DNA of 64,000 nucleotides from Terricaulis sp. Lineage in GTDB: Bacteria; Pseudomonadota; Alphaproteobacteria; Caulobacterales; Aquidulcibacteraceae. The DNA is taken from NCBI GenBank assembly GCA_024707365.1, contig JANPZV010000008.1, forward strand, positions 248,001 through 312,000, given 5' to 3'. The position numbers and the translations under genes were made by a program. This document shows positions 1 to 64,000 of this stretch, one piece after another. Positions within the stretch are counted from its first letter, which is position 1; every line of letters starts with the position of its first letter. Under the pieces are notes generated by a model, which was not told the DNA's origin, did no database searches, and was given only the letters and a program-made list of their open reading frames with translations.

Positions 1-714
1 CAACGTGTTCGGCACGGTGACGGATCTTTCCGCCATCGGCGAAGCGCGCGCGGCGCCGGAGCGTTGATGGTGGCGACGTTCACCGAATGCCTCGCCTTCG
101 GCCTGATCGAACCGGGCGGCGCTTACGGCGCGGACATCGTCTGCGGCGAAGGCCAATCGATCGGCAACGCGCTGAATTTCGGCGGGCCGTATGTGGGCCT
201 GTTTGGCGTGAAGGAAAAATTGGTGCGGCAGATGCCTGGCCGCGTCGCCGGTGAAACCATCGATGCGGACGGCAAGCGCGGCTTTGTGCTCACGCTCTCC
301 ACGCGCGAGCAGCACATCCGCCGCGAAAAGGCGACGAGCAACATCTGCACGAACAGCGGCCTCTGCCAATTGGCGTGGACCATCCACATGACGCTGCTGG
401 GCGAAAAGGGCCTCACCCAACTCGCGCAGCTCAATCACGAAAAGGCGATTCAGCTCTCCGATGCTTTGGGCGCGGTGAAGGGCGTTGAGGTGCTGACAAA
501 GCGCTTCTTCAACGAAATCGCGGTGAAGCTTTCCAAGCCGGCGCAAGGCGTGGTCGATGCGCTGGCCGAGCAGGGCGTGATCGGCGGCGTCGCCATGAGC
601 CGGCTTAATCCGCACGCGGGCATGGACAACGTGCTCATCACCTGCGCCACGGAAATGAACACCGATGATGATATCGCCGCGTATGCGGATGCGCTGAAAG
701 CGGTGCTGAAATGA
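1..714 (+). CDS. gcvPA: Glycine dehydrogenase (decarboxylating) subunit 1, 3' part, with a frameshift
   Basis: C-terminal half of the alpha-type subunit of the split P-protein of the glycine cleavage system. With GcvPB and PLP it decarboxylates glycine and loads the aminomethyl group on lipoyl-H protein. Visible family blocks are [19 protein letters not shown] and [17 protein letters not shown], followed by a C-terminal domain ending in LKAVLK and TGA at 712-714. The gene enters from the left in frame 2 ([15 protein letters not shown], from base 2) and then continues in frame 1 ([15 protein letters not shown]). One base is therefore missing in the alternating GC tract at about 44-52. The shift is within a conserved stretch, so a sequence error is more likely than decay. 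gcvPB follows after a palindromic repeat. The 5' part of the gene is outside the window. Confidence 0.92.
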
Positions 715-732
715 GCGCCGCCACGCGCCGCC

Positions 733-894
733 CCACCTCCTCCTCGATGGAGGAGGTGGCCGCGAAGCGGCCGGAGGAGGTGCGCCCTCCGTCAATGAAG
801 CATGAGCCGCGCGAGGCTCACGCGACAACATTCTTGGCCTCACCTCCTCAGTCAGTCGCTGGCGCGACTGACAGCTCCTCCATCGAGGAGGAGC
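733..894. repeat. Dispersed palindromic element, family A (copy 1)
   Basis: The gap between gcvPA and gcvPB is nearly filled by nested inverted repeats: hairpin CCACCTCCTC/GAGGAGGTGG at 733-759, CCGCGAAGCGG just after it, an inner CAGTCGC-TGGC-GCGACTG hairpin, and a closing hairpin GCTCCTCCATCGAGGAGGAGC-like at 874-894. The CCTCAGTCAG...CTGACAGCTCC core recurs at 8121-8225, so this is a mobile or dispersed unit rather than a local terminator. Any ORF through it is a translation of the repeat. Confidence 0.8.
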
Positions 895-922
895 GGGCGC
901 TTACCTTCAAGGTCCGTGTGCG

Positions 923-2437
923 ATGATCACCCAAACCACCTCCGGCAATCGCGGCCTCTTGCAAGCCGAGCCGCTGATCTTTGAAACCGGCTCCGCCGAA
1001 ACCACCGGCGTCGATCTGCCGGCGCCGAAAGGCGAGAACCGCCTCGGCGCGCTAACGCGCAAAGCGCCGCTCGATCTGCCCGGCCTCTCAGAGCCGGAAA
1101 CGATGCGCCATTTCGTGCGTCTTTCCCAAAAGAATTACGCCATCGATCTCGGCCTCTTCCCGCTCGGCTCCTGCACGATGAAGCACAATCCGCGCCTCAA
1201 CGAGCGCGCGGCGCGCTTTGAAGGCTTTGCCGATCTGCATCCGCTGCAACCCACAAGCACCATCCAAGGCGCGCTCGCGCTGATGGATGAGCTGGCGCAT
1301 TGGCTCTGCACGCTCACCGGCATGCCGGCCGTCGCGCTTTCGCCCAAAGCCGGCGCGCATGGCGAGTTCGCCGGCATGCTGGCGATCAAGGCGGCGCTCG
1401 AAGCCAAGGGCGAGGGCCATCGCAAGCGCGTGCTGGTGCCCAGCTCCGCGCACGGCACCAATCCGGCCACCGCCGCCGCCGCTGGTTTCACCGTCGATGA
1501 AATCCCCGCGCGCGATGACGGGCGCGTGCACCTCGATGACGTGAAAGCCAAGCTCGGCCCCGATGTGGCGGCCATCATGATCACCAACCCGAACACGTGC
1601 GGCCTGTTCGAGCCCGAGATCAAAAACATCGCCGACGCGATCCACGCCGCCGGCGCGTATTTTTATTGCGATGGCGCCAACTACAACGCCATCGTCGGCA
1701 AGGTGCGCCCCGGCGATCTTGGCGTCGATGCCATGCACATCAATCTGCACAAGACGTTCTCCACGCCGCACGGCGGCGGCGGGCCGGGCGCAGGCCCCAC
1801 CGTGCTCAGCGCCGCGCTCGCGCCGTTCGCGCCCGTGCCGCACATCGTGCTGCGCGGCGAAAAACGCGAGCTGCGCGAGCATGCCGAAGGCACGCAAGCG
1901 TTTGGCCGCATGTGCGCGTTCCACGGCCAGATGGGCATGTTCACCCGCGCGCTCACCTACATGATGAGCCATGGCAGCGACGGTTTGCGCCAAGTGGCCG
2001 AGGATGCGGTGCTCAACGCGAACTATCTGCTCGCGCGCCTTAAGCCGCATTTTTCAGCGCCGTTCGGGGATGGCCCCTGCATGCACGAGGTGCTGCTCGA
2101 TGATAGCTCCATCAAACCCAAGGGCGTGGAAACCATCGATATGGCCAAGGCGCTGCTGGACGAGGGCTATCACCCCTTCACCACCTATTTCCCGCTCGTG
2201 GTGCACGGCGCCATGCTGATCGAACCGACGGAAACCGAGCCCAAGCGCGAGCTTGACCGCTTCGCCGACGTGATGATCGCGCTGGCCGAGCGCGTGAACG
2301 CGGGCGAGGTTGAATTCTTCAAACAGGCGCCGACGCTGACGCCGATGCGCCGCCTCGACGATACGCGCGCCGCGCGCCAGCCTAAACTGCGCTGGCGGCG
2401 GGGTGATAACCAAGCGCCCGCGCAGGCGGCGGAATAA
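923..2437 (+). CDS. gcvPB: Glycine dehydrogenase (decarboxylating) subunit 2
   Basis: PLP-binding subunit of the split P-protein, 504 residues, the usual length for the family. It works with GcvPA and with T, H and L proteins to convert glycine to CO2, ammonia and methylene-tetrahydrofolate. The Schiff-base lysine is Lys277 in INLHKTFSTPHGGGGPG; upstream SSAHGTNPATAA and MITNPNTCGLFE are standard blocks of the fold. The ATG at 923 has a weak AAGG about ten bases upstream. The gene is 208 bases from gcvPA instead of touching it because a palindromic element separates them. The reading frame is intact. Confidence 0.97.
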   Translation: MITQTTSGNRGLLQAEPLIFETGSAETTGVDLPAPKGENRLGALTRKAPLDLPGLSEPETMRHFVRLSQKNYAIDLGLFPLGSCTMKHNPRLNERAARFEGFADLHPLQPTSTIQGALALMDELAHWLCTLTGMPAVALSPKAGAHGEFAGMLAIKAALEAKGEGHRKRVLVPSSAHGTNPATAAAAGFTVDEIPARDDGRVHLDDVKAKLGPDVAAIMITNPNTCGLFEPEIKNIADAIHAAGAYFYCDGANYNAIVGKVRPGDLGVDAMHINLHKTFSTPHGGGGPGAGPTVLSAALAPFAPVPHIVLRGEKRELREHAEGTQAFGRMCAFHGQMGMFTRALTYMMSHGSDGLRQVAEDAVLNANYLLARLKPHFSAPFGDGPCMHEVLLDDSSIKPKGVETIDMAKALLDEGYHPFTTYFPLVVHGAMLIEPTETEPKRELDRFADVMIALAERVNAGEVEFFKQAPTLTPMRRLDDTRAARQPKLRWRRGDNQAPAQAAE

Positions 2438-2455
2438 CGAATGGGATATTGCGGC

Positions 2456-4623
2456 ATGAAGCTTTGGGCGTGGGCGCCGGCGGCGCTGATCTTGGCCGCA
2501 TGCGCGACAGCGCCAGTTGAAACACGCACGGCCTATCCTGGCACGCGCACGGTCGAGCATGTCGAAACCCATTTCGGCGTCAATGTCGCCGATCCCTATC
2601 GCTGGCTTGAGGGCGATGTGCGCACGACGCCCGAGGTCGCGGCATGGGTCGAGGCGCAAAACGCCGTGACGCGCGCTTACCTCGACGCGCTGCCAGGCCG
2701 CGAGCAGATCGTGAGCCGGCTGCAAGCGCTCTGGAATTACGATCGCTTCTCCACGCCGGTCGCGCGCGGGGAGCGTTTGTTTTTCACGCAGCAAACCGGC
2801 CTGCAAAATCAGCCGGCGCTTTATGTGCAGGATGGCGATGGCGCGCCGCGCTTGCTGATCGATCCAAACACCTGGGTGGCCGATGGCGCCAACGCGATCG
2901 GCTCGTTCCATCCCAGCCCCGATGGTTCGCTGCTGGCCTACACCGTGCAGGATGGCGGCAGCGATTGGCGCATCATCCGCGTGCTCGATGTCGCGAGCGG
3001 CGAGGCGCTGGGCGATGAGGTGCGCTGGGCGAAATTCACGCCGGTGGAATGGCATCCCGATGGGCGCAGCTTCTATTATTCGCGCTATCCCGAGCCGCCC
3101 GCTGACGAGATGTTCACGGCGCTGAACTACAATCACGCAATTTATCGCCATCGTGTGGGCGCGCCGCAAAGCGAAGATCAGCTGATCTACACCCGCCCCG
3201 AGCATCCGCGCGACAGCGTGCGCGCGGAGGTGAGCGATGATGATCGATGGCTGGTCATCACCGTCAGCCGCGGCACCGACGCGCGCTATGAGATCGTGCT
3301 GATCGATCTTAACGCCCGCAACGCAACCCCGCGCGTGCTGATCGCGGGCTTTGAAAACGATTACCAGCTTGTCGGCGTCGTGCCGGGCGGGCGGCTGATC
3401 TTCCTCACCAATCGCGGCGCGCCGATGGGGCGCATCGTGACCATCGATCCCGCGCGCCCGCAGGAAGCCAATTGGCTCACCATCGTGCGCGAGGGCGAGC
3501 ATGTGCTGGTCGGCGCCGATGTGGTGGAGCAGCAGATTTTCGCGCGCTATTTGCAGGACGCGCGCTCCAGCGTGCGGCGCTTTTTGATGACGGGCCAGCC
3601 CGTTGGCGGGGAGCTGGCGCTGCCGGGGCTCGGCTCGGCGGAGGGCTTCCGCGGCTCGCCCGATAGCCCGGTGACGTATTACAGCTTCTCGAGCTTCAAT
3701 CGCCCCCGACGGTCTATCGCTATGACATCCGCGAGGAGCGCAGCGCCGTGTTCCGCCAGCCGGAGCTGACCTTCAACCCCGACGATTACGCCGTCAGCCA
3801 AGTATTCTACAATTCCAAGGACGGAACGCGCGTGCCGATGTTCATCGTGCATCGCCGCGATGTGACGCCGAACGGCGCGCGGCCCACGCTGCTTTACGCC
3901 TATGGCGGCTTCAACGCCGCGCAGCTGCCGGCGTTTCAGGTGCAGCGCCTGCAATGGCTGGAAATGGGCGGGGTGTTCGTGCTGGCCAATATTCGCGGCG
4001 GCAGCGAGTACGGCAAAGCCTGGCACGATGCAGGGCGGCTGCTGAATCGGCAAAACGTCTATGACGATTTTATCGCCGCCGCCGAAGCTTTGATCGCCAA
4101 TGGCTGGACCAGCGCGCAGCATCTCGCCATCCAAGGCCGCTCGAACGGCGGCTTGCTGGTGGGCGCCACGATCAATCAGCGGCCCGATCTGTTCGCCGCG
4201 GCGCTGCCGATGGTGGGCGTCATGGATATGACGCGCTTCAATCAATTCTCCGCCGGCCGCTTCTGGACCGACGATTACGGCGATCCGGCCGAGGAGGCGC
4301 ATTTCCGCAACCTCTACGCCCAATCGCCGTACCACAATGTCCGCGCCGATACGCGCTACCCCGCCGTGCTCGCAACGACCGCCGATACCGATGACCGCGT
4401 CGTCCCCGGCCATTCGTTCAAATACGCCGCAGCGATGCAGGCCGCGCAAGGCGGCGCGTTTGGGCCGAACGATCCGCCGCGCCTTATCCGCATCGCCACG
4501 CGCTCGGGCCATGGCAGCGGCCGGCCCACCGATCAATTGATCGATGAGGCCGCCGATATGTGGGCGTTCATCGCCGCCCATACCGGGCTTGATCCGCGCG
4601 CGAGGCGGCCGCCCGCAGAATGA
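2456..4623 (+). CDS. Prolyl oligopeptidase family (S9) lipoprotein, frameshifted
   Basis: Serine peptidase of the prolyl oligopeptidase family, expected to cut short peptides in the cell envelope. ATG 2456 gives a lipoprotein signal (LILAAC) and has GGGA eight bases upstream; ATG 2441 adds five residues. The N-terminal half is the seven-bladed propeller region (starts YPGTRTVEHVETHFG, DPYRWLE). The C-terminal hydrolase carries Ser in GRSNGG (codon 4141), Asp in TADTDDRV and His in SGHGSG. The two halves lie in different frames: after SFSSFNRP one C is missing in the C run at 3703-3707, then TVYRYDIREERSAVFRQPE follows. Restored length is about 720 residues. The catalytic triad is intact, so an assembly error is likelier than a pseudogene. 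Confidence 0.9.
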
Positions 4624-4751
4624 CAAAGCCGCCATGCGCGGCGCGCCCTTGGAAAAACGTCATGGCGAGACAATATGACGTTGCGAAAGCGGTGGCGCTC
4701 GCGCGCGAGATCGGCTATCCGCACCGTTCCCAAAAAATCTAGGATTGATGC

Positions 4752-5141
4752 GTGAGCAAGCACTTCCCCACGTTCGCCGATCGCTCGAAAGCCTCCAACG
4801 ACGCCAAGGCGGCGCTTCTGAGCAAGTTCAAGCAAAAAGTCGCCGAGCCGGTGAACGAAGAAGAGCGGAAGGCCAAATTGGCCGAAGCGCTCGCCCGCAG
4901 CGCCAAGCGCGAAGCCGCCGAAGAGGCGCGCCGCGCCCGCGTGCAGGCCGAGAAAGAGCAGCGCACGCTGGAAGCGGAGCTCAAGCGCATCGAAGCCGAA
5001 GAAGCCGCCAAGAAAGCCGCTGAGGACGCCGAGCGTGAGCGTCTGGCCGAGATCGAGCGCAAAGAAATCCTCGAAGCCGAGCAGAAGGCCCGCCGCGATC
5101 TGCGCTACGCCCAGCGCAAGGCCCGCGCCGGCAAGCGTTAA
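4752..5141 (+). CDS. DUF6481 family coiled-coil protein
   Basis: A 129-residue highly charged protein of the DUF6481 type found in alphaproteobacteria; function unknown. The N-terminus (FPTFADRSKASNDAKAALLSKFK) matches the family opening, followed by an almost uninterrupted Glu/Lys/Ala/Arg helix, probably a coiled coil, ending in ARKAR-type basic residues (YAQRKARAGKR). There is no signal peptide or membrane segment, so it is cytoplasmic. The GTG start at 4752 is supported by AGGA at 4741-4744. It is transcribed alone and converges on the F0 operon, with a bidirectional terminator between them. Confidence 0.8.
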   Translation: MSKHFPTFADRSKASNDAKAALLSKFKQKVAEPVNEEERKAKLAEALARSAKREAAEEARRARVQAEKEQRTLEAELKRIEAEEAAKKAAEDAERERLAEIERKEILEAEQKARRDLRYAQRKARAGKR

Positions 5142-5148
5142 TCGCTTT

Positions 5149-5255
5149 GATCGCCGGCGTCCTCGCCGGCATGCGTTCCAAAACAAAAGCGCGGGCCTTT
5201 TTGGGCGCCGCGCTTTTTCTTTGCGTTGGTTTGCCGGCGAGGGCGCCGGCGATCC
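5149..5255. repeat. Inverted repeat of family D enclosing a terminator
   Basis: GATCGCCGGCGTCCTCGCCGGC at 5149-5170 pairs, with one mismatch, with the inverse copy ending GGATC-type at 5231-5255. The right arm continues into CCAAGAA, the same as the element at 42769-42813 and the one inside lpxK. The arms flank the terminator hairpin at 5185-5217. Confidence 0.75.
5185..5217. terminator. Bidirectional rho-independent terminator between DUF6481 gene and atpF
   Basis: Ten-base perfect stem AAAAGCGCGG (5185-5194) and CCGCGCTTTT (5208-5217), with a run of T after it on the plus strand and a run of A before it, so it can serve both converging genes. Confidence 0.75.
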
Positions 5256-5262
5256 AAGAAGA

Positions 5263-5748
5263 TTAGCCGAAATTGCGCTTCAGCTCAGCCACGCCTTGCT
5301 GCACCAGCGCGGTTTGCGTGCCGTCATTGATGCGCTCGGCAATCAGCTTCTCGGCGGCGGCGAGCGCGGCGTCCACCGCGGCGGCGCGCACTTCATCCTG
5401 CGCCTTGGCGCCGGCATTGGCGATGCGCTCCTCAGCCTGCTTTTCGCGGCGGGCCATGGCGGCCTGCATCGAAGCGCGGGTTTCCTCGGCCACGAGCGCC
5501 GCTTGTTCCTTCGCCGTGGCGATGATCGCGGCGGCTTCGGCTTCGGCGGCGGCCTTCTTGGCTTCGTACTCGGCGTGCAGCTTTTCAGCGTCTTCGCGCA
5601 GCTGGCGCGCCGCGTTGAGCTCAGCGGCGATGTCCTGCGAGCGCTTGTCCAGCATCGCCGCCACCGCCGCCGGAACCTTGAGATAGATCAAGAGGCCGAT
5701 GAACAGCACAAGGCCCAGGAAGGCGATTTCTGTCGCGGTGATGTCCAT
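5263..5748 (-). CDS. atpF: F0F1 ATP synthase subunit b
   Basis: Peripheral stalk subunit of ATP synthase, 161 residues. One N-terminal membrane helix (about residues 8-24, EIAFLGLVLFIGLLIYLKV) is followed by a long Ala/Glu/Lys-rich helix that dimerises with b' and contacts F1-delta. It is the last gene of the F0 operon and is nine bases from b'. The frame is intact. It is assigned as b, not b', because it follows the b' gene in the order atpI-atpB-atpE-b'-b usual for alphaproteobacteria and has a short N-terminus. Confidence 0.93.
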   Translation of the reverse strand: MDITATEIAFLGLVLFIGLLIYLKVPAAVAAMLDKRSQDIAAELNAARQLREDAEKLHAEYEAKKAAAEAEAAAIIATAKEQAALVAEETRASMQAAMARREKQAEERIANAGAKAQDEVRAAAVDAALAAAEKLIAERINDGTQTALVQQGVAELKRNFG

Positions 5749-5757
5749 GACGGAACC

Positions 5758-6278
5758 TTACCTGTTGGCCGGGACGAGCTTGTCGGCGATGTCGCGCGCC
5801 AGCGCTTCGGAGATGGCCGGCAATTCGCCCATCGCCTTTGCAAGCGCCTCGTTCACGCTGGCTTCCGCCGCCGCGATCTTGGAGCTCAAGCGCACCTCGG
5901 CGGCTTCCTGCTCGGCCGTGAGCTTTGCAGTTACGTCCGCGCGGGCGGCGTCCACCGTGGCGCGGGCGTCGGCGCGCGCCTTGGCGGAAGCTTTTTCCAT
6001 CGCCTCGCGTGCGCTCTCGGCGGCCGCGCTTTTTTCAGCGGCGGTGTCGAGATCGCTCTTGATCGCTCCCGCCCGCTTGGCTTGGACGCCGGAAACGGTG
6101 GGAATGATGAATTTCGAGACGATGTAATAAAGCGCGCCGAACGTGATCGCGAACCAGATGAGCTGGCTCGAGAACAGCGAGGATCAAACGGCGGGAAGCT
6201 CGCCGCCGCATCGCCGCCGTGCGCCGCCGCCGCGTGGGCGGCGTCGCCAGCGTGAGAGGAAGTGGCCGGATCAGCCAT
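5758..6278 (-). CDS. atpX: F0F1 ATP synthase subunit b', frameshifted
   Basis: Second b-type stalk subunit. It begins at ATG 6278 with a His/Ala-rich cytoplasmic head (MADPATSSHAGDAAHAAAAH) of the kind seen in alphaproteobacterial b', then FPPFDPSLFSSQLIWFAITF opens the membrane helix and a long charged helix follows to LVPANR. The sequence changes frame after FDP: one base is missing at about 6183 (C run on the coding strand). On either side the protein matches the family closely. The gene lies between atpE and atpF in a tight operon. It would not tolerate real loss, so the shift is read as a sequence error. Confidence 0.9.
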
Positions 6279-6287
6279 GGCTCTGGC

Positions 6288-6521
6288 TTATTTCGGCACG
6301 ACGAAGAGAAGCAGGATGGCGATCAGCAGCGAGAAGATGCCGAGCGCTTCGGTCACGGCGAAGCCGAAGATCAGGTTGCCGAACTGGCCTTGCGCGGCCG
6401 ACGGATTGCGGATCGCGGCGGACAGGAAGTTGCCGAAGATGATGCCCACGCCGATGGCGGCGCCAAGCATGCCGAGGCAGGCGAGGCCCGCGCCGATATA
6501 AGCTGCTGCAGTTGCGTCCAT
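6288..6521 (-). CDS. atpE: F0F1 ATP synthase subunit c
   Basis: Rotor-ring proteolipid, 77 residues, with two membrane helices joined by the polar RNP loop (Arg38-Asn39-Pro40). The proton-carrying acid is Glu58 in [10 protein letters not shown]. The glycine-rich first helix ([11 protein letters not shown]) is typical. There are no sodium-type residues around Glu58 that I can pick out, so proton coupling is expected. It is nine bases upstream of b' and 39 bases downstream of atpB. Confidence 0.97.
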
Positions 6522-6560
6522 AATTCTATCTCCCCTCTGGGTGGATGATCGTCTTGGGCC

Positions 6561-7341
6561 TTAGTGCCCAGGATGAAGTGCGTCGTTGAGGTAAATGCAG
6601 GTCAGGATCGCAAACACGTAGGCTTGCAGAAACGCGACCAGGAATTCGAGGCCATAGAGCGCCACCGTCATCGCCAGCGGCAGCGCCGAGCCCACAAGCC
6701 CAAGGAACCCGAGGCCCGCGAGCGCCGGCACAAAGCCCGCGAACACTTTGAGCAGGATGTGCCCGGCCAGCACGTTCGCCCAAAGACGAACCGCATGGCT
6801 GAGCGGACGGCTGAAGAACGAAATCACCTCGATGATGATCACGAACCACAGAATATAAAGCGGCACGCCCGAGGGCGCGAAAATCTTGAAGAACTTCAGC
6901 CCGTTCTTGGCGAAGCCCACGATGATGACGGTGAAGAATACCAAAAGCGCCAGCGCCGCGGTGACGACGATCTGGGTGGTGGGCGTGAAGATGTGATGCA
7001 CGCCGAAGAAGCCGGGGAACATGCCCAGCATGTTCGACATGAAGATGAACAGAAACAGCGTGAACACGAACGGCAGGAACTTGCGCACGCCTTCTTCGCC
7101 AGCGCCGTCCTTGAGCATGCCTTTGACAAAATCGTGCGCGCCCTCGGCCACGACCTGCGCGCGGTTCGGGATCAGCGCCGCGGGCTTCATCGCCCAATTG
7201 AAAAACCACGCCGCCAGGCCAACGCCGGCCACCATCGCCAGGCTGGCGTTTGTGAAGCTGGCGTCCCAAGCGCCGGAGGCTGAACTCGAGCGCCGGGTGG
7301 ATCGGGTGGATCTCGAACTGGTGGATTGGATTGTCAGCCAC
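6561..7341 (-). CDS. atpB: F0F1 ATP synthase subunit a, frameshifted
   Basis: Stator subunit that forms the proton half-channels with the c ring. The essential arginine is in PLSHAVRLWANVLAGH, with later helices LVAFLQAYVFAILTCIYLND. The N-terminus is VADNPIHQFEIHPIHPALEFS, from a GTG at 7341 with AGAGGA upstream. It then shifts frame to GAWDASFTNASLAMV. Removing one C at about 7274 restores LEFSLGAWDASFTN, the expected family text, so the assembly has one extra C. Restored length is about 260 residues. The start overlaps neither neighbour and lies seven bases after atpI. Confidence 0.93.
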
Positions 7342-7348
7342 GTGCCGT

Positions 7349-7687
7349 TCAGTCCTCTTCGTCGTCCGGGATGGACGGCGCGTTGGGATCGACCGGGTTG
7401 GCGTTTGAATATGTCTGCGCCACGCGCACCACATTCACCACGCCCGCCGCAAACCCAAGCCCGACGCCGATGATGAGCCCCCACGGTTGGGAGTTCAAAA
7501 ACACATCAGCCCCGTACCCGAGCAATCCGCCGACGATGATCGCCGCGCCAAACTCTCCGCCAAACCGAAGCGCCAGCGCAGCCGGGCTTTGGGGGGGGCG
7601 GGAATCCTGGGGCCCTGTTCCGCGCGCCGCATCAACGCGACGGCGCAAATCGGAGAGGGCGTCCTCGGGCGGTTTTCTATCAGCCAT
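7349..7687 (-). CDS. atpI: ATP synthase F0 assembly protein AtpI/AtpZ-like
   Basis: First gene of the F0 operon, about 112 residues, with two membrane helices (GAAIIVGGLLGYGADVFL and GLIIGVGLGFAAGVVNVV) and an acidic tail. AtpI-type proteins help assemble the c ring or handle divalent cations; they are not part of the final enzyme. The ATG at 7687 (MADRKPPEDALSDL) is preferred over an upstream start at 7723, which adds twelve residues without family support. A plausible promoter lies at 7749-7777. Confidence 0.85.
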   Translation of the reverse strand: MADRKPPEDALSDLRRRVDAARGTGPQDSRPPQSPAALALRFGGEFGAAIIVGGLLGYGADVFLNSQPWGLIIGVGLGFAAGVVNVVRVAQTYSNANPVDPNAPSIPDDEED

Positions 7688-7748
7688 TGAACGGTCGATG
7701 CGCTCCAAGGGGCGACTCGTCAATGAGCCCCCCTTTTTGCGCGCGCGG

Positions 7749-7777
7749 AAACTAGAAGCGGCGCCCTATAAGGTCAA
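7749..7777 (-). promoter_or_regulatory. Putative sigma70-type promoter of the F0 operon
   Basis: On the minus strand TTGACC (7772-7777) and TAGTTT (7749-7754) are separated by 17 bases, upstream of atpI. The -35 match is good and the -10 weak. Found by eye, so only suggestive. Confidence 0.35.
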
Positions 7778-8489
7778 GGAAGCGGCCCTGCGACAAAAAG
7801 GATTGCCCGCGTGCGGCGGAAAACGCCGCAAAATCAGTTTGTTCCGAATGCCAAAAGGGCGAGGGGCGCACCCCCGCGCGGGCAAGCGCCCGGCAAAGCC
7901 GAAAAAGCGGGCCGCAAAGTGCGAAACGCCCGATTGCGCGCCGCCCTATCCCATGCGCTGGGCCGCTCCCGCCGCGCAAAATCAACGCCCCCGCCAAAAT
8001 CAATCCGACCGGCTTGCGCGCTGGCGCATGCTCGCCTCATCGCCGTTCATGCGGAGGGAGTTGGCGCCAAATCCCACACTCGAACGGCGATGCGATCGAG
8101 CGAGAAACGCCGCAACTCATCTTCCCCCGCTTGCGGGGGAAGTGGCGAGCGAAGCGAGCCGAAGGGGGAGGTTGTCGCCGCCCCCTCAGTCAGCTTCGCT
8201 GACAGCTCCCCGTAAACGGGGGAGCATGAAACAGCGCCATGCCGGCGGGGCAGTGAAACCGTCGGGTCCGGGTTTGGATTTTGGCCAAGCCCGCTCGCCG
8301 TTGGCTGGATCGTCCACGCGCTGAACACGCGCCCCGGACATGACGCTGACAGAACAACGATCGCGGGAGCGCAGCGTGCAGCACGCACCGAGCTCAATCC
8401 CGCAAAGCGCAAGCTTTGCACCAACACCGCGCGCGCACGCTGCGCTTCCGCCTCCGCAGCTTTTGGCGCGCGAGGGCGCCTGCGCGCGT
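7778..8489. other. Long intergenic stretch without a convincing gene
   Basis: Between the atpI promoter region and the phosphotransferase gene there are only Arg/Pro/Ala-rich open frames without family resemblance. The only structured part is the palindromic element at 8121-8225. I see no tRNA, tmRNA or SRP RNA signature here. Confidence 0.5.
8121..8225. repeat. Dispersed palindromic element, family A (copy 2)
   Basis: Hairpin CTTCCCCCGC/GCGGGGGAAG at 8121-8142, then GCGAGCGAAGCGAGCC, then CCCTCAGTCAG-CTTCG-CTGACAGCTCCCC, ending with hairpin CTCCCCGTAAACGGGGGAG to 8225. The order of hairpins is the same as at 733-894, with the variable outer stems replaced. Confidence 0.8.
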
Positions 8490-9554
8490 TCAGTTCAGCC
8501 CTGCGCGTTCGCCGTAATAATAGGCCGCGTCCGAAAGCGGGCCGATGCGCTTGATCATTTCTGTTGCGTGCGCGCTTGCGGCGGTGCCGTCGCGCACGCG
8601 GCCGGCGATGCCTTGCAGGATGCACGCGAGCCGCCAAGCGTTATAGGCGAAATACCAATCCAGCGCCTCGATGTCGCTGCGCCCGGTTTGCGCGCAATAG
8701 AGCGCCACGGTTTCCTTCAGCGAAGGAATGCCAAGGCTTTCAAGGTCCAGCCCGCCAAGCCCCGCGCGCCCATCATGCGGCATCGCCCAATTCATCAGAT
8801 AATACGTGAAATCGCCCAAAGGATCGCCCAGCGTCGAAAGCTCCCAATCCAGCACGGCGATGACGCGCGGGGCGTTGTGATCCAGCATGAGATTGTCGAG
8901 CCGATAATCGCCATGCACGATCGAGCTGCGTTCGCCCGGCGGGATGGTCTGCGGCAGCCAATCGATCAGCTTGTCCATCTTGGGCAGCTTTTCGGTTTCG
9001 CTGAGGCGATATTGCTTGGTCCAGCGATCGATCTGGCGCGCGAAATAGTTTCCGGGCTTGCCGTAATCGCCAAGCCCGATCTTTTCGTGATCGGTGTTGT
9101 GCAATTGGGCCAGCGTGCTGGTTTGATTTTCATAGAGCGCGCGGCGCTCTTGCTTGGAAAGATCCGGCAGCGCCCCATCCCAGAGTACGCGCCCATCCAC
9201 CATGTCCATCACGTAAAACATCGCGCCCAGCACGCTGTCATCGCTGCAAAGCGCATAGGCGCGCGCCACTGGAAACCGGGTCGTGTGCAGCGCGGAGATC
9301 ACGCGATACTCGCGATCCACCGCATGCGCGGAGGGCAGCAATTTTCCGCCCGGCTTTTTGCGCAGCACGTATTTCTTCGTGGGCGTGACGAGCTGGTAGG
9401 TCGGGTTCGATTGCCCGCCCTTGAACTGATTGATGCTCAGCGGGCCCTGATAGCCCGCCACATTCTCTTTCAGCCACGCCTCCAGCGCCGCTTCATCAAG
9501 CCTGTGGCGTTCATCAACCGGCTTCACGCCAGTAAAGTTTGCGTCGTTCGTCAT
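8490..9554 (-). CDS. Phosphotransferase family protein (aminoglycoside phosphotransferase/ACAD10-type kinase fold)
   Basis: A 354-residue kinase-fold protein of the APH family. The subgroup resembles the kinase half of ACAD10/11 and is often linked to acyl-CoA metabolism in alphaproteobacteria; the substrate is unknown. The catalytic loop is VHGDYRLDNLMLD and the metal-binding motif VLDWELSTLGDP. The ATP-binding N-lobe includes FKGGQSNPTYQL and KYVLRKKPGGKLL. It is cytoplasmic. It starts one base before the ccdB stop, so it is probably read from the ccdAB transcript; that may be incidental. Confidence 0.88.
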   Translation of the reverse strand: MTNDANFTGVKPVDERHRLDEAALEAWLKENVAGYQGPLSINQFKGGQSNPTYQLVTPTKKYVLRKKPGGKLLPSAHAVDREYRVISALHTTRFPVARAYALCSDDSVLGAMFYVMDMVDGRVLWDGALPDLSKQERRALYENQTSTLAQLHNTDHEKIGLGDYGKPGNYFARQIDRWTKQYRLSETEKLPKMDKLIDWLPQTIPPGERSSIVHGDYRLDNLMLDHNAPRVIAVLDWELSTLGDPLGDFTYYLMNWAMPHDGRAGLGGLDLESLGIPSLKETVALYCAQTGRSDIEALDWYFAYNAWRLACILQGIAGRVRDGTAASAHATEMIKRIGPLSDAAYYYGERAGLN

Positions 9555-9555
9555 A

Positions 9556-9867
9556 TCAAAGGCCGCTCATGAGGGCATCGACCGCGCGCACGATGGCGAC
9601 GCGTTCATCCGCGAGAGAAGCCACCTTTTTACGCAGCCGCGCCACAGGAATAAAGGCGATCTGAAATGGCTCCAGCGTCAGTCGCTCACCTTTGACCTCG
9701 AATATCGGATTGACCGCCTCAAGCATTTTCGGCGCGGCGATGCGCACCAGCGGCACGACAACCGTGGTTCGTGCGTTGATGAAATGCTCGGATTGGATGG
9801 TGATGACGTAAGGTACGTTCGCCTGACGCGCGCCTTCGGGATTCTCGAAAACGTCAAACTGGTTCAT
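9556..9867 (-). CDS. ccdB: CcdB family toxin
   Basis: Type II toxin of the CcdB family (103 residues), expected to poison DNA gyrase. It opens MNQFDVFENP and contains the long beta-sheet core VPYVITIQSEHF and VVVPL, and ends in a helix (VAIVRAVDALMSGL), as in family members. The start codon overlaps the ccdA stop (ATGA at 9864-9867), the usual coupling in this operon. Gyrase as the target is inferred from the family. Confidence 0.88.
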   Translation of the reverse strand: MNQFDVFENPEGARQANVPYVITIQSEHFINARTTVVVPLVRIAAPKMLEAVNPIFEVKGERLTLEPFQIAFIPVARLRKKVASLADERVAIVRAVDALMSGL

Positions 9868-10091
9868 TCCCAGTTGCGCCAGGCTTCGATCCAGGGGCCT
9901 TCGCGGTCGTAGCGTGCATTATATTCATCGACGATTGCCGCGGCTGCCGCGCGGGCGGCGTCTGGATCGCGTTTGACGGCCAGTTCTTGACGCAGCGTTC
10001 TGTCGATGAGCACATCCACATCGACGCCTTTGGCGCGGGCCGCCTCAAGCAGCGCAGGATCGATCGCAGGCGGTTTCACGTCATCGGCCAT
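9864..10091 (-). CDS. ccdA: CcdA family antitoxin
   Basis: Antitoxin partner of CcdB, 75 residues. The first part (LLEAARAKGVDVDVLIDRTLRQEL) is the ribbon-helix-helix DNA-binding region. The C-terminal tail, rich in charged and aromatic residues and ending WIEAWRNWE, is the toxin-binding region typical of CcdA. It probably represses its own promoter. It lies 31 bases downstream of purD in the same direction. Confidence 0.88.
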   Translation of the reverse strand: MADDVKPPAIDPALLEAARAKGVDVDVLIDRTLRQELAVKRDPDAARAAAAAIVDEYNARYDREGPWIEAWRNWE

Positions 10092-10122
10092 GCGCGCAGG
10101 CTAGCACGGCCTTGCCGCATCG

Positions 10123-11397
10123 TCAGCCCAGCGCGCGCCAGCCTATATCGCTGCGGCAGAAGCCGCCCGGCCAGTCGATCCGCTCCACCGCCGCATAGGC
10201 GCGCGCGATCGCCGCTTTGAGATCGTCGCCGATAGCCGTAACGGAGAGCACGCGCCCGCCATCGGCGCGCAGGGTGCCATCCTCGTCCTCGCGCGTGCCG
10301 GCATGGAACACGACCACGTCCGCCAGCGCGTTCGCCTCCGGCACGCCGCGAATGATCGAGCCTTTCAGCGGCTCATCGGGATAGCCTTGCGCGGCGTACA
10401 CCACCGTCACCGCCGGCTTTGCGTCCCATTCCAGCGGCGCCGCGCTTGCCAGCTCGCCCTTCGCCGCGGCCAGCAGCACGGGCGCGAAATCGCTGGCGAG
10501 GCGCCGCATCAGCACCTGGCATTCAGGATCGCCAAAGCGCACGTTGAACTCGATCAGCTTCGGCCCCGCGGGCGTGATCATCAGCCCGGCGAACAGCACG
10601 CCCACGAAGGGCCGCCCCTCGGCCTTCATGCCGGCCAGCGTCGGCAGGATGATCTCGTCCATCGTCTGATCGCGCACCTTGTCGGTGAAAACCGGCGCGG
10701 GTGAATAGGCGCCCATGCCGCCGGTGTTGGGGCCTTTATCGCCGTCATAGGCGCGCTTGTGATCTTGCGCGGCGATCAGCGGGATCGCGGTTTCGCCGTC
10801 GCAGATGGCGAAGAAGCTGGCCTCTTCGCCCGGCAGGAAATCCTCGATGACGATGCGTTGGCCCGCCGTGCCGAACTTGCGCAGGAACAGCACTTCATCG
10901 ATCGCCTTATCCGCTTGCGCGCGCGTTTCGGCGATGATGACGCCTTTGCCCGCCGCCAGCCCATCGGCCTTGATCACGAACGGCGGCTCGCGGTTCGCGA
11001 GATAGGCTTTGGCGCGGATCGCATCGTCGAACACTTTGTAATCGGCGGTGGGCACGCCATGGCGCTGGCAGAAATCCTTCATGAAGGCCTTGGAGCCTTC
11101 CAATTCCGCCGCCGCCTTGCTTGGCCCGAAGCAGGGAATGCCAAGGGTTTTCAGCGCATCGGCCAGCCCCGCCACCGCCGCCGCCTCCGGGCCGATCACC
11201 ACCAGCCCCGCCTGCTCGCGCGCGGCCAGCGCCGCCAGCTCGCGCGCGTCATCGGCCTTGATCGCCACGCAGCGGCCAAGCGCGGCCAGCCCCGGATTGC
11301 CCGGCGCGGCGATGATTTCAGAAACCAGCGGGCTCTGCTTGAGCTTCCAGCCCAACGCATGCTCACGCCCGCCCGAACCGACGATCAGAATCTTCAT
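10123..11397 (-). CDS. purD: Phosphoribosylamine-glycine ligase
   Basis: Second enzyme of purine synthesis: ATP-dependent joining of glycine to phosphoribosylamine. At 424 residues it is full length. N-domain MKILIVGSGGREHALGW, ATP-grasp residues in FVIKADGLAAGKGV, PNTGGMGAYSPAP and the metal site IEFNVRFGDPECQ are all present. It is cytoplasmic. The start ATG at 11397 coincides with the family N-terminus. Confidence 0.97.
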   Translation of the reverse strand: MKILIVGSGGREHALGWKLKQSPLVSEIIAAPGNPGLAALGRCVAIKADDARELAALAAREQAGLVVIGPEAAAVAGLADALKTLGIPCFGPSKAAAELEGSKAFMKDFCQRHGVPTADYKVFDDAIRAKAYLANREPPFVIKADGLAAGKGVIIAETRAQADKAIDEVLFLRKFGTAGQRIVIEDFLPGEEASFFAICDGETAIPLIAAQDHKRAYDGDKGPNTGGMGAYSPAPVFTDKVRDQTMDEIILPTLAGMKAEGRPFVGVLFAGLMITPAGPKLIEFNVRFGDPECQVLMRRLASDFAPVLLAAAKGELASAAPLEWDAKPAVTVVYAAQGYPDEPLKGSIIRGVPEANALADVVVFHAGTREDEDGTLRADGGRVLSVTAIGDDLKAAIARAYAAVERIDWPGGFCRSDIGWRALG

Positions 11398-11430
11398 GGC
11401 GCTTTGTTTATGGCGGCCCGCTGCGGCGCG

Positions 11431-11985
11431 CTAGAACTTCCGCACCCAGGCGGCGAAGGCGTCGAGATAGCGCGCGAGGTACTTCTTTGTCGCCTCGTCG
11501 GTCAGCGCGCCGGCCTCGTCGAATTTCTCGTGCGCGCGGAAGACCAGCAGTTCGGGCTGGGGCATGCAGAATGAATTGGTGAATTCAAACGCTTGCCGCA
11601 ATTGGCTTTGCCCGCGCGCCGAGCCGGTTTGCCCCGGCGATGCGCCGATAATGCCCACCGGCTTGCCGCCTAAGGGCGCGCCGCGCGCGGGGCGGGAGGC
11701 CCAATCCACCGCGTTCTTGGTCACGGCGGGCACGCCGTGATTGTATTCCGGGGTCACAAACAGCACCCCGTCCGCGCCGGCGATCGCCGCTTTCAGCGCC
11801 GCCACGGCGGGCGGATCGCCGGCGGCTTCCACGTCGCCATTATAGAGCGGCACATCGTTCAGATCGAAGCTCTCGATCGTCACCCCCTCGGGCGCGAGGT
11901 TGGCGGCGGCGCGCAGCAGGGCGCGGTTGAGCGAGGCTTGGCGCAGGCTGCCGGCGAGGCCGAGGATGCGGAGGGGGCTGGTCAT
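11431..11985 (-). CDS. NADPH-dependent FMN reductase
   Basis: Flavodoxin-fold NAD(P)H:FMN/quinone oxidoreductase of about 184 residues. The FMN phosphate loop is GSLRQASLNRALLR, the FMN ring motif TPEYNHGVPAVTKNAVDWAS, and GKPVGIIGASPG follows. Such enzymes reduce FMN, quinones or chromate; the true substrate is unknown. ATG 11985 (MTSPLRILGLAGSLR) is preferred because the extra twelve upstream codons lie outside the family. It is 33 bases upstream of purD on the same strand. Confidence 0.9.
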   Translation of the reverse strand: MTSPLRILGLAGSLRQASLNRALLRAAANLAPEGVTIESFDLNDVPLYNGDVEAAGDPPAVAALKAAIAGADGVLFVTPEYNHGVPAVTKNAVDWASRPARGAPLGGKPVGIIGASPGQTGSARGQSQLRQAFEFTNSFCMPQPELLVFRAHEKFDEAGALTDEATKKYLARYLDAFAAWVRKF

Positions 11986-12123
11986 GCCCGCAAAATAGGG
12001 GCTCACGCCGCCGCCCCGCAACGCGCGCGGCCCAATTCAGGGCGCCTCAAAATGAGGCAGGGGCGGCCGCCGCGCACGTTTTCGCTGTTCGCCTTGCCGA
12101 TTCAATGCGCTAGCCTCCCGTCG

Positions 12124-13530
12124 ATGTTCGATGAGATGCGGACGAAGGAGGGCGGGGTCCGCGCGCCCTATGAGCAGATCGCCGCTTGGCTTACCGCCAC
12201 GGGCGAGAAAACGCTGCAGCGCCGCCAGGTTGAGGCCGAAGCGCTGTTTCGGCGGTTGGGGATTACCTTCGCCGTCTATGGCGAAGGCGGCGATCCTGAG
12301 CGGCTGATCCCGTTCGATCTGGTGCCGCGCGTGTTTGGCGCCTCTGAATGGCGCAAGCTCTCGCGCGGGGTGAAGCAGCGCGCCCGTGCGCTCAACGCCT
12401 TCCTCTATGACGTCTACCATCGCGGCGAGATCCTGAAGGCCGGCATCGTGCCCGAGGCGCTGGTCTACCAGAACGAGGCGTTCCTGCCGGAGATGGTCGG
12501 CTTTGATCCGCCGGGCCGCGTCTATAGCCACATCGTCGGCGTTGACGTGGTGCGCACCAATCCGAACGAATTTCAGGTGCTGGAGGATAATTGCCGCACG
12601 CCTTCGGGCGTTTCCTACATGTTGGAGAACCGCGAAATCATGATGCGGATGTTTCCGCAGCTGTTCGCAAGTGTCGGCGTCGAGCCGATCGATGAATATC
12701 CCTCCCAGCTCAAGCGCACGCTGCAGGAGGTGGCGCCCCCGCTCTGCCGCGGCGAGCCCACCATTGTGCTGCTGACGCCCGGCCCGCTCAACAGCGCCTA
12801 TTATGAGCACTCCTTCCTCGCCGATCTCATGGGCGTGGAATTGGTTGAGCCGTCCGATCTTTTCGTCGAAGGCGGCAAGTGCTGGATGCGCACCACCCAA
12901 GGCCCGCAGCGCGTGGACGTGATCTACCGCCGCATCGATGACGCTTATCTCGATCCGCTCGCCTTCCGTCCCGATAGCTTGCTTGGCGTGCCGGGCTTGT
13001 TTGGCGCCTATCGCGCCGGCGCTGTCACGCTGTGCTCGGCGCCTGGCGCGGGCATCGCCGATGATAAGGCCATCTACGTGTTCACGCCCGAGATGATCCG
13101 CTTCTATCTGGGCGAAGAGCCGATCCTTAAAAACGTCGAAACCTGGCGCTGCGCCATTGAAGGCGAGCGCGATCATGTGCTCGCCAATCTCAAGGATTTG
13201 GTGGTCAAGCAGGTGCACGGTTCGGGCGGCTACGGCATGCTGATCGGCCCGCACGCGGCCAAGAAGGAGATCGAGGCTTTCCGCAAGAAGATCATCGCCG
13301 AGCCGGAAAACTACATCGCCCAGCCCACGCTTGAGCTCTCCTCCGCGCCCACGCTTTGCGGCGATGCGCTGGAGAACCGCCATGTCGATTTCCGCCCGTT
13401 TTGTCTCGTGGGCAAGGAGGTGCGCTTAACGCCTGGCGGGCTCACGCGCGTGGCGCTGACCAAGGGTTCGCTGGTGGTGAACTCAAGCCAGGGCGGGGGC
13501 GTGAAGGATACGTGGGTGCTTTCCGAATGA
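12124..13530 (+). CDS. Circularly permuted ATP-grasp protein (DUF404/DUF407), Anbu-cluster ligase
   Basis: A 468-residue member of the circularly permuted ATP-grasp type 2 family, proposed to form peptide or amide bonds. Recognisable blocks: FDLVPRVFGASEWRKLSRGV, LEDNCRTPSGVSYMLENRE, LLTPGPLNSAYYEHSFLADLMG (given in two parts: LLTPGPLNSAYY, EHSFLADLMG), VVKQVHGSGGYGM and NSSQGGGVKDTWV. The ATG at 12124 (MFDEMRTKEGG) fits. It leads a set of four same-strand genes with alpha-E, transglutaminase and Anbu peptidase, the gene set known to travel with Anbu. The product made is unknown. Confidence 0.92.
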   Translation: MFDEMRTKEGGVRAPYEQIAAWLTATGEKTLQRRQVEAEALFRRLGITFAVYGEGGDPERLIPFDLVPRVFGASEWRKLSRGVKQRARALNAFLYDVYHRGEILKAGIVPEALVYQNEAFLPEMVGFDPPGRVYSHIVGVDVVRTNPNEFQVLEDNCRTPSGVSYMLENREIMMRMFPQLFASVGVEPIDEYPSQLKRTLQEVAPPLCRGEPTIVLLTPGPLNSAYYEHSFLADLMGVELVEPSDLFVEGGKCWMRTTQGPQRVDVIYRRIDDAYLDPLAFRPDSLLGVPGLFGAYRAGAVTLCSAPGAGIADDKAIYVFTPEMIRFYLGEEPILKNVETWRCAIEGERDHVLANLKDLVVKQVHGSGGYGMLIGPHAAKKEIEAFRKKIIAEPENYIAQPTLELSSAPTLCGDALENRHVDFRPFCLVGKEVRLTPGGLTRVALTKGSLVVNSSQGGGVKDTWVLSE

Positions 13531-13548
13531 GGATGCGCCGCGCACCAT

Positions 13549-13654
13549 CACCCATCCCCGGATTGGCCGCAGGCCAAGTCCGGGGCCCATACCCGCAAAC
13601 GTTTGCGTTTATAGGCCCCGGGCTCGCCGCTGCGCGTCGCCCCGGGGATGGGTG
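13549..13654. repeat. Dispersed palindromic element, family B (copy 1)
   Basis: A unit bounded by CACCCATCCCCGG and CCGGGGATGGGTG. It contains GGCCGCAGGCC, CCCGCAAACG/TTTGCGTTTATAGG and a GC hairpin. Almost the same unit lies at 36069-36172. Here it separates the ATP-grasp gene from the alpha-E gene. Confidence 0.8.
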
Positions 13655-13681
13655 TTTGTGTGCGAAGCATCGGTGTTCGCC

Positions 13682-14608
13682 ATGCTGAGCCGCACCGCGC
13701 AAAACCTCTATTGGATGGGCCGCTATATCGAGCGGGCCGACGCCACCGCGCGCCTCATCGAAATGGGCCGGCGCATGACGATGCTGCCTTCGGCCAACGC
13801 CGAATGGCGCTCGGTTGCGCGCGCCTCCGGCAGCGCCAAGGCGTTGGCCGATGATCCCAAGGCCTCGGATCGGGCGATCATCATTCGGCTTTTGCTTGAT
13901 GCGGAAAATCCATCCTCGATCCGCTGCTGCATCGCCCAGGCGCGCGCCAACGCCAAGGCGATCCGCACCGCGCTGACGTCGGACATGTGGGAGGCGCTCA
14001 ACGATTCCTGGCGCCTGCTCGAAACGCTGGACGCGGATGAAGCGGTGTCTGAGCTGCCGATCTGGCTCGATTGGGCCAAACAGCGCGCCGCCGCGTTCCG
14101 CGGCGCGGTTGAAACCTCATTGCTGCGCAATGACGGCTTCATCTTCCTAAAGCTCGGCGAATTGCTGGAGCGCGCGGAGATGACGCTGCGCCTGCTCGAC
14201 GTGAAATACTATGTGCTGCTGCCGGAAACCGATGTCGTCGGCGGCGGGCGCGATTTCCATCAATGGACCTCGGTGCTGCGCGCCACCGGCGCCTTGCGCG
14301 CCTATCATCATGTCAATCGCGGCGATTACACGCCCTGGAGCATCGCCGAGTTTCTGGTGCTGAACCCGATGTTTCCGCGCTCGGCCGCGTATTGCTTCAC
14401 GCAGATTGATCGGCGCCTCAATGAGCTTGCTCTGCTCTATGACGGGCAGCGCTTTGCGTGCCACGACATCGCGGCGAACATGGTGGGCCGGCTGGAGGCG
14501 TGCGATATTCAGGTGCTGTTCCAATCGGGCTTGCACGAATTCATCGGTGACTCGATCCAGATCACCAATCGGCTCTCGAGCGCGATTTCAAACGCGTACC
14601 ATTTCTGA
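13682..14608 (+). CDS. Alpha-E domain protein (DUF403)
   Basis: Helical protein of 308 residues with the alpha-E (DUF403) signature MLSRTAQNLYWMGRYIERAD at its start, which fixes the ATG at 13682 rather than 13652. Later blocks FIFLKLGELLERAEMTLRLLD and LNPMFPRSAAYCF are also characteristic. The biochemical role is unknown; the family is nearly always beside the ATP-grasp and transglutaminase genes, as here. The transglutaminase gene begins three bases after its stop. Confidence 0.93.
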   Translation: MLSRTAQNLYWMGRYIERADATARLIEMGRRMTMLPSANAEWRSVARASGSAKALADDPKASDRAIIIRLLLDAENPSSIRCCIAQARANAKAIRTALTSDMWEALNDSWRLLETLDADEAVSELPIWLDWAKQRAAAFRGAVETSLLRNDGFIFLKLGELLERAEMTLRLLDVKYYVLLPETDVVGGGRDFHQWTSVLRATGALRAYHHVNRGDYTPWSIAEFLVLNPMFPRSAAYCFTQIDRRLNELALLYDGQRFACHDIAANMVGRLEACDIQVLFQSGLHEFIGDSIQITNRLSSAISNAYHF

Positions 14609-14611
14609 TCC

Positions 14612-15407
14612 ATGCGCCTCGCTGTCCGCCACCTCACGCGTTATGCGTACGATCCGCCCGCAGCGCGCGCCGCGTTGCGGCTCAAGCTTTTTCCGCCGCG
14701 CTTTTTCCTCCCAAGCCGTGCGCGAATGGCGCGTGGCCGTGAATGGCGAAGCGGTTGAGCCCAATTTCGTCAACGGCTTGGGCGAGGGCGAAGCGATCTG
14801 GACCAGCCTTCTGCCGCAAAGCGCGATCGAGATCGTGGCCGAGGGCGTGGTGGAGGCCTCCGATTCATCGGGCGTCGTGCGCGGCCTTGCCGACGCCACG
14901 CGCCCGGCGATGTTTTTGCAGCCCACCGCGCTGACAGAAGCCAATGACGCCATCGTTGCGCTGGCGAAAAAGGCCAAAAGGCCGGATGCGCTCACCACCA
15001 TGCACCGGCTCTCGAACGCCGTGCGCGATGCGGTGGATTACACGCAAGCGGCCACCCATCACGCCACCACGGCCGCCGAGGCGCTGGCCCAGGGGGCGGG
15101 CGTTTGCCAGGATCACGCGCATATTTTCATCGCCGGCGCGCGCGCCATCGGCGTGCCGGCCCGCTACGTCACCGGCTACCTTGCGCCGGGTTTTGAGGGC
15201 GATCACGAAACCCATGCATGGGCGGAAGCCTATGTCCCTGATTTGGGCTGGGTCGGGTTTGATCCATCCAATCGCCAATGCCCGACGGATGCGTATATTC
15301 GCCTCTGCGCCGGATTCGATGCGGCGGACGCCGCCCCCGTGCGCGGCGCCGTCAGCCTCGGTGCGGGGGAAGAGTTGAACGTAGCGGTTGAGGTCGCGCA
15401 GCAATGA
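14612..15407 (+). CDS. Transglutaminase-like cysteine protein, frameshifted
   Basis: Papain-fold transglutaminase/protease homologue of about 264 residues with the bacterial N-terminal extension (MRLAVRHLTRYAYDPPA). The catalytic triad is Cys at about residue 165 (GAGVCQDHAHIF), His in GDHETHAWAEAYV and Asp in LGWVGFDPSN. The first 30 codons (from ATG 14612) and the rest are in different frames. The T run at 14702-14706 has one T too many; removing it gives LFPPRFSSQAVREWRV, the family text. The gene is coupled to the peptidase gene by an ATGA overlap at 15404. Confidence 0.92.
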
Positions 15408-16144
15408 CGTATTGCCTGGCGGTGAAGGTGAACGAGGGGCTCGTTCTCTTATCCGACACCCGCACCAATGCGGGGCTCGATGATATTTCGCGCTTCCGCA
15501 AGATGTTTATCTGGGAGCAGCCGGGCGAGCGTTCGGTGGTGCTGCTCACCGCCGGCAATCTGGGCGTGACCCAGGGCGTCATCACCCGCATTGAAGCGGC
15601 GGTGGATGCGGCCTCGCGCGGCGAGGAGGTGGAATCCATCCTCACCTGTTCAACGCTCTATCGCGCCGCCGAATTGGTGGGCGAAGCGATGAACGCCATG
15701 CAGGCGCGCGATCGCGCCCGCATTGAAGCCTCGGGCGCGGCCGCTGACGCCACCATCATCCTCGCCGGCCAGCGCAATGGCGGGGAGATGCGGCTTTTCC
15801 TCATCTACACCGCCGGCAATTTCATCGAAGCCACCGAGGACACCTCCTTCTTCCAGATCGGCGAGCATAAATACGGAAAGCCGATCCTCGATCGCGTCAT
15901 CAACCCTGAGACGCCGCTATCGGATGCGCTTAAGGCGGCGATGATCTCGATGGATTCCACGCTGCGCTCGAATTTGAGCGTCGGCATGCCGCTCGACCTC
16001 GCGGTGGTGCATGCCGAGCAATATGGCGTGGTGCAATCGCGCCGGTTTGAGAGCGATGATCCGGTGTTTCGCCAAATCAGCGAAGCCTGGTCGCGCGAAT
16101 TGCGCGCGGCGTTCCACGCGCTGCCCGAGGTGCCGCTGCGCTAG
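15404..16144 (+). CDS. Proteasome-type peptidase of the Anbu family
   Basis: Ancestral beta-subunit (Anbu) peptidase, 246 residues, related to HslV and proteasome beta subunits. After loss of Met1 the N-terminal threonine (MTYCLAVKV) would be the nucleophile. Asp17 (LLSDTRTNAG) and Lys32 (RFRKMF), counted from Thr1, match the proteasome catalytic set. LTAGNLGVTQGV is the expected glycine-containing strand. Known Anbu proteins assemble into open helical or ring-like oligomers without an assigned unfoldase; the substrate is unknown. The ATG overlaps the transglutaminase stop, which argues for co-translation and a shared task. Confidence 0.94.
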   Translation: MTYCLAVKVNEGLVLLSDTRTNAGLDDISRFRKMFIWEQPGERSVVLLTAGNLGVTQGVITRIEAAVDAASRGEEVESILTCSTLYRAAELVGEAMNAMQARDRARIEASGAAADATIILAGQRNGGEMRLFLIYTAGNFIEATEDTSFFQIGEHKYGKPILDRVINPETPLSDALKAAMISMDSTLRSNLSVGMPLDLAVVHAEQYGVVQSRRFESDDPVFRQISEAWSRELRAAFHALPEVPLR

Positions 16145-16185
16145 CGCCGCTTGTTTCGGCTTCGCAGGTGCAGTAGCGCACGCTC

Positions 16186-17386
16186 ATGCTTTTCGTTATC
16201 GACCTTCTCTGCTTTCTGGTCGTCCCCGTATTCATGTGGTGGGCGATCCGCGGCGCTGTGCCGATGGCGGTTTTGCCGATCCTCACCGGCCTCAGCGTCG
16301 CCATCGCCGCCGATCGGCTCGGCTTCGATAAATCCGCGCTTGGGCCGTCGGAATGGGGCGAAACGCTCGGCTGGCTCGGCGTGCTGGCGCTGGCGTTCAG
16401 CGCCGGGCTTGAAACGCGCGTCACCAGCGAAGGCCCCAAAATGGGCGGGCAGGTGGTGTTCGCCGCGCTTGTGGCGTTGGCGCTGCCGTTCGCGGTGGGG
16501 TTTGGAATTGCGGCTTCGGGCGTGATGGATGCGGTGCTGTTGCGGCCCGAGGGCGTCAGCCCGCTTTTATCTGCTGGCGCAATCGGGCTTTGCCTGGCTG
16601 TGAGTGCGCTGCCGGTGCTTGTCGGCATCGTGCGTGAATTGCCTCTGGCTGATCGCCCGCTCGGCAATCTCGCGCTGCGCATCGCCGCGCTTGACGATGC
16701 GATCCTTTGGATTGGCCTTGCCGCGCTGCTGTTTTTGCACAGCGGCGATGGCGGGGCGGTGCTTGCCGGCGATTGGGCCAAGCTTGGCTCGTTCGCCATC
16801 TTCGCGCTCATGATCCTGGCGCGAGGGCGCATTGATCGCTTCATCCCCGATCATATCGCCATCACCATCGCGCTGGGGCTTGGCTATCTGTTCGCTGGCG
16901 CGTGGGCGTCCGATGCGCTGGGGCTGCATGAATTGCTCGGCGCGTATTTCGCCGGCGCGCTGGCGCCGAAAGTGTTGGCCGCGCGCTTGAAGCCCGAATT
17001 GCTCGGCAAAATCGCGCTGTTTGGCTTATCGCCGCTGTTCTTCGCCCATCGCGGCCTTAGCATTGATGGCGCGGTGATCACCGCCGCCGCGCTTGGCGTC
17101 ACGTTGGCGCTGCTTGTGCTGGCGTGCGGCGCCAAGCTCGCCGCCGTGCACATCGCCCCGCCCGATCGCGCCATGCCCGCGGCTGAGCGCACGCGGCTTG
17201 GGCTTTTGCTTCAATGCAAGGGCCTGATGGAAATCGTCGCGGCCACCATTCTGGTGCAGGCGGGCCTCATCACGCCCACCGTGTTCGCGGTGCTTGTCAC
17301 GCTGGCGCTGGTCTCCACCACGCTCACCGTGCCGCTCTTTCTCCTCGCCGCGCGCGCTGGCGCGCAGGGCCGAGGCGAAGGCTTAG
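16186..17386 (+). CDS. Cation:proton antiporter (CPA2/Kef-like)
   Basis: Integral membrane antiporter of about 400 residues with twelve or so hydrophobic segments from LLCFLVVPVFMWWAIRG to VFAVLVTLALVSTTLTVPLFL. LGVLALAFSAGLET and ELLGAYFAGALAPK resemble sodium/proton exchanger helices. As written, the frame lacks a stop and runs antisense through the next gene to 19344. A TAG at 17384-17386, overlapping the opposite gene's TAA, lies one frame away. The likely true end is there, with a single-base error shortly upstream (about 17350-17380). It starts 41 bases after the Anbu gene. Confidence 0.82.
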
Positions 17387-19365
17387 CTCTCCTTCGGCTT
17401 CAGCGCGCCGGAGAAGGTCAGCACTGCGAGCGCGGCGAGGATCGCGCCCAGCAGCGCGTAAAGCGCATGCGCCCAGCGCCACAGCGCAACGCCCTCAAAC
17501 AAGCGCCAATCGCTCTCGCCCAGCGCCATGCCGGCCGGCAGATCAGCGCGCGCGGCGCGCCCCGGCGCGCAGCGGCTTTCCTGGCCCAGATCGATAAACG
17601 GCAGCGCCACATCGAGCGCGTAAAGCGCCGGCTCCACCGCGCCATTGCAGGCGCGCCCCTCGGGCGTCACCAGCGCGCCTTGCGCGTTCATGCTCAAAAC
17701 GCCGGCAACGCCCAGCGCCACAAACAGCACCAGCGCCCGCAGCACCCGCACAGGCGCCAGCCCATAGCCGGCGATCAGCCCGTAAAGCGAAGAGAACACC
17801 CAGGCGATCGGCCCCGGCGCGCCTTGGCGCGTGCGCAGATCATGCTGCGCCAAGAGGATGCGCCGCCCATCCTCGCGCCGCCCCGCGCGCGCATAGACAT
17901 GCGCCAGATGCGTGTAGGGCTGCGGCGAAAACGCTTTGGCTTGCGTGCGCTTCAGCCACGCCAGCCGCTTGCGCCAAGGCGCATCGCTTTCCAGCCGCGC
18001 ATAATCGAAGCCTTCCAAATCAAGCGCCGAGCCATTGCGCCCCAGCCGGCCTCCACATCATCATTCAGCGCGCCCGCGCGCGCGCCGGAGGCATCGATAC
18101 GCGCATCGGGCTGGGCTTCAATCGCGCGGGCATCGATCGCGCCGCGCACGCTTGCGTCCGCGAAGGTGAACAGCGCGCCTTGCACGCCGTCAGGCGATGG
18201 CCCGCGCAGCGCCAGGTTTTCCCAACCGAGCCCGCCGCCAATCTCCGCGCCCTCAAGGCTGAGCCCTCCCTCAATCACGGTTTTGCGCCCGTGCGGGGTG
18301 GGGCCGTCGAGCTTGAAGCTCACATCCCCGCCGGTGTGCAGCTTGGCCGCGCGGATCGCCCATTGGCCTGGATGGATAAAGCGCCCGCCGCCAAAGCCCG
18401 CATCGCCATCCACGCGCGCGCCCGTAAGGTTCACCGGCCCCTTTCACAATCGCGCCCTGAAGCAAAAGCGAGCCGCGAATGCGCGCATTGCCCGCATCGA
18501 TCCCATCGCCGCCGGCAATCTCCGCTTCCAGCAGATTGAGGTTCTTGCCGATCTGCGCGCCGCGCAAATTCACGCGGCCTTCGCGCAGCTTGAAGCTGGC
18601 GCGCGCGGAAAAATCCCCGCCCACCTCGATCTTCTGCGCCGAAAGCGCGTGGCGGCGCTTATCGCCATTATGCGCGCCAAGCTCGCCCATCAGATAGACG
18701 CTGCCGCCGATCCGGCTTTGGCTGAGGCGCACCGAGCCCCTGGCGTAGAACTGCACATCCTTGCCGCCCTTATCGAGATAAAGGTTGCCGCTGATGCGCG
18801 CGCCTTCGAGATCGAGCGGGGTGAACGCGCGCACGCCCTCGGGCGCGCTTGCGCCCATCACCAGCCGCGCGCCGCGCCCGCTGCAATCGCCGGCGATTGC
18901 AGCGTTGCGGAAGCAGAGCCACGCCTCCGCCGCATCGCCTTCGGCGAAAGGCTTTACGCCCGCGAAGGAGAGCGGCCCGTCGATCACCACGCCGCGCCCG
19001 TTCACTTGGGCGAGCCGCGAATGGCTGAGCGACAGCCGCGCAAAGCGCGCATTGGCGATATGGATCAGGCTCTCGATCTCGCAGCCCTCCAGCGCCAGCG
19101 CCGGCAGCCCGGCGCCGCCCGCGCCGGCGCAATCGGAGAGATCAAGCTGGCCCTCGATGCGGGCGCCCTTGATGCGCACGCCTGTGAGCTGCACCGGCCA
19201 GCCTTCATTGACGCCCATCAGCAGCATGCGCAAAAACCCCGCGCGCACCGTGCGCTGGGAGCCGTCGCCGCCCGTCAATGTGGAAAAATCCGCCACCGCG
19301 CCCTCGCGCGTGCGCTGGATAACGAAATGCTCGCTATCCCTTAGGTCGTTCGCGTCGAACGCCAT
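17383..19365 (-). CDS. Membrane-anchored protein with beta-helix-like repeats, two frameshifts
   Basis: About 660 residues once two shifts are repaired. The first two thirds is a chain of about 20-25-residue units of the form L-x-G-A-x-I-x-G-x-L-x-L (LTGVRIKGARIEGQLDL, LEGARISGNLYLDKG, LSQSRIGGSVYLMG, LRGAQIGKNLNLL, NARIRGSLLLQG, LEGAEIGGGLGW), which should fold as a right-handed beta helix. The last third has a basic linker and two membrane helices (VLRALVLFVALGVAGVLSM, YALLGAILAALAVLTF). Frames change at about 18440 (one extra C in CCCC) and about 18046 (one base missing). No family name is certain; a pentapeptide-repeat or bactofilin-like role is only a guess. Confidence 0.75.
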
Positions 19366-19442
19366 GCAATCCCCCGGCCGCCCCCCAGCCGCCGCCGGTC
19401 TGATCTAACCATCCCAGGGCGCCCGCGCGCGAGTCGGCTTAT

Positions 19443-20885
19443 ATGAAAGAGATGTCAGACACGGCCCCCAGCAATCCCGGCGCGAACCTGCCCGAGCTCT
19501 CGGTTTCCGAGCTTGCCCAGGCGGTAAAGCGCACGATGGAAACAACTTTTGACCGCGTGCGGGTGCGCGGCGAACTGGGCCGCGTGCTGATCGCCAAGTC
19601 CGGCCATCTTTATGTGGATTTGAAGGATGAGAACGCCACGATTTCCACAGTGATGTGGAAGGGCAACGTGGCCGCCCTCGCATTCAAGCCGGAAGAGGGC
19701 CTGGAGGTGGTGGCCGAAGGCCGGCTCTCCACCTATCCGGGCCGCTCGCAATATCAATTGATCGCAGAGCGCATGGCCCCCGCGGGCGTGGGCGCGCTGC
19801 TGGCTCAGCTTGAGAAGCTGAAAAAGAAGCTCGCCGCAGAGGGCCTGTTTGGGGCCGAGCGGAAGAAGGCGATCCCGTTTCTGCCGCGCACCATCGGCGT
19901 CGTCACCTCGCCAACCGGGGCTGTGATCCGCGATATCCTGCATCGCCTGGGTGAGCGCTTTCCCTGCCGGGTTTTGCTGTGGCCGGTGCTGGTGCAAGGC
20001 CAGGAAGCGGCCGGGCAAGTGGCGCGCGCGATCGAGGGCTTCAACAAGCTGCAAGGCGATCTTCGGCCTGACGTTTTGATCGTCGCGCGCGGGGGCGGCT
20101 CGATTGAGGATCTGTGGGCCTTCAACGAAGAGATCGTGGTGCGCGCCGCCGCCGCCAGCGCCATCCCGCTGATCTCCGCGGTCGGCCACGAAACCGATAC
20201 AACGCTGATTGATTTCGCGTCGGACCTGCGCGCGCCCACGCCCACGGGCGCGGCGGAAAAAGCCGTGCCGGTGCGCGCTGAGCTGATCCAACGCATCACC
20301 ACCATCGACGGGCGTTTGAAAAACAGCCTGATCCGCGGCCTCGATAAGCGCCGCACCGAATTGCGCGCAGCGTCCGGCCGCTTGCCGCGCCTGGAAACGC
20401 TTTTCCAAATCCCGCAGCAGCGGTTTGACCGCGCCAGCGAAAAGCTCGCCTCGGCGCTGCTTTCCAACACCCGCGCCGCGCAATCCAAGCTCGATCGCAT
20501 CGCCGCGCGCCTGCGCCCCGAGGCGCTGGGGCAAGACGTGGCGCGCCGCCGCGAGAAACTGGCGCTCAGTTCCGCGCGCATCGCCCCCGCCATGGCGCGC
20601 AATCTGCTCAATCACCGCAAGCATCTCGAAGCGTCCGCCCGCATGCTCGAAAGCCTTTCGCACAAAAGCGTGCTCGCGCGCGGCTTTGTGATGGTGCAGC
20701 GCGAGGATGGAACGCTGGTGCGCGCCGCGAAAGATCTGTCGCGCGGCGATGCGGTGGAGCTTACGTTTGCGGACGCAAGCCAGCGCGCCGTCATCGATCC
20801 CGCCGAAACGCCCCCGCCGCCCAGCGCCGAACCTGCCAAACCCAAACCGAAACCCAAGCCCGCAGGCCAGGGCGATTTGTTCTAG
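19443..20885 (+). CDS. xseA: Exodeoxyribonuclease VII large subunit
   Basis: Large subunit of ExoVII, which degrades single-stranded DNA in both directions; 480 residues. The N-terminal OB fold (LSVSELAQAVKRTMETTFD, VRVRGELGRV) is followed by the catalytic core with IGVVTSPTGAVIRDI, VARGGGSIEDLWAFNEE, ISAVGHETDTTLIDFASDLR and APTPTGAAE. A long helical region and a Pro/Lys-rich tail follow. The start ATG 19443 gives the expected N-terminus. The small subunit gene is not in the window. Confidence 0.96.
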   Translation: MKEMSDTAPSNPGANLPELSVSELAQAVKRTMETTFDRVRVRGELGRVLIAKSGHLYVDLKDENATISTVMWKGNVAALAFKPEEGLEVVAEGRLSTYPGRSQYQLIAERMAPAGVGALLAQLEKLKKKLAAEGLFGAERKKAIPFLPRTIGVVTSPTGAVIRDILHRLGERFPCRVLLWPVLVQGQEAAGQVARAIEGFNKLQGDLRPDVLIVARGGGSIEDLWAFNEEIVVRAAAASAIPLISAVGHETDTTLIDFASDLRAPTPTGAAEKAVPVRAELIQRITTIDGRLKNSLIRGLDKRRTELRAASGRLPRLETLFQIPQQRFDRASEKLASALLSNTRAAQSKLDRIAARLRPEALGQDVARRREKLALSSARIAPAMARNLLNHRKHLEASARMLESLSHKSVLARGFVMVQREDGTLVRAAKDLSRGDAVELTFADASQRAVIDPAETPPPPSAEPAKPKPKPKPAGQGDLF

Positions 20886-20911
20886 TTTCGCAATCGTGCT
20901 AGGATCGCGCC

Positions 20912-21163
20912 ATGAGCGATACGTTCGTCAAAGTCGATGAAAAGCGCGCGGCGGCGCTTGAAGCGGCGGTGTCCTCGGGCGGCGCGGCTTCCGTGCAGGC
21001 GGCGGTCGATAGCGCGGTGGATGCTTGGCTGGCCGAGCAGGCGCTTGCCCAAACCGATGATGAAACCCTCCGCCGCCTTTGGGATGAGGGCCTCGCCAGC
21101 GGCGATGCCGGCATTTTGGATTTCGCCGCTCTCAAAGCTGAAGCGCGCGGCCGCACGCCGTGA
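20912..21163 (+). CDS. ParD-like antitoxin
   Basis: An 83-residue ribbon-helix-helix type antitoxin. VKVDEKRAAALEAAVSSGG... is the DNA-binding half and LRRLWDEGLASGDAGILDF...LKAEARGR the toxin-binding tail common in ParD proteins. The stop overlaps the GTG start of the toxin (GTGA at 21160-21163). Autoregulation is expected from the family; I see no clear operator palindrome. Confidence 0.82.
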   Translation: MSDTFVKVDEKRAAALEAAVSSGGAASVQAAVDSAVDAWLAEQALAQTDDETLRRLWDEGLASGDAGILDFAALKAEARGRTP

Positions 21164-21462
21164 GCCTCGCGCTGCGCTGGAGCAACGCGGCGCGGCGCGA
21201 TCTTTTGGAAATCTGGGCTTGGTGCGGGCGGGAGCGGCCTGAGCGCGGCGATCTCATGCTTGATCGCATTGAAGCTGCGTGCGAGCGGCTCACGCGCTTT
21301 CCTTATCTTGGCCCAGCTTATCCGCGCATTGCGCCCGACGCCCGCAAGTTGAGCGTTGAGGGCTATCTTGCGTTCTATCGCGTTCAAGGGGATGCGATCT
21401 TCGTTGTGCGCGTCGTGGATCAGCGCCGTTCGCTTGAAGCGGTGTCTTTCGACGAAAGCTAA
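21160..21462 (+). CDS. ParE/RelE family toxin
   Basis: A 100-residue type II toxin of the RelE/ParE fold. LRWSNAARRDLLEIWAW is the opening strand-helix, YPRIAPDARKLSVEGYLAFYRV and IFVVRVVDQRRSLE the C-terminal sheet. ParE members inhibit gyrase and RelE members cut mRNA; the sequence alone does not decide. It starts with GTG inside the antitoxin stop and overlaps the opposing YoaK-type gene by a few bases at its end. Confidence 0.86.
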   Translation: MSLALRWSNAARRDLLEIWAWCGRERPERGDLMLDRIEAACERLTRFPYLGPAYPRIAPDARKLSVEGYLAFYRVQGDAIFVVRVVDQRRSLEAVSFDES

Positions 21463-22091
21463 TCCCGCAGATAAAGCCGCGTCACCGCCAGCGCGCCCGC
21501 CGCCGCAGCGGCGAGCCAGATCGCGGCAAAGCCCCAGTGCACGAAGGCCAGCGCGCCAACGCCCGCCCCGCTCACCAGCCCAAGCCACAGCAGCAGAAAC
21601 GGCGCCCAGGCCCAGCGCGGGCCGCCGGTGAAGGCGCCGGCGATGCGCTGGCCCATGCGCACCAAAGCGCCTGTCATGTAGGTCACGCCGATGCTGACCT
21701 CGCCGTCGCGCAGGAACACGGCGTTCTCCGCGCCCATGGCGATCGCCAGCAGCGCCATCGCCGCCGCCACCGCGCCCGTCTGCCCGCTGAGCGCGGCGAG
21801 CCCCAGCGCGGCCGTCACGAACGCCAGCACAATCGCCCCGCCTTTGCGATCGCCGCTGCGATTGATCAGCGTGCCGAGAATGACGCCCAGCACAAACGCC
21901 CCGATCAGCCCCAGCGCGATCAGCGCCTGCTCCGGCGCTTGGGAGAGGCCAACGCCCAGGCGCGTGGAATTGCCGCTCATGAACGAGACGAAAAACCCGC
22001 CCAGATGAATGAAGGCGATCGAGTCCACAAAGCCGGCCAGCGCGGCGAGCGCCGCAGCCAGCACCCAGAACCGGCGCCGGTAACGAATCAT
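21459..22091 (-). CDS. YoaK family membrane protein (DUF1275)
   Basis: Six-helix membrane protein of about 210 residues of the DUF1275/YoaK type. GFVDSIAFIHLGGFFVSFMS and MSGNSTRLGVGL are the family signature, followed by MGAENAVFLRDGEVSIGVTY (TYMTGALVRMG continues). Function is unknown; transport has been suggested. ATG 22091 (MIRYRRRFWVLAAAL) is preferred over an upstream Met. It is divergent from DUF2093 and convergent with the ParE gene. Confidence 0.88.
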   Translation of the reverse strand: MIRYRRRFWVLAAALAALAGFVDSIAFIHLGGFFVSFMSGNSTRLGVGLSQAPEQALIALGLIGAFVLGVILGTLINRSGDRKGGAIVLAFVTAALGLAALSGQTGAVAAAMALLAIAMGAENAVFLRDGEVSIGVTYMTGALVRMGQRIAGAFTGGPRWAWAPFLLLWLGLVSGAGVGALAFVHWGFAAIWLAAAAAGALAVTRLYLRD

Positions 22092-22164
22092 GCCGCCCAG
22101 CTTGCGCCCGGCGCGCGCGCCCGCCAAGGGTGACGCAGCCTCCCGATGGCGCTACAAAACCCCC

Positions 22165-22383
22165 ATGAACAAGCACGATCCCAGCGGCCCCGAAGCGAAA
22201 ATCCGCTACGGGGACAATGATTTCACCATCCTCGTCGCCGGCAATTACGTCCGCTGCGCGGTGAGCGGGGCGCACATTCCGCTCGATGAGCTGCGCTATT
22301 GGAGCGTGGATCAGCAGGAAGCCTATCGCGGCCCCGAAGAGGCGATGCAGCGCTGGAAGCAAGTGCATGAGGCCAAAGCATGA
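22165..22383 (+). CDS. DUF2093 family protein
   Basis: A 72-residue protein of DUF2093, a small family confined to alphaproteobacteria. The core AKIRYGDNDFTILVAGNYVR, CAVSGAHIPLDELRYWSV and QQEAYRGPEEAMQRW is the family pattern. CAVSG plus the tryptophan-rich end suggests a compact zinc-ribbon-like or cofactor fold, but this is inference. It overlaps the M23 peptidase gene by ATGA (22380-22383). The ATG at 22165 is preferred because upstream codons do not fit the family. Confidence 0.85.
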   Translation: MNKHDPSGPEAKIRYGDNDFTILVAGNYVRCAVSGAHIPLDELRYWSVDQQEAYRGPEEAMQRWKQVHEAKA

Positions 22384-23306
22384 GGGCGCTGGCCGCGCTT
22401 CTGCTTTTGGCGGCCTGCAGCGCTAGCGAGCCCGCGCGCAGCGAAACCGCCGCGCTTGAAACGCCCGCGCCTGCGCCGGCCCCTGTTGCCCAACCCGCGC
22501 CGGAACCTGCGCCGCCGCCCGCAACGCTCACGCTCAATTGCGCCGGCGCGTTCACCCAAGGCGGGGTCGTGCTTTGCCGCACGCTGCCGGGGGCGCGCCT
22601 GTTTATCGATGGCGCCGCGATGGGCGAGGCTGACGCCGAAGGCTGGGCCGTGCTGGGCTTTATCCGCGACGCCGGCGCGCGCGCAGTGATCACCGCGCAA
22701 AGCGGCGGGGCCGAAGCAGAGCAGCGCGTCGAAATCGCGCCGCGCCAGTTTGACGTTCAGCGCGTCGACGGCTTGCCGCCGCAAACCGTGACGCCCACCG
22801 ATCCGGCCGTGCTCGCGCGCATCCAGCGGGAAGCTGCGCTGAAAAACGAGGGCTTTGCCTCGCACGCCGCGCTGACTGGTTTTCTCGACGGCTTCATCTG
22901 GCCGGTGGAGGGGCGCATTTCAGGCCGCTGGGGCAATCAGCGCGTTTTAAACGGCGTGCCCGCCACGCCGCATTTCGGCGTCGATATCGCAGCGCCCACG
23001 GGCACGCCGATCCGCGCGCCCGCGGCGGGCGTGGTTACGCTCGCCAATCCGGACATGCATTTTGAAGGCGGGCTTATCTTCATCGATCACGGCCAGGGCC
23101 TCATCACCATGTACCTGCACATGAGCCGGCTTGATGTGGCGGTGGGTGATGCTGTTGCGCAGGGCCAAGTGATCGGCGCCGTCGGCGCCAGCGGCCGCGC
23201 CACCGGCCCGCACCTGTGCTGGCGCATGCGGCTGAATGGAAGGCAGCTTGATCCGACGGTTGCGATCGAAGGGCTGCAAAGCGCGCGGGCGGCGCTTCTC
23301 AACTAA
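22380..23306 (+). CDS. M23 family metallopeptidase lipoprotein
   Basis: Secreted lipoprotein of 308 residues with a LytM/M23 domain that should cut peptidoglycan cross-bridges, or act as a non-catalytic activator. Signal peptide with lipobox LLAAC (Cys13), a Pro/Ala-rich linker, a beta domain, then M23 from about residue 175. The zinc ligands are present: His and Asp in PHFGVDIA, and His of the HLCWR motif (TGPHLCWR), with the catalytic His in MYLHMS. It is coupled to DUF2093. Confidence 0.92.
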   Translation: MRALAALLLLAACSASEPARSETAALETPAPAPAPVAQPAPEPAPPPATLTLNCAGAFTQGGVVLCRTLPGARLFIDGAAMGEADAEGWAVLGFIRDAGARAVITAQSGGAEAEQRVEIAPRQFDVQRVDGLPPQTVTPTDPAVLARIQREAALKNEGFASHAALTGFLDGFIWPVEGRISGRWGNQRVLNGVPATPHFGVDIAAPTGTPIRAPAAGVVTLANPDMHFEGGLIFIDHGQGLITMYLHMSRLDVAVGDAVAQGQVIGAVGASGRATGPHLCWRMRLNGRQLDPTVAIEGLQSARAALLN

Positions 23307-24214
23307 GCTACCCCCGCCTTCGCCCACGCCTCTTTCGGCCAACGCCGGTGCGCCCAGAACCATTGCTCTGGCGCTTCGCGGATTAGGGTTTCGATGAATT
23401 GGTTCACGCGGCGCACGCCATCGATCACCGGGGCTTCGCCTTCGCTGTCGTAATCGAGCGGGATCGGATCGTGCACGGTCACGCGGAAATGCGTGCCCTT
23501 GAGCCTGCGCCCCGAAATCGGGATCAGCGGCGCTTTGAAGCGCAGCGCAAGCCGCGTGGGCCCATCGGCGGTCATGCAATCATAGCCAAACAGGGGGGCC
23601 GCCACGCCCGCATTGTATTTCTGATCGTTCATCAGCCCGACGCTCTTGCCCTTCTTGAGCGCACGCAAAAGCCCCATGCCGCCTTCCTTGCCCTTGGCCG
23701 CCTGCAAGGCGAGGCCAAATTCGCGGCGGGTCTCGACGATATATTGATCGATCAGCGGATTGTTGGCGGGCCGATAGGTGAAATAGCAATCGGGATCGAC
23801 CTGCGCGACGCAAAGCGAGGTGACTTCCCAATTGGTGAAATGCCCGCCGATCAGCACAGCGGCCTTGCCGCGCTGGGCGATCAGCTTTTCTGCGCCGATA
23901 AACTCGATCTCACCCGCGTTATACTTATCCAAGAATTTGCGCATGTGCGCGAATTCGCCGGAAAGCCGGCCAAGCTCGGCGAAGCTGCCTTTGCGCACCT
24001 CATCGCGCCACGCCGCGCTCTCATTTGGAAACGCCATGGCAAGGTTGCGGCCGGCGGTTTTCCACGCGCTGGTCAGCGGCGCGATCGCGGGCACAAGGCT
24101 TGCGCCCCAGCGCGAGGCGCGCTCAAGCCCCAGCGCGCTTAAGCCGCCGACATACGCATTCCACGCCATCGCTTCGAGGCGGAAGCCGAGATTGAGCTCT
24201 TTGGGCTTAGCCAT
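23303..24214 (-). CDS. Lipid A biosynthesis acyltransferase (LpxL/HtrB family)
   Basis: Membrane-bound acyltransferase of about 303 residues that adds a secondary acyl chain to the Kdo-lipid A precursor. The active-site motif is HX4E in GGHFTNWE, where HX4D/E is the rule. Other blocks are NDQKYNAGVAAPLFG and EQWFWAHRRWPKE, the usual family C-terminus. ATG 24214 (MAKPKELNLG) is preferred; 24223 is also possible. The start overlaps the lpxK 3' end, so it is the last gene of the DUF374-waaA-lpxK operon. Confidence 0.9.
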   Translation of the reverse strand: MAKPKELNLGFRLEAMAWNAYVGGLSALGLERASRWGASLVPAIAPLTSAWKTAGRNLAMAFPNESAAWRDEVRKGSFAELGRLSGEFAHMRKFLDKYNAGEIEFIGAEKLIAQRGKAAVLIGGHFTNWEVTSLCVAQVDPDCYFTYRPANNPLIDQYIVETRREFGLALQAAKGKEGGMGLLRALKKGKSVGLMNDQKYNAGVAAPLFGYDCMTADGPTRLALRFKAPLIPISGRRLKGTHFRVTVHDPIPLDYDSEGEAPVIDGVRRVNQFIETLIREAPEQWFWAHRRWPKEAWAKAGVA

Positions 24215-25217
24215 GGGGCGCACTCATCCGCGATCGGATCGGGGCAAGCAAGCGCTCCAGCGCCGCTTCATCCTCAAAGCGCGCCTTGACAGGCAAAACC
24301 GCAACACGCGCGCGCCAAGCGGGGCTGAGGCGGGCTGCGTCTTTTTCCGTGGTGATGAGTTGGGCGTCGCGTTCCTCGGCCAATTGGCTGAGGAAAGAGA
24401 GATCGTCCTCGCTATACGGATGATGATCGGGATAGGGAACGGCCTCTTCCAAATCCGCGCCCAGCGCCTCCAGCGTATCGAAAAATTTCTCCGGCCGCGC
24501 CAGCCCCGCGAACGCGATGAGCTTGCCCTTCGGCAAATCCGCGGCGGGCGCGATTCTGGCGTTGAGCATCGGCTTGGAAAAATCGTGCAGCCATTCTTGG
24601 AGCGCCGGCGTCTCGCCGGCGTCAGCGCGCCACGCATGCGCGAACACGATCGCATCCGCGCGCTTGAGCCCATCGGCCAGCCGCTCGCGCAGCGGGCCTG
24701 CCGGAAACACCGCGCCATTGCCCACGCCAAAGCCGGGATCGACGACGACGAGGTTCAAATCCTTATGCAGCGCCGGGTTCTGAAAGCCGTCATCCATCAC
24801 AAGCGCATGCGCGCCCGCCGCGCACGCGGCCATGGCGCCAGCCAGGCGATCGCGCGCGACCCAGGCGGGGCCGTCATGCGCATGCAGCAGCGGCTCATCG
24901 CCCACCTCGCGCGCGTCCATATCCGGCGTCACACGTAAGGGCCCCACTGCGCGCCCGCCATAGCCGCGCGACAGCATGTGCGCGCCCGGCCCCAGCATCT
25001 CGCGGATCGCGCGCGAGATCGGGGTTTTGCCGGCCCCGCCCACGGTGAAATTGCCGACGCACACAACAGGCGCGGGCGCATGGCGCGGGCGTTTGCTGCG
25101 TTGGCGCCGCGCCGCCGCTTCGGCGTAAATCCAGGAAAGCGGCGTCAGCAGCGCGCGCAGCATCGGCGCTGCGTCGCGCCCGCGCGGCTCGGCGCTCCAG
25201 AATTCAGGCGCCCGCAT
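24207..25217 (-). CDS. lpxK: Tetraacyldisaccharide 4'-kinase
   Basis: Inner-membrane kinase that phosphorylates the 4' position of the lipid A disaccharide; 336 residues. The P loop is VGNFTVGGAGKTP, with LSRGYGGR and VMDDGFQNP (catalytic Asp/His region) after it. TTEKDAARL is the family C-terminal block. ATG 25217 (MRAPEFWSAEPRG) gives the standard N-terminus and overlaps the end of waaA by 14 bases. Residues AGETPALQE in the middle are encoded by a copy of palindromic family D (24594-24620) and look like an insertion in a loop. Confidence 0.94.
   Translation of the reverse strand: MRAPEFWSAEPRGRDAAPMLRALLTPLSWIYAEAAARRQRSKRPRHAPAPVVCVGNFTVGGAGKTPISRAIREMLGPGAHMLSRGYGGRAVGPLRVTPDMDAREVGDEPLLHAHDGPAWVARDRLAGAMAACAAGAHALVMDDGFQNPALHKDLNLVVVDPGFGVGNGAVFPAGPLRERLADGLKRADAIVFAHAWRADAGETPALQEWLHDFSKPMLNARIAPAADLPKGKLIAFAGLARPEKFFDTLEALGADLEEAVPYPDHHPYSEDDLSFLSQLAEERDAQLITTEKDAARLSPAWRARVAVLPVKARFEDEAALERLLAPIRSRMSAPHG
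24594..24620. repeat. Family D palindromic element inside the lpxK coding sequence
   Basis: Read on the minus strand, GCCGGCGAGACGCCGGCG followed by CTCCAAGAA matches the arms of the elements at 5231-5260 and 42790-42817 (GCCGGCGAG-GC-GCCGGCG, then TCCAAGAA). It is in frame and is translated as AGETPALQE. Confidence 0.6.
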
Positions 25218-26476
25218 GCGCGCCTCCCGCCAAGCCGAGCAGCGCATCCACGCTCTGCGCGAACGCCGCATGGCCTTGCGCCGCGAATGCACGCGCCGCG
25301 CTGAGCTGCGCTTGCCGCGCGTCCGCATCGTCCCACAGCCGCGTCACCGCTGCGGCGATTTCTGCTGCGTTCTGCACGCGCACCGCCCCCGCCATGGGCG
25401 AACAGCGCGGCGAACACATCCTCGAAGCTTTCCACGTACGGGCCGCTGAGGATCGCGGCGTCAAGCTTGGCCGGCTCCACCGGATTGTGGCCCTTCAAAG
25501 TCGGCAGCAAGCTGCCGCCGATCAGCGCTGCGGGCGAGAGCGCATAAAGCACGCCCATCTCGCCCAGCGTGTCGGCGATATAGATAGCGCGATCGCCAAG
25601 CGCTTGGCCTTGCGAGCGGCGCGGGGCGTTTTCCGCCAGCGCTGCAATCGCCGCGCCGCGTTCGGGATGGCGCGGGGCGATGATCAGCAGCGCGTCGGGG
25701 TGGCGCGCGCGCAGCAAGGCGTGCGCTTCAAGCGCGATCTCATCCTCGCCCGCATGCGTGGAGGCTGCGAGCCAAACCGGGCGCGCGCCGATCTCCGCCG
25801 CCAGCGCATCGCGCGCGCGCGCATCGGGTTGCGGCGCAGGCGCGGCCACTTTCAGATTGCCCGGCGCGTCGATTGTGCGGCCCGCGATCGCGCCCAGCGC
25901 TTGGGCGGTGCGCGCATCGGCGGCGGCGATCCAATCGAATGCGCCGATCACAGCAGCGCCCGCCGCGCCCCAGCTTTTCCAGCGCGCCAGCGATTTCGGG
26001 CTCATGCGCGCATTGGCGAGCGCCAGCGGCGTGCCGCTTTGCTTGGCGGCGAGGATCAGGTTCGGCCACAGCTCGCTCTCCACGAACACGCCAAGATCGG
26101 GCCGCCAATGGACAAGAAAGCGCCGCACGCAATCGCCGCGATCAAGCGGGGCGTAGACATGGCTCACCCGCTTGAGCGCCCGCTTCGCCGCCAGCGCCGC
26201 CGAGGTGCGCGTGCCTGTGCTGATGAGAAAGGAGAGCCCGCTATCGCGCGCGGCCATCGCCTCGATCAGCGCCAGCGCCACATTGGTTTCACCCACGCTG
26301 GCGGCGTGAAACCAAACCAGCCGCCCTTCGGGGCGGGGCTCGCTATAGCGGCCAAAGCGTTCGCCCAAACGCGCGCCGTCCTCCTTGCCGCTGCGCACGC
26401 GCGCGTCGAGCCAGACGCCGGCGAAGGCGCCCAGGGCCGCCGTCGCGGCGCGGTATGAGGCGAGGGCGAGGCTCAC
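25204..26476 (-). CDS. waaA: 3-deoxy-D-manno-octulosonic acid transferase, frameshifted
   Basis: GT30-family Kdo transferase that adds Kdo to lipid IVA; about 423 residues. An N-terminal membrane anchor is followed by VWFHAASVGE, LISTGTRTSA, FVESELWPNLILAA, LANARMSPKSL, VWLAASTHAGEDE, LIGGSLLPTLKGHNPVEPA, all family hallmarks. The frame changes after ALFAHGG: one extra G (C on the plus strand) in the run at 25384-25388. Removing it gives HGGAVRVQNAAEIA. The start overlaps the DUF374 stop by ATGA. Confidence 0.93.
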
Positions 26477-27231
26477 GCGGCGCTCGCCGCGGCGCGCCGC
26501 TTGCGCTTTTCATCGGGCGAGGCGGGCGCGATGATCTCAACCCCGGCAAGGCGGTCAGCCTCGGCGGCGATGCGGTTCATCTCCGCTTCCAATTGCGCGC
26601 GCGCAGCTTCCATCGCCGCATCATCTGCATCTTCCGCCGGCGCAGGCACAGGCTCGCCCCAGATCAAGACGCCGCGCCCGAACGGAACCGGCAGCATCAT
26701 CCGGTCCCAGGATTTGAACGCCACCCGATTGTTGGAGGACCAGGCCATCGGCAGCAGCGCCGCGCCGGTGAGCTTGCTCATCTGCACCGCGCCTTTGCTG
26801 GCGCGCATGCGCGGCCCGCGCGGCCCGTCGGGGGTGATGCACACCACCTCGCCCTTGGCGATATGGCGCGCGATGGCGCGGCCGGCCTCGAACCCGCCCT
26901 TCAGCTGCGCGCCCTTGGCGGCCGAGCCGCGGATCACCCCCACGCGCACCGTCAGCGCCGCGTGCGCGATGATCTCGCCCTCGCGCGAGTTGGAAATCAG
27001 CATCTGCGCCCTTGGAACGCCGGGGCCGAACGCCCATAGCTTATGGGCCTGCATGAAACGCCCATGCCAGACGCAGGCGATAACCCGCCCTTGGCCCGCC
27101 ATGAAGGGCGCCGCTGCGGCGCGGTTGATCTCTTCCCAGCGCGTGGTCGCGCCGGCCAGCCGCATGTAAAGGCCGATGGCGCGCCCGATAAGGAATTGGA
27201 CGATCGAATTGCCGAGCAGCTGTTTGAGCAT
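26473..27231 (-). CDS. DUF374 lysophospholipid acyltransferase-like protein
   Basis: A 252-residue member of DUF374, related to 1-acyl-glycerol-phosphate acyltransferases and often in lipid A operons of alphaproteobacteria. The N-terminus carries a hydrophobic anchor (SIVQFLIGRAIGLYMRL). VIACVWHGRFMQAH holds the HX4-type site, ISNSREGEIIA and CITPDGPRGPR are family motifs. The C-terminal tail is basic. It heads the operon DUF374-waaA-lpxK-acyltransferase and diverges from the phosphatase gene. Confidence 0.9.
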   Translation of the reverse strand: MLKQLLGNSIVQFLIGRAIGLYMRLAGATTRWEEINRAAAAPFMAGQGRVIACVWHGRFMQAHKLWAFGPGVPRAQMLISNSREGEIIAHAALTVRVGVIRGSAAKGAQLKGGFEAGRAIARHIAKGEVVCITPDGPRGPRMRASKGAVQMSKLTGAALLPMAWSSNNRVAFKSWDRMMLPVPFGRGVLIWGEPVPAPAEDADDAAMEAARAQLEAEMNRIAAEADRLAGVEIIAPASPDEKRKRRAAASAA

Positions 27232-27326
27232 GGATCCGTGGGCCGCGGCGCTTCCGGGGGGCGGAAACGCCCTTATACGGGCCCGCGCCCGCTCCGCGCC
27301 AGTGCCGGGGCCGCTTTGGAGTGGAT

Positions 27327-28000
27327 ATGGCTGAGGTGAAACCCTCTCGTTTCGATCTGGCGACGCCCGAAGGGCGCAAACGCGCCGAGGCGGACCTGAT
27401 CTGGGCCGATCACGGCTTCCTGCGCGCCGGCTTTTCCAATTTCCACTGGATCGAGCCGGGCAAAATGGCCCGCGCCAACCAGCCCTCGCCGCAGCAGATC
27501 GCGCGTTATGCCGCCCAGGGCTTCAAAACCATCCTCAACCTGCGCGGGCCGGGCGATGCCGGCTATTACGCGCTGGAGCAGGAAGCCTGCGCCGCGCACG
27601 GGATCGAGATGATCGACGCCCGCATGCACTCGCGCGAGCCGCCCTCGCGCGCCCAAGTGCTGCGCGCCAAGGAGCTGTTCGAGACGATCCAATACCCGGC
27701 GCTAATGCACTGTAAGTCCGGGGCGGATCGCGCCGGGGCCATGGCGGTGCTCTATAAGCATTTCGCCATGGGCGCCCGATCGAGGACGCGGTTGAGCAGC
27801 TCTCGGCCAAGTACCTGCACATCCGCCAGGGCAAAACCGGGGTGATCGATTTCTTCTTCGAGACCTATCTCCGTGAGGGCGGCGGCAAGCCGTTCCTCGA
27901 TTGGGTGCTTGCTGATTATGACCAGCCCGCCGTGAAGGCCGCCTTCCGCGCCAATTGGTGGGCGAACATCCTGGTCGATAAAATCCTGCGCCGCGAATGA
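27327..28000 (+). CDS. Cys-based protein tyrosine/dual-specificity phosphatase family protein, frameshifted
   Basis: About 224 residues. The phosphatase P loop is HCKSGADRAG (Cys-X5-Arg), preceded by FKTILNLRGPGDAGYY, as in DSP/DUF442-like phosphatases. Substrate unknown. TGGAG lies five bases before ATG 27327. The frame changes after YKHFAMG: one base is missing at about 27775 in the GGCGCCC tract, after which PIEDAVEQLSAKYLHIRQGK continues to TGA at 27998-28000. The C-terminal part (VIDFFFETYLREG, WWANILVDKILRRE) is helical. It lies 51 bases upstream of the histidine kinase. Confidence 0.85.
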
Positions 28001-28051
28001 GTTGCCGAATGGGCGCTTCTCCAGGATAAGAGGCCCGCGATAGGGGCTGCC

Positions 28052-29938
28052 ATGACGGTGAAGATACTCGGGCGTCGGTTCCCGGCGGCGGCGACTTATG
28101 CGGTGGCGCTTGGCGCGGCTGTGTTGCTTGTCCTGCTCACTGTCGCCGCCGCGCTTTGGCAGACAGATCATTACCGCGCGCTCAACGCCAATGTCCGTGA
28201 CCAGGTGGAGGCGCGCGCCCATTTCCGCCTCTTTCTCCGTGGCCTGCAGGACGCCGAGACCGCCCAGCGCGGCTATTTGCTGACAGGCCGGGAGGAATAT
28301 CTCGCGCCGTTCGCCAGCGGCCGGGCCGAGGTCGAACGCGAGATGGCGCTGATCGAGACCCAGGCCGGGGCCAATCCGGCGCGCGCCGCTGAGGCCAAGC
28401 TCCTGCGTTCGATCGCCACCGGCAAGATCGACGAAATGGTGCTCACCATCGAATTGCGCCGCGGCGGGCGCTTTAACGAAGCGCTGCTCATCGTCAATTC
28501 CGATCGCGGCCGCCAAGTGATGGATGAATTGCGCGAAATTCTCGGCGCCGCTGAACGGCGCGAGCATGCGGAGATGCTGGAGGCGATGCGCGCGGCTGAG
28601 GCCGCCAGCGCGCGGCTTCGCCTTGTCGTGGTGCTCGCGGGCCTGTTGCTGCTTGGCGTGGGCGCGCTTTTGGTGATGACGGTGCGCAACGCGATGGCCG
28701 AATTGCGCGCTTCGCGCGATGAGGCCCAGGCCGCGCATCAAAGCCAGCTTGATGAAATGGCCGCGCGCGAACGTGCGGAAGCCAAAGTGCGTCAGATGCA
28801 GAAGATGGAGGCCATCGGGCAAATCACGGGCGGGGTGGCGCACGATTTCAACAATATGCTGGCTGTCATCCTCTCGGCGCTGCAACTGGCCAAGCGCCGG
28901 ATGGACAAGGGCCAAGAGGGCGCGCCCCAATTCATCGACAGCGCCATCGACGGCGCGCGCCGCGCCGCCGCGCTGACAAGCCGCCTGCTGGCGTTCGCGC
29001 GCCGCCAGCCGCTCAGCCCCGCCGTGCTTGATGTCAACCGCGTGCTCGGCGGCATGTCCGACATGCTCACCCGCACGCTGGGCGAGCAGATCGAGATGGA
29101 AACCGTGCTCGGCGCCGGCCTTTGGCGCGTGCACGCTGATCGGCACGAATTGGAGCAGGCTGTGCTCAATATCTGTGTCAACGCGCGCGATGCGATGGAA
29201 GGCGTGGGCAAGCTCACGATTGAATCGAGCAACGCTTATCTCGATGAGGCCTACGCCAGCGCCAATCTGGACGTGACGGCCGGCCAATATGCGATGATCG
29301 CCATCACCGATACCGGCGCGGGGATGAGCGCTGAAACCAAGGCGCAGGCGTTTGAGCCGTTCTTCACCACCAAAAGCGTCGGCAAGGGCACCGGCCTTGG
29401 CCTCAGCCATGTGCACGGCTTTTTGAAGCAGAGCGGCGGGCATGTGGCGATCTATTCGGAGCTTGGCGTGGGCACCACGATCAAGCTCTATCTGCCGCGC
29501 ACCCAATTGGCCGAAGCCGAAGACGCCGCGCCCAGCATGTCCATCGCCGATGAGGCTCTCGCGGGCGATCCCGCGACGCTGGTGCTGGTGGTTGAGGATG
29601 ATGATCGCGTGCGCACGCTCTCTGTCGCGGCGCTGCGCGATCTTGGCTACACCGTGCTGCACGCATCGGGCGGGCCTGCCGCGCTCACGGTGCTGGAGGC
29701 CAATCCGGGGGTGGCGCTGTTGTTTACCGATGTGGTGATGCCGGAAATGAGCGGGCGGCAATTGGCCGATGAAGCCAAGCGGCGCTATCCGCAGCTCAAA
29801 GTGCTCTACACCACCGGCTACACACAAAACGCCATCGTCCATAATGGCGTGGTGGACGCCGATGCGCGGCTGATCTTGAAGCCCTATTCGCTCGGCGAGC
29901 TGGCGCGCAAAGTGCGCGCCGTGCTCGACGAGCGCTAA
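28052..29938 (+). CDS. Hybrid sensor histidine kinase/response regulator with CHASE3 domain
   Basis: A 628-residue two-component hybrid. Layout: membrane helix at about 14-36, CHASE3 sensor (EARAHFRLFLRGLQDAETAQ, RGYLLTGREEYL), second helix at about 189-211, HisKA with His264 in GGVAHDFNNMLAV, HATPase with NICVNARDAM, DTGAGM and GTGLGLSHVHGF, and a C-terminal receiver with Asp560 (LLFTDVVMPEMSG) and TTGYT. The input is unknown. No separate regulator gene is beside it, so it probably feeds a phosphorelay. The stop codon is inside a long palindrome. Confidence 0.95.
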   Translation: MTVKILGRRFPAAATYAVALGAAVLLVLLTVAAALWQTDHYRALNANVRDQVEARAHFRLFLRGLQDAETAQRGYLLTGREEYLAPFASGRAEVEREMALIETQAGANPARAAEAKLLRSIATGKIDEMVLTIELRRGGRFNEALLIVNSDRGRQVMDELREILGAAERREHAEMLEAMRAAEAASARLRLVVVLAGLLLLGVGALLVMTVRNAMAELRASRDEAQAAHQSQLDEMAARERAEAKVRQMQKMEAIGQITGGVAHDFNNMLAVILSALQLAKRRMDKGQEGAPQFIDSAIDGARRAAALTSRLLAFARRQPLSPAVLDVNRVLGGMSDMLTRTLGEQIEMETVLGAGLWRVHADRHELEQAVLNICVNARDAMEGVGKLTIESSNAYLDEAYASANLDVTAGQYAMIAITDTGAGMSAETKAQAFEPFFTTKSVGKGTGLGLSHVHGFLKQSGGHVAIYSELGVGTTIKLYLPRTQLAEAEDAAPSMSIADEALAGDPATLVLVVEDDDRVRTLSVAALRDLGYTVLHASGGPAALTVLEANPGVALLFTDVVMPEMSGRQLADEAKRRYPQLKVLYTTGYTQNAIVHNGVVDADARLILKPYSLGELARKVRAVLDER

Positions 29939-30011
29939 AGCAACGGACTTTAAATTCGCCTCAGTTTGATGGCGGGCTCCGAGCGAATTTAAAGTCCAAA
30001 AGTTGCTTTAG
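29935..30011. repeat. Long AT-rich palindrome, first of a tandem pair
   Basis: Arm CTAAAGCAAC-GGACTTTAAATTCGC (29935-29959) pairs with GCGAATTTAAAGTCC-AAAA-GTTGCTTTAG (29983-30011). The first arm includes the TAA of the kinase gene. It is much richer in A+T than its surroundings. Confidence 0.85.
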
Positions 30012-30023
30012 AAACATTTGAAT

Positions 30024-30102
30024 CTAAAGCGTCTTTGAGGACTTAAATGCGACGCGGCAGTCGATCCATCGTGTGGGTCGCATTTAAGTCCCGACGCTTT
30101 AG
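30024..30102. repeat. Long AT-rich palindrome, second of a tandem pair
   Basis: Arm CTAAAGCGTC-TTTGA-GGACTTAAATGCGAC (30024-30053) pairs with GTCGCATTTAAGTCC-C-GACGCTTTAG (30077-30102). It has the same plan as its neighbour: outer CTAAAGC, inner GGACTT(T)AAAT-CG. It sits just downstream of the UrcA gene. Confidence 0.85.
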
Positions 30103-30104
30103 GC

Positions 30105-30527
30105 TCAGCGCATTTTATACACCACCACCGAACCGTGATCGTAGCGTTGCGCGTCGCGATCATTTTCAGCGATGATGATTTGCGGCGTGCGCCCGTAATA
30201 GCGGGCGATCACCAGCGGATGGCCCACATCATAAATCGCTTGTTCTTCGGCAAGGCCGGCGCAGTCGCGGCCATTGCGGCGTTCCTCCAGCGGCTGCGGG
30301 CCAGAGCGCGCGCCGCACACTTTGCCGGCGGCGTTGTTGATACGCAGCAGTAGCTGATCGGCGCCGTACGTCGAGTCGAGATTAAGGTCGCGGAACTCCA
30401 CCACTTGCTGGCGCACTTCGTTGCGCGCGGTTTGATCTGCGTCGCGGGCGAAGCTGGGAACCGTGAATGCGGCCAGCGCAAATGCGGAAACGCAAATCAG
30501 CGGGCCGGGCTTGAAAAAACGCGCCAT
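30105..30527 (-). CDS. UrcA family protein
   Basis: Small secreted protein of about 140 residues of the UrcA family, common in Caulobacter relatives and sphingomonads and of unknown function. Signal peptide LICVSAFALAAFTVPSFA. The family core is VEFRDLNLDSTYGADQLLLR and INNAAGKVCG. The ATG at 30527 is preferred over the TTG at 30533. One conserved cysteine in KVCG and one in RDC could form a disulfide. It is transcribed alone and is flanked by palindromes downstream. Confidence 0.85.
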   Translation of the reverse strand: MARFFKPGPLICVSAFALAAFTVPSFARDADQTARNEVRQQVVEFRDLNLDSTYGADQLLLRINNAAGKVCGARSGPQPLEERRNGRDCAGLAEEQAIYDVGHPLVIARYYGRTPQIIIAENDRDAQRYDHGSVVVYKMR

Positions 30528-30597
30528 CGTCAAAATCCTTCATCAGCCCCGCCGTCTGAAGGACCAACACCGCGATGGGCGCTCAGTTCCGGGAACG

Positions 30598-30640
30598 AAA
30601 AAAGGGCCGTGCGCGCAGATTGCTGCAAGCGCGCACGGCC
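30598..30640 (-). terminator. Rho-independent terminator of the exporter operon
   Basis: Perfect 12-base stem GGCCGTGCGCGC (30605-30616)/GCGCGCACGGCC (30629-30640) with six A at 30598-30603, i.e. a T tract on the minus strand. It is placed about 100 bases after the ABC transporter gene. Confidence 0.85.
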
Positions 30641-30740
30641 AGTCACTCTAGGGTTCGGCTGCTGCGGGGAGCAGCACGGGCGCGTGCATAGGCGCGCCGC
30701 ATAACGGCTTGATGACGCGAGCGCCCGCAAAAGCGCAGGG

Positions 30741-32474
30741 CTAGCCTGCGTCCTGGAACTGCAATTGGCTGAGGCGCGCATAAAGCCCGCCGCGCGCGAT
30801 CAAATCTTCGTGCGCGCCCATTTCAGCGATGCGTCCGCCTTCGAGCACGAGGATGCGGTCTGCATCGCGCACTGTGGATAAACGATGCGCGATCACCAAA
30901 GTGGTGCGCCCTTTGGAGAGTTGCTTGAGCGCCGCCTGCACGCGCGCTTCGCTTTGCGCATCGAGCGCGCTGGTGGCTTCATCCAGCAAAAGGATCGGCG
31001 CATCGCGCAAGAAGGCGCGCGCAAGCGCAATGCGTTGGCGCTCCCCGCCCGAAAGATTGAGCCGCGCTCGCCCGCGAGCGTGTCATAGCCTTGCGGCAGC
31101 GCCATGATGAAATCATGCGCAGCCGCCGCGCGCGCCGCATCTTCGATCTCCGCATCCGAAGCGCCGGCGCGCCCCAGCGCGATATTGGCGCGGATCGTAT
31201 CGTTGAAGAGCGCCGCTTCCTGGCTCACCAGCGCCATCGCGGCGCGCAGGCTCGCAAGCGTCGCGCCGCGCAACATCCTGCCCATCGATGCGCACCACGC
31301 CCGCGCTCGCATCGTAGAGCCGCGGCAGCAGATTGAAGATCGTGCTTTTGCCTGCGCCCGAAGGGCCCACCAGCGCCACCGTCTCGCCCGGCGCGATGGA
31401 AAAGCTCACATCATGGAGCGCCGCGCCCTCGCCGTAGGAGAAGCCCACGTTCTCGAACTCAATCGCGCCTTCGCGCACAACAAGCGGCTTGGCGTTGGGC
31501 GCATCCTGCACGCTGGAGGGCTCATCCAGCAGCCCGAAAATCCGGCTGAGCGCGGCCAGCGCTTCGTTGAGCACGGTGTTGAAGCTGGAGATCGCGCGCG
31601 CGGCGGGCGTGGCGACACCGATCGCGGCGATGATGCCGACAAGATCGCCCAGCGTCATCGCCCCGCTCGTCACCCGCAGGCCGGCGACAAACAGCACGGC
31701 CCCCAGCGCCAGCCCGCCAATCACCTCCATCAAAGGCTCGCTGCGCGCCCGGTTGCGCGCCAGCTTCAGCGCGATTTTGCGCCGCGCCTCGAACGCTTCG
31801 CCCGCGCGCGCGGCCTCGCGCGCCTCAAGCCCGTAGGTTTTGACAAACCGCGCCGCGCCGAACACCTCCGCCAGCAGCGCCGAAAGCGCGCCGAGCTGCA
31901 CTTGCGCGGCTTGTGTTTGCGTGCGCGCGCGCTTGGCGATTGCCCGCAGCGCCGGCCCGGCCAGCAGGAACAGCACCGCCACCAGCAGCGTCAGCGCCCA
32001 ATCGAACCAGATCATCAGCCCGATTGCGCCCACAAGCGTCAGCGCATCGCGGATCGCCACTTGCCCGCCGCGCACCAGCCCTTCGGCCACGACGTTGATG
32101 TCGTTCACAAAGCGCGACACCAGCTTGCCCGGCTCTTCCAGCGCGTGGCGCGCGAAATCGGCGCCCATCAATTTGCCGAACATCGCGTTCTGCAAATCGC
32201 GGAGCACTTTGAGCGCCAGCCCTTGGCTCATCACCGCCTGCGCATACATGGCGATGGCTTTGATGCTGGTGGCGGCGATCGCCAGCACCGGCGTCCAGGC
32301 GATGGCGGCGAGGTTCTCAGCGGTGATGGCGTCGATCGCGTGCTTGGTGATCCACGCATAAGAGGCGGACGCCGCCGCCACCAGCGCCAGCACCGGAACG
32401 AGCAGCGCAATGGTCCCGCCATAGCGCGCCACATACTCGCGCCACAGCCGGCCGATGAGGGCGGAGGGCTTCAC
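30741..32474 (-). CDS. ABC exporter, MsbA-like (fused permease-ATPase), two frameshifts
   Basis: Half-size exporter of about 577 residues: six-helix membrane domain (from [20 protein letters not shown]) and ATPase with Walker [12 protein letters not shown] loop [12 protein letters not shown], signature LSGGERQR, Walker [13 protein letters not shown] and H loop AHRLST. Context with cysQ, DUF4170 and lipid A genes suggests lipid A flipping, but substrate is inferred. Frame breaks: an extra base at about 31273 (restores [14 protein letters not shown]) and a missing base at about 31063 (restores [13 protein letters not shown]). Both fall inside the ATPase core and every motif survives, so these are read as errors. 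Confidence 0.9.
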
Positions 32475-32486
32475 CCTGTTTGCGGC

Positions 32487-32723
32487 TTAGCGCGGCCCGT
32501 CCGCGCCCGGATCGAGCAGACGGTGGGCGTGGATGATGAAATAGCGCATGCGCGCGTTGTCGACGGTGCGCTGGGCCGCGCCCTTCCAGGCGTCATAGGC
32601 GGCCTGATAGTTCGGGAAAGCGCCGACAAAATCGACGGCGGCCGGGTCAACGAATTCGGGGCGGTCGAGGTTTTTCAACTCGCCGCCGATGACAAGATGC
32701 AGAAGTTGAGGCTGTTCGCTCAT
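32487..32723 (-). CDS. DUF4170 family protein
   Basis: A 78-residue protein of DUF4170, typical of alphaproteobacteria and regularly next to cysQ and lipid A genes. The family text is LHLVIGGELKNL, FVGAFPNYQAAYDAWKGAAQ and RTVDNARMRYFIIHAHRLLD (20 residues). It probably has a single alpha-beta domain; function unknown. It lies between cysQ and the exporter with gaps of seven and twelve bases, so it is in the same operon. Confidence 0.9.
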   Translation of the reverse strand: MSEQPQLLHLVIGGELKNLDRPEFVDPAAVDFVGAFPNYQAAYDAWKGAAQRTVDNARMRYFIIHAHRLLDPGADGPR

Positions 32724-32730
32724 CGGAAAA

Positions 32731-33537
32731 TCATCCTTGGCGCGGGTCGGGCATGAATTTTGTGCGCTCGATTAGCAGCGGATGCAGCTTTTCGCCAGCG
32801 GCCACAATGCCGCCCGGCGCGCGCGGATCGCGATTGTTGAGCACGAGCGGCCCGCCCCAGGGGTCGGTCACGCGCCCGCCCGCGGCCAGCACGATGGCCG
32901 CGCCGGCGGCGATGTCCCATTCGTTCTTGGCGCCGAACAGGATCGTCCCGTCCGCCTGGCCGGCGGCGACGATGCCCATCCGATAGGCGATGGATTGGCG
33001 CCCGATGATCTGCATCTCCGGCCACGGCTCGGGCCATTTGCTGGGTTTGAAGCGCTGGGCTTGGCCGATCATGCGCATGCCTTCCACGGCGGCGCAGGCG
33101 CTGGCATGGGCAGGGCGGCCATTGAAGCTCGCCCCTTCGCCCGGCGCGCCAAGATAGAGCTCATCGGTCATGGGATTGTACACCACGCCCGCGAACGGCT
33201 TGCCCTCTTCGGCGATGCCGATCGAGATCGTAAATTGCGGCGCGCGCGCAATCATCGCGGCGGTGCCGTCGATCGGGTCGAGCATGAACACGCGCGCCTT
33301 GCCGATGCGCTGGCTCAGATCATCGGGGGTTTCTTCCGAGAGCCAGCCATAATCGGGCCGCGCCGTGCGCAGCTTTTCGGTGAGCAGATCGTTGACCGCG
33401 TAGTCCACATTGGTGACAGGCCCGGCCTCGCCCTTGGAATGGATCTCCAAGGGCTTCGCCAGCAGCGCGCGCGCCAGCGCCCCGCCTTCGCGGGCCGCCG
33501 CCTCAAGGAGCGCGAGATCAGACGCCGCCGATTGCAA
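32731..33537 (-). CDS. cysQ: 3'(2'),5'-bisphosphate nucleotidase / inositol monophosphatase family
   Basis: Mg2+-dependent phosphatase of the CysQ/IMPase fold, about 268 residues. It hydrolyses PAP or a sugar/inositol monophosphate; CysQ is favoured by the neighbour DUF4170. Metal site: Glu in LSEETPDD, MLDPIDGTAAMI, and the last Asp in EWDIAAGAAIVLAAGG. No ATG is available. TTG 33537 (LQSAASDLALLEAAAREGG) fits the family N-terminus and overlaps pmbA by 20 bases. An upstream TTG at 33585 would add sixteen residues. Confidence 0.86.
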   Translation of the reverse strand: MQSAASDLALLEAAAREGGALARALLAKPLEIHSKGEAGPVTNVDYAVNDLLTEKLRTARPDYGWLSEETPDDLSQRIGKARVFMLDPIDGTAAMIARAPQFTISIGIAEEGKPFAGVVYNPMTDELYLGAPGEGASFNGRPAHASACAAVEGMRMIGQAQRFKPSKWPEPWPEMQIIGRQSIAYRMGIVAAGQADGTILFGAKNEWDIAAGAAIVLAAGGRVTDPWGGPLVLNNRDPRAPGGIVAAGEKLHPLLIERTKFMPDPRQG

Positions 33538-34876
33538 GGCCGTCCACGAACAGGCTGGGGATTTGCAACGCGCCGTGATCCTCAAGATCGGAGCCGGCGA
33601 TGAGGCGCTTGTAAATATCGTTCAGATTGCCGGCCACCGTCACCTCCGAAACCGGATGCCGCACCTCGCCATTCTCAAACCAATAGCCAGCAACGCCAAC
33701 GGACCAATCGCCCGTGTTCATGTTGAGCGAGGGGGAGAACATTTCGGTCAGCAGCAAGCCGTTGCCCGCATCCGCCATCAGCGCCGCGAGGTCTTTCTCG
33801 CCCGGCTTCACAAACTTGTTCGCCGTGCCGATCCCTGGCGGGCCGCCATGGCCGGAGGAGGCGTGCCCGTTGGGCGCAAGGCCCAGCTGCCGCGCCGCCG
33901 CGCTGTTGAGCAGCCAGGTTTTCACCACGCCGTCTTCCAGCAAATACATCGGCGCCACCGCCCCGCCTTCGCCGTCGAACCAGCGCGAGCCAAGCCCGCG
34001 CTTCACGAACGGATCTTCGCGGATCTCAAAGCCGGGCGCGAACACTTGCTCGCCCAGCTTGTCCTTCAGAAACGAAACCCCGCGCGCCACGGCAGAGCCC
34101 GAAATGCCGCTGATGAACGGCGAAAGCATGCGCCCCGCCAGCCGGCTCTCAAAAATCACGCCCGCTTTCTGGCTGGCGATCTTGCGCGCGCCGAGCCGCC
34201 GCGCCGCGCGCTCGCCCGCCTTGCGGCCGATCTCTTCGGCGCCCGGCAGATCGGCGAAGAAGCGCTTGGTGCTCCATTCGTAATCGCGCTCCATATCATC
34301 GTCGCGTTCGGCGATGGGCTGGGTTCCGAACGAGTAGGAGGAGCCGCTCTCGCCGCCTTCAAAGCCGTGCGAGGTGGCGTAGTAAAAGCTGGACACCTCG
34401 CTCGAGGCGCCCGCGCCGGCGGAATTGGCGATGCCCGGAATTTTCAGCGAGGCCGCCTCGCATTCCTTGGCGATTTCCAAGAGCTGCTCAGGGCTCGGGC
34501 GCGCCGCATCGGCCATCTCAAGATCGGGGATCGGGCCCTTGGCCAGATATTGCTCTTCCAGCAGCCCGCAAAAGCGATCCTCGGGCGCGGCCTTGGCCAT
34601 CGCCACCGTGCGCTCGGCCAGCGTGCGCAGGCCCGATGCGGAAAAATCGGTGGTGGAGGCGGCGGCCTGGCGCTTGCCGATAAAGGCGCGCAAGGCCACC
34701 GAGCGGGCTTCCTCCCGCTCCATGCCCTCGAGCGCGCCCAGGCGCACCTCGGCCGAGATGCTCTCGCGCGCGGCGTAGCTTGCCTCGGAAGCATCCGCGC
34801 CCGCCGCGCGGGCATAGTCGATCAAAGCCCGGAGGGCGTTCTGGAGAATCAGCGTCAAAGGCCATGAGGCCAACAT
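33518..34876 (-). CDS. pmbA: TldD/PmbA family metalloprotease subunit PmbA (TldE)
   Basis: A 452-residue TldE/PmbA protein, the non-zinc partner of TldD; the heterodimer degrades unfolded short peptides and matures microcins. LLQNALRALIDYARAAG-like opening, then RFFADLPGAEEIGRKAGERA, FESRLAGRMLSPFISGISG, and the C-terminal NTGDWSVGVAGYWFENGE block are family features. There is no HEXXH, as expected for this subunit. ATG 34876 (MLASWPLTLI). The frame happens to be open upstream into the MAPEG gene because of a frameshift there, which creates a false fusion. The partner TldD is at 54.0-55.4 kb. Confidence 0.93.
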   Translation of the reverse strand: MLASWPLTLILQNALRALIDYARAAGADASEASYAARESISAEVRLGALEGMEREEARSVALRAFIGKRQAAASTTDFSASGLRTLAERTVAMAKAAPEDRFCGLLEEQYLAKGPIPDLEMADAARPSPEQLLEIAKECEAASLKIPGIANSAGAGASSEVSSFYYATSHGFEGGESGSSYSFGTQPIAERDDDMERDYEWSTKRFFADLPGAEEIGRKAGERAARRLGARKIASQKAGVIFESRLAGRMLSPFISGISGSAVARGVSFLKDKLGEQVFAPGFEIREDPFVKRGLGSRWFDGEGGAVAPMYLLEDGVVKTWLLNSAAARQLGLAPNGHASSGHGGPPGIGTANKFVKPGEKDLAALMADAGNGLLLTEMFSPSLNMNTGDWSVGVAGYWFENGEVRHPVSEVTVAGNLNDIYKRLIAGSDLEDHGALQIPSLFVDGLAIGGV

Positions 34877-34920
34877 GGGCGCTTCACCGCGCCCCGGCAA
34901 TCGCCGCTGCGGTACCTGGC

Positions 34921-35326
34921 CTAAAGCCGCCCGCTTAACCCCGCATAAAGCAGCCCGCCGCCGATCAGCAGGTAGGCGATCCAGCTCAGCAGCGTGCCCA
35001 CCATGCGCCCGGCGTTCAGCGTGCCCATGCTGAGCCCGACGCCGTGCGCGATCCGCCCGCCGGTCAAAGAAATTCCCGAGGCGTGCAGCAGCCAAAGCGG
35101 GGCCGCCGGCTCCAAAAGCGCCAGCGCCAGCAGGCCCGCCAGCCCCGCTGGGGATGAATTCGGCGGCGTTGGCATGGGCCCGGATGGCCCGGTGCATGGC
35201 CTCGTTGCCGCCATCGCCCAACGCGATCTTGTGGCGCCGCCGCGCCGCGCTCACAAGATAGGCCAAGATCAGCAGAATGATGATGTTGAGGCCAATATAG
35301 ATGGCCGCCGCTTCCAAACGCATCAT
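34921..35326 (-). CDS. MAPEG family membrane protein, frameshifted
   Basis: Small four-helix membrane protein (about 135 residues) of the MAPEG family, related to microsomal glutathione transferase. MMRLEAAAIYIGLNIIILL is helix 1. AMHRAIRAHANAAEFIP is the hallmark (RAHANAAEFIP). The rest lies in another frame: AGLAGLLALALLEPAAPLWL to LLSWIAYLLIGGGLLYAG. One extra base at about 35153 explains it (CCCCAGCGGG for CCCCGCGGG). GGGAGG precedes the ATG at 35326. The substrate is unknown. Confidence 0.88.
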
Positions 35327-35582
35327 TGCGCGCCTCCCGCTTTGTTTCAGCGCTAACACGCAAAATCTGCATTTCAACCTTTTGTTTTGCTTTCAGAAAC
35401 CGCGTGTTCATCGTGAACGGCCATAGTGGCCGGACAAACAAAATGCCTCGAAGGCAACGGGAATGGGGTGGACGGCGGCTCTCGCCGTCAGCGGGCAAGT
35501 TTCGCGGTGACCGAAAGGCGACGGCCTTGCGGTCGCCGCGATAGCCTTTTGCCGGTAAGCTCTCCGCAAAACGGAGATGCCG

Positions 35583-36062
35583 ATGTTCAAGCGCGCCGCC
35601 GCCCTGATGGTTTGTTTCACCCTCGCCGCCTGCGGCCCGCGCGAGGAGGCGGCCCCGCCCGCGCCCACTGGGCCCGATCCTGCGGTGATGGACATTGAGA
35701 TCGGCCGCTATGGCGCGATGCTCGATCAGGTCGAAGCGCTCACCATGGATCGCCCCGGCGCGGTTGAGCTTGCCAACACCGATGCGCGCGTGCTGGCCCG
35801 GCGCCTGCGCGAAACGGTGTGGACTTATAATATCCAACGCTCGCGCCTTTGCGGGCGCGGCCTTTTCCGCGACATCGCCTGCGGCCCTGCGTTTGAGCCT
35901 GTCTGGATCAATGAGCCGATGGACGCCGCGCCTTCGATTGAAATCCTGGCTGAGCGCCAAGCGGCGGTGGATGCGCTTGTGCTGCCGTTCTGGAACGCCG
36001 TCTGCGCCGACGCGCGCACGCGCGCGGTGCAGGTTGAAGGCGGAATTTGCCCGATGGAATAG
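35583..36062 (+). CDS. Hypothetical lipoprotein
   Basis: About 159 residues, not recognised. MFKRAAALMVCFTLAACGP is a clear lipoprotein signal with Cys at the LAAC lipobox. A Pro/Glu linker is followed by a mainly helical domain with four cysteines (RLCGRGLFRDIACG, NAVCADARTR, GGICPME) that could form two disulfides in the periplasm. ATG 35583 has GGAG six bases upstream; ATG 35577 touches that site. It stands alone on the plus strand, followed by a family B repeat. Confidence 0.7.
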   Translation: MFKRAAALMVCFTLAACGPREEAAPPAPTGPDPAVMDIEIGRYGAMLDQVEALTMDRPGAVELANTDARVLARRLRETVWTYNIQRSRLCGRGLFRDIACGPAFEPVWINEPMDAAPSIEILAERQAAVDALVLPFWNAVCADARTRAVQVEGGICPME

Positions 36063-36068
36063 GGCTCT

Positions 36069-36172
36069 CACCCATCCCCGGATTGCGCGAAGCGCAAGTC
36101 CGGGGCCTATCACCTCCAACGCTTGCGTTCATAGGCTCCGGCTCGCGCTGCGCTGCGCCCCGGAGATGGGTG
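36069..36172. repeat. Dispersed palindromic element, family B (copy 2)
   Basis: CACCCATCCCCGGATTG ... AAGTCCGGGGCC ... CAACGCTTGCGTTCATAGG ... CCCCGGAGATGGGTG. The boundaries and internal order are those of the copy at 13549-13654. It fills the gap between two convergent genes, so it may also work as a terminator. Confidence 0.8.
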
Positions 36173-36177
36173 GGGGT

Positions 36178-36822
36178 TCACCGCAGCGCCCACACCGCCG
36201 CGCGTTTTAGCTCCGCATCTTCCAGCATGCGCGTGACGGGAATGTCGTAGGCGGCGATCTGCTCAAGCTTATCCTTGGGCAGATATGTCCGCCCTGGATC
36301 GCCGATCAGCACGCTTTTGCCGCCTTCGCGCAGCTTCAGCAGCCAATCGAACACACGCGGCGCAAGATCGCGATCGTAGAAGAGATCGCCCACCAAGATC
36401 ACCTCTTGGCTCACCTCGGGGCCAATCAGATCCGCATCGGTGGTTTCAAGCATCACGCCATTCAGCGCCGCGTTCAGCCGCGCCGCATCGCCGGCGAAGC
36501 GATCAATATCCGCCGCGAGCGCATCGCGCGCGCCAGCGAGCATCGCCGCAATGCCCACAAGCCCAGAGCCGGACGCGACATCGAGCACGCGTTTGCCGGC
36601 CACGATCTCCGGCTGATCCAGCACATAGCGCGCCAGCGCTTGCCCGCCCGCCCAAGCGAACGCCCAGAACGGCGGCGGCAAGCCAAGCTCGCCCAATTGC
36701 TCCTCGGTCAATTGCCAAAGGCTCACCGCATCGTCGGCCAGATAAAGCTTCACCTCGGGCACATAGCTCGCCGGCAAAACGCGCGTGTTCTCGCGGATGA
36801 AGGCGGGGATGTCAGTGATCAT
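36178..36822 (-). CDS. Class I SAM-dependent methyltransferase (ETFB-lysine methyltransferase-like)
   Basis: About 214 residues. The SAM-binding motif I is VLDVASGSGLVGIAAML. Motif II AADIDRFAGDAARLNAALNG and motif VILVGDLFYDRDLAPRVFDW (20 residues) resemble electron-transfer-flavoprotein beta lysine methyltransferases and the broader NNT1/MTF16 group. PFWAFAWAGGQALARYVLD is the conserved stretch before motif I. The methylated target cannot be told from sequence. ATG 36822 overlaps the stop of the preceding gene (ATGA), so it is the last gene of the arsR-desaturase-Imm53 operon. Confidence 0.87.
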   Translation of the reverse strand: MITDIPAFIRENTRVLPASYVPEVKLYLADDAVSLWQLTEEQLGELGLPPPFWAFAWAGGQALARYVLDQPEIVAGKRVLDVASGSGLVGIAAMLAGARDALAADIDRFAGDAARLNAALNGVMLETTDADLIGPEVSQEVILVGDLFYDRDLAPRVFDWLLKLREGGKSVLIGDPGRTYLPKDKLEQIAAYDIPVTRMLEDAELKRAAVWALR

Positions 36823-37124
36823 TTGAGGTGCGACAGCGCCAGCCGGAGCGCTTCGGCTAAATTTCTTGGCCCGCATGCCAGCTGAAGAAATTTGTCGTGG
36901 CCGTTTCGTGCGGTGGCGACATGAATCCAATCATCATCTGATCGGTTGGTCATCGTGCTCGTGACGTCGATGTTTTCAAACTTTGTACCAGAGATGCAGA
37001 TGCGGATTGTCCAACCGGGATTGTCCAAGTTTTCAATTGTGATGCCCTGGCCATGCTCCCATTCGCCGTCGCACAGAGAAACGAACAGATCTTGCAGGGC
37101 CAAGATTTCGGAAGCATCGCCCAT
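36819..37124 (-). CDS. Imm53-like immunity protein (orphan)
   Basis: A 101-residue protein resembling the Imm53 family of polymorphic-toxin immunity proteins: LQDLFVSLCDGEWEHGQGI, TIENLDNPGWTIRICISGT and CGPRNLAEALRLAL follow the family order CDGDWEH / LDNPGW / GP-NL. No toxin is encoded nearby. The base composition is visibly more A+T-rich than its neighbours, which hints at transfer. The ATG at 37124 shares a base with the desaturase stop (TGATG), and its own stop overlaps the methyltransferase ATG. The role could have changed. The family call is by eye. Confidence 0.7.
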   Translation of the reverse strand: MGDASEILALQDLFVSLCDGEWEHGQGITIENLDNPGWTIRICISGTKFENIDVTSTMTNRSDDDWIHVATARNGHDKFLQLACGPRNLAEALRLALSHLK

Positions 37125-38032
37125 CAAGCAGGCGCCGCTTCACGCAACACGCTCCAATAGCCCGGCGCGGTTTTCATCCGATGCCCATGCCCCTTCGCGC
37201 GCAGCATCTTGTTGAGCCGTTCGAGCCGATAGCAGGGCGTGTGCATGAAGGCGTGGTGCTCGGCGTGATAATGCACCCAATAGGGCGCGATCAGCAGGCG
37301 TTCGATGGGGTTCGCGTAGGTCGTGCGCGCGTGGCTCAGCGGATCGGCGCCCGCGCCCACGCAGGCGTGCTCAGCGATGTTGCGCAGCCGCGTCACCAGC
37401 GGAAACCATGTCGCCATCGGCAAAAGCCAAAGCGCGAAATACGCCCACCACAGCCCCGCCAGCGAAAGCCCCGCCAGCAGAGCTGCGTTCACGCCCACAA
37501 AGCGCCAGGTGCTGGAATTGACAACCTCGCCCGCCTTGCGGGAGCCAAACAATTGCGCGCTGCGTTGTTTGAGAAACGTCTGCCCCGTCAAATCGCGCAG
37601 CACTTTGCGCCACAGCGATGCGCGCGAGATCGGGAAGGGGGCCGAAAGCGCAAGATCGGGATCTTCCGGCTGCTCAGTATAGCGGTGGTGCTTTAAATGA
37701 TAGGCGCGATAGGCCGCAAGCTGCGCGCCCACGGGCGCCGCGCACAGCCATTCGCCCACCCAATCATTGATTTGCGGGTTCGGATGCAGCGCGCCGTGCG
37801 CGGCTTCGTGCATCAAAATCGCCAGCCCCAATTGCCGCGCGCCGATGATCATCACCGCCAGCACAAAGCTCAGCGGATTGGGCCACAACACAAACAATGC
37901 GCCCGCCGCAAAGATCAGCCCCCACGCGCCCGCCACCAGCATCAGCCCGCGCCAGGATGAGCGCTGCGAAGCGTGCGCCCATTCCTCGGGCGTGAAGATT
38001 TCCTTTGGGTCAAGGCGCGCAACGGCCGGCAT
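37124..38032 (-). CDS. Membrane fatty acid desaturase family protein
   Basis: A 302-residue membrane di-iron desaturase or hydroxylase. The three histidine boxes are HEAAH (75-79), HLKHH (112-116) and HAEHH (256-260). Hydrophobic segments flank them (LMLVAGAWGLIFAAGALFVLW, partially; LAGLWWAYFALWLLPM). It would introduce a double bond or hydroxyl into lipid acyl chains or another hydrocarbon. The gene begins nine bases after the ArsR-type regulator, so it is probably under its control. Confidence 0.9.
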   Translation of the reverse strand: MPAVARLDPKEIFTPEEWAHASQRSSWRGLMLVAGAWGLIFAAGALFVLWPNPLSFVLAVMIIGARQLGLAILMHEAAHGALHPNPQINDWVGEWLCAAPVGAQLAAYRAYHLKHHRYTEQPEDPDLALSAPFPISRASLWRKVLRDLTGQTFLKQRSAQLFGSRKAGEVVNSSTWRFVGVNAALLAGLSLAGLWWAYFALWLLPMATWFPLVTRLRNIAEHACVGAGADPLSHARTTYANPIERLLIAPYWVHYHAEHHAFMHTPCYRLERLNKMLRAKGHGHRMKTAPGYWSVLREAAPA

Positions 38033-38041
38033 GGCCGCAAT

Positions 38042-38747
38042 CTAGCGCTTTTCGCCGTTTTCCGGAAACGCGAAACTGCGCTTAAGCGCAGCTTCACCGA
38101 TGGGCGTAAATTCCAGCACGCGCGATTTGCCCTTCTGGCTCACCCAGCCGCGCTCGAAAAACGCATCCAGCAGCGCAGCGCCCACCGCGCCGGCGAGATG
38201 ATGCCGCCGCACGCTCCAATCCAGGCACGCCCCGGCAGAGCGGCCGCGCGCCCGCTTCCAGCGCCGTCATCTCCACGCCAAACGAGGAAACCTTCGCCCG
38301 CCCCAGCCGCGTCAGCTGCACGCTGCCATCGCGCTGCGGGCTGATCCATTTGTTGCGCACGAACGCATCGTAGAGCCCAACGCCAAGATCGCCGGCAAGG
38401 TGATCGTAGCAGAGCCGCGCATGGCGCAGCGCTTCATCCTTCGGCCCCGGCTTGGTGCGCAAAGCCTTGGCGCGCGCGGCCACGCCCATCAGCGTTTCCA
38501 AAAGGCCCGCCACATCGGCATCCGCCAGCGTGTAATAACGATGCCGCCCCTGCGCCTCGACCTTCACCAGCCCGCCTGCGGCCAGCTTGGTGAGGTGCGA
38601 GCTTGCGGTTTGCTTGGTCACGCCCGCTTCCAGCGCCAATTCGCTCGCCGTCAGCGCTTCGCCGTTGAGCAGGGCTGTCAGCATGTTCGCGCGCGCGGGA
38701 TCGCCGGCGAGAGCGGCGATCGCGGCGATGTCGGGCGCTTCTTTCAT
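38042..38747 (-). CDS. ArsR-type winged-helix regulator with C-terminal extension, frameshifted
   Basis: About 235 residues. The N-terminal helix-turn-helix (IAALAGDPARANMLTALLNG, ELALEAGVTKQTASSHLTKL) followed by RHRYYTLAD is an ArsR-family DNA-binding domain. The long C-terminal half contains LCYDHLAGDLGVGLYDAF and, after a shift, RACLDWSVRRHHLAGAVGAA, matching the family of ArsR regulators with a cysteine/histidine-bearing C-domain. One extra base lies in the C run at 38229-38232. The true stop is TAG at 38042-38044. A perfect 10-base inverted repeat overlaps its start codon. Confidence 0.88.
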
Positions 38748-38769
38748 GGTTCGATCCTGATCGAACCAT
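38746..38769. promoter_or_regulatory. Inverted-repeat operator at the regulator's start codon
   Basis: ATGGTTCGAT-CCTG-ATCGAACCAT: two perfect ten-base arms, the first beginning within the start codon region of the ArsR-type gene. The TTCGAT/ATCGAA form is usual for ArsR-family sites. Autoregulation of the four-gene operon is inferred. Confidence 0.7.
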
Positions 38770-38846
38770 ATGGGCGCGTCGCCTCCGCTCGCAAGGGGCG
38801 GGCGAGCACTTTGTTGTTGCGCCCCCGATACCGCCCAGAAATTGCG

Positions 38847-39470
38847 CTATCCCTTGCTCTCTTCGGGCGTTTGCGTGTCCACCACGCGCCACAAATGCCA
38901 CGCCGCCGCGCTGCGGAACGGGGCCCAGCGTTCGCCATAGGCGCCCAGCGTTTTCGGCGTGAACGCGCGGCGAAACAATTTCTCCGCGCCCTTGCGCACG
39001 CCCAGATCGTCGATCGGCAAAACATCCGGCCGGCCCAGCGTGAAGATGAGATACATCTCCACCGTCCAGCGGCCGACGCCGCGCGCGGCGGTGAGGCGGG
39101 CGATGATCTCCTCATCGCTCAGCTTCGCCAGCGCGCGCGCTTCGGGGATCGTGCCATCGAGCCGCTTGGCCGCCACGTCTTGGATCGCCGCGATCTTCTG
39201 GCGCGAAAGCCCGGCGCTGCGCAGCAGCTCGGGCTTGGCTTTCACCAATTGCTCGGGCGCGGGGTGATCGCACTCGGGAAACAGCGCCAGCATGCGCGTG
39301 TGGATCGTGTTCGCCGCCTTGCCCGAAAGCTGCTGAAACACGACAGAACGCACCAGCGCCTGATACGGATCGCGCTTTTTGGGGAATTTGGTCGGGAACG
39401 GCTCGTGGCCGGGCGTCACCTTGGCGAAGGGCTTGCTGACTTTGCAAAGATGCGCTTCAGCCGGGTTCAT
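38847..39470 (-). CDS. DNA-3-methyladenine glycosylase (AlkA-type, HhH-GPD)
   Basis: Base-excision repair glycosylase of 207 residues for alkylated purines. The helix-hairpin-helix and catalytic region is LTAARGVGRWTVEMYLIF, then LPIDDLGVRKGAEKLF, with the catalytic Asp of PIDDLGV. VFQQLSGKAANTIHTR is the conserved first helix block. There is no iron-sulfur cysteine set, as expected for AlkA/MAG types. The start overlaps the stop of a 38-residue membrane peptide gene (ATGA at 39467-39470). Confidence 0.9.
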   Translation of the reverse strand: MNPAEAHLCKVSKPFAKVTPGHEPFPTKFPKKRDPYQALVRSVVFQQLSGKAANTIHTRMLALFPECDHPAPEQLVKAKPELLRSAGLSRQKIAAIQDVAAKRLDGTIPEARALAKLSDEEIIARLTAARGVGRWTVEMYLIFTLGRPDVLPIDDLGVRKGAEKLFRRAFTPKTLGAYGERWAPFRSAAAWHLWRVVDTQTPEESKG

Positions 39471-39583
39471 GGGCGTTTCTCTTGATCCTTGCGCACCTTA
39501 TTGAGCATCACCACGCCAAACACCGTCGCGGCGATGAAGATCAGCAGCGTTGCGCCAAAAAGAATCTGCACCGCCAGCGCCAT
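39467..39583 (-). CDS. Small single-helix membrane peptide, 38 residues
   Basis: Short ORF between ubiA and the glycosylase: starts MALAVQILFGATLLIFIAAT, continues VFGVVMLNKVRKDQEKRP. One membrane helix of about 25 residues with a positive C-terminus that should lie in the cytoplasm. Its ATG overlaps the ubiA stop and its stop overlaps the glycosylase ATG, both as ATGA, so a chain of three coupled genes supports it being translated. Function unknown. Confidence 0.65.
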   Translation of the reverse strand: MALAVQILFGATLLIFIAATVFGVVMLNKVRKDQEKRP

Positions 39584-40627
39584 CAATCAAACCGCTTCTT
39601 CAGCCAGGCAAACCCACCCCAGGCGATGAACGCCAGGATCGCCGCCAGCGCAATTCCAAAAATCCACTCGCTCGATTGGCCTTGCCCGAGGCGCAGCGTC
39701 CGCCCCAGCGGCTCGGCCGCGAACGTGATCACAACGCCGATCCCGATCAGCGCATTGTGCTTAAAACCCGCCAGCGCGGTGTCGCCCGCCGCTTCATCCA
39801 CGCGCTGCAGCATCGGCCAGATGAGCCCCGCGCCAATGAAGCCCAGCATCGCGTAGGCAAACAGCCCCGCGCCTGCCAGCGATGCGGCCGCGCCCCATAA
39901 AAACAGCGCTCCGATGTAAAACAGCGTCACCCAAAAGCGCCAGCCGTCGCCGAAGAGGCGCGCGCGGTGGAGCGCACGCCGACAAGCGCATCATCTTCGC
40001 GATCTTGCAGCGCGTAGATGGTGTCGTACGCAATGGTCCACAAAACGCACCCGGCATAGAGCGCCACGTTTTCCCACGGCATATGCGCCGGCCACGCCAC
40101 CGCCGCGCCGCCCACCAGCGCGCCCCAGGAAAATACGAGCCCCAGCCACGCCTGCGGCCACCAGGTGATGCGCTTCATCAGCGGATAGAGCGCCACCAGC
40201 GGCACAGCCGCCAGCGCCACATATTGCGCAAAGCGCGGAAACAGCATCAGCGTCCCAAGCCCGACAAGGCATTGCAGCAAAAGCCACGCCCACGCCTGCC
40301 ACAGCTTCACCGCGCCGGCGGGCGGGGGCGAAGCTTGGTGCGCTCCACTTTCGCGTCGATGTCGGCGTCCAAAATATCGTTATAGGTGCAGCCCGCCCCG
40401 CGCATCGCCACAGCGCCAATGAAAAACGCGAACGCAAATTGCAGATCGATGGCGAAGAACCCATAGCCCGTCCGCGCCGCCGCCAGCCCCATCAGGCAGG
40501 GCAGCAAAAGCAATTGCCAGCCAATCGGCCGATCCAGCCGCGAAAGCTGCGCGTAGGGCTTGAGCCCCGCGGGCAGGTGATCGGTCCAGTGTTGCGCGAT
40601 CGCGTCGGCGGGTTTCAATTCGGTCAC
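39583..40627 (-). CDS. ubiA: 4-hydroxybenzoate polyprenyltransferase, two frameshifts
   Basis: Membrane prenyltransferase that joins the polyprenyl chain to 4-hydroxybenzoate in ubiquinone synthesis; about 347 residues. SRLDRPIGWQLLLLPCLMG opens helix 1. The first Asp-rich motif is NDILDADIDAKVERT and the second YDTIYALQDREDDALVGV. The C-terminal helices run from WVTLFYIGALFLWGAAASLA to FAWLKKRFD. Shifts: about 40322 (after TKLRP, missing base; then PAGAVKLWQAW) and about 39967 (after VRSTAR; then LFGDGWRFWVTLF). The start is GTG 40627. All motifs survive, so errors are likely. Confidence 0.92.
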
Positions 40628-40961
40628 AACGGCGTAATGCGGCGGGGTTTGGCTTTACGCAAGCGCCTCGGCCCGCTATCTCAGGGCCACTTCTAACGGA
40701 GAAGCGTTGATGGCCACCTATAAGCCCCGCGATTAAATCGCACGGCGCCGCGAACGGCAGCCGTTGAGCAGCAAGCCGCGTGATGCGGCTTCCGCTCCGA
40801 ATACCCGCAAACGCTTTGTGGAGCCGATCCACAACGCCGCGCGCGTGACCGTTCGCCGAGCCGCTTTGGGGCCGGGCCATCCGGTTTTCTTCCCGCTTCT
40901 CGTTCCCATTTTGAATCCGCCGCGCCGCCCTCGCGCGCGCTGACGCTGCATCGGTGTTTGC
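40628..40961. other. Intergenic region between ubiA and the ABC exporter
   Basis: A divergent spacer of 334 bases. On the plus strand an eight-codon ORF (MATYKPRD, ATG 40710) has GGAG nearby but resembles nothing. No convincing gene is seen on either strand. Promoters for both flanking genes must lie here; I could not choose a clear -35/-10 pair. Confidence 0.4.
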
Positions 40962-42767
40962 ATGAGTGACGTTTCAGATATCGGCGATGATGAGCCGGGC
41001 CGCCGCAAGGCGAGCCTTGCCCAAGTCATCGCTTTCATGTGGAAGCATTGGGCTTCCCAGCCGTGGAAGCTCGCGGCGTTCGGCGCGTTTTTCGCGCTCG
41101 CGGTAGCCGCCGATCTGGCGTTCCCGTTCGCCTCCGCGCGCCTCGTCGAAGCCTTGAGCAACGGCCCCACCGAAGAGGGCAAGGCCGCCGCCGCCTGGGG
41201 CTATGGCCTTGTCGCGCTGCTCGCTTTCACCTTCTACATGGCACGCAATACCGGCGTGCGCTTCTGGATTCCGTTCGCGGCCAACAATATGTACCGCGTC
41301 GTCACCGACGGCTTCCGCGATGTGCAGCGTTTCTCCTCCGATTGGCACGCCGATAATTTCGCCGGCGCCACGGTGCGGCGCGTCTCGCGCGCGATGAACG
41401 CTTATGATGTGATCTCCGATACGCTTGTGTGGTTCATGCTGCCGGCGGCGGCGGTGCTGATCGGCGTTACCGTGCTTACCGCCATGCAATGGCCGCTGAT
41501 CGGCCTCTTCACGGGCGTCGCCATCAGCGCGTTCCTGCTGACGGCGTATTTCATGGGCCGCTATTACATCGCCAAGCCTTTGCGTGAATATATCAAGGCC
41601 GACACCGAAATCGGCGCCTCGCTGGCGGATGCCGTCACCTCCAACGCCACGGTGAAGATGTTCGGCGCCGAAGCGCGCGAGCAGGCGCGGTTTGACGGCA
41701 TTGTCGGCCATTGGCGCCGCCAGGCGCAGCGCACCTGGGGCCGCTCCACCGATGCGTGGATGATCCAGAACATCGTGCTGTTCATTCTGCAGGCCGGCCT
41801 TCTCGGCCTTGTGCTGCTGGAATGGGCCGCAGGCCGCGCCACGGCGGGCGATGCGGTGTTCGCCATCACCGCGTTTTTGCTCGTCTCCGGCTATCTGCGC
41901 ACCATGGGCGAGAACGTGCAGAACCTGCAAAAAGGCATCGCCGACATCGAGGATGTCGTCGCCTACGCGGCTGAGCGCGCGGAGGTGATCGATCGCGCCG
42001 ATGCAAAGGCTTTTGCGCCCGGCGAAGGGCGTATTGCGTTCGAGCAGGTGAGCTTTGCTTACAAGAACGCCGCGGCCCCGCTCTACAATGATTTCTCATT
42101 GCAGATTGCGCCGGGCGAAACCGTGGCGCTTGTCGGCCCCACGGGTTCGGGCAAGTCCACCTTTGTGAAGCTGCTGACGCGGCTTTATGATGTCGGCGGC
42201 GGCGCCATCCGCATTGACGGGCAAGACGTGCGCGCCGTCACGCAAGCCAGCCTGCGCGAGGCGATCGCCGTCGTGCCGCAAGATCCGGCGCTGTTTCACC
42301 GCTCGCTGCGCGAAAACATCGGCTACGCCAAGCCAAACGCGAGCCTCGAAGATATCATCGCCGCCGCCAAGCGCGCGCGGGCCTATGATTTCATCGCCAA
42401 GCTGCCCAAGGGCTTTGAAACCGAGGTGGGTGAGCGCGGCGTGAAGCTCTCGGGCGGTGAGCGCCAGCGCGTGGCTCTGGCGCGCGCCTTCCTCGCCGAT
42501 GCGCCGATCCTCATCCTCGATGAAGCCACCTCATCGCTCGATGTGCAGACAGAGCGCGAGGTGCAGGCGGCCATGGCCGAGCTGATGGCCGGCCGCACCA
42601 CGATCGTCATCGCGCACCGGCTCTCCACCATCCGCGAAGCGGATCGGATTTTGGTGTTCGATGAAGGCCGCATCGTCGAGCAGGGCCGCCACGCCGAGCT
42701 GATCGAAGCCCACGGCCTCTACGCGCGCCTCAACGCGCTGGCGCAGGGCGATGTGTTGGCGGCGTAA
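40962..42767 (+). CDS. ABC exporter (fused permease and ATPase)
   Basis: A 601-residue half transporter. The membrane domain includes WKLAAFGAFFALAVAADLAF and FWIPFAANNMYRVVTDGF, and the ATPase contains Walker A VGPTGSGKST, Q loop VVPQDPALFHRSL, signature KLSGGERQR, Walker B ILILDEATSSLD and H loop AHRLST. The N-terminus (MSDVSDIGDDEPGRRKASL) is acidic and cytoplasmic. It resembles lipid or peptide exporters; the substrate is unknown. The gene stands alone and ends in a family D palindrome. The frame is intact. Confidence 0.92.
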   Translation: MSDVSDIGDDEPGRRKASLAQVIAFMWKHWASQPWKLAAFGAFFALAVAADLAFPFASARLVEALSNGPTEEGKAAAAWGYGLVALLAFTFYMARNTGVRFWIPFAANNMYRVVTDGFRDVQRFSSDWHADNFAGATVRRVSRAMNAYDVISDTLVWFMLPAAAVLIGVTVLTAMQWPLIGLFTGVAISAFLLTAYFMGRYYIAKPLREYIKADTEIGASLADAVTSNATVKMFGAEAREQARFDGIVGHWRRQAQRTWGRSTDAWMIQNIVLFILQAGLLGLVLLEWAAGRATAGDAVFAITAFLLVSGYLRTMGENVQNLQKGIADIEDVVAYAAERAEVIDRADAKAFAPGEGRIAFEQVSFAYKNAAAPLYNDFSLQIAPGETVALVGPTGSGKSTFVKLLTRLYDVGGGAIRIDGQDVRAVTQASLREAIAVVPQDPALFHRSLRENIGYAKPNASLEDIIAAAKRARAYDFIAKLPKGFETEVGERGVKLSGGERQRVALARAFLADAPILILDEATSSLDVQTEREVQAAMAELMAGRTTIVIAHRLSTIREADRILVFDEGRIVEQGRHAELIEAHGLYARLNALAQGDVLAA

Positions 42768-42768
42768 G

Positions 42769-42813
42769 CTTGGACCGCCGGCGCCTTCGCCGGCGAGGCG
42801 CCGGCGGTCCAAG
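42769..42813. repeat. Family D palindrome after the ABC exporter gene
   Basis: Perfect 17-base arms CTTGGACCGCCGGCGCC and GGCGCCGGCGGTCCAAG with loop TTCGCCGGCGA. The right arm runs into AAGC and is the same text as in the elements at 5231 and 24594. It may act as the gene's terminator although it lacks a T run. Confidence 0.8.
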
Positions 42814-42851
42814 AAGCTTGCGCCGGGCTCTCCGCCAAGGCACCAAGCGCC

Positions 42852-43743
42852 ATGGCCAATCCGCGCCTCCTGATCGATCACCCGCTCACCGCCGGCGCCG
42901 AGATTGCGCTCACGGAGGCCCAGGCGCGCCATGTCGGCCTGGTGTTGCGGCTCGATGCGGGCGATGCGCTGCGCGTGTTTAATGCGCAGGATGGCGAATG
43001 GCGCGCGCGCGTGGCGGAGAAAACCAAGCGCGGCATGCGCGTGGCGATCGCGGAAAAGCTGCGCGCTGCGCGCGCGGCGCCTGATCTCGATCTCCTCTTT
43101 GCGCCGGTGAAGCGCCACGCCACCGATCTCATCGTGGAGAAAGCCACAGAACTTGGCGCGGCGCGCATCCGCCCCGTCATCACCCAGCGCACCATCGCGG
43201 AAACCGTCCGCACCGATCGCCTCAGCACAATCGCCCGCGAAGCCGCCGAGCAAACCGAGCGTTTCGACGCGCCCGATATCCTCGAGCCGCTGCCGCTGTT
43301 CAAAGCGCTTGAGCGCTGGGATGAGGCCCGCCCGCTGATCTACGCCGATGAAAGCGGCGATGAAGCAGACGCCGCCTGGGGCGGCGAACTCGGCAGAGCG
43401 CGGCCCTTACTCGACGTGTTGCGCGCACTCACCCCCTCCCCGCGAGGGGGAGGGGGCAGGGGGCGGGGCGAACCTCGACATTTCAGAGCAGGGCGCGGCG
43501 CAAAACGATTCAACACCGCGCATCACCCCGCCCCCCAACCCCCTCCCCTCAAGGGGAGGGGGAGCGTTGGCCCTCCTCATCGGCCCCGAAGGCGGCTTCA
43601 CCCCGGAGGAGCGCCGCGCGCTGCGGGCGCTTAGCTTCGTGCGCGCTGTCTCCCTTGGCCCCCGCATCCTGCGCGCCGAAACCGCCGTGATCGCGGCGTT
43701 AACGCTGATCCAGGCGCAATGGGGCGATTGGCGCGTGGCCTAG
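42852..43743 (+). CDS. rsmE: 16S rRNA (uracil1498-N3)-methyltransferase, interrupted by a palindromic element
   Basis: SPOUT-family methyltransferase for U1498 of 16S rRNA. PUA-like N-terminus ([33 protein letters not shown]), then [18 protein letters not shown] and [10 protein letters not shown]. The C-terminal knot is [20 protein letters not shown] and [16 protein letters not shown]. Between LLDVLRAL and [11 protein letters not shown] lies a 132-base palindromic element (43432-43563), and the frame changes within it. The element plus a one-base error, or a real disruption, are both possible. All SAM-binding parts are intact. Confidence 0.88.
43432..43563. repeat. Palindromic element inside rsmE
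   Basis: Two G/C-run hairpins (CCCCCTCCCC-GCGA-GGGGGAGGGGG-like at 43432-43456 and CCCCCTCCCC-TCAA-GGGGAGGGGG-like at 43539-43563) flank a unit whose edges also pair (AGGGGGCGGGG with CCCCGCCCCCC). The layout, two hairpins around a core, resembles REP/BIME-type units. Confidence 0.8.
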
Positions 43744-43804
43744 GTGCTTGCGGCGCGGCCCCGGAAGCGCCAAATGCGCGCCATGCCGGCCTGGAGGGAC
43801 TTTG

Positions 43805-45172
43805 TTGGCTGCCGTGAAAGAACAATCCGCCCCTTTGACCGGCTTCGCCGATCTCGTTGCGCACCTGGAAAAAGGCGTAAAGCCTGACCACACCACCTGG
43901 CGCATCGGCACCGAGCACGAGAAGTTCGCCTTCTACCGCGATAGCCTTGCGCCCGTGCCTTATGAGGGCGAGCGCGGCATCGGCGCGCTGCTTGAAGGCC
44001 TCGCGCAAAATTATGGCTGGGCCCGCGTGGAAGAGGGCGGCAAGCTGATCGCCTTGTCGCAGGCGGGCGCATCCATCACGCTCGAACCGGGCGGGCAGTT
44101 TGAGCTCTCGGGCGCCCCGCTCGAGCACCTGCATCAAACCTGCGCCGAAACCGGCGCGCATCTTTCGCAATTGCGCGATGTGGCCGGCAAGCTCGGCATC
44201 GCGTTTCTTGGTCTTGGCGTCTCTCCGCTCTGGAGCCTGGAAGACACGCCGATCATGCCCAAGGGCCGCTACAAGATCATGCGCGATTACATGCAGAAGG
44301 TGGGCCGCCTTGGCCGCCAGATGATGTTCCGCTCCTGCACGGTGCAGACCAATCTCGATTTCGGCTCTGAGGCCGACATGGTGAAAAAGTTTCGCGTAGG
44401 TTTGGCGTTGCAGCCGATCGCCACCGCGCTGTTCGCCAATTCGCCCTTCATGGAAGGGCGCCTCAACGGCTTTCTCTCCTATCGCGGCCACATCTGGACA
44501 GACACCGATCCCGATCGCACCGGCATGCTGCCTTGGGTGTTCGAGCCCGGCATGGGCTTTGAGCGCTACGCCGATTACGCGCTCGATGTGCCGATGTATT
44601 TTGTGTATCGCGACGGGAAATATCTCGATTGCAGCGGCCAAAGCTTCCGCGCCTTCATGGAAGGCAAGCTGCCGGCGCTGCCGGGTGAATTGCCGACGAA
44701 GAAAGATTGGGAAGATCACCTCACCACCATCTTCCCCGAGGTGCGGCTCAAAACCTATCTTGAAATGCGCGGCGCCGATGCTGGCCCCTGGTCGCGCCTC
44801 TGCGCGCTGCCGGCGTTTTGGGCGGGCATCTATTATTGCGATGCGGCGCTCGAAGCGGCGTGGAGCCTCGTGAAAAACTGGACCGCCGAAGATCGCGAAG
44901 CCTTGCGCCGCGCCGTGCCGGCGCTTGGCCTCAACGCGCCGATCCGCGGAACCAGCGCGCGCGAGATCGCGCAGGCGGCGCTCGCCATCGCCCGCCAGGG
45001 CCTCAAATCCCGCGCCCGCGCCGATAAGGCGGGCCAGGATGAAACCCATTTCCTCTCGGAATTGGACGACATCGCCGCCTCCGGCGTCACCCCCGCCGCG
45101 CGCCTGATCGAGCGCTACAACACCGAATGGAAACGCGACGTCCGCCCGGTGTTCGAGGCCTGCGCGTATTGA
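43805..45172 (+). CDS. gshA: Glutamate-cysteine ligase
   Basis: First enzyme of glutathione synthesis, plant/alphaproteobacterial type, about 455 residues. [20 protein letters not shown] holds the substrate/metal glutamates. [15 protein letters not shown] is the ATP-grasp-like GCS signature. [17 protein letters not shown] and [14 protein letters not shown] are further family blocks. The start is taken as TTG 43805 ([14 protein letters not shown]), with GGAGGG six bases before it; the frame is open upstream to 43748. It follows rsmE, a pairing common in alphaproteobacteria. Confidence 0.94.
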
Positions 45173-45182
45173 CGCATGTTGC

Positions 45183-45196
45183 ATTACCGTGGTAAT
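45183..45196. promoter_or_regulatory. Operator-like palindrome before the AbrB-type antitoxin
   Basis: ATTACC-GT-GGTAAT, a perfect six-base inverted repeat ending two bases before the first ATG of the antitoxin gene. A site for autoregulation by the antitoxin is likely. Confidence 0.55.
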
Positions 45197-45204
45197 GAAT
45201 GTGT

Positions 45205-45465
45205 ATGTCCGCGATTAAATCCAAGATCACCGCCCAGGGGCAGGTTTCGATCCCGGCCGACATCCGCAAGAAGCTCGGCGTCGGCCCCGGGGGCGTGATC
45301 GAATGGGTGGAGGAAGACGGCAAGATCGTTCTGCGGCGCGCTGGCAAATATTCATCCGATGACATTCACAAGGTTCTGTTTCCGAACGGGCCGCCGAAAG
45401 GGCCACCCGTGGATGTAAAAAAGGCGATCGCCAAACGCATGCGCGAGCGCTATGCGCGCGATTGA
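45205..45465 (+). CDS. AbrB/MazE family antitoxin
   Basis: An 86-residue swapped-hairpin DNA-binding protein: SKITAQGQVSIPADIRKKLG is the AbrB/MazE core and VIEWVEEDGKIVLRRA the following strand. The C-terminal part (VDVKKAIAKRMRERYARD) would bind the toxin. The ATG at 45205 (MSAIKSK) or 45199 is possible. It overlaps the PIN gene by 14 bases and has a palindromic site upstream. Confidence 0.88.
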   Translation: MSAIKSKITAQGQVSIPADIRKKLGVGPGGVIEWVEEDGKIVLRRAGKYSSDDIHKVLFPNGPPKGPPVDVKKAIAKRMRERYARD

Positions 45466-45832
45466 TACGAATATCTTGGTTCGTATCCTTGTTCGGGACG
45501 ATCAGAGGCAGGCTGCTCTCGCCGATGCTTGCATCGCGCAAGGGGCATGGGTGTCACATCTCGTGCTCGCGGAAGCGTTTTGGGTCTTGGAATCGACCTA
45601 TGGGCACAGCAAGGCTGCAATCGCCGCCGCATTGGAGATGCTCCTCAAGCATCAGAGCATTATTGTCCAAGATGATGATGTTGTTTTGAGCGCGTTGAAG
45701 CGGTTCAAGGTGCACGGCAAGGTCGGGTTCACCGATTGCCTGATCCTCGAAACGGCGCGTCGAGCCGGTCACATGCCGCTCTCCACGTTTGATCGCGATT
45801 TGGCGAAGCTTGAAGGCGCGGAACGGCTTTAA
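45452..45832 (+). CDS. PIN domain toxin (VapC-like ribonuclease)
   Basis: A 126-residue PIN ribonuclease. The acidic metal-binding residues are Asp5 (AIDTNILVR), Glu41 (LAEAFWVLE), Asp95 (VGFTDCLILE) and Asp114 (STFDRDLAKL). It would cut RNA, often tRNA, when freed from its partner. It is coupled by overlap to the AbrB-type antitoxin. A+T content is a little above that of the neighbours, as is common for mobile toxin-antitoxin genes. Confidence 0.88.
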   Translation: MRAIDTNILVRILVRDDQRQAALADACIAQGAWVSHLVLAEAFWVLESTYGHSKAAIAAALEMLLKHQSIIVQDDDVVLSALKRFKVHGKVGFTDCLILETARRAGHMPLSTFDRDLAKLEGAERL

Positions 45833-45970
45833 CGCCGTTTACTCCAATGCCGGCGCGCCCGCGCCGGGGCGGGGTGTCGTACTCCCTCGCCAGGTGAGGC
45901 CGCGCGCGTGCAACGCCCGAAGCAGCGCCCCCGATTGCGCTTGGCCCGCGCCCGCGTAATGGTCCCTCCC

Positions 45971-46489
45971 ATGCAGGCCGCGCTTGATCGCCAGCTCTTT
46001 ACCGAACGGCTCCGGATTGTCCCGGTGACGCCGGCGCTCGCGCAGGCTGCCCGCGCCGGCGCGGGCGTGTTCACCGATGCGCTGGGGGCGGCCGCGCCCG
46101 CCGATTGGGCGCGTTCAAGCCTTGGCCTTGTCGCCCAATCGGGGACTGAGGCGCCGATGCGCGCCATCGCCATCCATCAATACGAAGGCCAGGTGATCGG
46201 CGACGTGCGCTTTGAGCCGAGCCCGCGCGCCGCGCGCGAATTTGAGCTGGGCTATTCCATCGCCCAAAGCCGCCGCCGCCAGGGCTACGCCGCAGAAGCT
46301 GCCGGCGCCGTGCTTGATTGGCTGTTCGCGGAGGCGGGGGCCGATTGCGTCATCGCCGGCTGCGACAAGGAAAACATCGCCTCGGTGCGCACGCTGCGGC
46401 GGCTTGGCTTCTGGCTCGATTCCAACCCCGGAACCACGCTCTGGTGGCTGATCACGCCGGCGCTGCGGGCTGAGGCGCTGTTGCGCTGA
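45971..46489 (+). CDS. GNAT family N-acetyltransferase
   Basis: About 172 residues of the RimJ/RimL-like GNAT group. LFTERLRIVPVTPALAQA is the usual opening, IGDVRFEP and FELGYSIAQSRRRQGYAAEA form the acetyl-CoA site (R/Q-x-x-G-Y/A), and CDKENIASVRTLRRLGF is the family C-terminal block. Substrate unknown. ATG 45971 (MQAALDRQLF) is chosen; ATG 45959 is four codons upstream. It is between two toxin-antitoxin modules and may have come in with them. Confidence 0.85.
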   Translation: MQAALDRQLFTERLRIVPVTPALAQAARAGAGVFTDALGAAAPADWARSSLGLVAQSGTEAPMRAIAIHQYEGQVIGDVRFEPSPRAAREFELGYSIAQSRRRQGYAAEAAGAVLDWLFAEAGADCVIAGCDKENIASVRTLRRLGFWLDSNPGTTLWWLITPALRAEALLR

Positions 46490-46499
46490 GGCGCGCTTT

Positions 46500-46787
46500 T
46501 TAAAACAAGTCCTCGATGCGCCGCGCCCCATGCACGATGCGGCGGATAACAACCCCGCTCGTGGTGATCTCGAACAGCACAAGGTAGCGGCCATGCACGC
46601 CCATCCGGGCGGTTGGCGCGATGTCAGGCCGCGCGGGGTAGCCAAGCGGCGCCTCGCCGATACGGCGGCATAGCGTCAGCAATTCCTCGATAAAGGAGAT
46701 GGCGCGCGCCGGGTTGCCACGCGCGATATATTCCTCAATCGCTTCAAGATCAGCTTCCGCCAGCCGGCTGAGACGAAAACCGCTCAC
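46500..46787 (-). CDS. ParE/RelE family toxin
   Basis: A 95-residue type II toxin. FRLSRLAEADLEAIEEYIAR is the opening strand and helix; YLVLFEITTSGVVIRRIVHG and ARRIEDLF are the ParE-like C-terminal strands. It starts with GTG inside the antitoxin stop (GTGA at 46784-46787). Target (gyrase or mRNA) is not decided by sequence. Confidence 0.9.
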   Translation of the reverse strand: MSGFRLSRLAEADLEAIEEYIARGNPARAISFIEELLTLCRRIGEAPLGYPARPDIAPTARMGVHGRYLVLFEITTSGVVIRRIVHGARRIEDLF

Positions 46788-47059
46788 GCCCCGCCGCTAT
46801 CCTGCCGCGCGCGGGCCTTCGCCAGTAGGCGCGCGAACACCGCCTCGCCATCACGGAGCGGTTCGCCGTCATCGGCCTCATCCCAGAGCCGGCGGAGCTC
46901 ATTGACCTCCAGCGCCGCGATTTTGCGCTTGAGCTTCCAGTCGCGCAGGGCGTCGCGCAAGACTTCGCTGGCGGTCGCGTAATCACCGTCCGCAATCGCC
47001 GCCCGAACGTCGCCCATCAGATCGGCGGGAATGGACACGCTGATTTTCTCAATGCTCAT
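46784..47059 (-). CDS. ParD family antitoxin
   Basis: A 91-residue antitoxin with a ribbon-helix-helix N-terminus (KISVSIPADLMGDVRAAIAD, YATASEVLRDALRDW) and a toxin-binding C-terminus (LRRLWDEADDGEPLRDGEAV). ATG 47059 (MSIEKIS) is preferred over 47089. An inverted repeat at 47068-47088 is just upstream and may be its operator. Confidence 0.88.
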   Translation of the reverse strand: MSIEKISVSIPADLMGDVRAAIADGDYATASEVLRDALRDWKLKRKIAALEVNELRRLWDEADDGEPLRDGEAVFARLLAKARARQDSGGA

Positions 47060-47067
47060 GTCCCTAG

Positions 47068-47088
47068 TGGTAGCACTTTTTCCTACCA
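47068..47088. promoter_or_regulatory. Operator-like inverted repeat before the ParD gene
   Basis: TGGTAG-N9-CTACCA, nine bases upstream of the ParD ATG. Symmetric and well placed for autoregulation by the ribbon-helix-helix antitoxin. Confidence 0.5.
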
Positions 47089-47175
47089 AATGGAAGAATT
47101 GAAGCGCCTAGGTTCGCCCAGGTTGCGCGGCTGGTCCAATGCGCGCGCTGCTGCGGTGAGCGCCGTGACAGGCGG

Positions 47176-47367
47176 CTATTGAAACAGCCGCTCAAGCCAT
47201 GAAGACACATGGCTGACCACCTCGTCCGACAAACTCGTTCGTGAGAAATAGTAAGCGCTGCCGAGCCCCCCTATCACGAGCGCGAGCACCACGATTGTGA
47301 GCTTTCCCAGAAGTGTTTTCGGCTCGCCATCGGGCTCGTAGGGATCAGGGCTTGCAAATCGGACCAT
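47176..47367 (-). CDS. Small hypothetical membrane protein
   Basis: A 63-residue protein not recognised. MVRFASPDPYEPDGEPKTLL is an acidic/proline cytoplasmic head, then LTIVVLALVIGGLGSAYYF forms one membrane helix and an amphipathic tail (VVSHVSSWLERLFQ) follows. ATG 47367 is chosen; a longer form to 47418 adds a basic stretch. It lies alone between the ParDE module and the peptide transporter. Confidence 0.55.
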   Translation of the reverse strand: MVRFASPDPYEPDGEPKTLLGKLTIVVLALVIGGLGSAYYFSRTSLSDEVVSHVSSWLERLFQ

Positions 47368-47581
47368 GGCTCTTCGGTGCTGTGACGATGATCGGCCCAC
47401 CTTAGCCAGGCGCCTCAAAGGGCGCCATGCGTTCCCCTCAGGCGCCCATCGCCCCCCTCACACCGGCGGTCCAAGCGGAATATTCCCCCCATCGCCCTTG
47501 GCTTGACGTCAGCGCCGCACCCGTCTTGTCTCTCTCCCAAAGTCAGGGCCGGGCGGGAAGCCGGCTCTTGGGGGAATTTTC

Positions 47582-49722
47582 ATGACCGATCAAACCGCTG
47601 GCGCGAGCGCGGAGCCGACCTTCCTCGGCCACCCGCGCGGCCTCGTCACACTGTTTTTCACCGAAATGTGGGAGCGCTTTTCCTTCTACGGGATGCGCGC
47701 GCTGCTGGTGATTTATCTCACCCAGCATTTTCTTTTCAGCCAAGGCCACGCCCAGGCGCTCTACGGCGCATATGCGGCGCTGGTCTATCTCATCCCTGTC
47801 ATCGGCGGGGTGATCGCCGATCGCTATCTTGGCGCGCGCAAGGCCGTCACCATTGGCGCGGCGCTGCTTGTGCTTGGGCACTTTGGCATGGCGTTCGAGG
47901 GCTCGGGCTCGCGGCAATATCTTGATGCGGGCGGGGAGAGCTTCCTCGTCACCGCCGAAGGGCGTGACGCAAACCGCGTCGCCTTCATCGAATTGCCCGA
48001 GGGCCGCGCGAACCTGCGCTTTGACGTGCTCGATCGCGTGGAGCTTTCCGCCGGCGGGCAGACCCGCACGCTGACGAACGGCGATTACGCGCTCGTCTCC
48101 GAAGCGCCCAGCTTTGTCTATTCGCTCTGCTCCATGGTCGGCGCCCCGTGCGGAACCGCCCCGGCCACATCGCTCAATATCGAAGGGCAGGGCGCATATC
48201 CCGTCCGCGTCGCGGATGGGGAAACCTTCGTCGATATCAACGGCACGGCCTTCACGCTCAACCAGATCAGCCAGCGCAACGCGGTGGCGTTCGAGGGCGA
48301 TCGCGTGATCCGCACCTTCGAGGATGGCGCCTATTCGATCGCGTGGAGCAGGAACAGCTCTACGTTCAGATCCTTTATCTCTCGCTGGCGCTGATCATTA
48401 TCGGCGTCGGCTTCCTCAAGGCCAACATCTCCACCACGGTCGGCGCGCTCTATGCCGAGGGCGATCCGCGCCGCGATGGCGGCTTCACCATTTTCTACAT
48501 GGGCATCAATCTCGGCGCCTTCCTGGCCACGCTCGCGTGCGGGTATCTTGCCCAGACCTATGGCTGGAAATACGGCTTTGGCCTTGCCGGCGTCGGCATG
48601 GCGCTGGGGCTTGTCCAATATCTGTTCGGCCAGAAATATCTGAAAGGCAAAGCCGATCCGCCCAAGCCGATTGGCGCTGCAACAGAAGGGATTTTCTGGG
48701 TTTTGGGGCTCTTGGCCGTGATCCCGGCCTGGCTCCTGGTGCAGCAGACCGAACTGATGGAAATGGCGCTGCCGATCCTGGTTCCAACGCTGTTTGCGCT
48801 GGTGCTCGGCTACGCGCTGCTGGGCTTTAAGGGCCTTGAGCGCTCCAAGATGGTGGCCGCGCTGATCCTGATTTTCTTCAGCGTCATCTTCTGGATGCTG
48901 TTTGAGCAGGCCGGCTCCTCGCTCTCGCTCTATGCGGAAAATTCCACCAACCTCACCATCGCCCAAGGCGGCACGTTCGGCCACACGGCCATGACCGGCA
49001 TCCTCTTCCTGGTCGCCGCCCTCGGCGCGATCATGGTGGTGGTTTCGGTGCTGGCCTATCTGCGCAAGCAGATCGACATCGTGATGCTGCTCTATGGGGT
49101 GGCGTTCTTCGCGCTGCTTGCGGGCGCCGCCGGTTATATCGCCGCCACAACCGGGCTTGGCGGGGGCGTCTATGAAATGACGGCCGCGCAAACCCAGAGC
49201 TTCAACGCCGGCTACATCGTGCTCCTGGCGCTGCCGTTCAGCGCCATGTGGATATGGCTGGCCAAGCGGAAGATGGAGCCGTCCACGCCGGTCAAGTTCG
49301 CGCTGGGCCTTGTGCAAGTCGGCCTTGGCTTCTTTGTGCTGGTTTGGGGCACGCAATTCGCCGGCCCCGATTTCCGCGTGCCGCTGATCTTCCTTGCGGT
49401 GCTCTATCTTCTCCACACCACGGGCGAGCTTTTCCTTTCGCCTGTCGGCCTCTCGATGATCACCAAGCTCAGCGCCGCGCGCGTTGTCGGCTTGATGATG
49501 GGCGTGTGGTTCTTGTCGTCGTCGCTGGCGCACATTCTCGCGGGCCTCATCGCGCAGCAAACCGCGTCCGACACCATCGCGGGCGTGGTTGTGAACCCCG
49601 CCGCGCAGCTGCAAGCCTATGTTTCGGTGTTCACCGCCGTGGGCGTTTTGGGCATCGCAACGGGCGTGCTTCTGCTCTTGCTTTCACCCATCCTGAAAAA
49701 ATGGATGGGCGATGTGCGGTAG
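47582..49722 (+). CDS. POT family oligopeptide:proton symporter with a large periplasmic insert, frameshifted
   Basis: Peptide transporter of the POT/PTR family, about 713 residues against the usual 450-500. [20 protein letters not shown] holds the ExxER motif. [20 protein letters not shown] and [16 protein letters not shown] are further family blocks. Between helices 3 and 4 (from about residue 106 to 255) lies a beta-rich polar insert ([39 protein letters not shown]) that should face the periplasm. One base is missing at about 48345: YSIA then [17 protein letters not shown] terminator follows at 49792. Confidence 0.92.
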
Positions 49723-49791
49723 AAAAAATCGTTAAAAATCAAAGCGAATTAGCTAAGTATCGGCTAAGGCGCGCTTTTTTGAACAAACTGT

Positions 49792-49829
49792 CCCCCGCGT
49801 GGCGTCAAGGCGTTGCGCGGGGATTTTTT
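49792..49829 (+). terminator. Rho-independent terminator after the peptide transporter gene
   Basis: CCCCGCG (49793-49799) pairs with CGCGGGG (49816-49822), followed by A and six T (49824-49829). It is 70 bases after the stop. Confidence 0.75.
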
Positions 49830-50001
49830 CGGGCTGATGTGTGGGCAGACGGGCCGGGGACGCCCCGTCTCCGGCCCCCCTAGGCTCGGCGCGCCAGCTT
49901 TCTCTTGGCCGCCGCAATCTGGATCGGTTCCGGCCCCGATTGATTATTACAAGTGATTCATCCGTCTGCATCTCCCCTGCAGCGGGAAGGAGGGTTCACC
50001 C

Positions 50002-51385
50002 ATGTCTCGGCCCCGCACCACCCGCACGCGTAAGAAGCCGGTCGAGGCCGCGGTGCAGGGCAAGCCCGAGGCGATGGACCTCCTGCTCGGCTGGAAATCG
50101 GATGACAACCGCCGCGGGCCCATGGGCTTTGGCGCGCCCCGGCCGCAGGAAGCGGCGATCGAGGGCGAATCCCCATCCTCTACGGTGAGGACCGGCATCT
50201 GGTTACCATCGCGCCCACCGGCGCGGGCAAGGGCCGCAGCGTCATCATCCCGAACCTCTTGCGCTTTGAAGGCTCGGTGATCGTCATCGATCCCAAGGGC
50301 GAGACCTGGCACGTCACCCATCGCCGCCGCAAGGAGATGGGCCAGGAGGTGCGGCTGCTCGATCCGTTCGGCGCCATCGGCAAGAAAACCGACAGCCTCA
50401 ACCCGTTCGATCTGTTCAACCGCCCCGGCGCGCTGCTGGACGCCGACAGCGAAATGCTGGCGAGCCTCTTGGCCGGCGATGTCGGCTTCCACAAGGAGCC
50501 CTTCTGGGACAATTGGGGCCGCTCGCTGATGTCGGGCGTGATCGCCGCCGTCGCCGAAACCGCTCCGAAATCGGAGCGCCATTTCGGCCGCGTGCGCGAA
50601 CTGTTGATGAGCGACGATGCGGTCTACAATCTCGCCGCTTTGATCGAGAGCCACGATCATCTCAACCGGCTCTCAAGCAGAATATCTCAAGCTTCCTGCC
50701 GATCACCGAGCAAACCCGCTCGGGCATTCTTTCGACGACGCAGAGCTATCTCAAGGTGGTCAATTCCGATTCCGCGCTGCGTTCGCTCTCGAAATCGACC
50801 ATCAATCTCGACGCCGTGCGCCGCGGCGATCCGATGACGATCTATATCGTCATCCCGCCCGATAAGCTTGAAAGCCACGGCGCGCTGCTGCGGCTTTGGG
50901 TTGGCGCGCTGATGCTCACGGTGATGGGCCGCAAGCGGCGGCCCAAGCGCTCGACGCTGTTCATGCTCGATGAGTGCGCGCAGCTGGGCGAGTTCGGCCC
51001 TTTGCGCCAATCGATGACGCTGCTGCGCGGCTATGGCCTGCAAGTGTGGCCGTTCTTCCAGGATCTGAGCCAGCTGCAACGGCTCTATCCGAAAGATTGG
51101 CGCACCATCTTCAACAATGCCGGCGTGTTTCAGCTGTTTGGCGTGGCCAACCATCTGATGGCGAAGGAAAGCGCGGATCTGATCGGCGATGTCGATGCGG
51201 ATTTGCTGCGCGCTATGGCCAAGGATCGGCAGATCATCTCGGTGTCCAACGAAAAGGCGCTCTCGGCGCGCCTGCCGGATTATCTGCGCGATGCGCCGTT
51301 TGAGAACCTGTGGGATCCCAATCCCATGTTCGAGAGCGATACGCCCGCCGCCCCCAAACGCCGCACCCGCTCGCCCGCGCGTTAA
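50002..51385 (+). CDS. VirD4/TraG-like type IV coupling ATPase without membrane helices, two frameshifts
   Basis: About 461 residues of the conjugative coupling-protein family. Walker A is APTGAGKGRS (about residue 70), then SVIVIDPKGETWHVT, LLDPFGAIG, SLNPFDLF, Walker B LFMLDECAQLGEFG and QIISVSNEKALSARLPDYLR. Classical VirD4 has two N-terminal membrane helices; here the N-terminus is short and basic (MSRPRTTRTRKKPVEAAVQG), so the ATPase looks soluble. Missing bases at about 50172 (restores GESPILYGEDRH) and about 50669 (restores HLNPALKQNISSF). No relaxase or other T4SS gene is in the window. ATG 50002 follows GGAAGGAGGG. Confidence 0.86.
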
Positions 51386-51401
51386 AATCATGCGCGCTCC
51401 C

Positions 51402-51515
51402 GGAGCGCCGGCTTCCAGCCGTACGATGTAAGCAAATGCTCCGGCATTGTGAGTGTGAAGCAAGATGCCGGCTGGAAGCCGGCGCTCCGCTATGGCGCAC
51501 TTGGACCGCCGGCGC
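51402..51515. repeat. Composite palindromic element between the coupling ATPase and TonB receptor genes
   Basis: Perfect 20-base arms GGAGCGCCGGCTTCCAGCCG (51402-51421) and CGGCTGGAAGCCGGCGCTCC (51469-51488), an inner ATGCTCCGGCAT-like hairpin, then CTTGGACCGCCGGCGCTC (51500-51517), which is one arm of family D. The receptor's stop codon lies directly at its edge. Confidence 0.85.
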
Positions 51516-51517
51516 TC

Positions 51518-53623
51518 TCAGAACGTCCCGCTGATCTGCGCGATCACCCAGGGCGCTTCGGCGAACTGGCGTTCGCGCAGATCGGTGCGCACGCGCGGGC
51601 CGGTGCGGTCTGGCCCATGAAAATGGCGCACGCGGTTCACCGTGCCGTCAAAGGCGTTCGCCGCCCAAAGCCTCAGGCGCATATTGTTCGGCAGCGCGGT
51701 GGTTTCCCAGAAGATGTCCACCCACGGGCCTTCCTCGTTCGTATCGATCTCGTTGAAGCGATAGACCTGGAATTCGCCCTGCTTGAAATAATTGATCCCC
51801 CAGGCCATGCGCAGCGCCGGAAAATCCTGGCGGAATTCGACGTTGATCTCGCTCTCTGGCTGATAGGAGATGATGCGCGCATCGCCCGTCACCGGATCGG
51901 TGACTTCGGTATCCCATAGATAGCCGCGCACCGTGACGCGTGCGCCGGGGATCAGTGCGGTGAGCGGGGCGTTGAAATTCACGTTGAGGCTTGTGGCTTG
52001 CCCATCGCCAATATTGCCCGGCGCGTCAAAGCGAATGTCCGGATCGCCGGGATTGGGCCCCGGCGCTGTGAGCATCACCACGTCGGCCACATCTTCGATC
52101 CAGTGCTGCGTCAGCGTGAGGCTCAGCGCCGCGCCCCAGAAGCGCAGATCCGCGCCAAGCTCGGCGCGCCACGCCGTCTGCGGCGAAAGATCGGGGTTGC
52201 CGCCATTGATCATCGCATCGGCGATCGCCGCGGCGGAAACAAAATCGCCGAAATCGAGCTGCCCCACATCGCGATAAGCGCGCACGCGCAATTGGTTGTT
52301 GCCGCCCAGCGTGCGCGTCACCTGCAGCGAAGGCTTCCAGAAATTGAGATCAACCACCTGATTGGCGTCGCCCTCGAACGTCAGCGTCGAGGTTTCCCAG
52401 GCCAGGCGTGATTCCACCGACCATTGCGCGTTCGGCCGCCATGTATGCACCGCGAACAGTTCGGCGCGTTCTTCCTCCACCAGCACGTTGGAATTGGGGA
52501 TCGGGGTCGGCACAGGCCCAGCGCCCGCATCGCGCGCATAGGCCAGCGAAGCGTCCAGCGCGTTGAACGCGCCCTCGGCGCCGAACTCGATGCGTTGGGC
52601 CGCGCCCAGATTGCGCGAAAGCGAAGCGCGCAGGATCGTCTCGCCTTCATCCTGCTTGCGCGCTTGTTGAATCGTCTCGATCAGCGCGCCGGCGGCGTCG
52701 CGCACCTCAACGTCCTCGGTGCTCTCATAATATTCGCGATTGATGAGGCCGATCAGCGAAAGCTGCCAGGGCCCGAACGCGCGATCGTAATCGGCGCCGA
52801 TTTCAAAGCCGGGCTCTTGCTCGCGGAACGCGGCGTAGAGCGCGCCCATGGGCGCGCCGGCCGGCGTTGAGGAGATGAAGCCATTGTCGGCGTGGTATCT
52901 CCACCATTCCACGGTTCCGCGCGCGCTCAGGCGCCCGCCCGCCAGCGGGAAGGCGATATTGCCGTTGATGCTGGCGCTGCGGCTGTCGCGCGGGTTGGGG
53001 GTGATGATTGTCTCGATATGATTGCCGGCGCCGTCATAGATGCGTCGCCAGCCGGGCAGATCGCGATATTCGCTGCGGAACGTCAGCCCCGCGCCGAACT
53101 CCACTTGGCCTTGGCGTCCGGCATAGGAAAGGTTGCCGCGCGGGGCCGGCACCTCGCGCGAGGTGTATTCCACCCCAAGCCCATAGACGCCCGAGCCCGC
53201 GCTCTCAGTGCGCACCACGTTGAGCAGCACCGATTGGCCCGAAGCATCGCCCGCCACCAGCGTCCCGCGCAGCAGCTCGATGCGCACCACTTGATTGGCC
53301 GGGATCTGCGAGAGGATGGTGTCGAGCGATTGGTTCTTGCTGCTGGGGCGCAGGCCATCGATCAGCAAATTGCCCACCGCGCCGGAAAAGCCGCGCCGGT
53401 CATCGCCGCCATCGAGCGAAAAGCCGGGCGTTTGCCGCACCATGTCGAGCGCGGTCTGCGGGTTGAATTGGTTGAAGAAGGCGCGGTCATAGCCCACGCG
53501 GTCGCCATTGGCGGCGCCGGCGCGCGCGCCGAGCTCGTCGGGGGCGGGCGGCGGGGGCGTCTGCTCGGCATAGGCCGCCCCGCTCATCAGCGCCAAGGCG
53601 GACGCCATCATTCGACCGATCAT
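51518..53623 (-). CDS. TonB-dependent receptor
   Basis: Outer-membrane transporter of 701 residues. Signal peptide to AYA (about residue 19), then a plug domain with ALDMVRQTPGFSLDGGDD, LLIDGLRPSSKNQSLDTIL and VVRIELLRGTLVAGDASGQS, then a beta barrel rich in alternating aromatic strands ending in Phe (VIAQISGTF). No CarO-type extra domain or TonB box is obvious. Ligand unknown; the neighbouring genes give no clue. It stands alone with a repeat downstream. Confidence 0.92.
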   Translation of the reverse strand: MIGRMMASALALMSGAAYAEQTPPPPAPDELGARAGAANGDRVGYDRAFFNQFNPQTALDMVRQTPGFSLDGGDDRRGFSGAVGNLLIDGLRPSSKNQSLDTILSQIPANQVVRIELLRGTLVAGDASGQSVLLNVVRTESAGSGVYGLGVEYTSREVPAPRGNLSYAGRQGQVEFGAGLTFRSEYRDLPGWRRIYDGAGNHIETIITPNPRDSRSASINGNIAFPLAGGRLSARGTVEWWRYHADNGFISSTPAGAPMGALYAAFREQEPGFEIGADYDRAFGPWQLSLIGLINREYYESTEDVEVRDAAGALIETIQQARKQDEGETILRASLSRNLGAAQRIEFGAEGAFNALDASLAYARDAGAGPVPTPIPNSNVLVEEERAELFAVHTWRPNAQWSVESRLAWETSTLTFEGDANQVVDLNFWKPSLQVTRTLGGNNQLRVRAYRDVGQLDFGDFVSAAAIADAMINGGNPDLSPQTAWRAELGADLRFWGAALSLTLTQHWIEDVADVVMLTAPGPNPGDPDIRFDAPGNIGDGQATSLNVNFNAPLTALIPGARVTVRGYLWDTEVTDPVTGDARIISYQPESEINVEFRQDFPALRMAWGINYFKQGEFQVYRFNEIDTNEEGPWVDIFWETTALPNNMRLRLWAANAFDGTVNRVRHFHGPDRTGPRVRTDLRERQFAEAPWVIAQISGTF

Positions 53624-53803
53624 TGCTCTCCCTTTCGCTCGCGCCGCCCGTTCGGCGCGCCCCTTTGCGCAGCGCTCTATGTCTGGATGATTGCAGCAGC
53701 GCGCTTGGACGCGCCAGGGCTGGCTTTTTTCGGGCGGAATGCAAGCGCTTGCGACGAAGCGGCGGGCCAGTGCGATCAGCGGCCGCCCTGCAAAACGCCG
53801 CCA

Positions 53804-53838
53804 AATGAAAACGCCGCCGGGCGAACCCGGCGGCGTCT
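53804..53838 (-). terminator. Rho-independent terminator of the Lys/Ala mini-gene
   Basis: On the minus strand CGCCGCCGGG-TTCG-CCCGGCGGCG (plus 53812-53835) is followed by TTTTCATTT. A strong ten-base stem with a stable TTCG loop, 24 bases after the mini-gene stop. Confidence 0.85.
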
Positions 53839-53861
53839 CAATCTTTCAGTTCAGAAGAAGC

Positions 53862-53942
53862 TTACTTCTTCTTCGCCGCCTTCTTGGCTTTCGCCTTCGG
53901 AGCAGCTTTAGCGACTTTCGCCGCCTTCTTCTTCGCAGCCAT
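53862..53942 (-). CDS. Lys/Ala-rich 26-residue basic protein
   Basis: Very short gene: MAAKKKAAKVAKAAPKAKAK followed by KAAKKK and TAA. It contains only Met, Ala, Lys, Val and Pro, like the tail of histone H1 or of bacterial H1-like DNA-binding proteins. A strong ribosome site (GGGGAGG, eight bases upstream of ATG 53942) and its own terminator 24 bases downstream make a complete transcription unit, so it is unlikely to be chance. Nucleic-acid binding is inferred from composition. It is below the length usually annotated. Confidence 0.7.
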   Translation of the reverse strand: MAAKKKAAKVAKAAPKAKAKKAAKKK

Positions 53943-54021
53943 AGTATCAACCTCCCCAAACAAGGTGGGATGGCGCGAGCTTCTGCTCAGATTCGCGGTT
54001 TTGTAAATTGGGATGTTGAAG

Positions 54022-55440
54022 TCACATCCCGCCGACGGTCAGTCCTGTGATGTAAAGCGTCGGCTGGCCGACGCCGACAGGCACGCTCTGCCCAGCTTTG
54101 CCGCAGGTGCCCACGCCTTCATCGAGTTGGAGATCGTTGCCGATCATCGTCACCCGCGTGAGCGCGGAGGGGCCGTCGCCGATCAAAGTCGCGCCTTTGA
54201 TCGGCGCTTTGATCTTCCCGTCCTCGACCAGATACGCCTCGGTGCACTGAAAGACGAACTTGCCGGAGGTGATGTCCACCTGTCCGCCGCCGAAATTAAC
54301 CGCGTAAACGCCGCGTTTCAGGTTGGCGAGGATTTCGGCCGGGTCTTTGTCGCCGGCGGTCATGAAGGTGTTGGTCATGCGCGGCATGGGCCGGTGGGCG
54401 TAGCTTTCGCGCCGGCCGTTGCCGGTGGGCGCAACGCCCGAGAGGCGGGCGTTCATCCGGTCCTGCAGGTAGCCTTTGAGGATGCCGTCCTCGATCAGCA
54501 CGGTGCGCTGGGTGGGCGTGCCTTCATCGTCGATATTGAGCGAGCCGCGCCGGTTCTCGAACGTGCCGTCGTCCACCACGGTGACGCCGGGGGCGGCCAC
54601 GCGCTCGCCCACCATGCCGGAAAAAGCGGACGAGCCCTTGCGATTGAAATCGCCTTCAAGCCCATGGCCCACCGCTTCGTGCAGCAGCACGCCCGGCCAG
54701 CCGGGCCCAAGCACCACGTCCATCTCGCCGGCAGGCGCGGGCACGGAATCGAGGTTCACCAGCGCGATGCGCAGCGCCTCATCGGCCATCGCCTTCCAGC
54801 GCTCGGGCTGGATGAACACCTCGTAGGGCTCGCGCCCGCCCGCGCCGGCGGAGCCGCTCTCGCGCCGCCCGTCGCGTTCGACGGTCACGGACACGTTCAC
54901 CCGCACCAGCGGGCGGTGGTCGCCATAGCGCGCGCCGTCGGGCCGCAGGATCGTCAGCGCCCGGTGCGCGCCGGCTAGCGAGGCTGTCACTTGCACCACG
55001 CGCGGGTCGCGCGCCCGGCAATAGGAGTCGATCTCGGCGAGCAGGGCGGTTTTGTCGGTGAAGCCCGGCGCTTCGATCGGATCGAAATCGGCGTAGAGCT
55101 GGCGGTTGGTGCGCGCCGGGCTGATGTCGAGCGCCCCGTCATGGCCAAGCTTCACCGCGCGCGCCGCTTCCGCCGCGCGCGAAACGGCGCCGGTGTCGAA
55201 GCTGCTGGAATGGCCATAGCCCGCGCGCTCGCCGGCGACGATCCTGAGGCCAAAGCCTTGCGTGGCGTCGAAGCTGGCCGATTTTAGCCGGCCGTCATCC
55301 CACAGGAAGCTCTCGCTGCGGCTGTCCTCGGCGAAAATCTCGCCATCGTCCGCGCCCCTGGCGGCGTCGGCCAGGATGGACGCTGCGGCGTCCCAATCCA
55401 TTTCGGCGGCGGTCTCGGGCAGGCGCTGGTCATCAGCCAT
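54022..55440 (-). CDS. tldD: TldD metalloprotease
   Basis: Zinc-binding subunit of the TldD/TldE protease, 472 residues. The metal motif is HEAVGHGLEGDFNRKGSSAF (HEXXXH form of the family), with Cys in GVGTCGKAGQSVPVGVGQPT in the C-terminal region completing the site as in known TldD. LWDDGRLKSASFDATQGFGL and RTNRQLYADFDP-type blocks open the protein. ATG 55440 (MADDQRLPETAAEMDWD). Its partner PmbA is 20 kb away. Confidence 0.95.
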   Translation of the reverse strand: MADDQRLPETAAEMDWDAAASILADAARGADDGEIFAEDSRSESFLWDDGRLKSASFDATQGFGLRIVAGERAGYGHSSSFDTGAVSRAAEAARAVKLGHDGALDISPARTNRQLYADFDPIEAPGFTDKTALLAEIDSYCRARDPRVVQVTASLAGAHRALTILRPDGARYGDHRPLVRVNVSVTVERDGRRESGSAGAGGREPYEVFIQPERWKAMADEALRIALVNLDSVPAPAGEMDVVLGPGWPGVLLHEAVGHGLEGDFNRKGSSAFSGMVGERVAAPGVTVVDDGTFENRRGSLNIDDEGTPTQRTVLIEDGILKGYLQDRMNARLSGVAPTGNGRRESYAHRPMPRMTNTFMTAGDKDPAEILANLKRGVYAVNFGGGQVDITSGKFVFQCTEAYLVEDGKIKAPIKGATLIGDGPSALTRVTMIGNDLQLDEGVGTCGKAGQSVPVGVGQPTLYITGLTVGGM

Positions 55441-55506
55441 CGGAAATCCTCTCGTGCGTTCCGTTTGAATATAGGGCGCTTCGCCTAAGACGCACGGCGC
55501 AATGCA

Positions 55507-55557
55507 ATATGGAGCGAGGGCGGCCGAAACGCGGGCGGGGACGCCCGCGTTCCATAT
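55507..55557. repeat. Short palindromic element, family E
   Basis: ATATGGAGCG ... GCGGGCGGGGACGCCCGC ... GTTCCATAT: outer arms ATATGGA/TCCATAT, inner GCGGGCG/CGCCCGC. It fills the spacer between tldD and the TPR gene and ends at the TPR stop codon. Confidence 0.6.
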
Positions 55558-56213
55558 TAGTTGCCCGTCTCTTCCCCCAGCACCTCGGCCAGCCGCTCGC
55601 GCCTTGCGCGGGCGAAGCGGGCGAGTTCGGCGTTGGCGGGGCCCCAATCGGGCTGGATTTCCAGGGAGGTATTATAATCCTCATAGGCGCCGCGCACGTC
55701 GCCCAGCTGTTCGCGGGCGGCGCCGCGATTGAGGTAGGCCTTGTGCGGCTCGCGCACCCCAAGGCCCAGCGCCTCGGTGATGGCGGTAACCGCTTCGCCG
55801 GCGCGGTTGAGCATAACGAGGGCCGCGCCCCGGTTCAGATGCGCCTCGGCGTGGCGCCGGTCGAACGCCAGCACCGCGTCGAAATCGGCCAGGGCCGCCT
55901 CGCCCTCGCGCCGGCGCAGGTGCAGCGCGCCGCGATTGATGTGGGTGGCGATCAAGAGCTGGCGGTTCAGCCGCTCGGTGGAGAGCGCCCGGTTGCAGGC
56001 GGCCAGCGCCTCATCCGATGAATTCGCTTCCGCAACATATTGGCTGCAGGCATTGGCGGCCGGAACGCCGATCGTGGTGCGCGCGCCCACTGCGCGCTCG
56101 CGCCCCGAACTGGTCTGCCCCCAGGCTTGCCCGCTTAAGGCGGCCCCGCTTACGGCCAGGCCCGCCAGCGCCGCGAAAATCGCAATGCGCCTTGGAAGCC
56201 GCGCCCGGCTCAT
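55557..56213 (-). CDS. Secreted tetratricopeptide repeat protein
   Basis: About 218 residues. Signal peptide RIAIFAALAGLAVSGAALSG, a short linker with cysteines (NACSQYV, LAACNRAL), then three TPR motifs: LIATHINRGALHLRRREGEA, ADFDAVLAFDRRHAEAHLNR and RAGEAVTAITEALGLGVREP through AYEDYNTSLEIQPDWGPA. A periplasmic scaffold or assembly role is inferred. ATG 56213 (MSRARLP). It diverges from ctaC across 130 bases. Confidence 0.87.
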   Translation of the reverse strand: MSRARLPRRIAIFAALAGLAVSGAALSGQAWGQTSSGRERAVGARTTIGVPAANACSQYVAEANSSDEALAACNRALSTERLNRQLLIATHINRGALHLRRREGEAALADFDAVLAFDRRHAEAHLNRGAALVMLNRAGEAVTAITEALGLGVREPHKAYLNRGAAREQLGDVRGAYEDYNTSLEIQPDWGPANAELARFARARRERLAEVLGEETGN

Positions 56214-56343
56214 GCTAGCACCCCGCAGGCTGAGAAATTCGGACCAGAAACGGCAAGATGCGGTCGAAATGCCGCGCCCGGCGACTATAGGCGTGAGCGT
56301 CAGCCCGCGCCATACCGCTGCTGAATCAGTAAGGAGCGATTGC

Positions 56344-57222
56344 GTGAAGCGAGGGGCTTTGGTCGCAAGCGCCGCATTGGCGGCAAGCATGCTGTTGGGT
56401 GGGGTTGCGCACGCGGCTGTGGGCGCGCCTGTGCCTGGCGGGCTGGATCTGCAGGAACCGGCGACGTCGGTGATGCGCGACATCCGCGATTTCCATAATT
56501 TCCTGCTGCCGATCATCGTGATCATCTCGGTGCTTGTGCTGCTGCTCTTGTTGTGGGTGATGATCCGCTACAATCGCGCAGCGAACCCAACGCCGAAGAA
56601 ATTCACCCACAACATGACGGTGGAAGTGATCTGGACGGTGCTACCTGTCCTCATCCTTGTGGCGATTGCATGGAAATCCTTCCCGCTGCTCTACAAGCAA
56701 GAGCGCATCCCGGAAGCGGAGCTCACGCTGAAAGTTGTGGGCAATTCCTGGTTCTGGAACCTTGAGTATCCGGATCTGGGCGTGGCCATCACCGCCAACA
56801 TGCTGCCCGAGGATGAAGCCCGCGCGCAGGGGCGGCCTTATCTGCTGGCCGCGACCGAGCCGCTGCTGGTGCCGGTCGATACCGTCGTGCGCGTGCTCGT
56901 GACATCGAACGATGTCATCCATTCCTTCGCCATGCCGGCCTTCGGCGTGAAGGAAGATGCGATCCAGGGGCGCGTGAACGAAACTTGGTTCAATGTGGAG
57001 CGCGAGGGCGTGTTTTACGGCCAGTGCTCTGAATTGTGCGGCGTCAACCACGCGTTCATGCCGGTGGAAATCCGCGCGGTGAGCCGTGAGGCGTTTGACG
57101 CTTGGGTGCTCGCCCAAGGCGGGACGATCGCGGCGGCGGAGGAGGCCGCGCCTGCGGCCGCGCCCGCGCCTGCACCCCCTGCGGCGGAGCCCGCCGCGCC
57201 GGCGGCGACGCCGACGCGCTGA
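56344..57222 (+). CDS. ctaC: Cytochrome c oxidase subunit II
   Basis: CuA-carrying subunit of the aa3 terminal oxidase, 292 residues. Signal segment, two membrane helices (LLPIIVIISVLVLLLLLWVM, VEVIWTVLPVLILVAIAW), then the cupredoxin domain with DVIHSFAMPAFG and the CuA motif YGQCSELCGVNHAFMPVEI. The start is GTG 56344 with AAGGAG seven bases before. The Ala/Pro tail (after AAAEEAAPAA) is low-complexity. It leads the oxidase operon. Confidence 0.95.
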   Translation: MKRGALVASAALAASMLLGGVAHAAVGAPVPGGLDLQEPATSVMRDIRDFHNFLLPIIVIISVLVLLLLLWVMIRYNRAANPTPKKFTHNMTVEVIWTVLPVLILVAIAWKSFPLLYKQERIPEAELTLKVVGNSWFWNLEYPDLGVAITANMLPEDEARAQGRPYLLAATEPLLVPVDTVVRVLVTSNDVIHSFAMPAFGVKEDAIQGRVNETWFNVEREGVFYGQCSELCGVNHAFMPVEIRAVSREAFDAWVLAQGGTIAAAEEAAPAAAPAPAPPAAEPAAPAATPTR

Positions 57223-57312
57223 TGAATTTGCGCGCGCTCAAACGGCGCGCGTGAGGAGGATCGCGGATCGGAGCCTTGGCTTCACCGCATGAGAATTGTT
57301 CGGGACGGGAAG

Positions 57313-58989
57313 ATGGCCAACGAAACCGTACACGCCGAAGGCGCCGATCATCACGACGATCACCGTCCCAGCCTCTGGGATTGGAAGCGCTGGGTCTATT
57401 CGACCAACCACAAGGACATCGGCACGATGTACCTTATCTTCGCGATCATCGCGGGGATCATTGGGGGCGCGCTCTCGGGCCTTATCCGCTGGGAGCTCGC
57501 AGAGCCTGGCGTGCAGGTGTTCGCCGAAGGCTCGGCCATCACCGCCTGGCTGCATATGGACAGCTTCCACGGCTACAACGTGGCCGTGACGATGCACGGC
57601 CTCATCATGATCTTCTTCATGGTGATGCCAGCGATGATCGGGGGCTTTGGCAATTGGTTCGTGCCGCTGATGATCGGCGCGCCGGACATGGCCTTCCCGC
57701 GCATGAACAACATCTCGTTCTGGCTGCTGCCGGCTTCGTTCAGCTTGGCGCTGATCTCGATGTTCGTGCCCGGCAACGGCGATTTCCCTGGCTTTGGCGG
57801 GGGCTGGACGCTCTATCCGCCGCTCTCGACCTCGGCCGCGCACCATAGCGGGCCTTCGATGGATCTGCTGATCCTGTCGCTGCACATTGCGGGCGTGTCC
57901 TCGATCCTTGGCGCAGTGAATTTCATCACCACCATTTTCAACATGCGCGCGCCGGGCATGACCATGCACCGCATGCCGCTGTTTGCCTGGTCGGTGCTGA
58001 TCACCGCGTGGCTGCTGGTGCTTTCGCTGCCGGTGCTGGCCGGCGCGCTGACGATGCTGCTGACGGATCGCAATTTCGGCACGATGTTCTTTGAGCCGGC
58101 CGGGGGCGGGGATCCGGTGATGTACCAGCACTTGTTCTGGTTCTTCGGCCACCCCGAGGTTTACATCCTCATTCTGCCGGGCTTCGGCATGGTGAGCCAC
58201 ATCGTCTCGACATTCTCGAACAAGCCGATCTTTGGCTATCTCGGCATGGCCTACGCCATGGTGGCGATTGGCTTCATCGGCTTTGTCGTGTGGGCGCACC
58301 ACATGTATACGGTGGGCATGGGCCTCGATCTTGAAGCCTATTTCGTCGCCGCCACCATGGTCATCGCGGTGCCGACGGGGATCAAGATCTTCTCCTGGAT
58401 CGCCACCATGTGGGGCGGGAGCTTGCGCTTCACCGTGCCGATGCTGTGGGCGATCGGCTTTATCTTCCTGTTCACCGTGGGCGGGGTCACCGGCGTCGTG
58501 CTGGCGAACTCGGGCATCGATACGGTGTTTCACGACACCTATTACGTCGTCGCGCACTTCCACTACGTGCTGAGCCTTGGCGCGGTGTTCGCGATCTTTG
58601 CGGGCTTCTATTACTGGATCCCGAAGATGAGCGGCTATCGCTACAACGGCTTCCTGGGGGGCTTGCATTTCTGGATCATGTTCATCGGTGTGAACATCAT
58701 CTTCTTCCCGCAGCACTTCCTCGGCGCGCAGGGCATGCCGCGGCGCTATGTGGATTATCCTGAAGCCTACACCTTCTGGAACCACGTCTCATCGGTGGGC
58801 TATGTCATCACCATTGTCGGCGTGTTCGTGTTCATGGTGATGCTGATCGAGATGTTCGTGGTGCGCCGCAAAGCGGGCGACAATCCCTGGGGCGAAGGCG
58901 CCACCACGCTTGAGTGGACGCTCTCTTCGCCGCCGCCCTTCCACCAGTTCAACGAGCTGCCGGTGATCAAGCCGGATAAGCGTCACTAA
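57313..58989 (+). CDS. ctaD: Cytochrome c oxidase subunit I
   Basis: Catalytic heme-copper subunit of aa3 oxidase, about 558 residues with twelve helices. The heme/CuB ligands are in [16 protein letters not shown], the His-Tyr crosslink [13 protein letters not shown], and [26 protein letters not shown] carries the heme a and a3 histidines. The glutamate of the D channel is the Glu in [16 protein letters not shown] at 57313 is preferred to ATG 57289. It follows ctaC by 90 bases. Confidence 0.97.
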
Positions 58990-58994
58990 TAGGC

Positions 58995-59064
58995 AATAGT
59001 CAGTAGGGAGTAGTCAGTAGGGTTACGAGCAAAGCCACTGACGACTGACTACTGACTACTGACT
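58995..59064. repeat. Repeated AGTCAGTAG stem-loop between ctaD and ctaB
   Basis: AATAGTCAGTAGGGAGTAGTCAGT-type left arm pairs with CTGACGACTGACTACTGACTACTGACT-type right arm; each arm is built from short direct repeats of CAGTAG/GACTACT. It fills the whole gap between ctaD and ctaB. Confidence 0.7.
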
Positions 59065-59071
59065 GGAGCCC

Positions 59072-59986
59072 ATGTCGAACGTCGCAATTGAGCATCAGGC
59101 GGGAGCAGCGAGCGCAGGCGATTACATCGCGCTGCTGAAGCCGCGCGTGATGAGCCTTGTGGTGTTCACCGGGCTTGTCGGCTACGTGGCCGCGCCCGGC
59201 GCGGGCGATTGGGTGCTGGGCTTTGCCGCCATCCTCGCCATCGCCATCGCCGCCGGCGCTTCCGGCGCGCTCAATATGTGGTTCGACAGCGATATCGACG
59301 CGGTGATGACGCGCACGCAGGCGCGGCCGATCCCGGCGGGCCGGGTGGCGCGCGAGGAAGCGCTGATGCTGGGGCTCACGCTCTCGGCGCTTTCGGTGGT
59401 GACGATGGTTCTCGCCGCCGGGGCGCTGGCGGCGGGGCTGCTGGCCTTCACCATCTTCTTCTACGCCGTCGTCTATACGATGTGGCTCAAGCGGGCGACG
59501 CCGCAGAACATCGTCATCGGCGGGCTTGCGGGCGCGTTGCCGCCGGCGATCGCCTGGGCCGCCAAAACCGGCTCTGTGCCGCTCGATGGCTGGCTCTTGG
59601 TGGCCATCATCTTCATGTGGACGCCGCCGCATTTCTGGGCGCTCTCGCTGATCCAGCATCGCGACTATGCGGACGCCAAGGTGCCGATGCTGCCGGTGAC
59701 GCACGGGCCAAAATCCACGCGCCGGCATGTGTTCGTCTATTCGATCCTGCTGACGCCGTTCGTGCTCGCGCCGGCCTTCACGGGCCTGGGCGGCGCCGCC
59801 TACGCCATCACCGCCGCTGTGGGCGGGGCCTTCTTCCTCTTTCTCGCCTGGCGCATTCTGCGTTCCAAAGCCGGCGAAGGGATCGCCGCCGAGGATAAGC
59901 CCGCGCGCGATCTGTTTGGCTTCTCGATCCTCTATCTGTTCGCGCTGTTCGCCGTGATCCTGGTTGAAAAGGTGGTCGCCGGATGA
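59072..59986 (+). CDS. ctaB: Protoheme IX farnesyltransferase (heme o synthase)
   Basis: Membrane prenyltransferase of 304 residues of the UbiA superfamily that farnesylates heme b for the oxidase. LLKPRVMSLVVFTGLVGYVA opens helix 1, the Asp motif is NMWFDSDIDAVMTRT with RPIPAGRV, and the second is LIQHRDYADAKVPMLPVTHG. ATG 59072 is directly preceded by GGAG. Its stop overlaps the next small gene (ATGA). Confidence 0.96.
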   Translation: MSNVAIEHQAGAASAGDYIALLKPRVMSLVVFTGLVGYVAAPGAGDWVLGFAAILAIAIAAGASGALNMWFDSDIDAVMTRTQARPIPAGRVAREEALMLGLTLSALSVVTMVLAAGALAAGLLAFTIFFYAVVYTMWLKRATPQNIVIGGLAGALPPAIAWAAKTGSVPLDGWLLVAIIFMWTPPHFWALSLIQHRDYADAKVPMLPVTHGPKSTRRHVFVYSILLTPFVLAPAFTGLGGAAYAITAAVGGAFFLFLAWRILRSKAGEGIAAEDKPARDLFGFSILYLFALFAVILVEKVVAG

Positions 59987-60159
59987 GCGAGCCGCAAACT
60001 GATCTCGCGCCCGAATCGGTTGAGCTGACGCCCGAGCAGATCAAGGCGCGCCGCCGGCGCAATCTATGGATCGCGCTCTCGATTGGCGGGTTCATGCTGC
60101 TGGTGTTTCTGATCACGCTGGCCAAGCTCGGCGCCAATGTCATCGAGCGTCCGCTATGA
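59983..60159 (+). CDS. Small membrane protein of the oxidase cluster (CoxF-like), 58 residues
   Basis: Short gene between ctaB and ctaG, linked to both by ATGA overlaps (59983-59986 and 60156-60159). Cytoplasmic, charged N-terminus with TPEQIKARRRRNLWIALSIG and one membrane helix (IGGFMLLVFLITLAKLG), ending NVIERPL. The position and layout match the small ORF commonly called coxF in alphaproteobacterial oxidase operons, with a role in assembly inferred from context. Confidence 0.75.
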   Translation: MSEPQTDLAPESVELTPEQIKARRRRNLWIALSIGGFMLLVFLITLAKLGANVIERPL

Positions 60160-60743
60160 GCGCCCCGCAAAAGCCCGGCGCAAAGCGCTTGCGTACAACA
60201 GCGCTGCTGCCTCTCGCCGCGGTGGCGGGCATGCTTGGCCTCGCTTTCTCGGCGGTGCCGCTTTACGACGCGTTCTGCAAGCTCACCGGCTATGGCGGCA
60301 CCACGATGGTGGCGGACGCCGCGCCCTCTACCGTGCTGGATCAGCGCATGAACGTGCGCTTTGATGCGAACGTCACGCCTGGTCTGCCGATCGCCTTCGC
60401 GCCCAAACAGCGCGAGCAGGGCCTGCGCATCGGCGAAAGCGGCCTTGCGCTTTACACCGTGCGCAACACCTCCGATGAGCCCGTCTCGGTGATCGCCACG
60501 TTCAACGTCACCCCGCACGCGGCGGGGCAATATTTCGCCAAGCTGGAATGCTTCTGCTTTCAGGATCGGGTGCTGCAGCCTGGCGAAGAAGCGGATTTGC
60601 CGGTGGTGTATTTCGTCGATCCCGAGATCGTGAACGATCCGGACGCGCGCGAGATCCACACCGTCACGCTTTCTTACACGTATTTCCGTTCAACGACCCA
60701 AGCCGCCGCTCCTGCGGCGCAAGCTCCCGGCAAAGAGGGATGA
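60156..60743 (+). CDS. ctaG: Cytochrome c oxidase assembly protein CtaG (Cox11)
   Basis: Copper chaperone for CuB, about 195 residues. One N-terminal helix (LLPLAAVAGMLGLAFSAVPL), then the immunoglobulin-like periplasmic domain: LYDAFCKLTGYGGTT, PHAAGQYFAKLECFCF with the copper-binding CFCF cysteines, and VVYFVDPEI. The start overlaps the preceding small gene and the stop is next to ctaE. Confidence 0.95.
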   Translation: MSAPQKPGAKRLRTTALLPLAAVAGMLGLAFSAVPLYDAFCKLTGYGGTTMVADAAPSTVLDQRMNVRFDANVTPGLPIAFAPKQREQGLRIGESGLALYTVRNTSDEPVSVIATFNVTPHAAGQYFAKLECFCFQDRVLQPGEEADLPVVYFVDPEIVNDPDAREIHTVTLSYTYFRSTTQAAAPAAQAPGKEG

Positions 60744-60744
60744 G

Positions 60745-61651
60745 ATGGCCCACGGCGAAGTGAAACACGATTATCACTTGGTGAACCCGAGCCCATGGCC
60801 GTTCACCGCCTCGCTCGGCGTGTTTATCGCCGCGGTAGGCGCGGTTGTGCTGATGAAGGGGCTCACCACCGAGGCCGGCGATTTCTTCTTCAGCAAAGGC
60901 TCGTGGACGATCTTCACGATCGGCTCGCTGATCATCATCCTCACCTGCATCGGCTGGTGGGGCGATGTGATCAAGGAAAGCCGCGCCGGCGATCATACGC
61001 CGGTCGTCGATCTTGGCCTGCGCTACGGCATGATCCTGTTCATCGTTTCGGAGATCATGTTCTTTGTGGCGTGGTTCTGGGTGTTCTTTGAACTCACCAT
61101 CTTCCACGGCCATCGCGCCGATTGGATGGTGCCGACATGGGATGAAGCCACCGCCGCCGCTTGGGCTTCATGGCCGCCGCCGCACGTGGAAACCTTCGAT
61201 CCCTTCCACCTGCCGCTGATCAACACGCTGATCCTCTTGCTCTCGGGCACGACGGTGACATGGGCGCACCATGCGCTGCAGAAGGGCGATCGCCGGCGCG
61301 CGCCTTGGCCTCATCCTCACCGTGGTGCTGGGCTGCATCTTCACCTGGGTGCAGTTCGCCGTCGAATATCCGGCCGCCGGCTTCTCCTTCGGCAATATGG
61401 GCGACACCACGGATGCGAACGTCTATGGCGCGTCCTTCTTCATGGCGACGGGCTTCCACGGCTTCCACGTCATCATCGGCACGATCTTCCTGGCGGTGTG
61501 CTTGCTGCGCCTGCTTGTGGGGCAGCTTACGCCGCAGAAGCATTTCGGCTTCGAGGCGGCGGCCTGGTACTGGCATTTCGTGGACGTGGTGTGGCTGTTC
61601 CTGTTCACGTTCGTTTACGTCATGCCCTACCTCACCATGGAAGGGGGCTGA
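60745..61651 (+). CDS. ctaE: Cytochrome c oxidase subunit III, frameshifted
   Basis: Seven-helix subunit III of aa3 oxidase, about 302 residues. [20 protein letters not shown] opens it; [20 protein letters not shown] holds the acidic residue in helix 3; [14 protein letters not shown] and [17 protein letters not shown] are the C-terminal motifs. After [13 protein letters not shown] a base is missing in the alternating GC tract at about 61298, then [16 protein letters not shown] continues. Both parts are typical, so a sequence error is likely. It follows ctaG by one base. Confidence 0.95.
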
Positions 61652-62015
61652 CGACGCCCCCTCTGCTTTCTCCGCCGGCCTGCGCTGCCGCTGCCCGCAA
61701 TGCGGGGCGGGGCCGGTGTTCAACTCGTACCTGAAATTCGCCGATACCTGCCGCGCCTGCGGGGCTGATTTCAAATCAGCCGATTCAGGCGATGGCCCGG
61801 CTGTGTTCGTGATCCTGATCGTCGGCGCCATTATCGCGCCGCTGCTGATCGTTCTGCAATTCGGGCTCAAGCTTGCGCCCTTGCTGGCGCTGACGCTGAC
61901 AATGCTCGCGGCTGTCGCGCTCTGCTTGGCGCTGTTGCCGCCGTTCAAATCGCTGCTGTTTGCGTTTCAATGGAAACACAAAGCGGGCGAAGCCACGGCC
62001 GAGGATCTGGAATGA
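61650..62015 (+). CDS. DUF983 family zinc-ribbon membrane protein
   Basis: About 120 residues. Two CxxC pairs (RCPQCGAGPVFNSYLKFADT, CRACGADFKSADSG) precede two membrane helices (VFVILIVGAIIAPLLIVLQF, LTMLAAVALCLALLPPFKSL). DUF983 proteins lie in oxidase clusters of alphaproteobacteria; function unknown. The frame runs back without a usable ATG/GTG after the ctaE stop, so the start is unresolved and a small error near 61650 is possible. The stop overlaps the surf1 start by ATGA. Confidence 0.82.
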   Translation, partial: DDAPSAFSAGLRCRCPQCGAGPVFNSYLKFADTCRACGADFKSADSGDGPAVFVILIVGAIIAPLLIVLQFGLKLAPLLALTLTMLAAVALCLALLPPFKSLLFAFQWKHKAGEATAEDLE

Positions 62016-62704
62016 TCCGCTTTAAACCGCTGCCGGTGATGAGCGTGCTCGCCATTGCGGCGCTGGCGATGCTGATCACGCTCGGCCGCTGGCAATGGGA
62101 GCGGTTTGACGAAAAAACCGCAGCCGCCAAGGAGCCGGTGCCGGAAATGACGCTGGCCGCCTATCACCCGATCGAGGGCGCGATCCAATTCGTCTACGGC
62201 GTGCGCCCCGATACGAAAGAGCAGGGCTGGCGCGTGTTCGCGCCGGTGCAGGATGGCGATGCGGTGGTGTTCGTGGACGCCGATTTCATCGCCCAAGTGG
62301 CGCCGCCCAATGCGGGCGAGGTGCGCGTGCCGGCGCTGCTGCGCTCGGGCGCGCCGGTCACCGGCGCCTCGATCCGGCCTGAGCCGCCGGGCCCGCTGGC
62401 GCTCGCGCCGCGGCCGCTGCAGCGGCTCTGGTTTGGCGTCGATCTGCAGGCGATGGGCCGCAATGGCGGGCTTGAGAACGTCTCCGATTATTATATCGCC
62501 GGGGCCTATATGGGCGCCGATGGCCGCGCTTCGCCCAATCCGTTCGCGCGCGCGCCCGGCGCGGATGCGCTGCCGCCTGCGCGCCACATGGGCTATGCGC
62601 TCACCTGGTATGGGCTCGCGGTGGTGCTGCTGGCGATTTACATCGCCTACCATATCAGCGCCGGGCGCCTCAGCCTGCGCCGGCGCGAGCCTTCGGATCT
62701 TTGA
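62012..62704 (+). CDS. SURF1 family cytochrome oxidase biogenesis protein
   Basis: About 230 residues, two membrane helices at the ends (MSVLAIAALAMLITLGRWQW, YGLAVVLLAIYIAYHI) with a periplasmic domain between. LGRWQWERFDEK and ALTWYGLAVVLL are the conserved ends of SURF1/Shy1, which helps heme a insertion into subunit I. ATG 62012 overlaps the DUF983 stop, and the TGA at 62702-62704 overlaps thrC. Confidence 0.92.
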   Translation: MIRFKPLPVMSVLAIAALAMLITLGRWQWERFDEKTAAAKEPVPEMTLAAYHPIEGAIQFVYGVRPDTKEQGWRVFAPVQDGDAVVFVDADFIAQVAPPNAGEVRVPALLRSGAPVTGASIRPEPPGPLALAPRPLQRLWFGVDLQAMGRNGGLENVSDYYIAGAYMGADGRASPNPFARAPGADALPPARHMGYALTWYGLAVVLLAIYIAYHISAGRLSLRRREPSDL

Positions 62705-64000
62705 TGCGCTACACCTCAACCCGCGGCGGGGCCGCCCCCGCCAGCTTCCTCGACGCCGTGCTCGCCGGCCTTGCGCCCGATGGCGGGCTCTATGTGCCGG
62801 AGGCGTGGCCAAGCCTTGGCGGCTGGGTGCGTGAGGCGGGCCTGCGTGATTATGCGGGCGTGGCGAGCGTTGTGCTGGAAGCATTCGCTGGCGCTGCGCT
62901 TTCCCCGGCCGCGCGGCATGAGATCACGCAACGCGCTTACGGTCCGCAATCGGCCTTCGATGCAAGCGCCATCACCCCGCTCATTCAACTCGGCGCCAAT
63001 CATTGGCTGCTCGATCTCGCGCGCGGGCCTTCGCTGGCGTTCAAAGATATTGCGATGCAGCTCATCGCCCCGCTCTACGATCATGCGCTCGCCGAGCGCG
63101 ATCAGCGGCTCACCGTTGTCTGCGCCACCTCTGGCGATACAGGCGGGGCGGCGGTGGAGGCGCTGAAAAAAAGCGATCGCGTTGATCTCTTCGTGCTGTT
63201 GCCGAAGGGGCGCGTGTCGGACGTGCAGCGCCGCTTCATGACGGCGAGCGGGGCGGCGAATGTGCACGCCATAGAGATCGACAGCGATTTCGACGCTTGC
63301 CAAGCCATCGTCAAAGCGCTGTTCGCGGACGCCGATTTCGCGGGGCGCGCCAGCCTTTCGGGCGTGAACTCGATCAATTGGGCGCGCATCGTGGCGCAGA
63401 GCGTCTATTTCCTGCGCACGGCCTCAGCGTTGAGCGCGCCGGGCCCGGTCGATTTCGTGGTGCCCAGCGGCAATATGGGCGATGCGTTTGCTGGTTTCGT
63501 CGCCAAAAAACTCGGCGCGCCGATCGGGCGCATTGGGCTCGCCACCAATTCCAACAACATCCTCGCGCGCGCCCTGCAAACCGGGCGGTACGAGCGCGCG
63601 GCGCAATCGCTCGCCACCATTTCGCCAGCGATGGATATTCAGGTCGCCTCCAATTTTGAGCGGCTTCTCTATGATGCGACCGGCGACGCCGATCTGGTGG
63701 CCGGCGCCTATCGCGCGCTGGCGCAATCGGGCGGCTTTGATGCGCCGCCCGCGGCGCTTGCTGCGATGCGCGAGACCTTCTCCGGCGCTGACGCCAATGA
63801 TGCGATGACGAAGGCCGAGATCACGCGTTTCTTCGAGGAGGAGGGCGCGCTGATTTGCCCGCACACAGCGGTGGGCTTTGCGGCGTTTCCGCAGCCGGCG
63901 GCCGATCGCCCGGTGGTCTATCTCGCCACAGCGCACCCGGCGAAATTTCCTGAAACGGTGGAGGAGGCCACCGGCGTGCGCCCGCCGCTGCCGCCCAAAT
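62704..64000 (+). CDS. thrC: Threonine synthase, 5' part
   Basis: PLP enzyme converting O-phosphohomoserine to threonine. MRYTSTRGGAAPASFLDAVL opens the family N-domain. The PLP lysine is Lys114 in PSLAFKDIAMQ. CATSGDTGGAAVEALKKSDR and VVPSGNMGDAFAGFVAKKLG form the phosphate and glycine-rich loops. The frame is open to the end of the window, where the last visible residues are PPLPPK. Its start overlaps surf1 by ATGA, a common arrangement in alphaproteobacteria. Confidence 0.95.
   Translation, partial: MRYTSTRGGAAPASFLDAVLAGLAPDGGLYVPEAWPSLGGWVREAGLRDYAGVASVVLEAFAGAALSPAARHEITQRAYGPQSAFDASAITPLIQLGANHWLLDLARGPSLAFKDIAMQLIAPLYDHALAERDQRLTVVCATSGDTGGAAVEALKKSDRVDLFVLLPKGRVSDVQRRFMTASGAANVHAIEIDSDFDACQAIVKALFADADFAGRASLSGVNSINWARIVAQSVYFLRTASALSAPGPVDFVVPSGNMGDAFAGFVAKKLGAPIGRIGLATNSNNILARALQTGRYERAAQSLATISPAMDIQVASNFERLLYDATGDADLVAGAYRALAQSGGFDAPPAALAAMRETFSGADANDAMTKAEITRFFEEEGALICPHTAVGFAAFPQPAADRPVVYLATAHPAKFPETVEEATGVRPPLPPK

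Follow-up and report, generated by a model that had tools for sequence, protein, structure and literature searches.

According to the available text of PMC5666114 and PMC6376114, Valas and Bourne (2008) and Iyer et al. (2009) reported the Anbu operon as four genes that encode an ATP-grasp protein, an alpha-E protein, a transglutaminase-fold protein (TG) and the proteasome-like peptidase Anbu, in this order and on one strand. That these proteins make, attach and remove a peptide tag is likewise a published hypothesis (Iyer et al. 2009, per the same two sources). In the available text of PMC6376114, the Yersinia ATP-grasp protein released phosphate from ATP and was not stimulated by Anbu, glutamine or glutamate, Yersinia Anbu showed neither specific binding to its operon partners nor activity, and no peptidase activity of Anbu was seen on the substrates tried. 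That of PMC5666114 reports inhibitor binding and a ring architecture for Anbu, and its increase in nitrogen-limited P. putida.

The same ATP-grasp, alpha-E and TG families lie in one cluster of Burkholderia cenocepacia H111 (I35_5080-5083) under NtrC control, and the levels of this trio are lower in a Burkholderia ntrC mutant; the available text names no Anbu there and places a large TG-domain protein beside the trio (PMC5491218). In marine metagenomes the domains of the trio track urea metabolism (available text of PMC3597751). An ATP-grasp protein, a TG fold and a protease are likewise found together in the rlo operon of Pseudomonas aeruginosa; the TG of this operon, RloB, is inactive and carries seven fused membrane helices, its protease is a retropepsin that is secreted, and neither alpha-E nor Anbu is described in the text available (PMC12239564).

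Gene content of the locus

Here we analysed a stretch of 64,000 nucleotides of Terricaulis sp. DNA, hereafter the window, and find that four of its genes are a member of the published Anbu operon, with the same genes, order and strand and the same Anbu catalytic residues. It differs from the published operon in an out-of-frame TG, in a palindromic repeat after the ATP-grasp gene, and in having sister species that are TG-less or Anbu-less. The first-pass annotation had described a complete cluster, known from genome surveys, running in one direction with spacings of 3 and -4 bases; the survey record, the direction (all plus strand) and the spacings (3 bases between alpha-E and TG, -4 between TG and Anbu, where the TG stop overlaps the Anbu start) are borne out, and all four genes are present, but "complete" is too strong as TG is not intact.

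The ATP-grasp gene (12124..13530, plus strand) encodes a circularly permuted ATP-grasp ligase of type 2, scoring above the cut-offs of PF14403 (544 bits, E 2.2e-163) and PF04174 (492 bits), and is the only gene of its type found genome-wide. Its product is a full-length relative of PDB 3n6x (E 1.1e-185, 466 residues), whose name, putative glutathionylspermidine synthase, is the depositor's prediction. The alpha-E gene (13682..14608, plus strand), also the only one of its type found in the genome, scores above the cut-off of PF04168 (285 bits, E 8.6e-85) and carries the ER motif as E17 and R18, invariant in 53/53 aligned sequences, the window's included. The protein is predicted to be all-helical (AlphaFold mean pLDDT 91.8); a search of the PDB gave no match at E <= 0.001, and reading its function from the fold was therefore rejected.

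Anbu (15404..16144, plus strand), a proteasome-like Ntn-hydrolase, reaches only 21 bits against Pfam Proteasome, below the cut-off of 22.4, and matches five distinct solved sequences, 5loy (the best, E 6.2e-81), 5nyj (E 7.7e-72), 5nyf, 5nyw and 5lox. Depositors named three of the five Anbu and two, 5lox among them, merely "Peptidase"; 5lox is called Anbu in PMC8665760. The Thr1/Asp17/Lys32 set noticed at first pass is present and, numbered 2/18/33 in our alignment, invariant in 16/16 aligned Anbu sequences including that of the window. Read by eye, the S1 pocket comprises T20, F30, T48, L52 and T55, four of the five as in Anbu-1 of P. aeruginosa (T20, F30, T48, L52, S55; available text of PMC5666114) with S replaced by T at 55. 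Judged by its catalytic residues, solved relatives and S1 pocket, the window protein would belong to the Anbu-1 subtype.

The TG gene starts at 14612 and stops at 15407 in different frames, the break lying at about 14688-14704, and the frame opened at 14612 meets a stop after 48 codons. The N-terminal piece (14612..14698, plus strand) matches PF08379 as a fragment only (21.3 bits, cut-off 27), whereas the C-terminal catalytic piece (14712..15407, plus strand), which is in a different frame and ends in VEVAQQ, matches PF01841 (83 bits, E 2.3e-23). The full Cys/His/Asp triad claimed for TG does lie in the C-terminal piece and is invariant in 46/46 relatives, and yet the claim that TG and Anbu are both probably active finds no support for TG in this assembly, its frame being broken and its N-domain out of frame; N-domain, core and triad share one frame in the close relatives L027, L028, L029 and L044 and not in the window. 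At the break the window has 13 bases where 4/4 close relatives have 12. Runs of T adjoin the break, and a gene near the cluster, which is one 699-codon frame in the relative L045, is likewise broken, twice, both of which point to base-count errors in the assembly. A comparison with the open reading frames of relatives, over 8388 bases, showed two frame changes, one being the TG break and the other lying at 7275-7286. The intact TG of the relative G024 is predicted to adopt a compact fold like that of 3isr over 264 residues; as this leaves no room for seven membrane helices, and as the triad is present, assignment of the window cluster to the rlo system was rejected.

The gap between the ATP-grasp and alpha-E genes, which the first-pass annotation did not mention, is 151 bases long and holds a dispersed palindromic repeat (13548..13654, no strand assigned) with a second copy at 36068-36172, whereas the same junction is 4 bases and free of the repeat in 6/6 relatives. 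The RNA of 13531-13681 folds at -98 kcal/mol (z -8.2), and Rfam gave no match over its gathering score in positions 11000-20000 of the window. Because of this repeat, a single transcript for the four genes is uncertain.

As to the neighbours, said at first pass to belong or not, the antiporter is matched in 0/19 loci of relatives (E 1e-5; three of these, L038, L039 and L044, end less than 1 kb past Anbu and say little on that side) and was rejected as a part, being on gene content very likely outside the system. The repeat-rich gene has a match in 1/19 (L045, genome G002), where a retropepsin-like gene, its motif read by eye, separates it from Anbu; it may at most be a neighbour shared by the closest kin and is not counted as a part.

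Natural loss of TG or Anbu

We compared 25 genomes from the same genus as the window: 5 carry the full set, 7 are without TG, 2 are without Anbu and 11 have none of it. The seven hold ATP-grasp, alpha-E and Anbu but lack a Bact_transglu_N domain genome-wide; other TG-core proteins are present in five of them, not counting a weak match in G009; Thr, Asp and Lys of Anbu are kept in all six of the seven that were aligned, and in G008 Anbu is in two pieces in different frames. The two Anbu-less genomes hold ATP-grasp, alpha-E and TG. Named TG-less clusters also occur outside the genus, in genomes that have a TG N-domain elsewhere.

In a phylum sample of 299 genomes (cut-offs of E <= 1e-20 for Anbu, E <= 1e-10 for alpha-E and E <= 1e-4 for the TG N-domain) we found Anbu in 121, alpha-E in 172 and the TG N-domain in 169, all three occurring together in 113. 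Alpha-E accompanies Anbu in 119 of the 121. Conversely, 53 of the 172 alpha-E genomes are without Anbu and every one of these has the TG N-domain, while six are without the TG N-domain and all six have Anbu. No alpha-E genome lacks both (0/172), a count not significant alone, as about 2 would be expected under independence and the genomes are related; the idea that TG or Anbu accompanies alpha-E in all genomes was dropped on this ground. Anbu is found without alpha-E in genomes G132, G267, G337 and G338, and at several loci, e.g., L161, L166, L174 and L176, the retrieved sequence has Anbu but no member of the trio. Conversely, Sinorhizobium meliloti 1021 carries the trio on pSymB, and the surrounding 9.7 kb showed no Anbu.

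On a tree of the ATP-grasp proteins the TG-minus, Anbu-plus state needs six changes, at least three of them forced by well-supported branches, in a count that leaves out L091 for its doubtful label. The two Anbu-less genomes and the window's type fall in one clade of seven rows, the next relatives of which have Anbu. The TG-less and Anbu-less sets of the genus thus indicate that TG and Anbu are each dispensable, which makes a fixed chain of making, attaching and removing unlikely.

The terminal glutamine of TG

Glutamine is the last residue in 67/86 TG proteins (chosen by HMM score, closed frame, start motif and a similarity filter, and partly including the discovery set of 19 TGs) compared to 7/410 control open reading frames, and this holds at all tail lengths. 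A looser set that includes long frames gives 88/119. At least two Q stand among the last eight residues in 58 of a later set of 65 TGs and in 6/6 plasmid TGs, 3/6 of which end in Q. Whole TG groups are without the terminal Gln, among them 4/6 TGs of family f62 and TGs such as those of L075, L079, L080, L213 and L217.

General composition was rejected as the source of this tail, for Q makes up 3.3% of the TG body and 21% of the tail, controls seldom end in Q, and the operon partners seldom do (ATP-grasp 0/130, alpha-E 11/138, Anbu 5/138). Neither does it result from overlap with the Anbu start codon, since the genes do not overlap in 63/65 TGs, nor is it tied to Anbu, as 9/18 TGs of trios without Anbu end in Q (L131, with an Anbu beside it, was set aside). 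A literature search found no report of a terminal glutamine of TG. This residue probably has a function, serving the ligase or TG itself as substrate, or else as a tag for binding.

Discussion

Based on our data we propose, with a probability of about 0.4, that ATP-grasp and alpha-E form an amide-forming core, that TG and Anbu are separate downstream processing enzymes, that the system serves nitrogen use and that the terminal Gln of TG is functional. The core would be an ATP-driven ligase making an amide on a carboxylate, and TG, a papain-fold thiol enzyme, and Anbu, an Ntn-hydrolase, would act downstream on the common product as two separate amide-processing enzymes with parallel roles, either of which can be missing from a genome that keeps the other. 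Nitrogen use under limitation is the most likely service of such a system, nitrogen control being known from relatives.

Another reading, close to that of the available text of PMC5666114 and in our view unlikely, takes Anbu as a degradative protease that works independently of ATP to scavenge nitrogen and the other three genes as members of the same regulon serving another pathway. The inhibitor binding and ring architecture reported there fit such a protease, as do the four genomes with Anbu and no alpha-E and the loci with Anbu and none of the trio, and yet the 119 of 121 Anbu genomes that have alpha-E are far above what unrelated pathways would lead one to expect, and in the window the stop of TG overlaps the start of Anbu. 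A linear cycle, with ATP-grasp as maker of a peptide tag, TG as the enzyme coupling it to proteins and Anbu either taking the tag off or destroying the protein that bears it, is quite unlikely. It draws on the conserved gene order and tight spacing, on two amide-forming folds next to a peptidase fold, on alpha-E, the TG N-domain and Anbu occurring together in 113/299 genomes and on the terminal glutamine of TG; however, Anbu is kept in TG-less sets (7/25 genus genomes), TG is kept in Anbu-less sets (2/25 in the genus, 53/299 in the phylum sample), and no conjugate or activity is reported in the available text of PMC6376114 and PMC5666114. The making, attaching and removing of a peptide tag suggested by the first-pass annotation therefore fails as an obligatory chain, with seven genomes TG-less and two Anbu-less, and keeps in a weaker form some ground from the terminal Gln. 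The tag cycle itself is not new; what our comparison adds is that the parts are separable in relatives and that TG usually ends in glutamine.

That the cluster of the window strain is decaying, with TG a true pseudogene and the repeat splitting the operon on the way to the TG-less state of sister species, is the least probable account and a very doubtful one. The TG frame break, the repeat inserted between ATP-grasp and alpha-E and the genus genomes without TG or without Anbu would fit it, whereas the twice-broken nearby gene and the T runs at the break point to assembly errors, ATP-grasp, alpha-E and Anbu are intact, and the seven TG-less genomes branch off separately in the tree.

A more far-reaching reading of the terminal Gln, unlikely as it stands, is that TG carries its own substrate, the C-terminal Gln being under selection while both the length and the sequence of the preceding tail vary freely. 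An amine or amino acid would then be coupled to this Gln by ATP-grasp and alpha-E or, alternatively, the Cys of TG would use it for self-linkage, and Anbu, where present, would trim the TG end. Glutathionylspermidine synthase performs a comparable joining to glutathione. In pupylation, with Pup, Dop, PafA and the proteasome, a C-terminal Gln is processed before ligation, and a ligase, its fold different, acts beside a proteasome-type protease; likened by description, the two differ in that the Gln is here on an enzyme and there on a small free tag.

One genus with full, TG-less, Anbu-less and empty versions of the operon is a ready-made comparison. Anbu is closely related to the proteasome, and the terminal Gln of TG is a concrete candidate for the chemistry of its operon; if TG does carry its own substrate, it would be a tag carrier beyond being a tagging enzyme.

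The four-gene set and the frame of its transglutaminase

The genes at 12124-16144 (plus strand) match a circularly permuted ATP-grasp, alpha-E, a transglutaminase (TG) and Anbu, in a source genome of 3.4 Mb, 8 contigs and 89.7% completeness, whose nearest named relatives, some of them Hyphomonadaceae MAGs, suggest an alphaproteobacterium. PDB 3n6x is a full-length relative of the ATP-grasp and the solved Anbu proteins are full-length relatives of the Anbu; alpha-E is predicted to be helical, and no match to its fold was found in the PDB. ATP-grasp and alpha-E were each found once genome-wide, and besides the TG of the operon there are two TG-core genes, of which the one bearing the Bact_transglu_N domain (PF08379) ends without a Gln tail.

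The first-pass annotation had described a complete cluster with a probably active TG; the four plus-strand genes are indeed present, but as assembled the TG is out of frame. Its start at 14612 encodes MRLAVRHLTRYAY..., as in relatives, a stop follows after 48 codons, and the catalytic part lies in a different frame from the start. Four close relatives read both parts in one frame; they carry 12 bases at a point with 13 in the window, and comparison with a fifth relative maps the break to 14688-14704. As the repeat-rich gene (17383-19365, minus strand) is also broken twice, into three frames, and its counterpart in genome G002 (L045:9935-12031) is intact in one frame of 699 codons, base-count errors in the assembly are the likelier cause of the breaks. 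The antiporter frame (16186-19344, plus strand) has no stop at the end of its PF00999 match (about 17335) and continues to 19344, antisense to the repeat-rich gene, perhaps through another frame break; yet another is perhaps present at 7275-7286, across which the window aligns in two frames to an ORF of the relative L029. In G002, Anbu and the repeat-rich gene are separated by another gene (L045:12032-13046), which by a motif read by eye resembles a retropepsin-like protease carrying a signal peptide.

ATP-grasp and alpha-E are 151 bases apart in the window, whereas the spacer is 4 bases long in all six relatives compared. A dispersed palindromic repeat lies between them (13548-13654) and has a second copy at 36068-36172; the predicted RNA fold of the repeat spacer is strong (-98 kcal/mol, z -8.2).

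TG and Anbu are separable in nature

We scored alpha-E, TG and Anbu in 25 genomes of the genus, including the window's own. All three are present in 5. Among these, the window's own genome has a broken TG, its scored N-domain belonging to the other copy, on C3, and the Anbu of G002 is split across two contig ends. Seven carry alpha-E and Anbu but lack a Bact_transglu_N domain genome-wide (87-100% completeness), two carry alpha-E and TG with no Anbu (92-99%), and 11 lack all three, some of these absences possibly being gaps, since completeness there is 79-99%. ATP-grasp, searched for in the 14 alpha-E-bearing genomes, adjoins alpha-E in all 14. Among the seven TG-less genomes, G020 shows no TG core at E <= 0.001, G009 a weak match within a 692-codon frame, and the remaining five have TG-core proteins in which the N-domain was not detected. 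Anbu starts 17-23 bases after alpha-E in all seven loci, in G008 in two frames. The ATP-grasp of the seven TG-less clusters (L030, L031, L032, L036, L037, L038 and L043) extends at its C-terminus, often with a Gly-rich stretch, past the KDTWVL end of the others.

In a tree built from 107 ATP-grasp proteins, the state with Anbu and no TG requires six changes, at least three of them forced by well-supported branches. The Anbu-less G018 and G023 form a single clade with the window's type; because their next relatives, L081 and L083, both have Anbu, Anbu loss is the simplest account.

The phylum sample comprised 299 genomes, of which 121 have Anbu, 172 have alpha-E and 169 have the TG N-domain. 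By combination, 113 carry all three, 53 alpha-E and TG only, 6 alpha-E and Anbu only, 2 Anbu only, 3 TG only and 122 none. Among 80 named loci, the best 80 of at least 590 confirmed stretches, ATP-grasp, alpha-E and Anbu stand without an intervening TG in L111, L124, L130, L148 and L160, the TG domain of L091 is on the opposite strand only, and Anbu is alone within the examined stretch in L101, L110, L139, L140, L141, L143 and L149. Eleven of the 13 genomes behind these loci carry alpha-E and the TG N-domain somewhere; in G337 and G338, which bear L101 and L110, neither was found genome-wide. Anbu without any alpha-E (G132, G267, G337 and G338) argues that Anbu does not strictly depend on the core. 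In distant phylum members (L167, L186 and L187) Anbu is on the strand opposite a TG-less ATP-grasp/alpha-E pair. On pSymB of the laboratory strain S. meliloti 1021 (L221), ATP-grasp and alpha-E accompany a TG with a Gln-rich tail, and Anbu was not found within the 9.7 kb examined.

The glutamine end of TG

The window's TG ends in VEVAQQ. Among 86 non-redundant small operon TGs the final residue is Gln in 67, as compared to 7 of 410 other ORFs from the same loci, and Gln occupies position -2 in 57 and -4 in 41. The tail after the conserved Glu is 10 to 35 residues long, and by increasing length class the last residue is Gln in 10/13, 38/43, 11/17 and 8/13. Q-ending TGs occur in 10 of the 11 labelled phylum-sample families represented, f38 being the exception, and in f62 they make up only 2 of 6. 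In the predicted structure of a short-tailed relative's TG, the tail makes up the end of the final strand; the closest fold match to this model is 3isr. No report of the Gln tail was found in a search of literature listings that covered largely open-access papers, nor in passages of PMC10318531, PMC6376114 and PMC5666114. The terminal Gln suggests that the system acts on the TG end itself.

A proposed core with separate processors

PMC6376114 and PMC5666114 already describe the four-gene operon and the Anbu catalytic residues, report that the Yersinia ATP-grasp turns over ATP and that none of the substrates tried was cleaved by Anbu acting as a peptidase, and set out both a tag and a deubiquitinase-like hypothesis; thus the earlier reading, that the operon makes, attaches and removes a peptide tag, is in print and not new. 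PMC5491218 reports NtrC dependence of the ATP-grasp, alpha-E and TG trio in Burkholderia, and PMC3597751, a metagenome study, links the trio's domains to urea metabolism. A chain of making, attaching and removing requires TG and Anbu jointly, whereas nature keeps either one alone with the ATP-grasp/alpha-E pair, which argues for a core and separate processors: the pair would be an amide-forming core, and TG and Anbu would each process separately. We infer a ligase activity of the core, a common product and a role of the Gln. What our analysis adds to the published work is that the set is naturally separable and that its TG has a Gln end.
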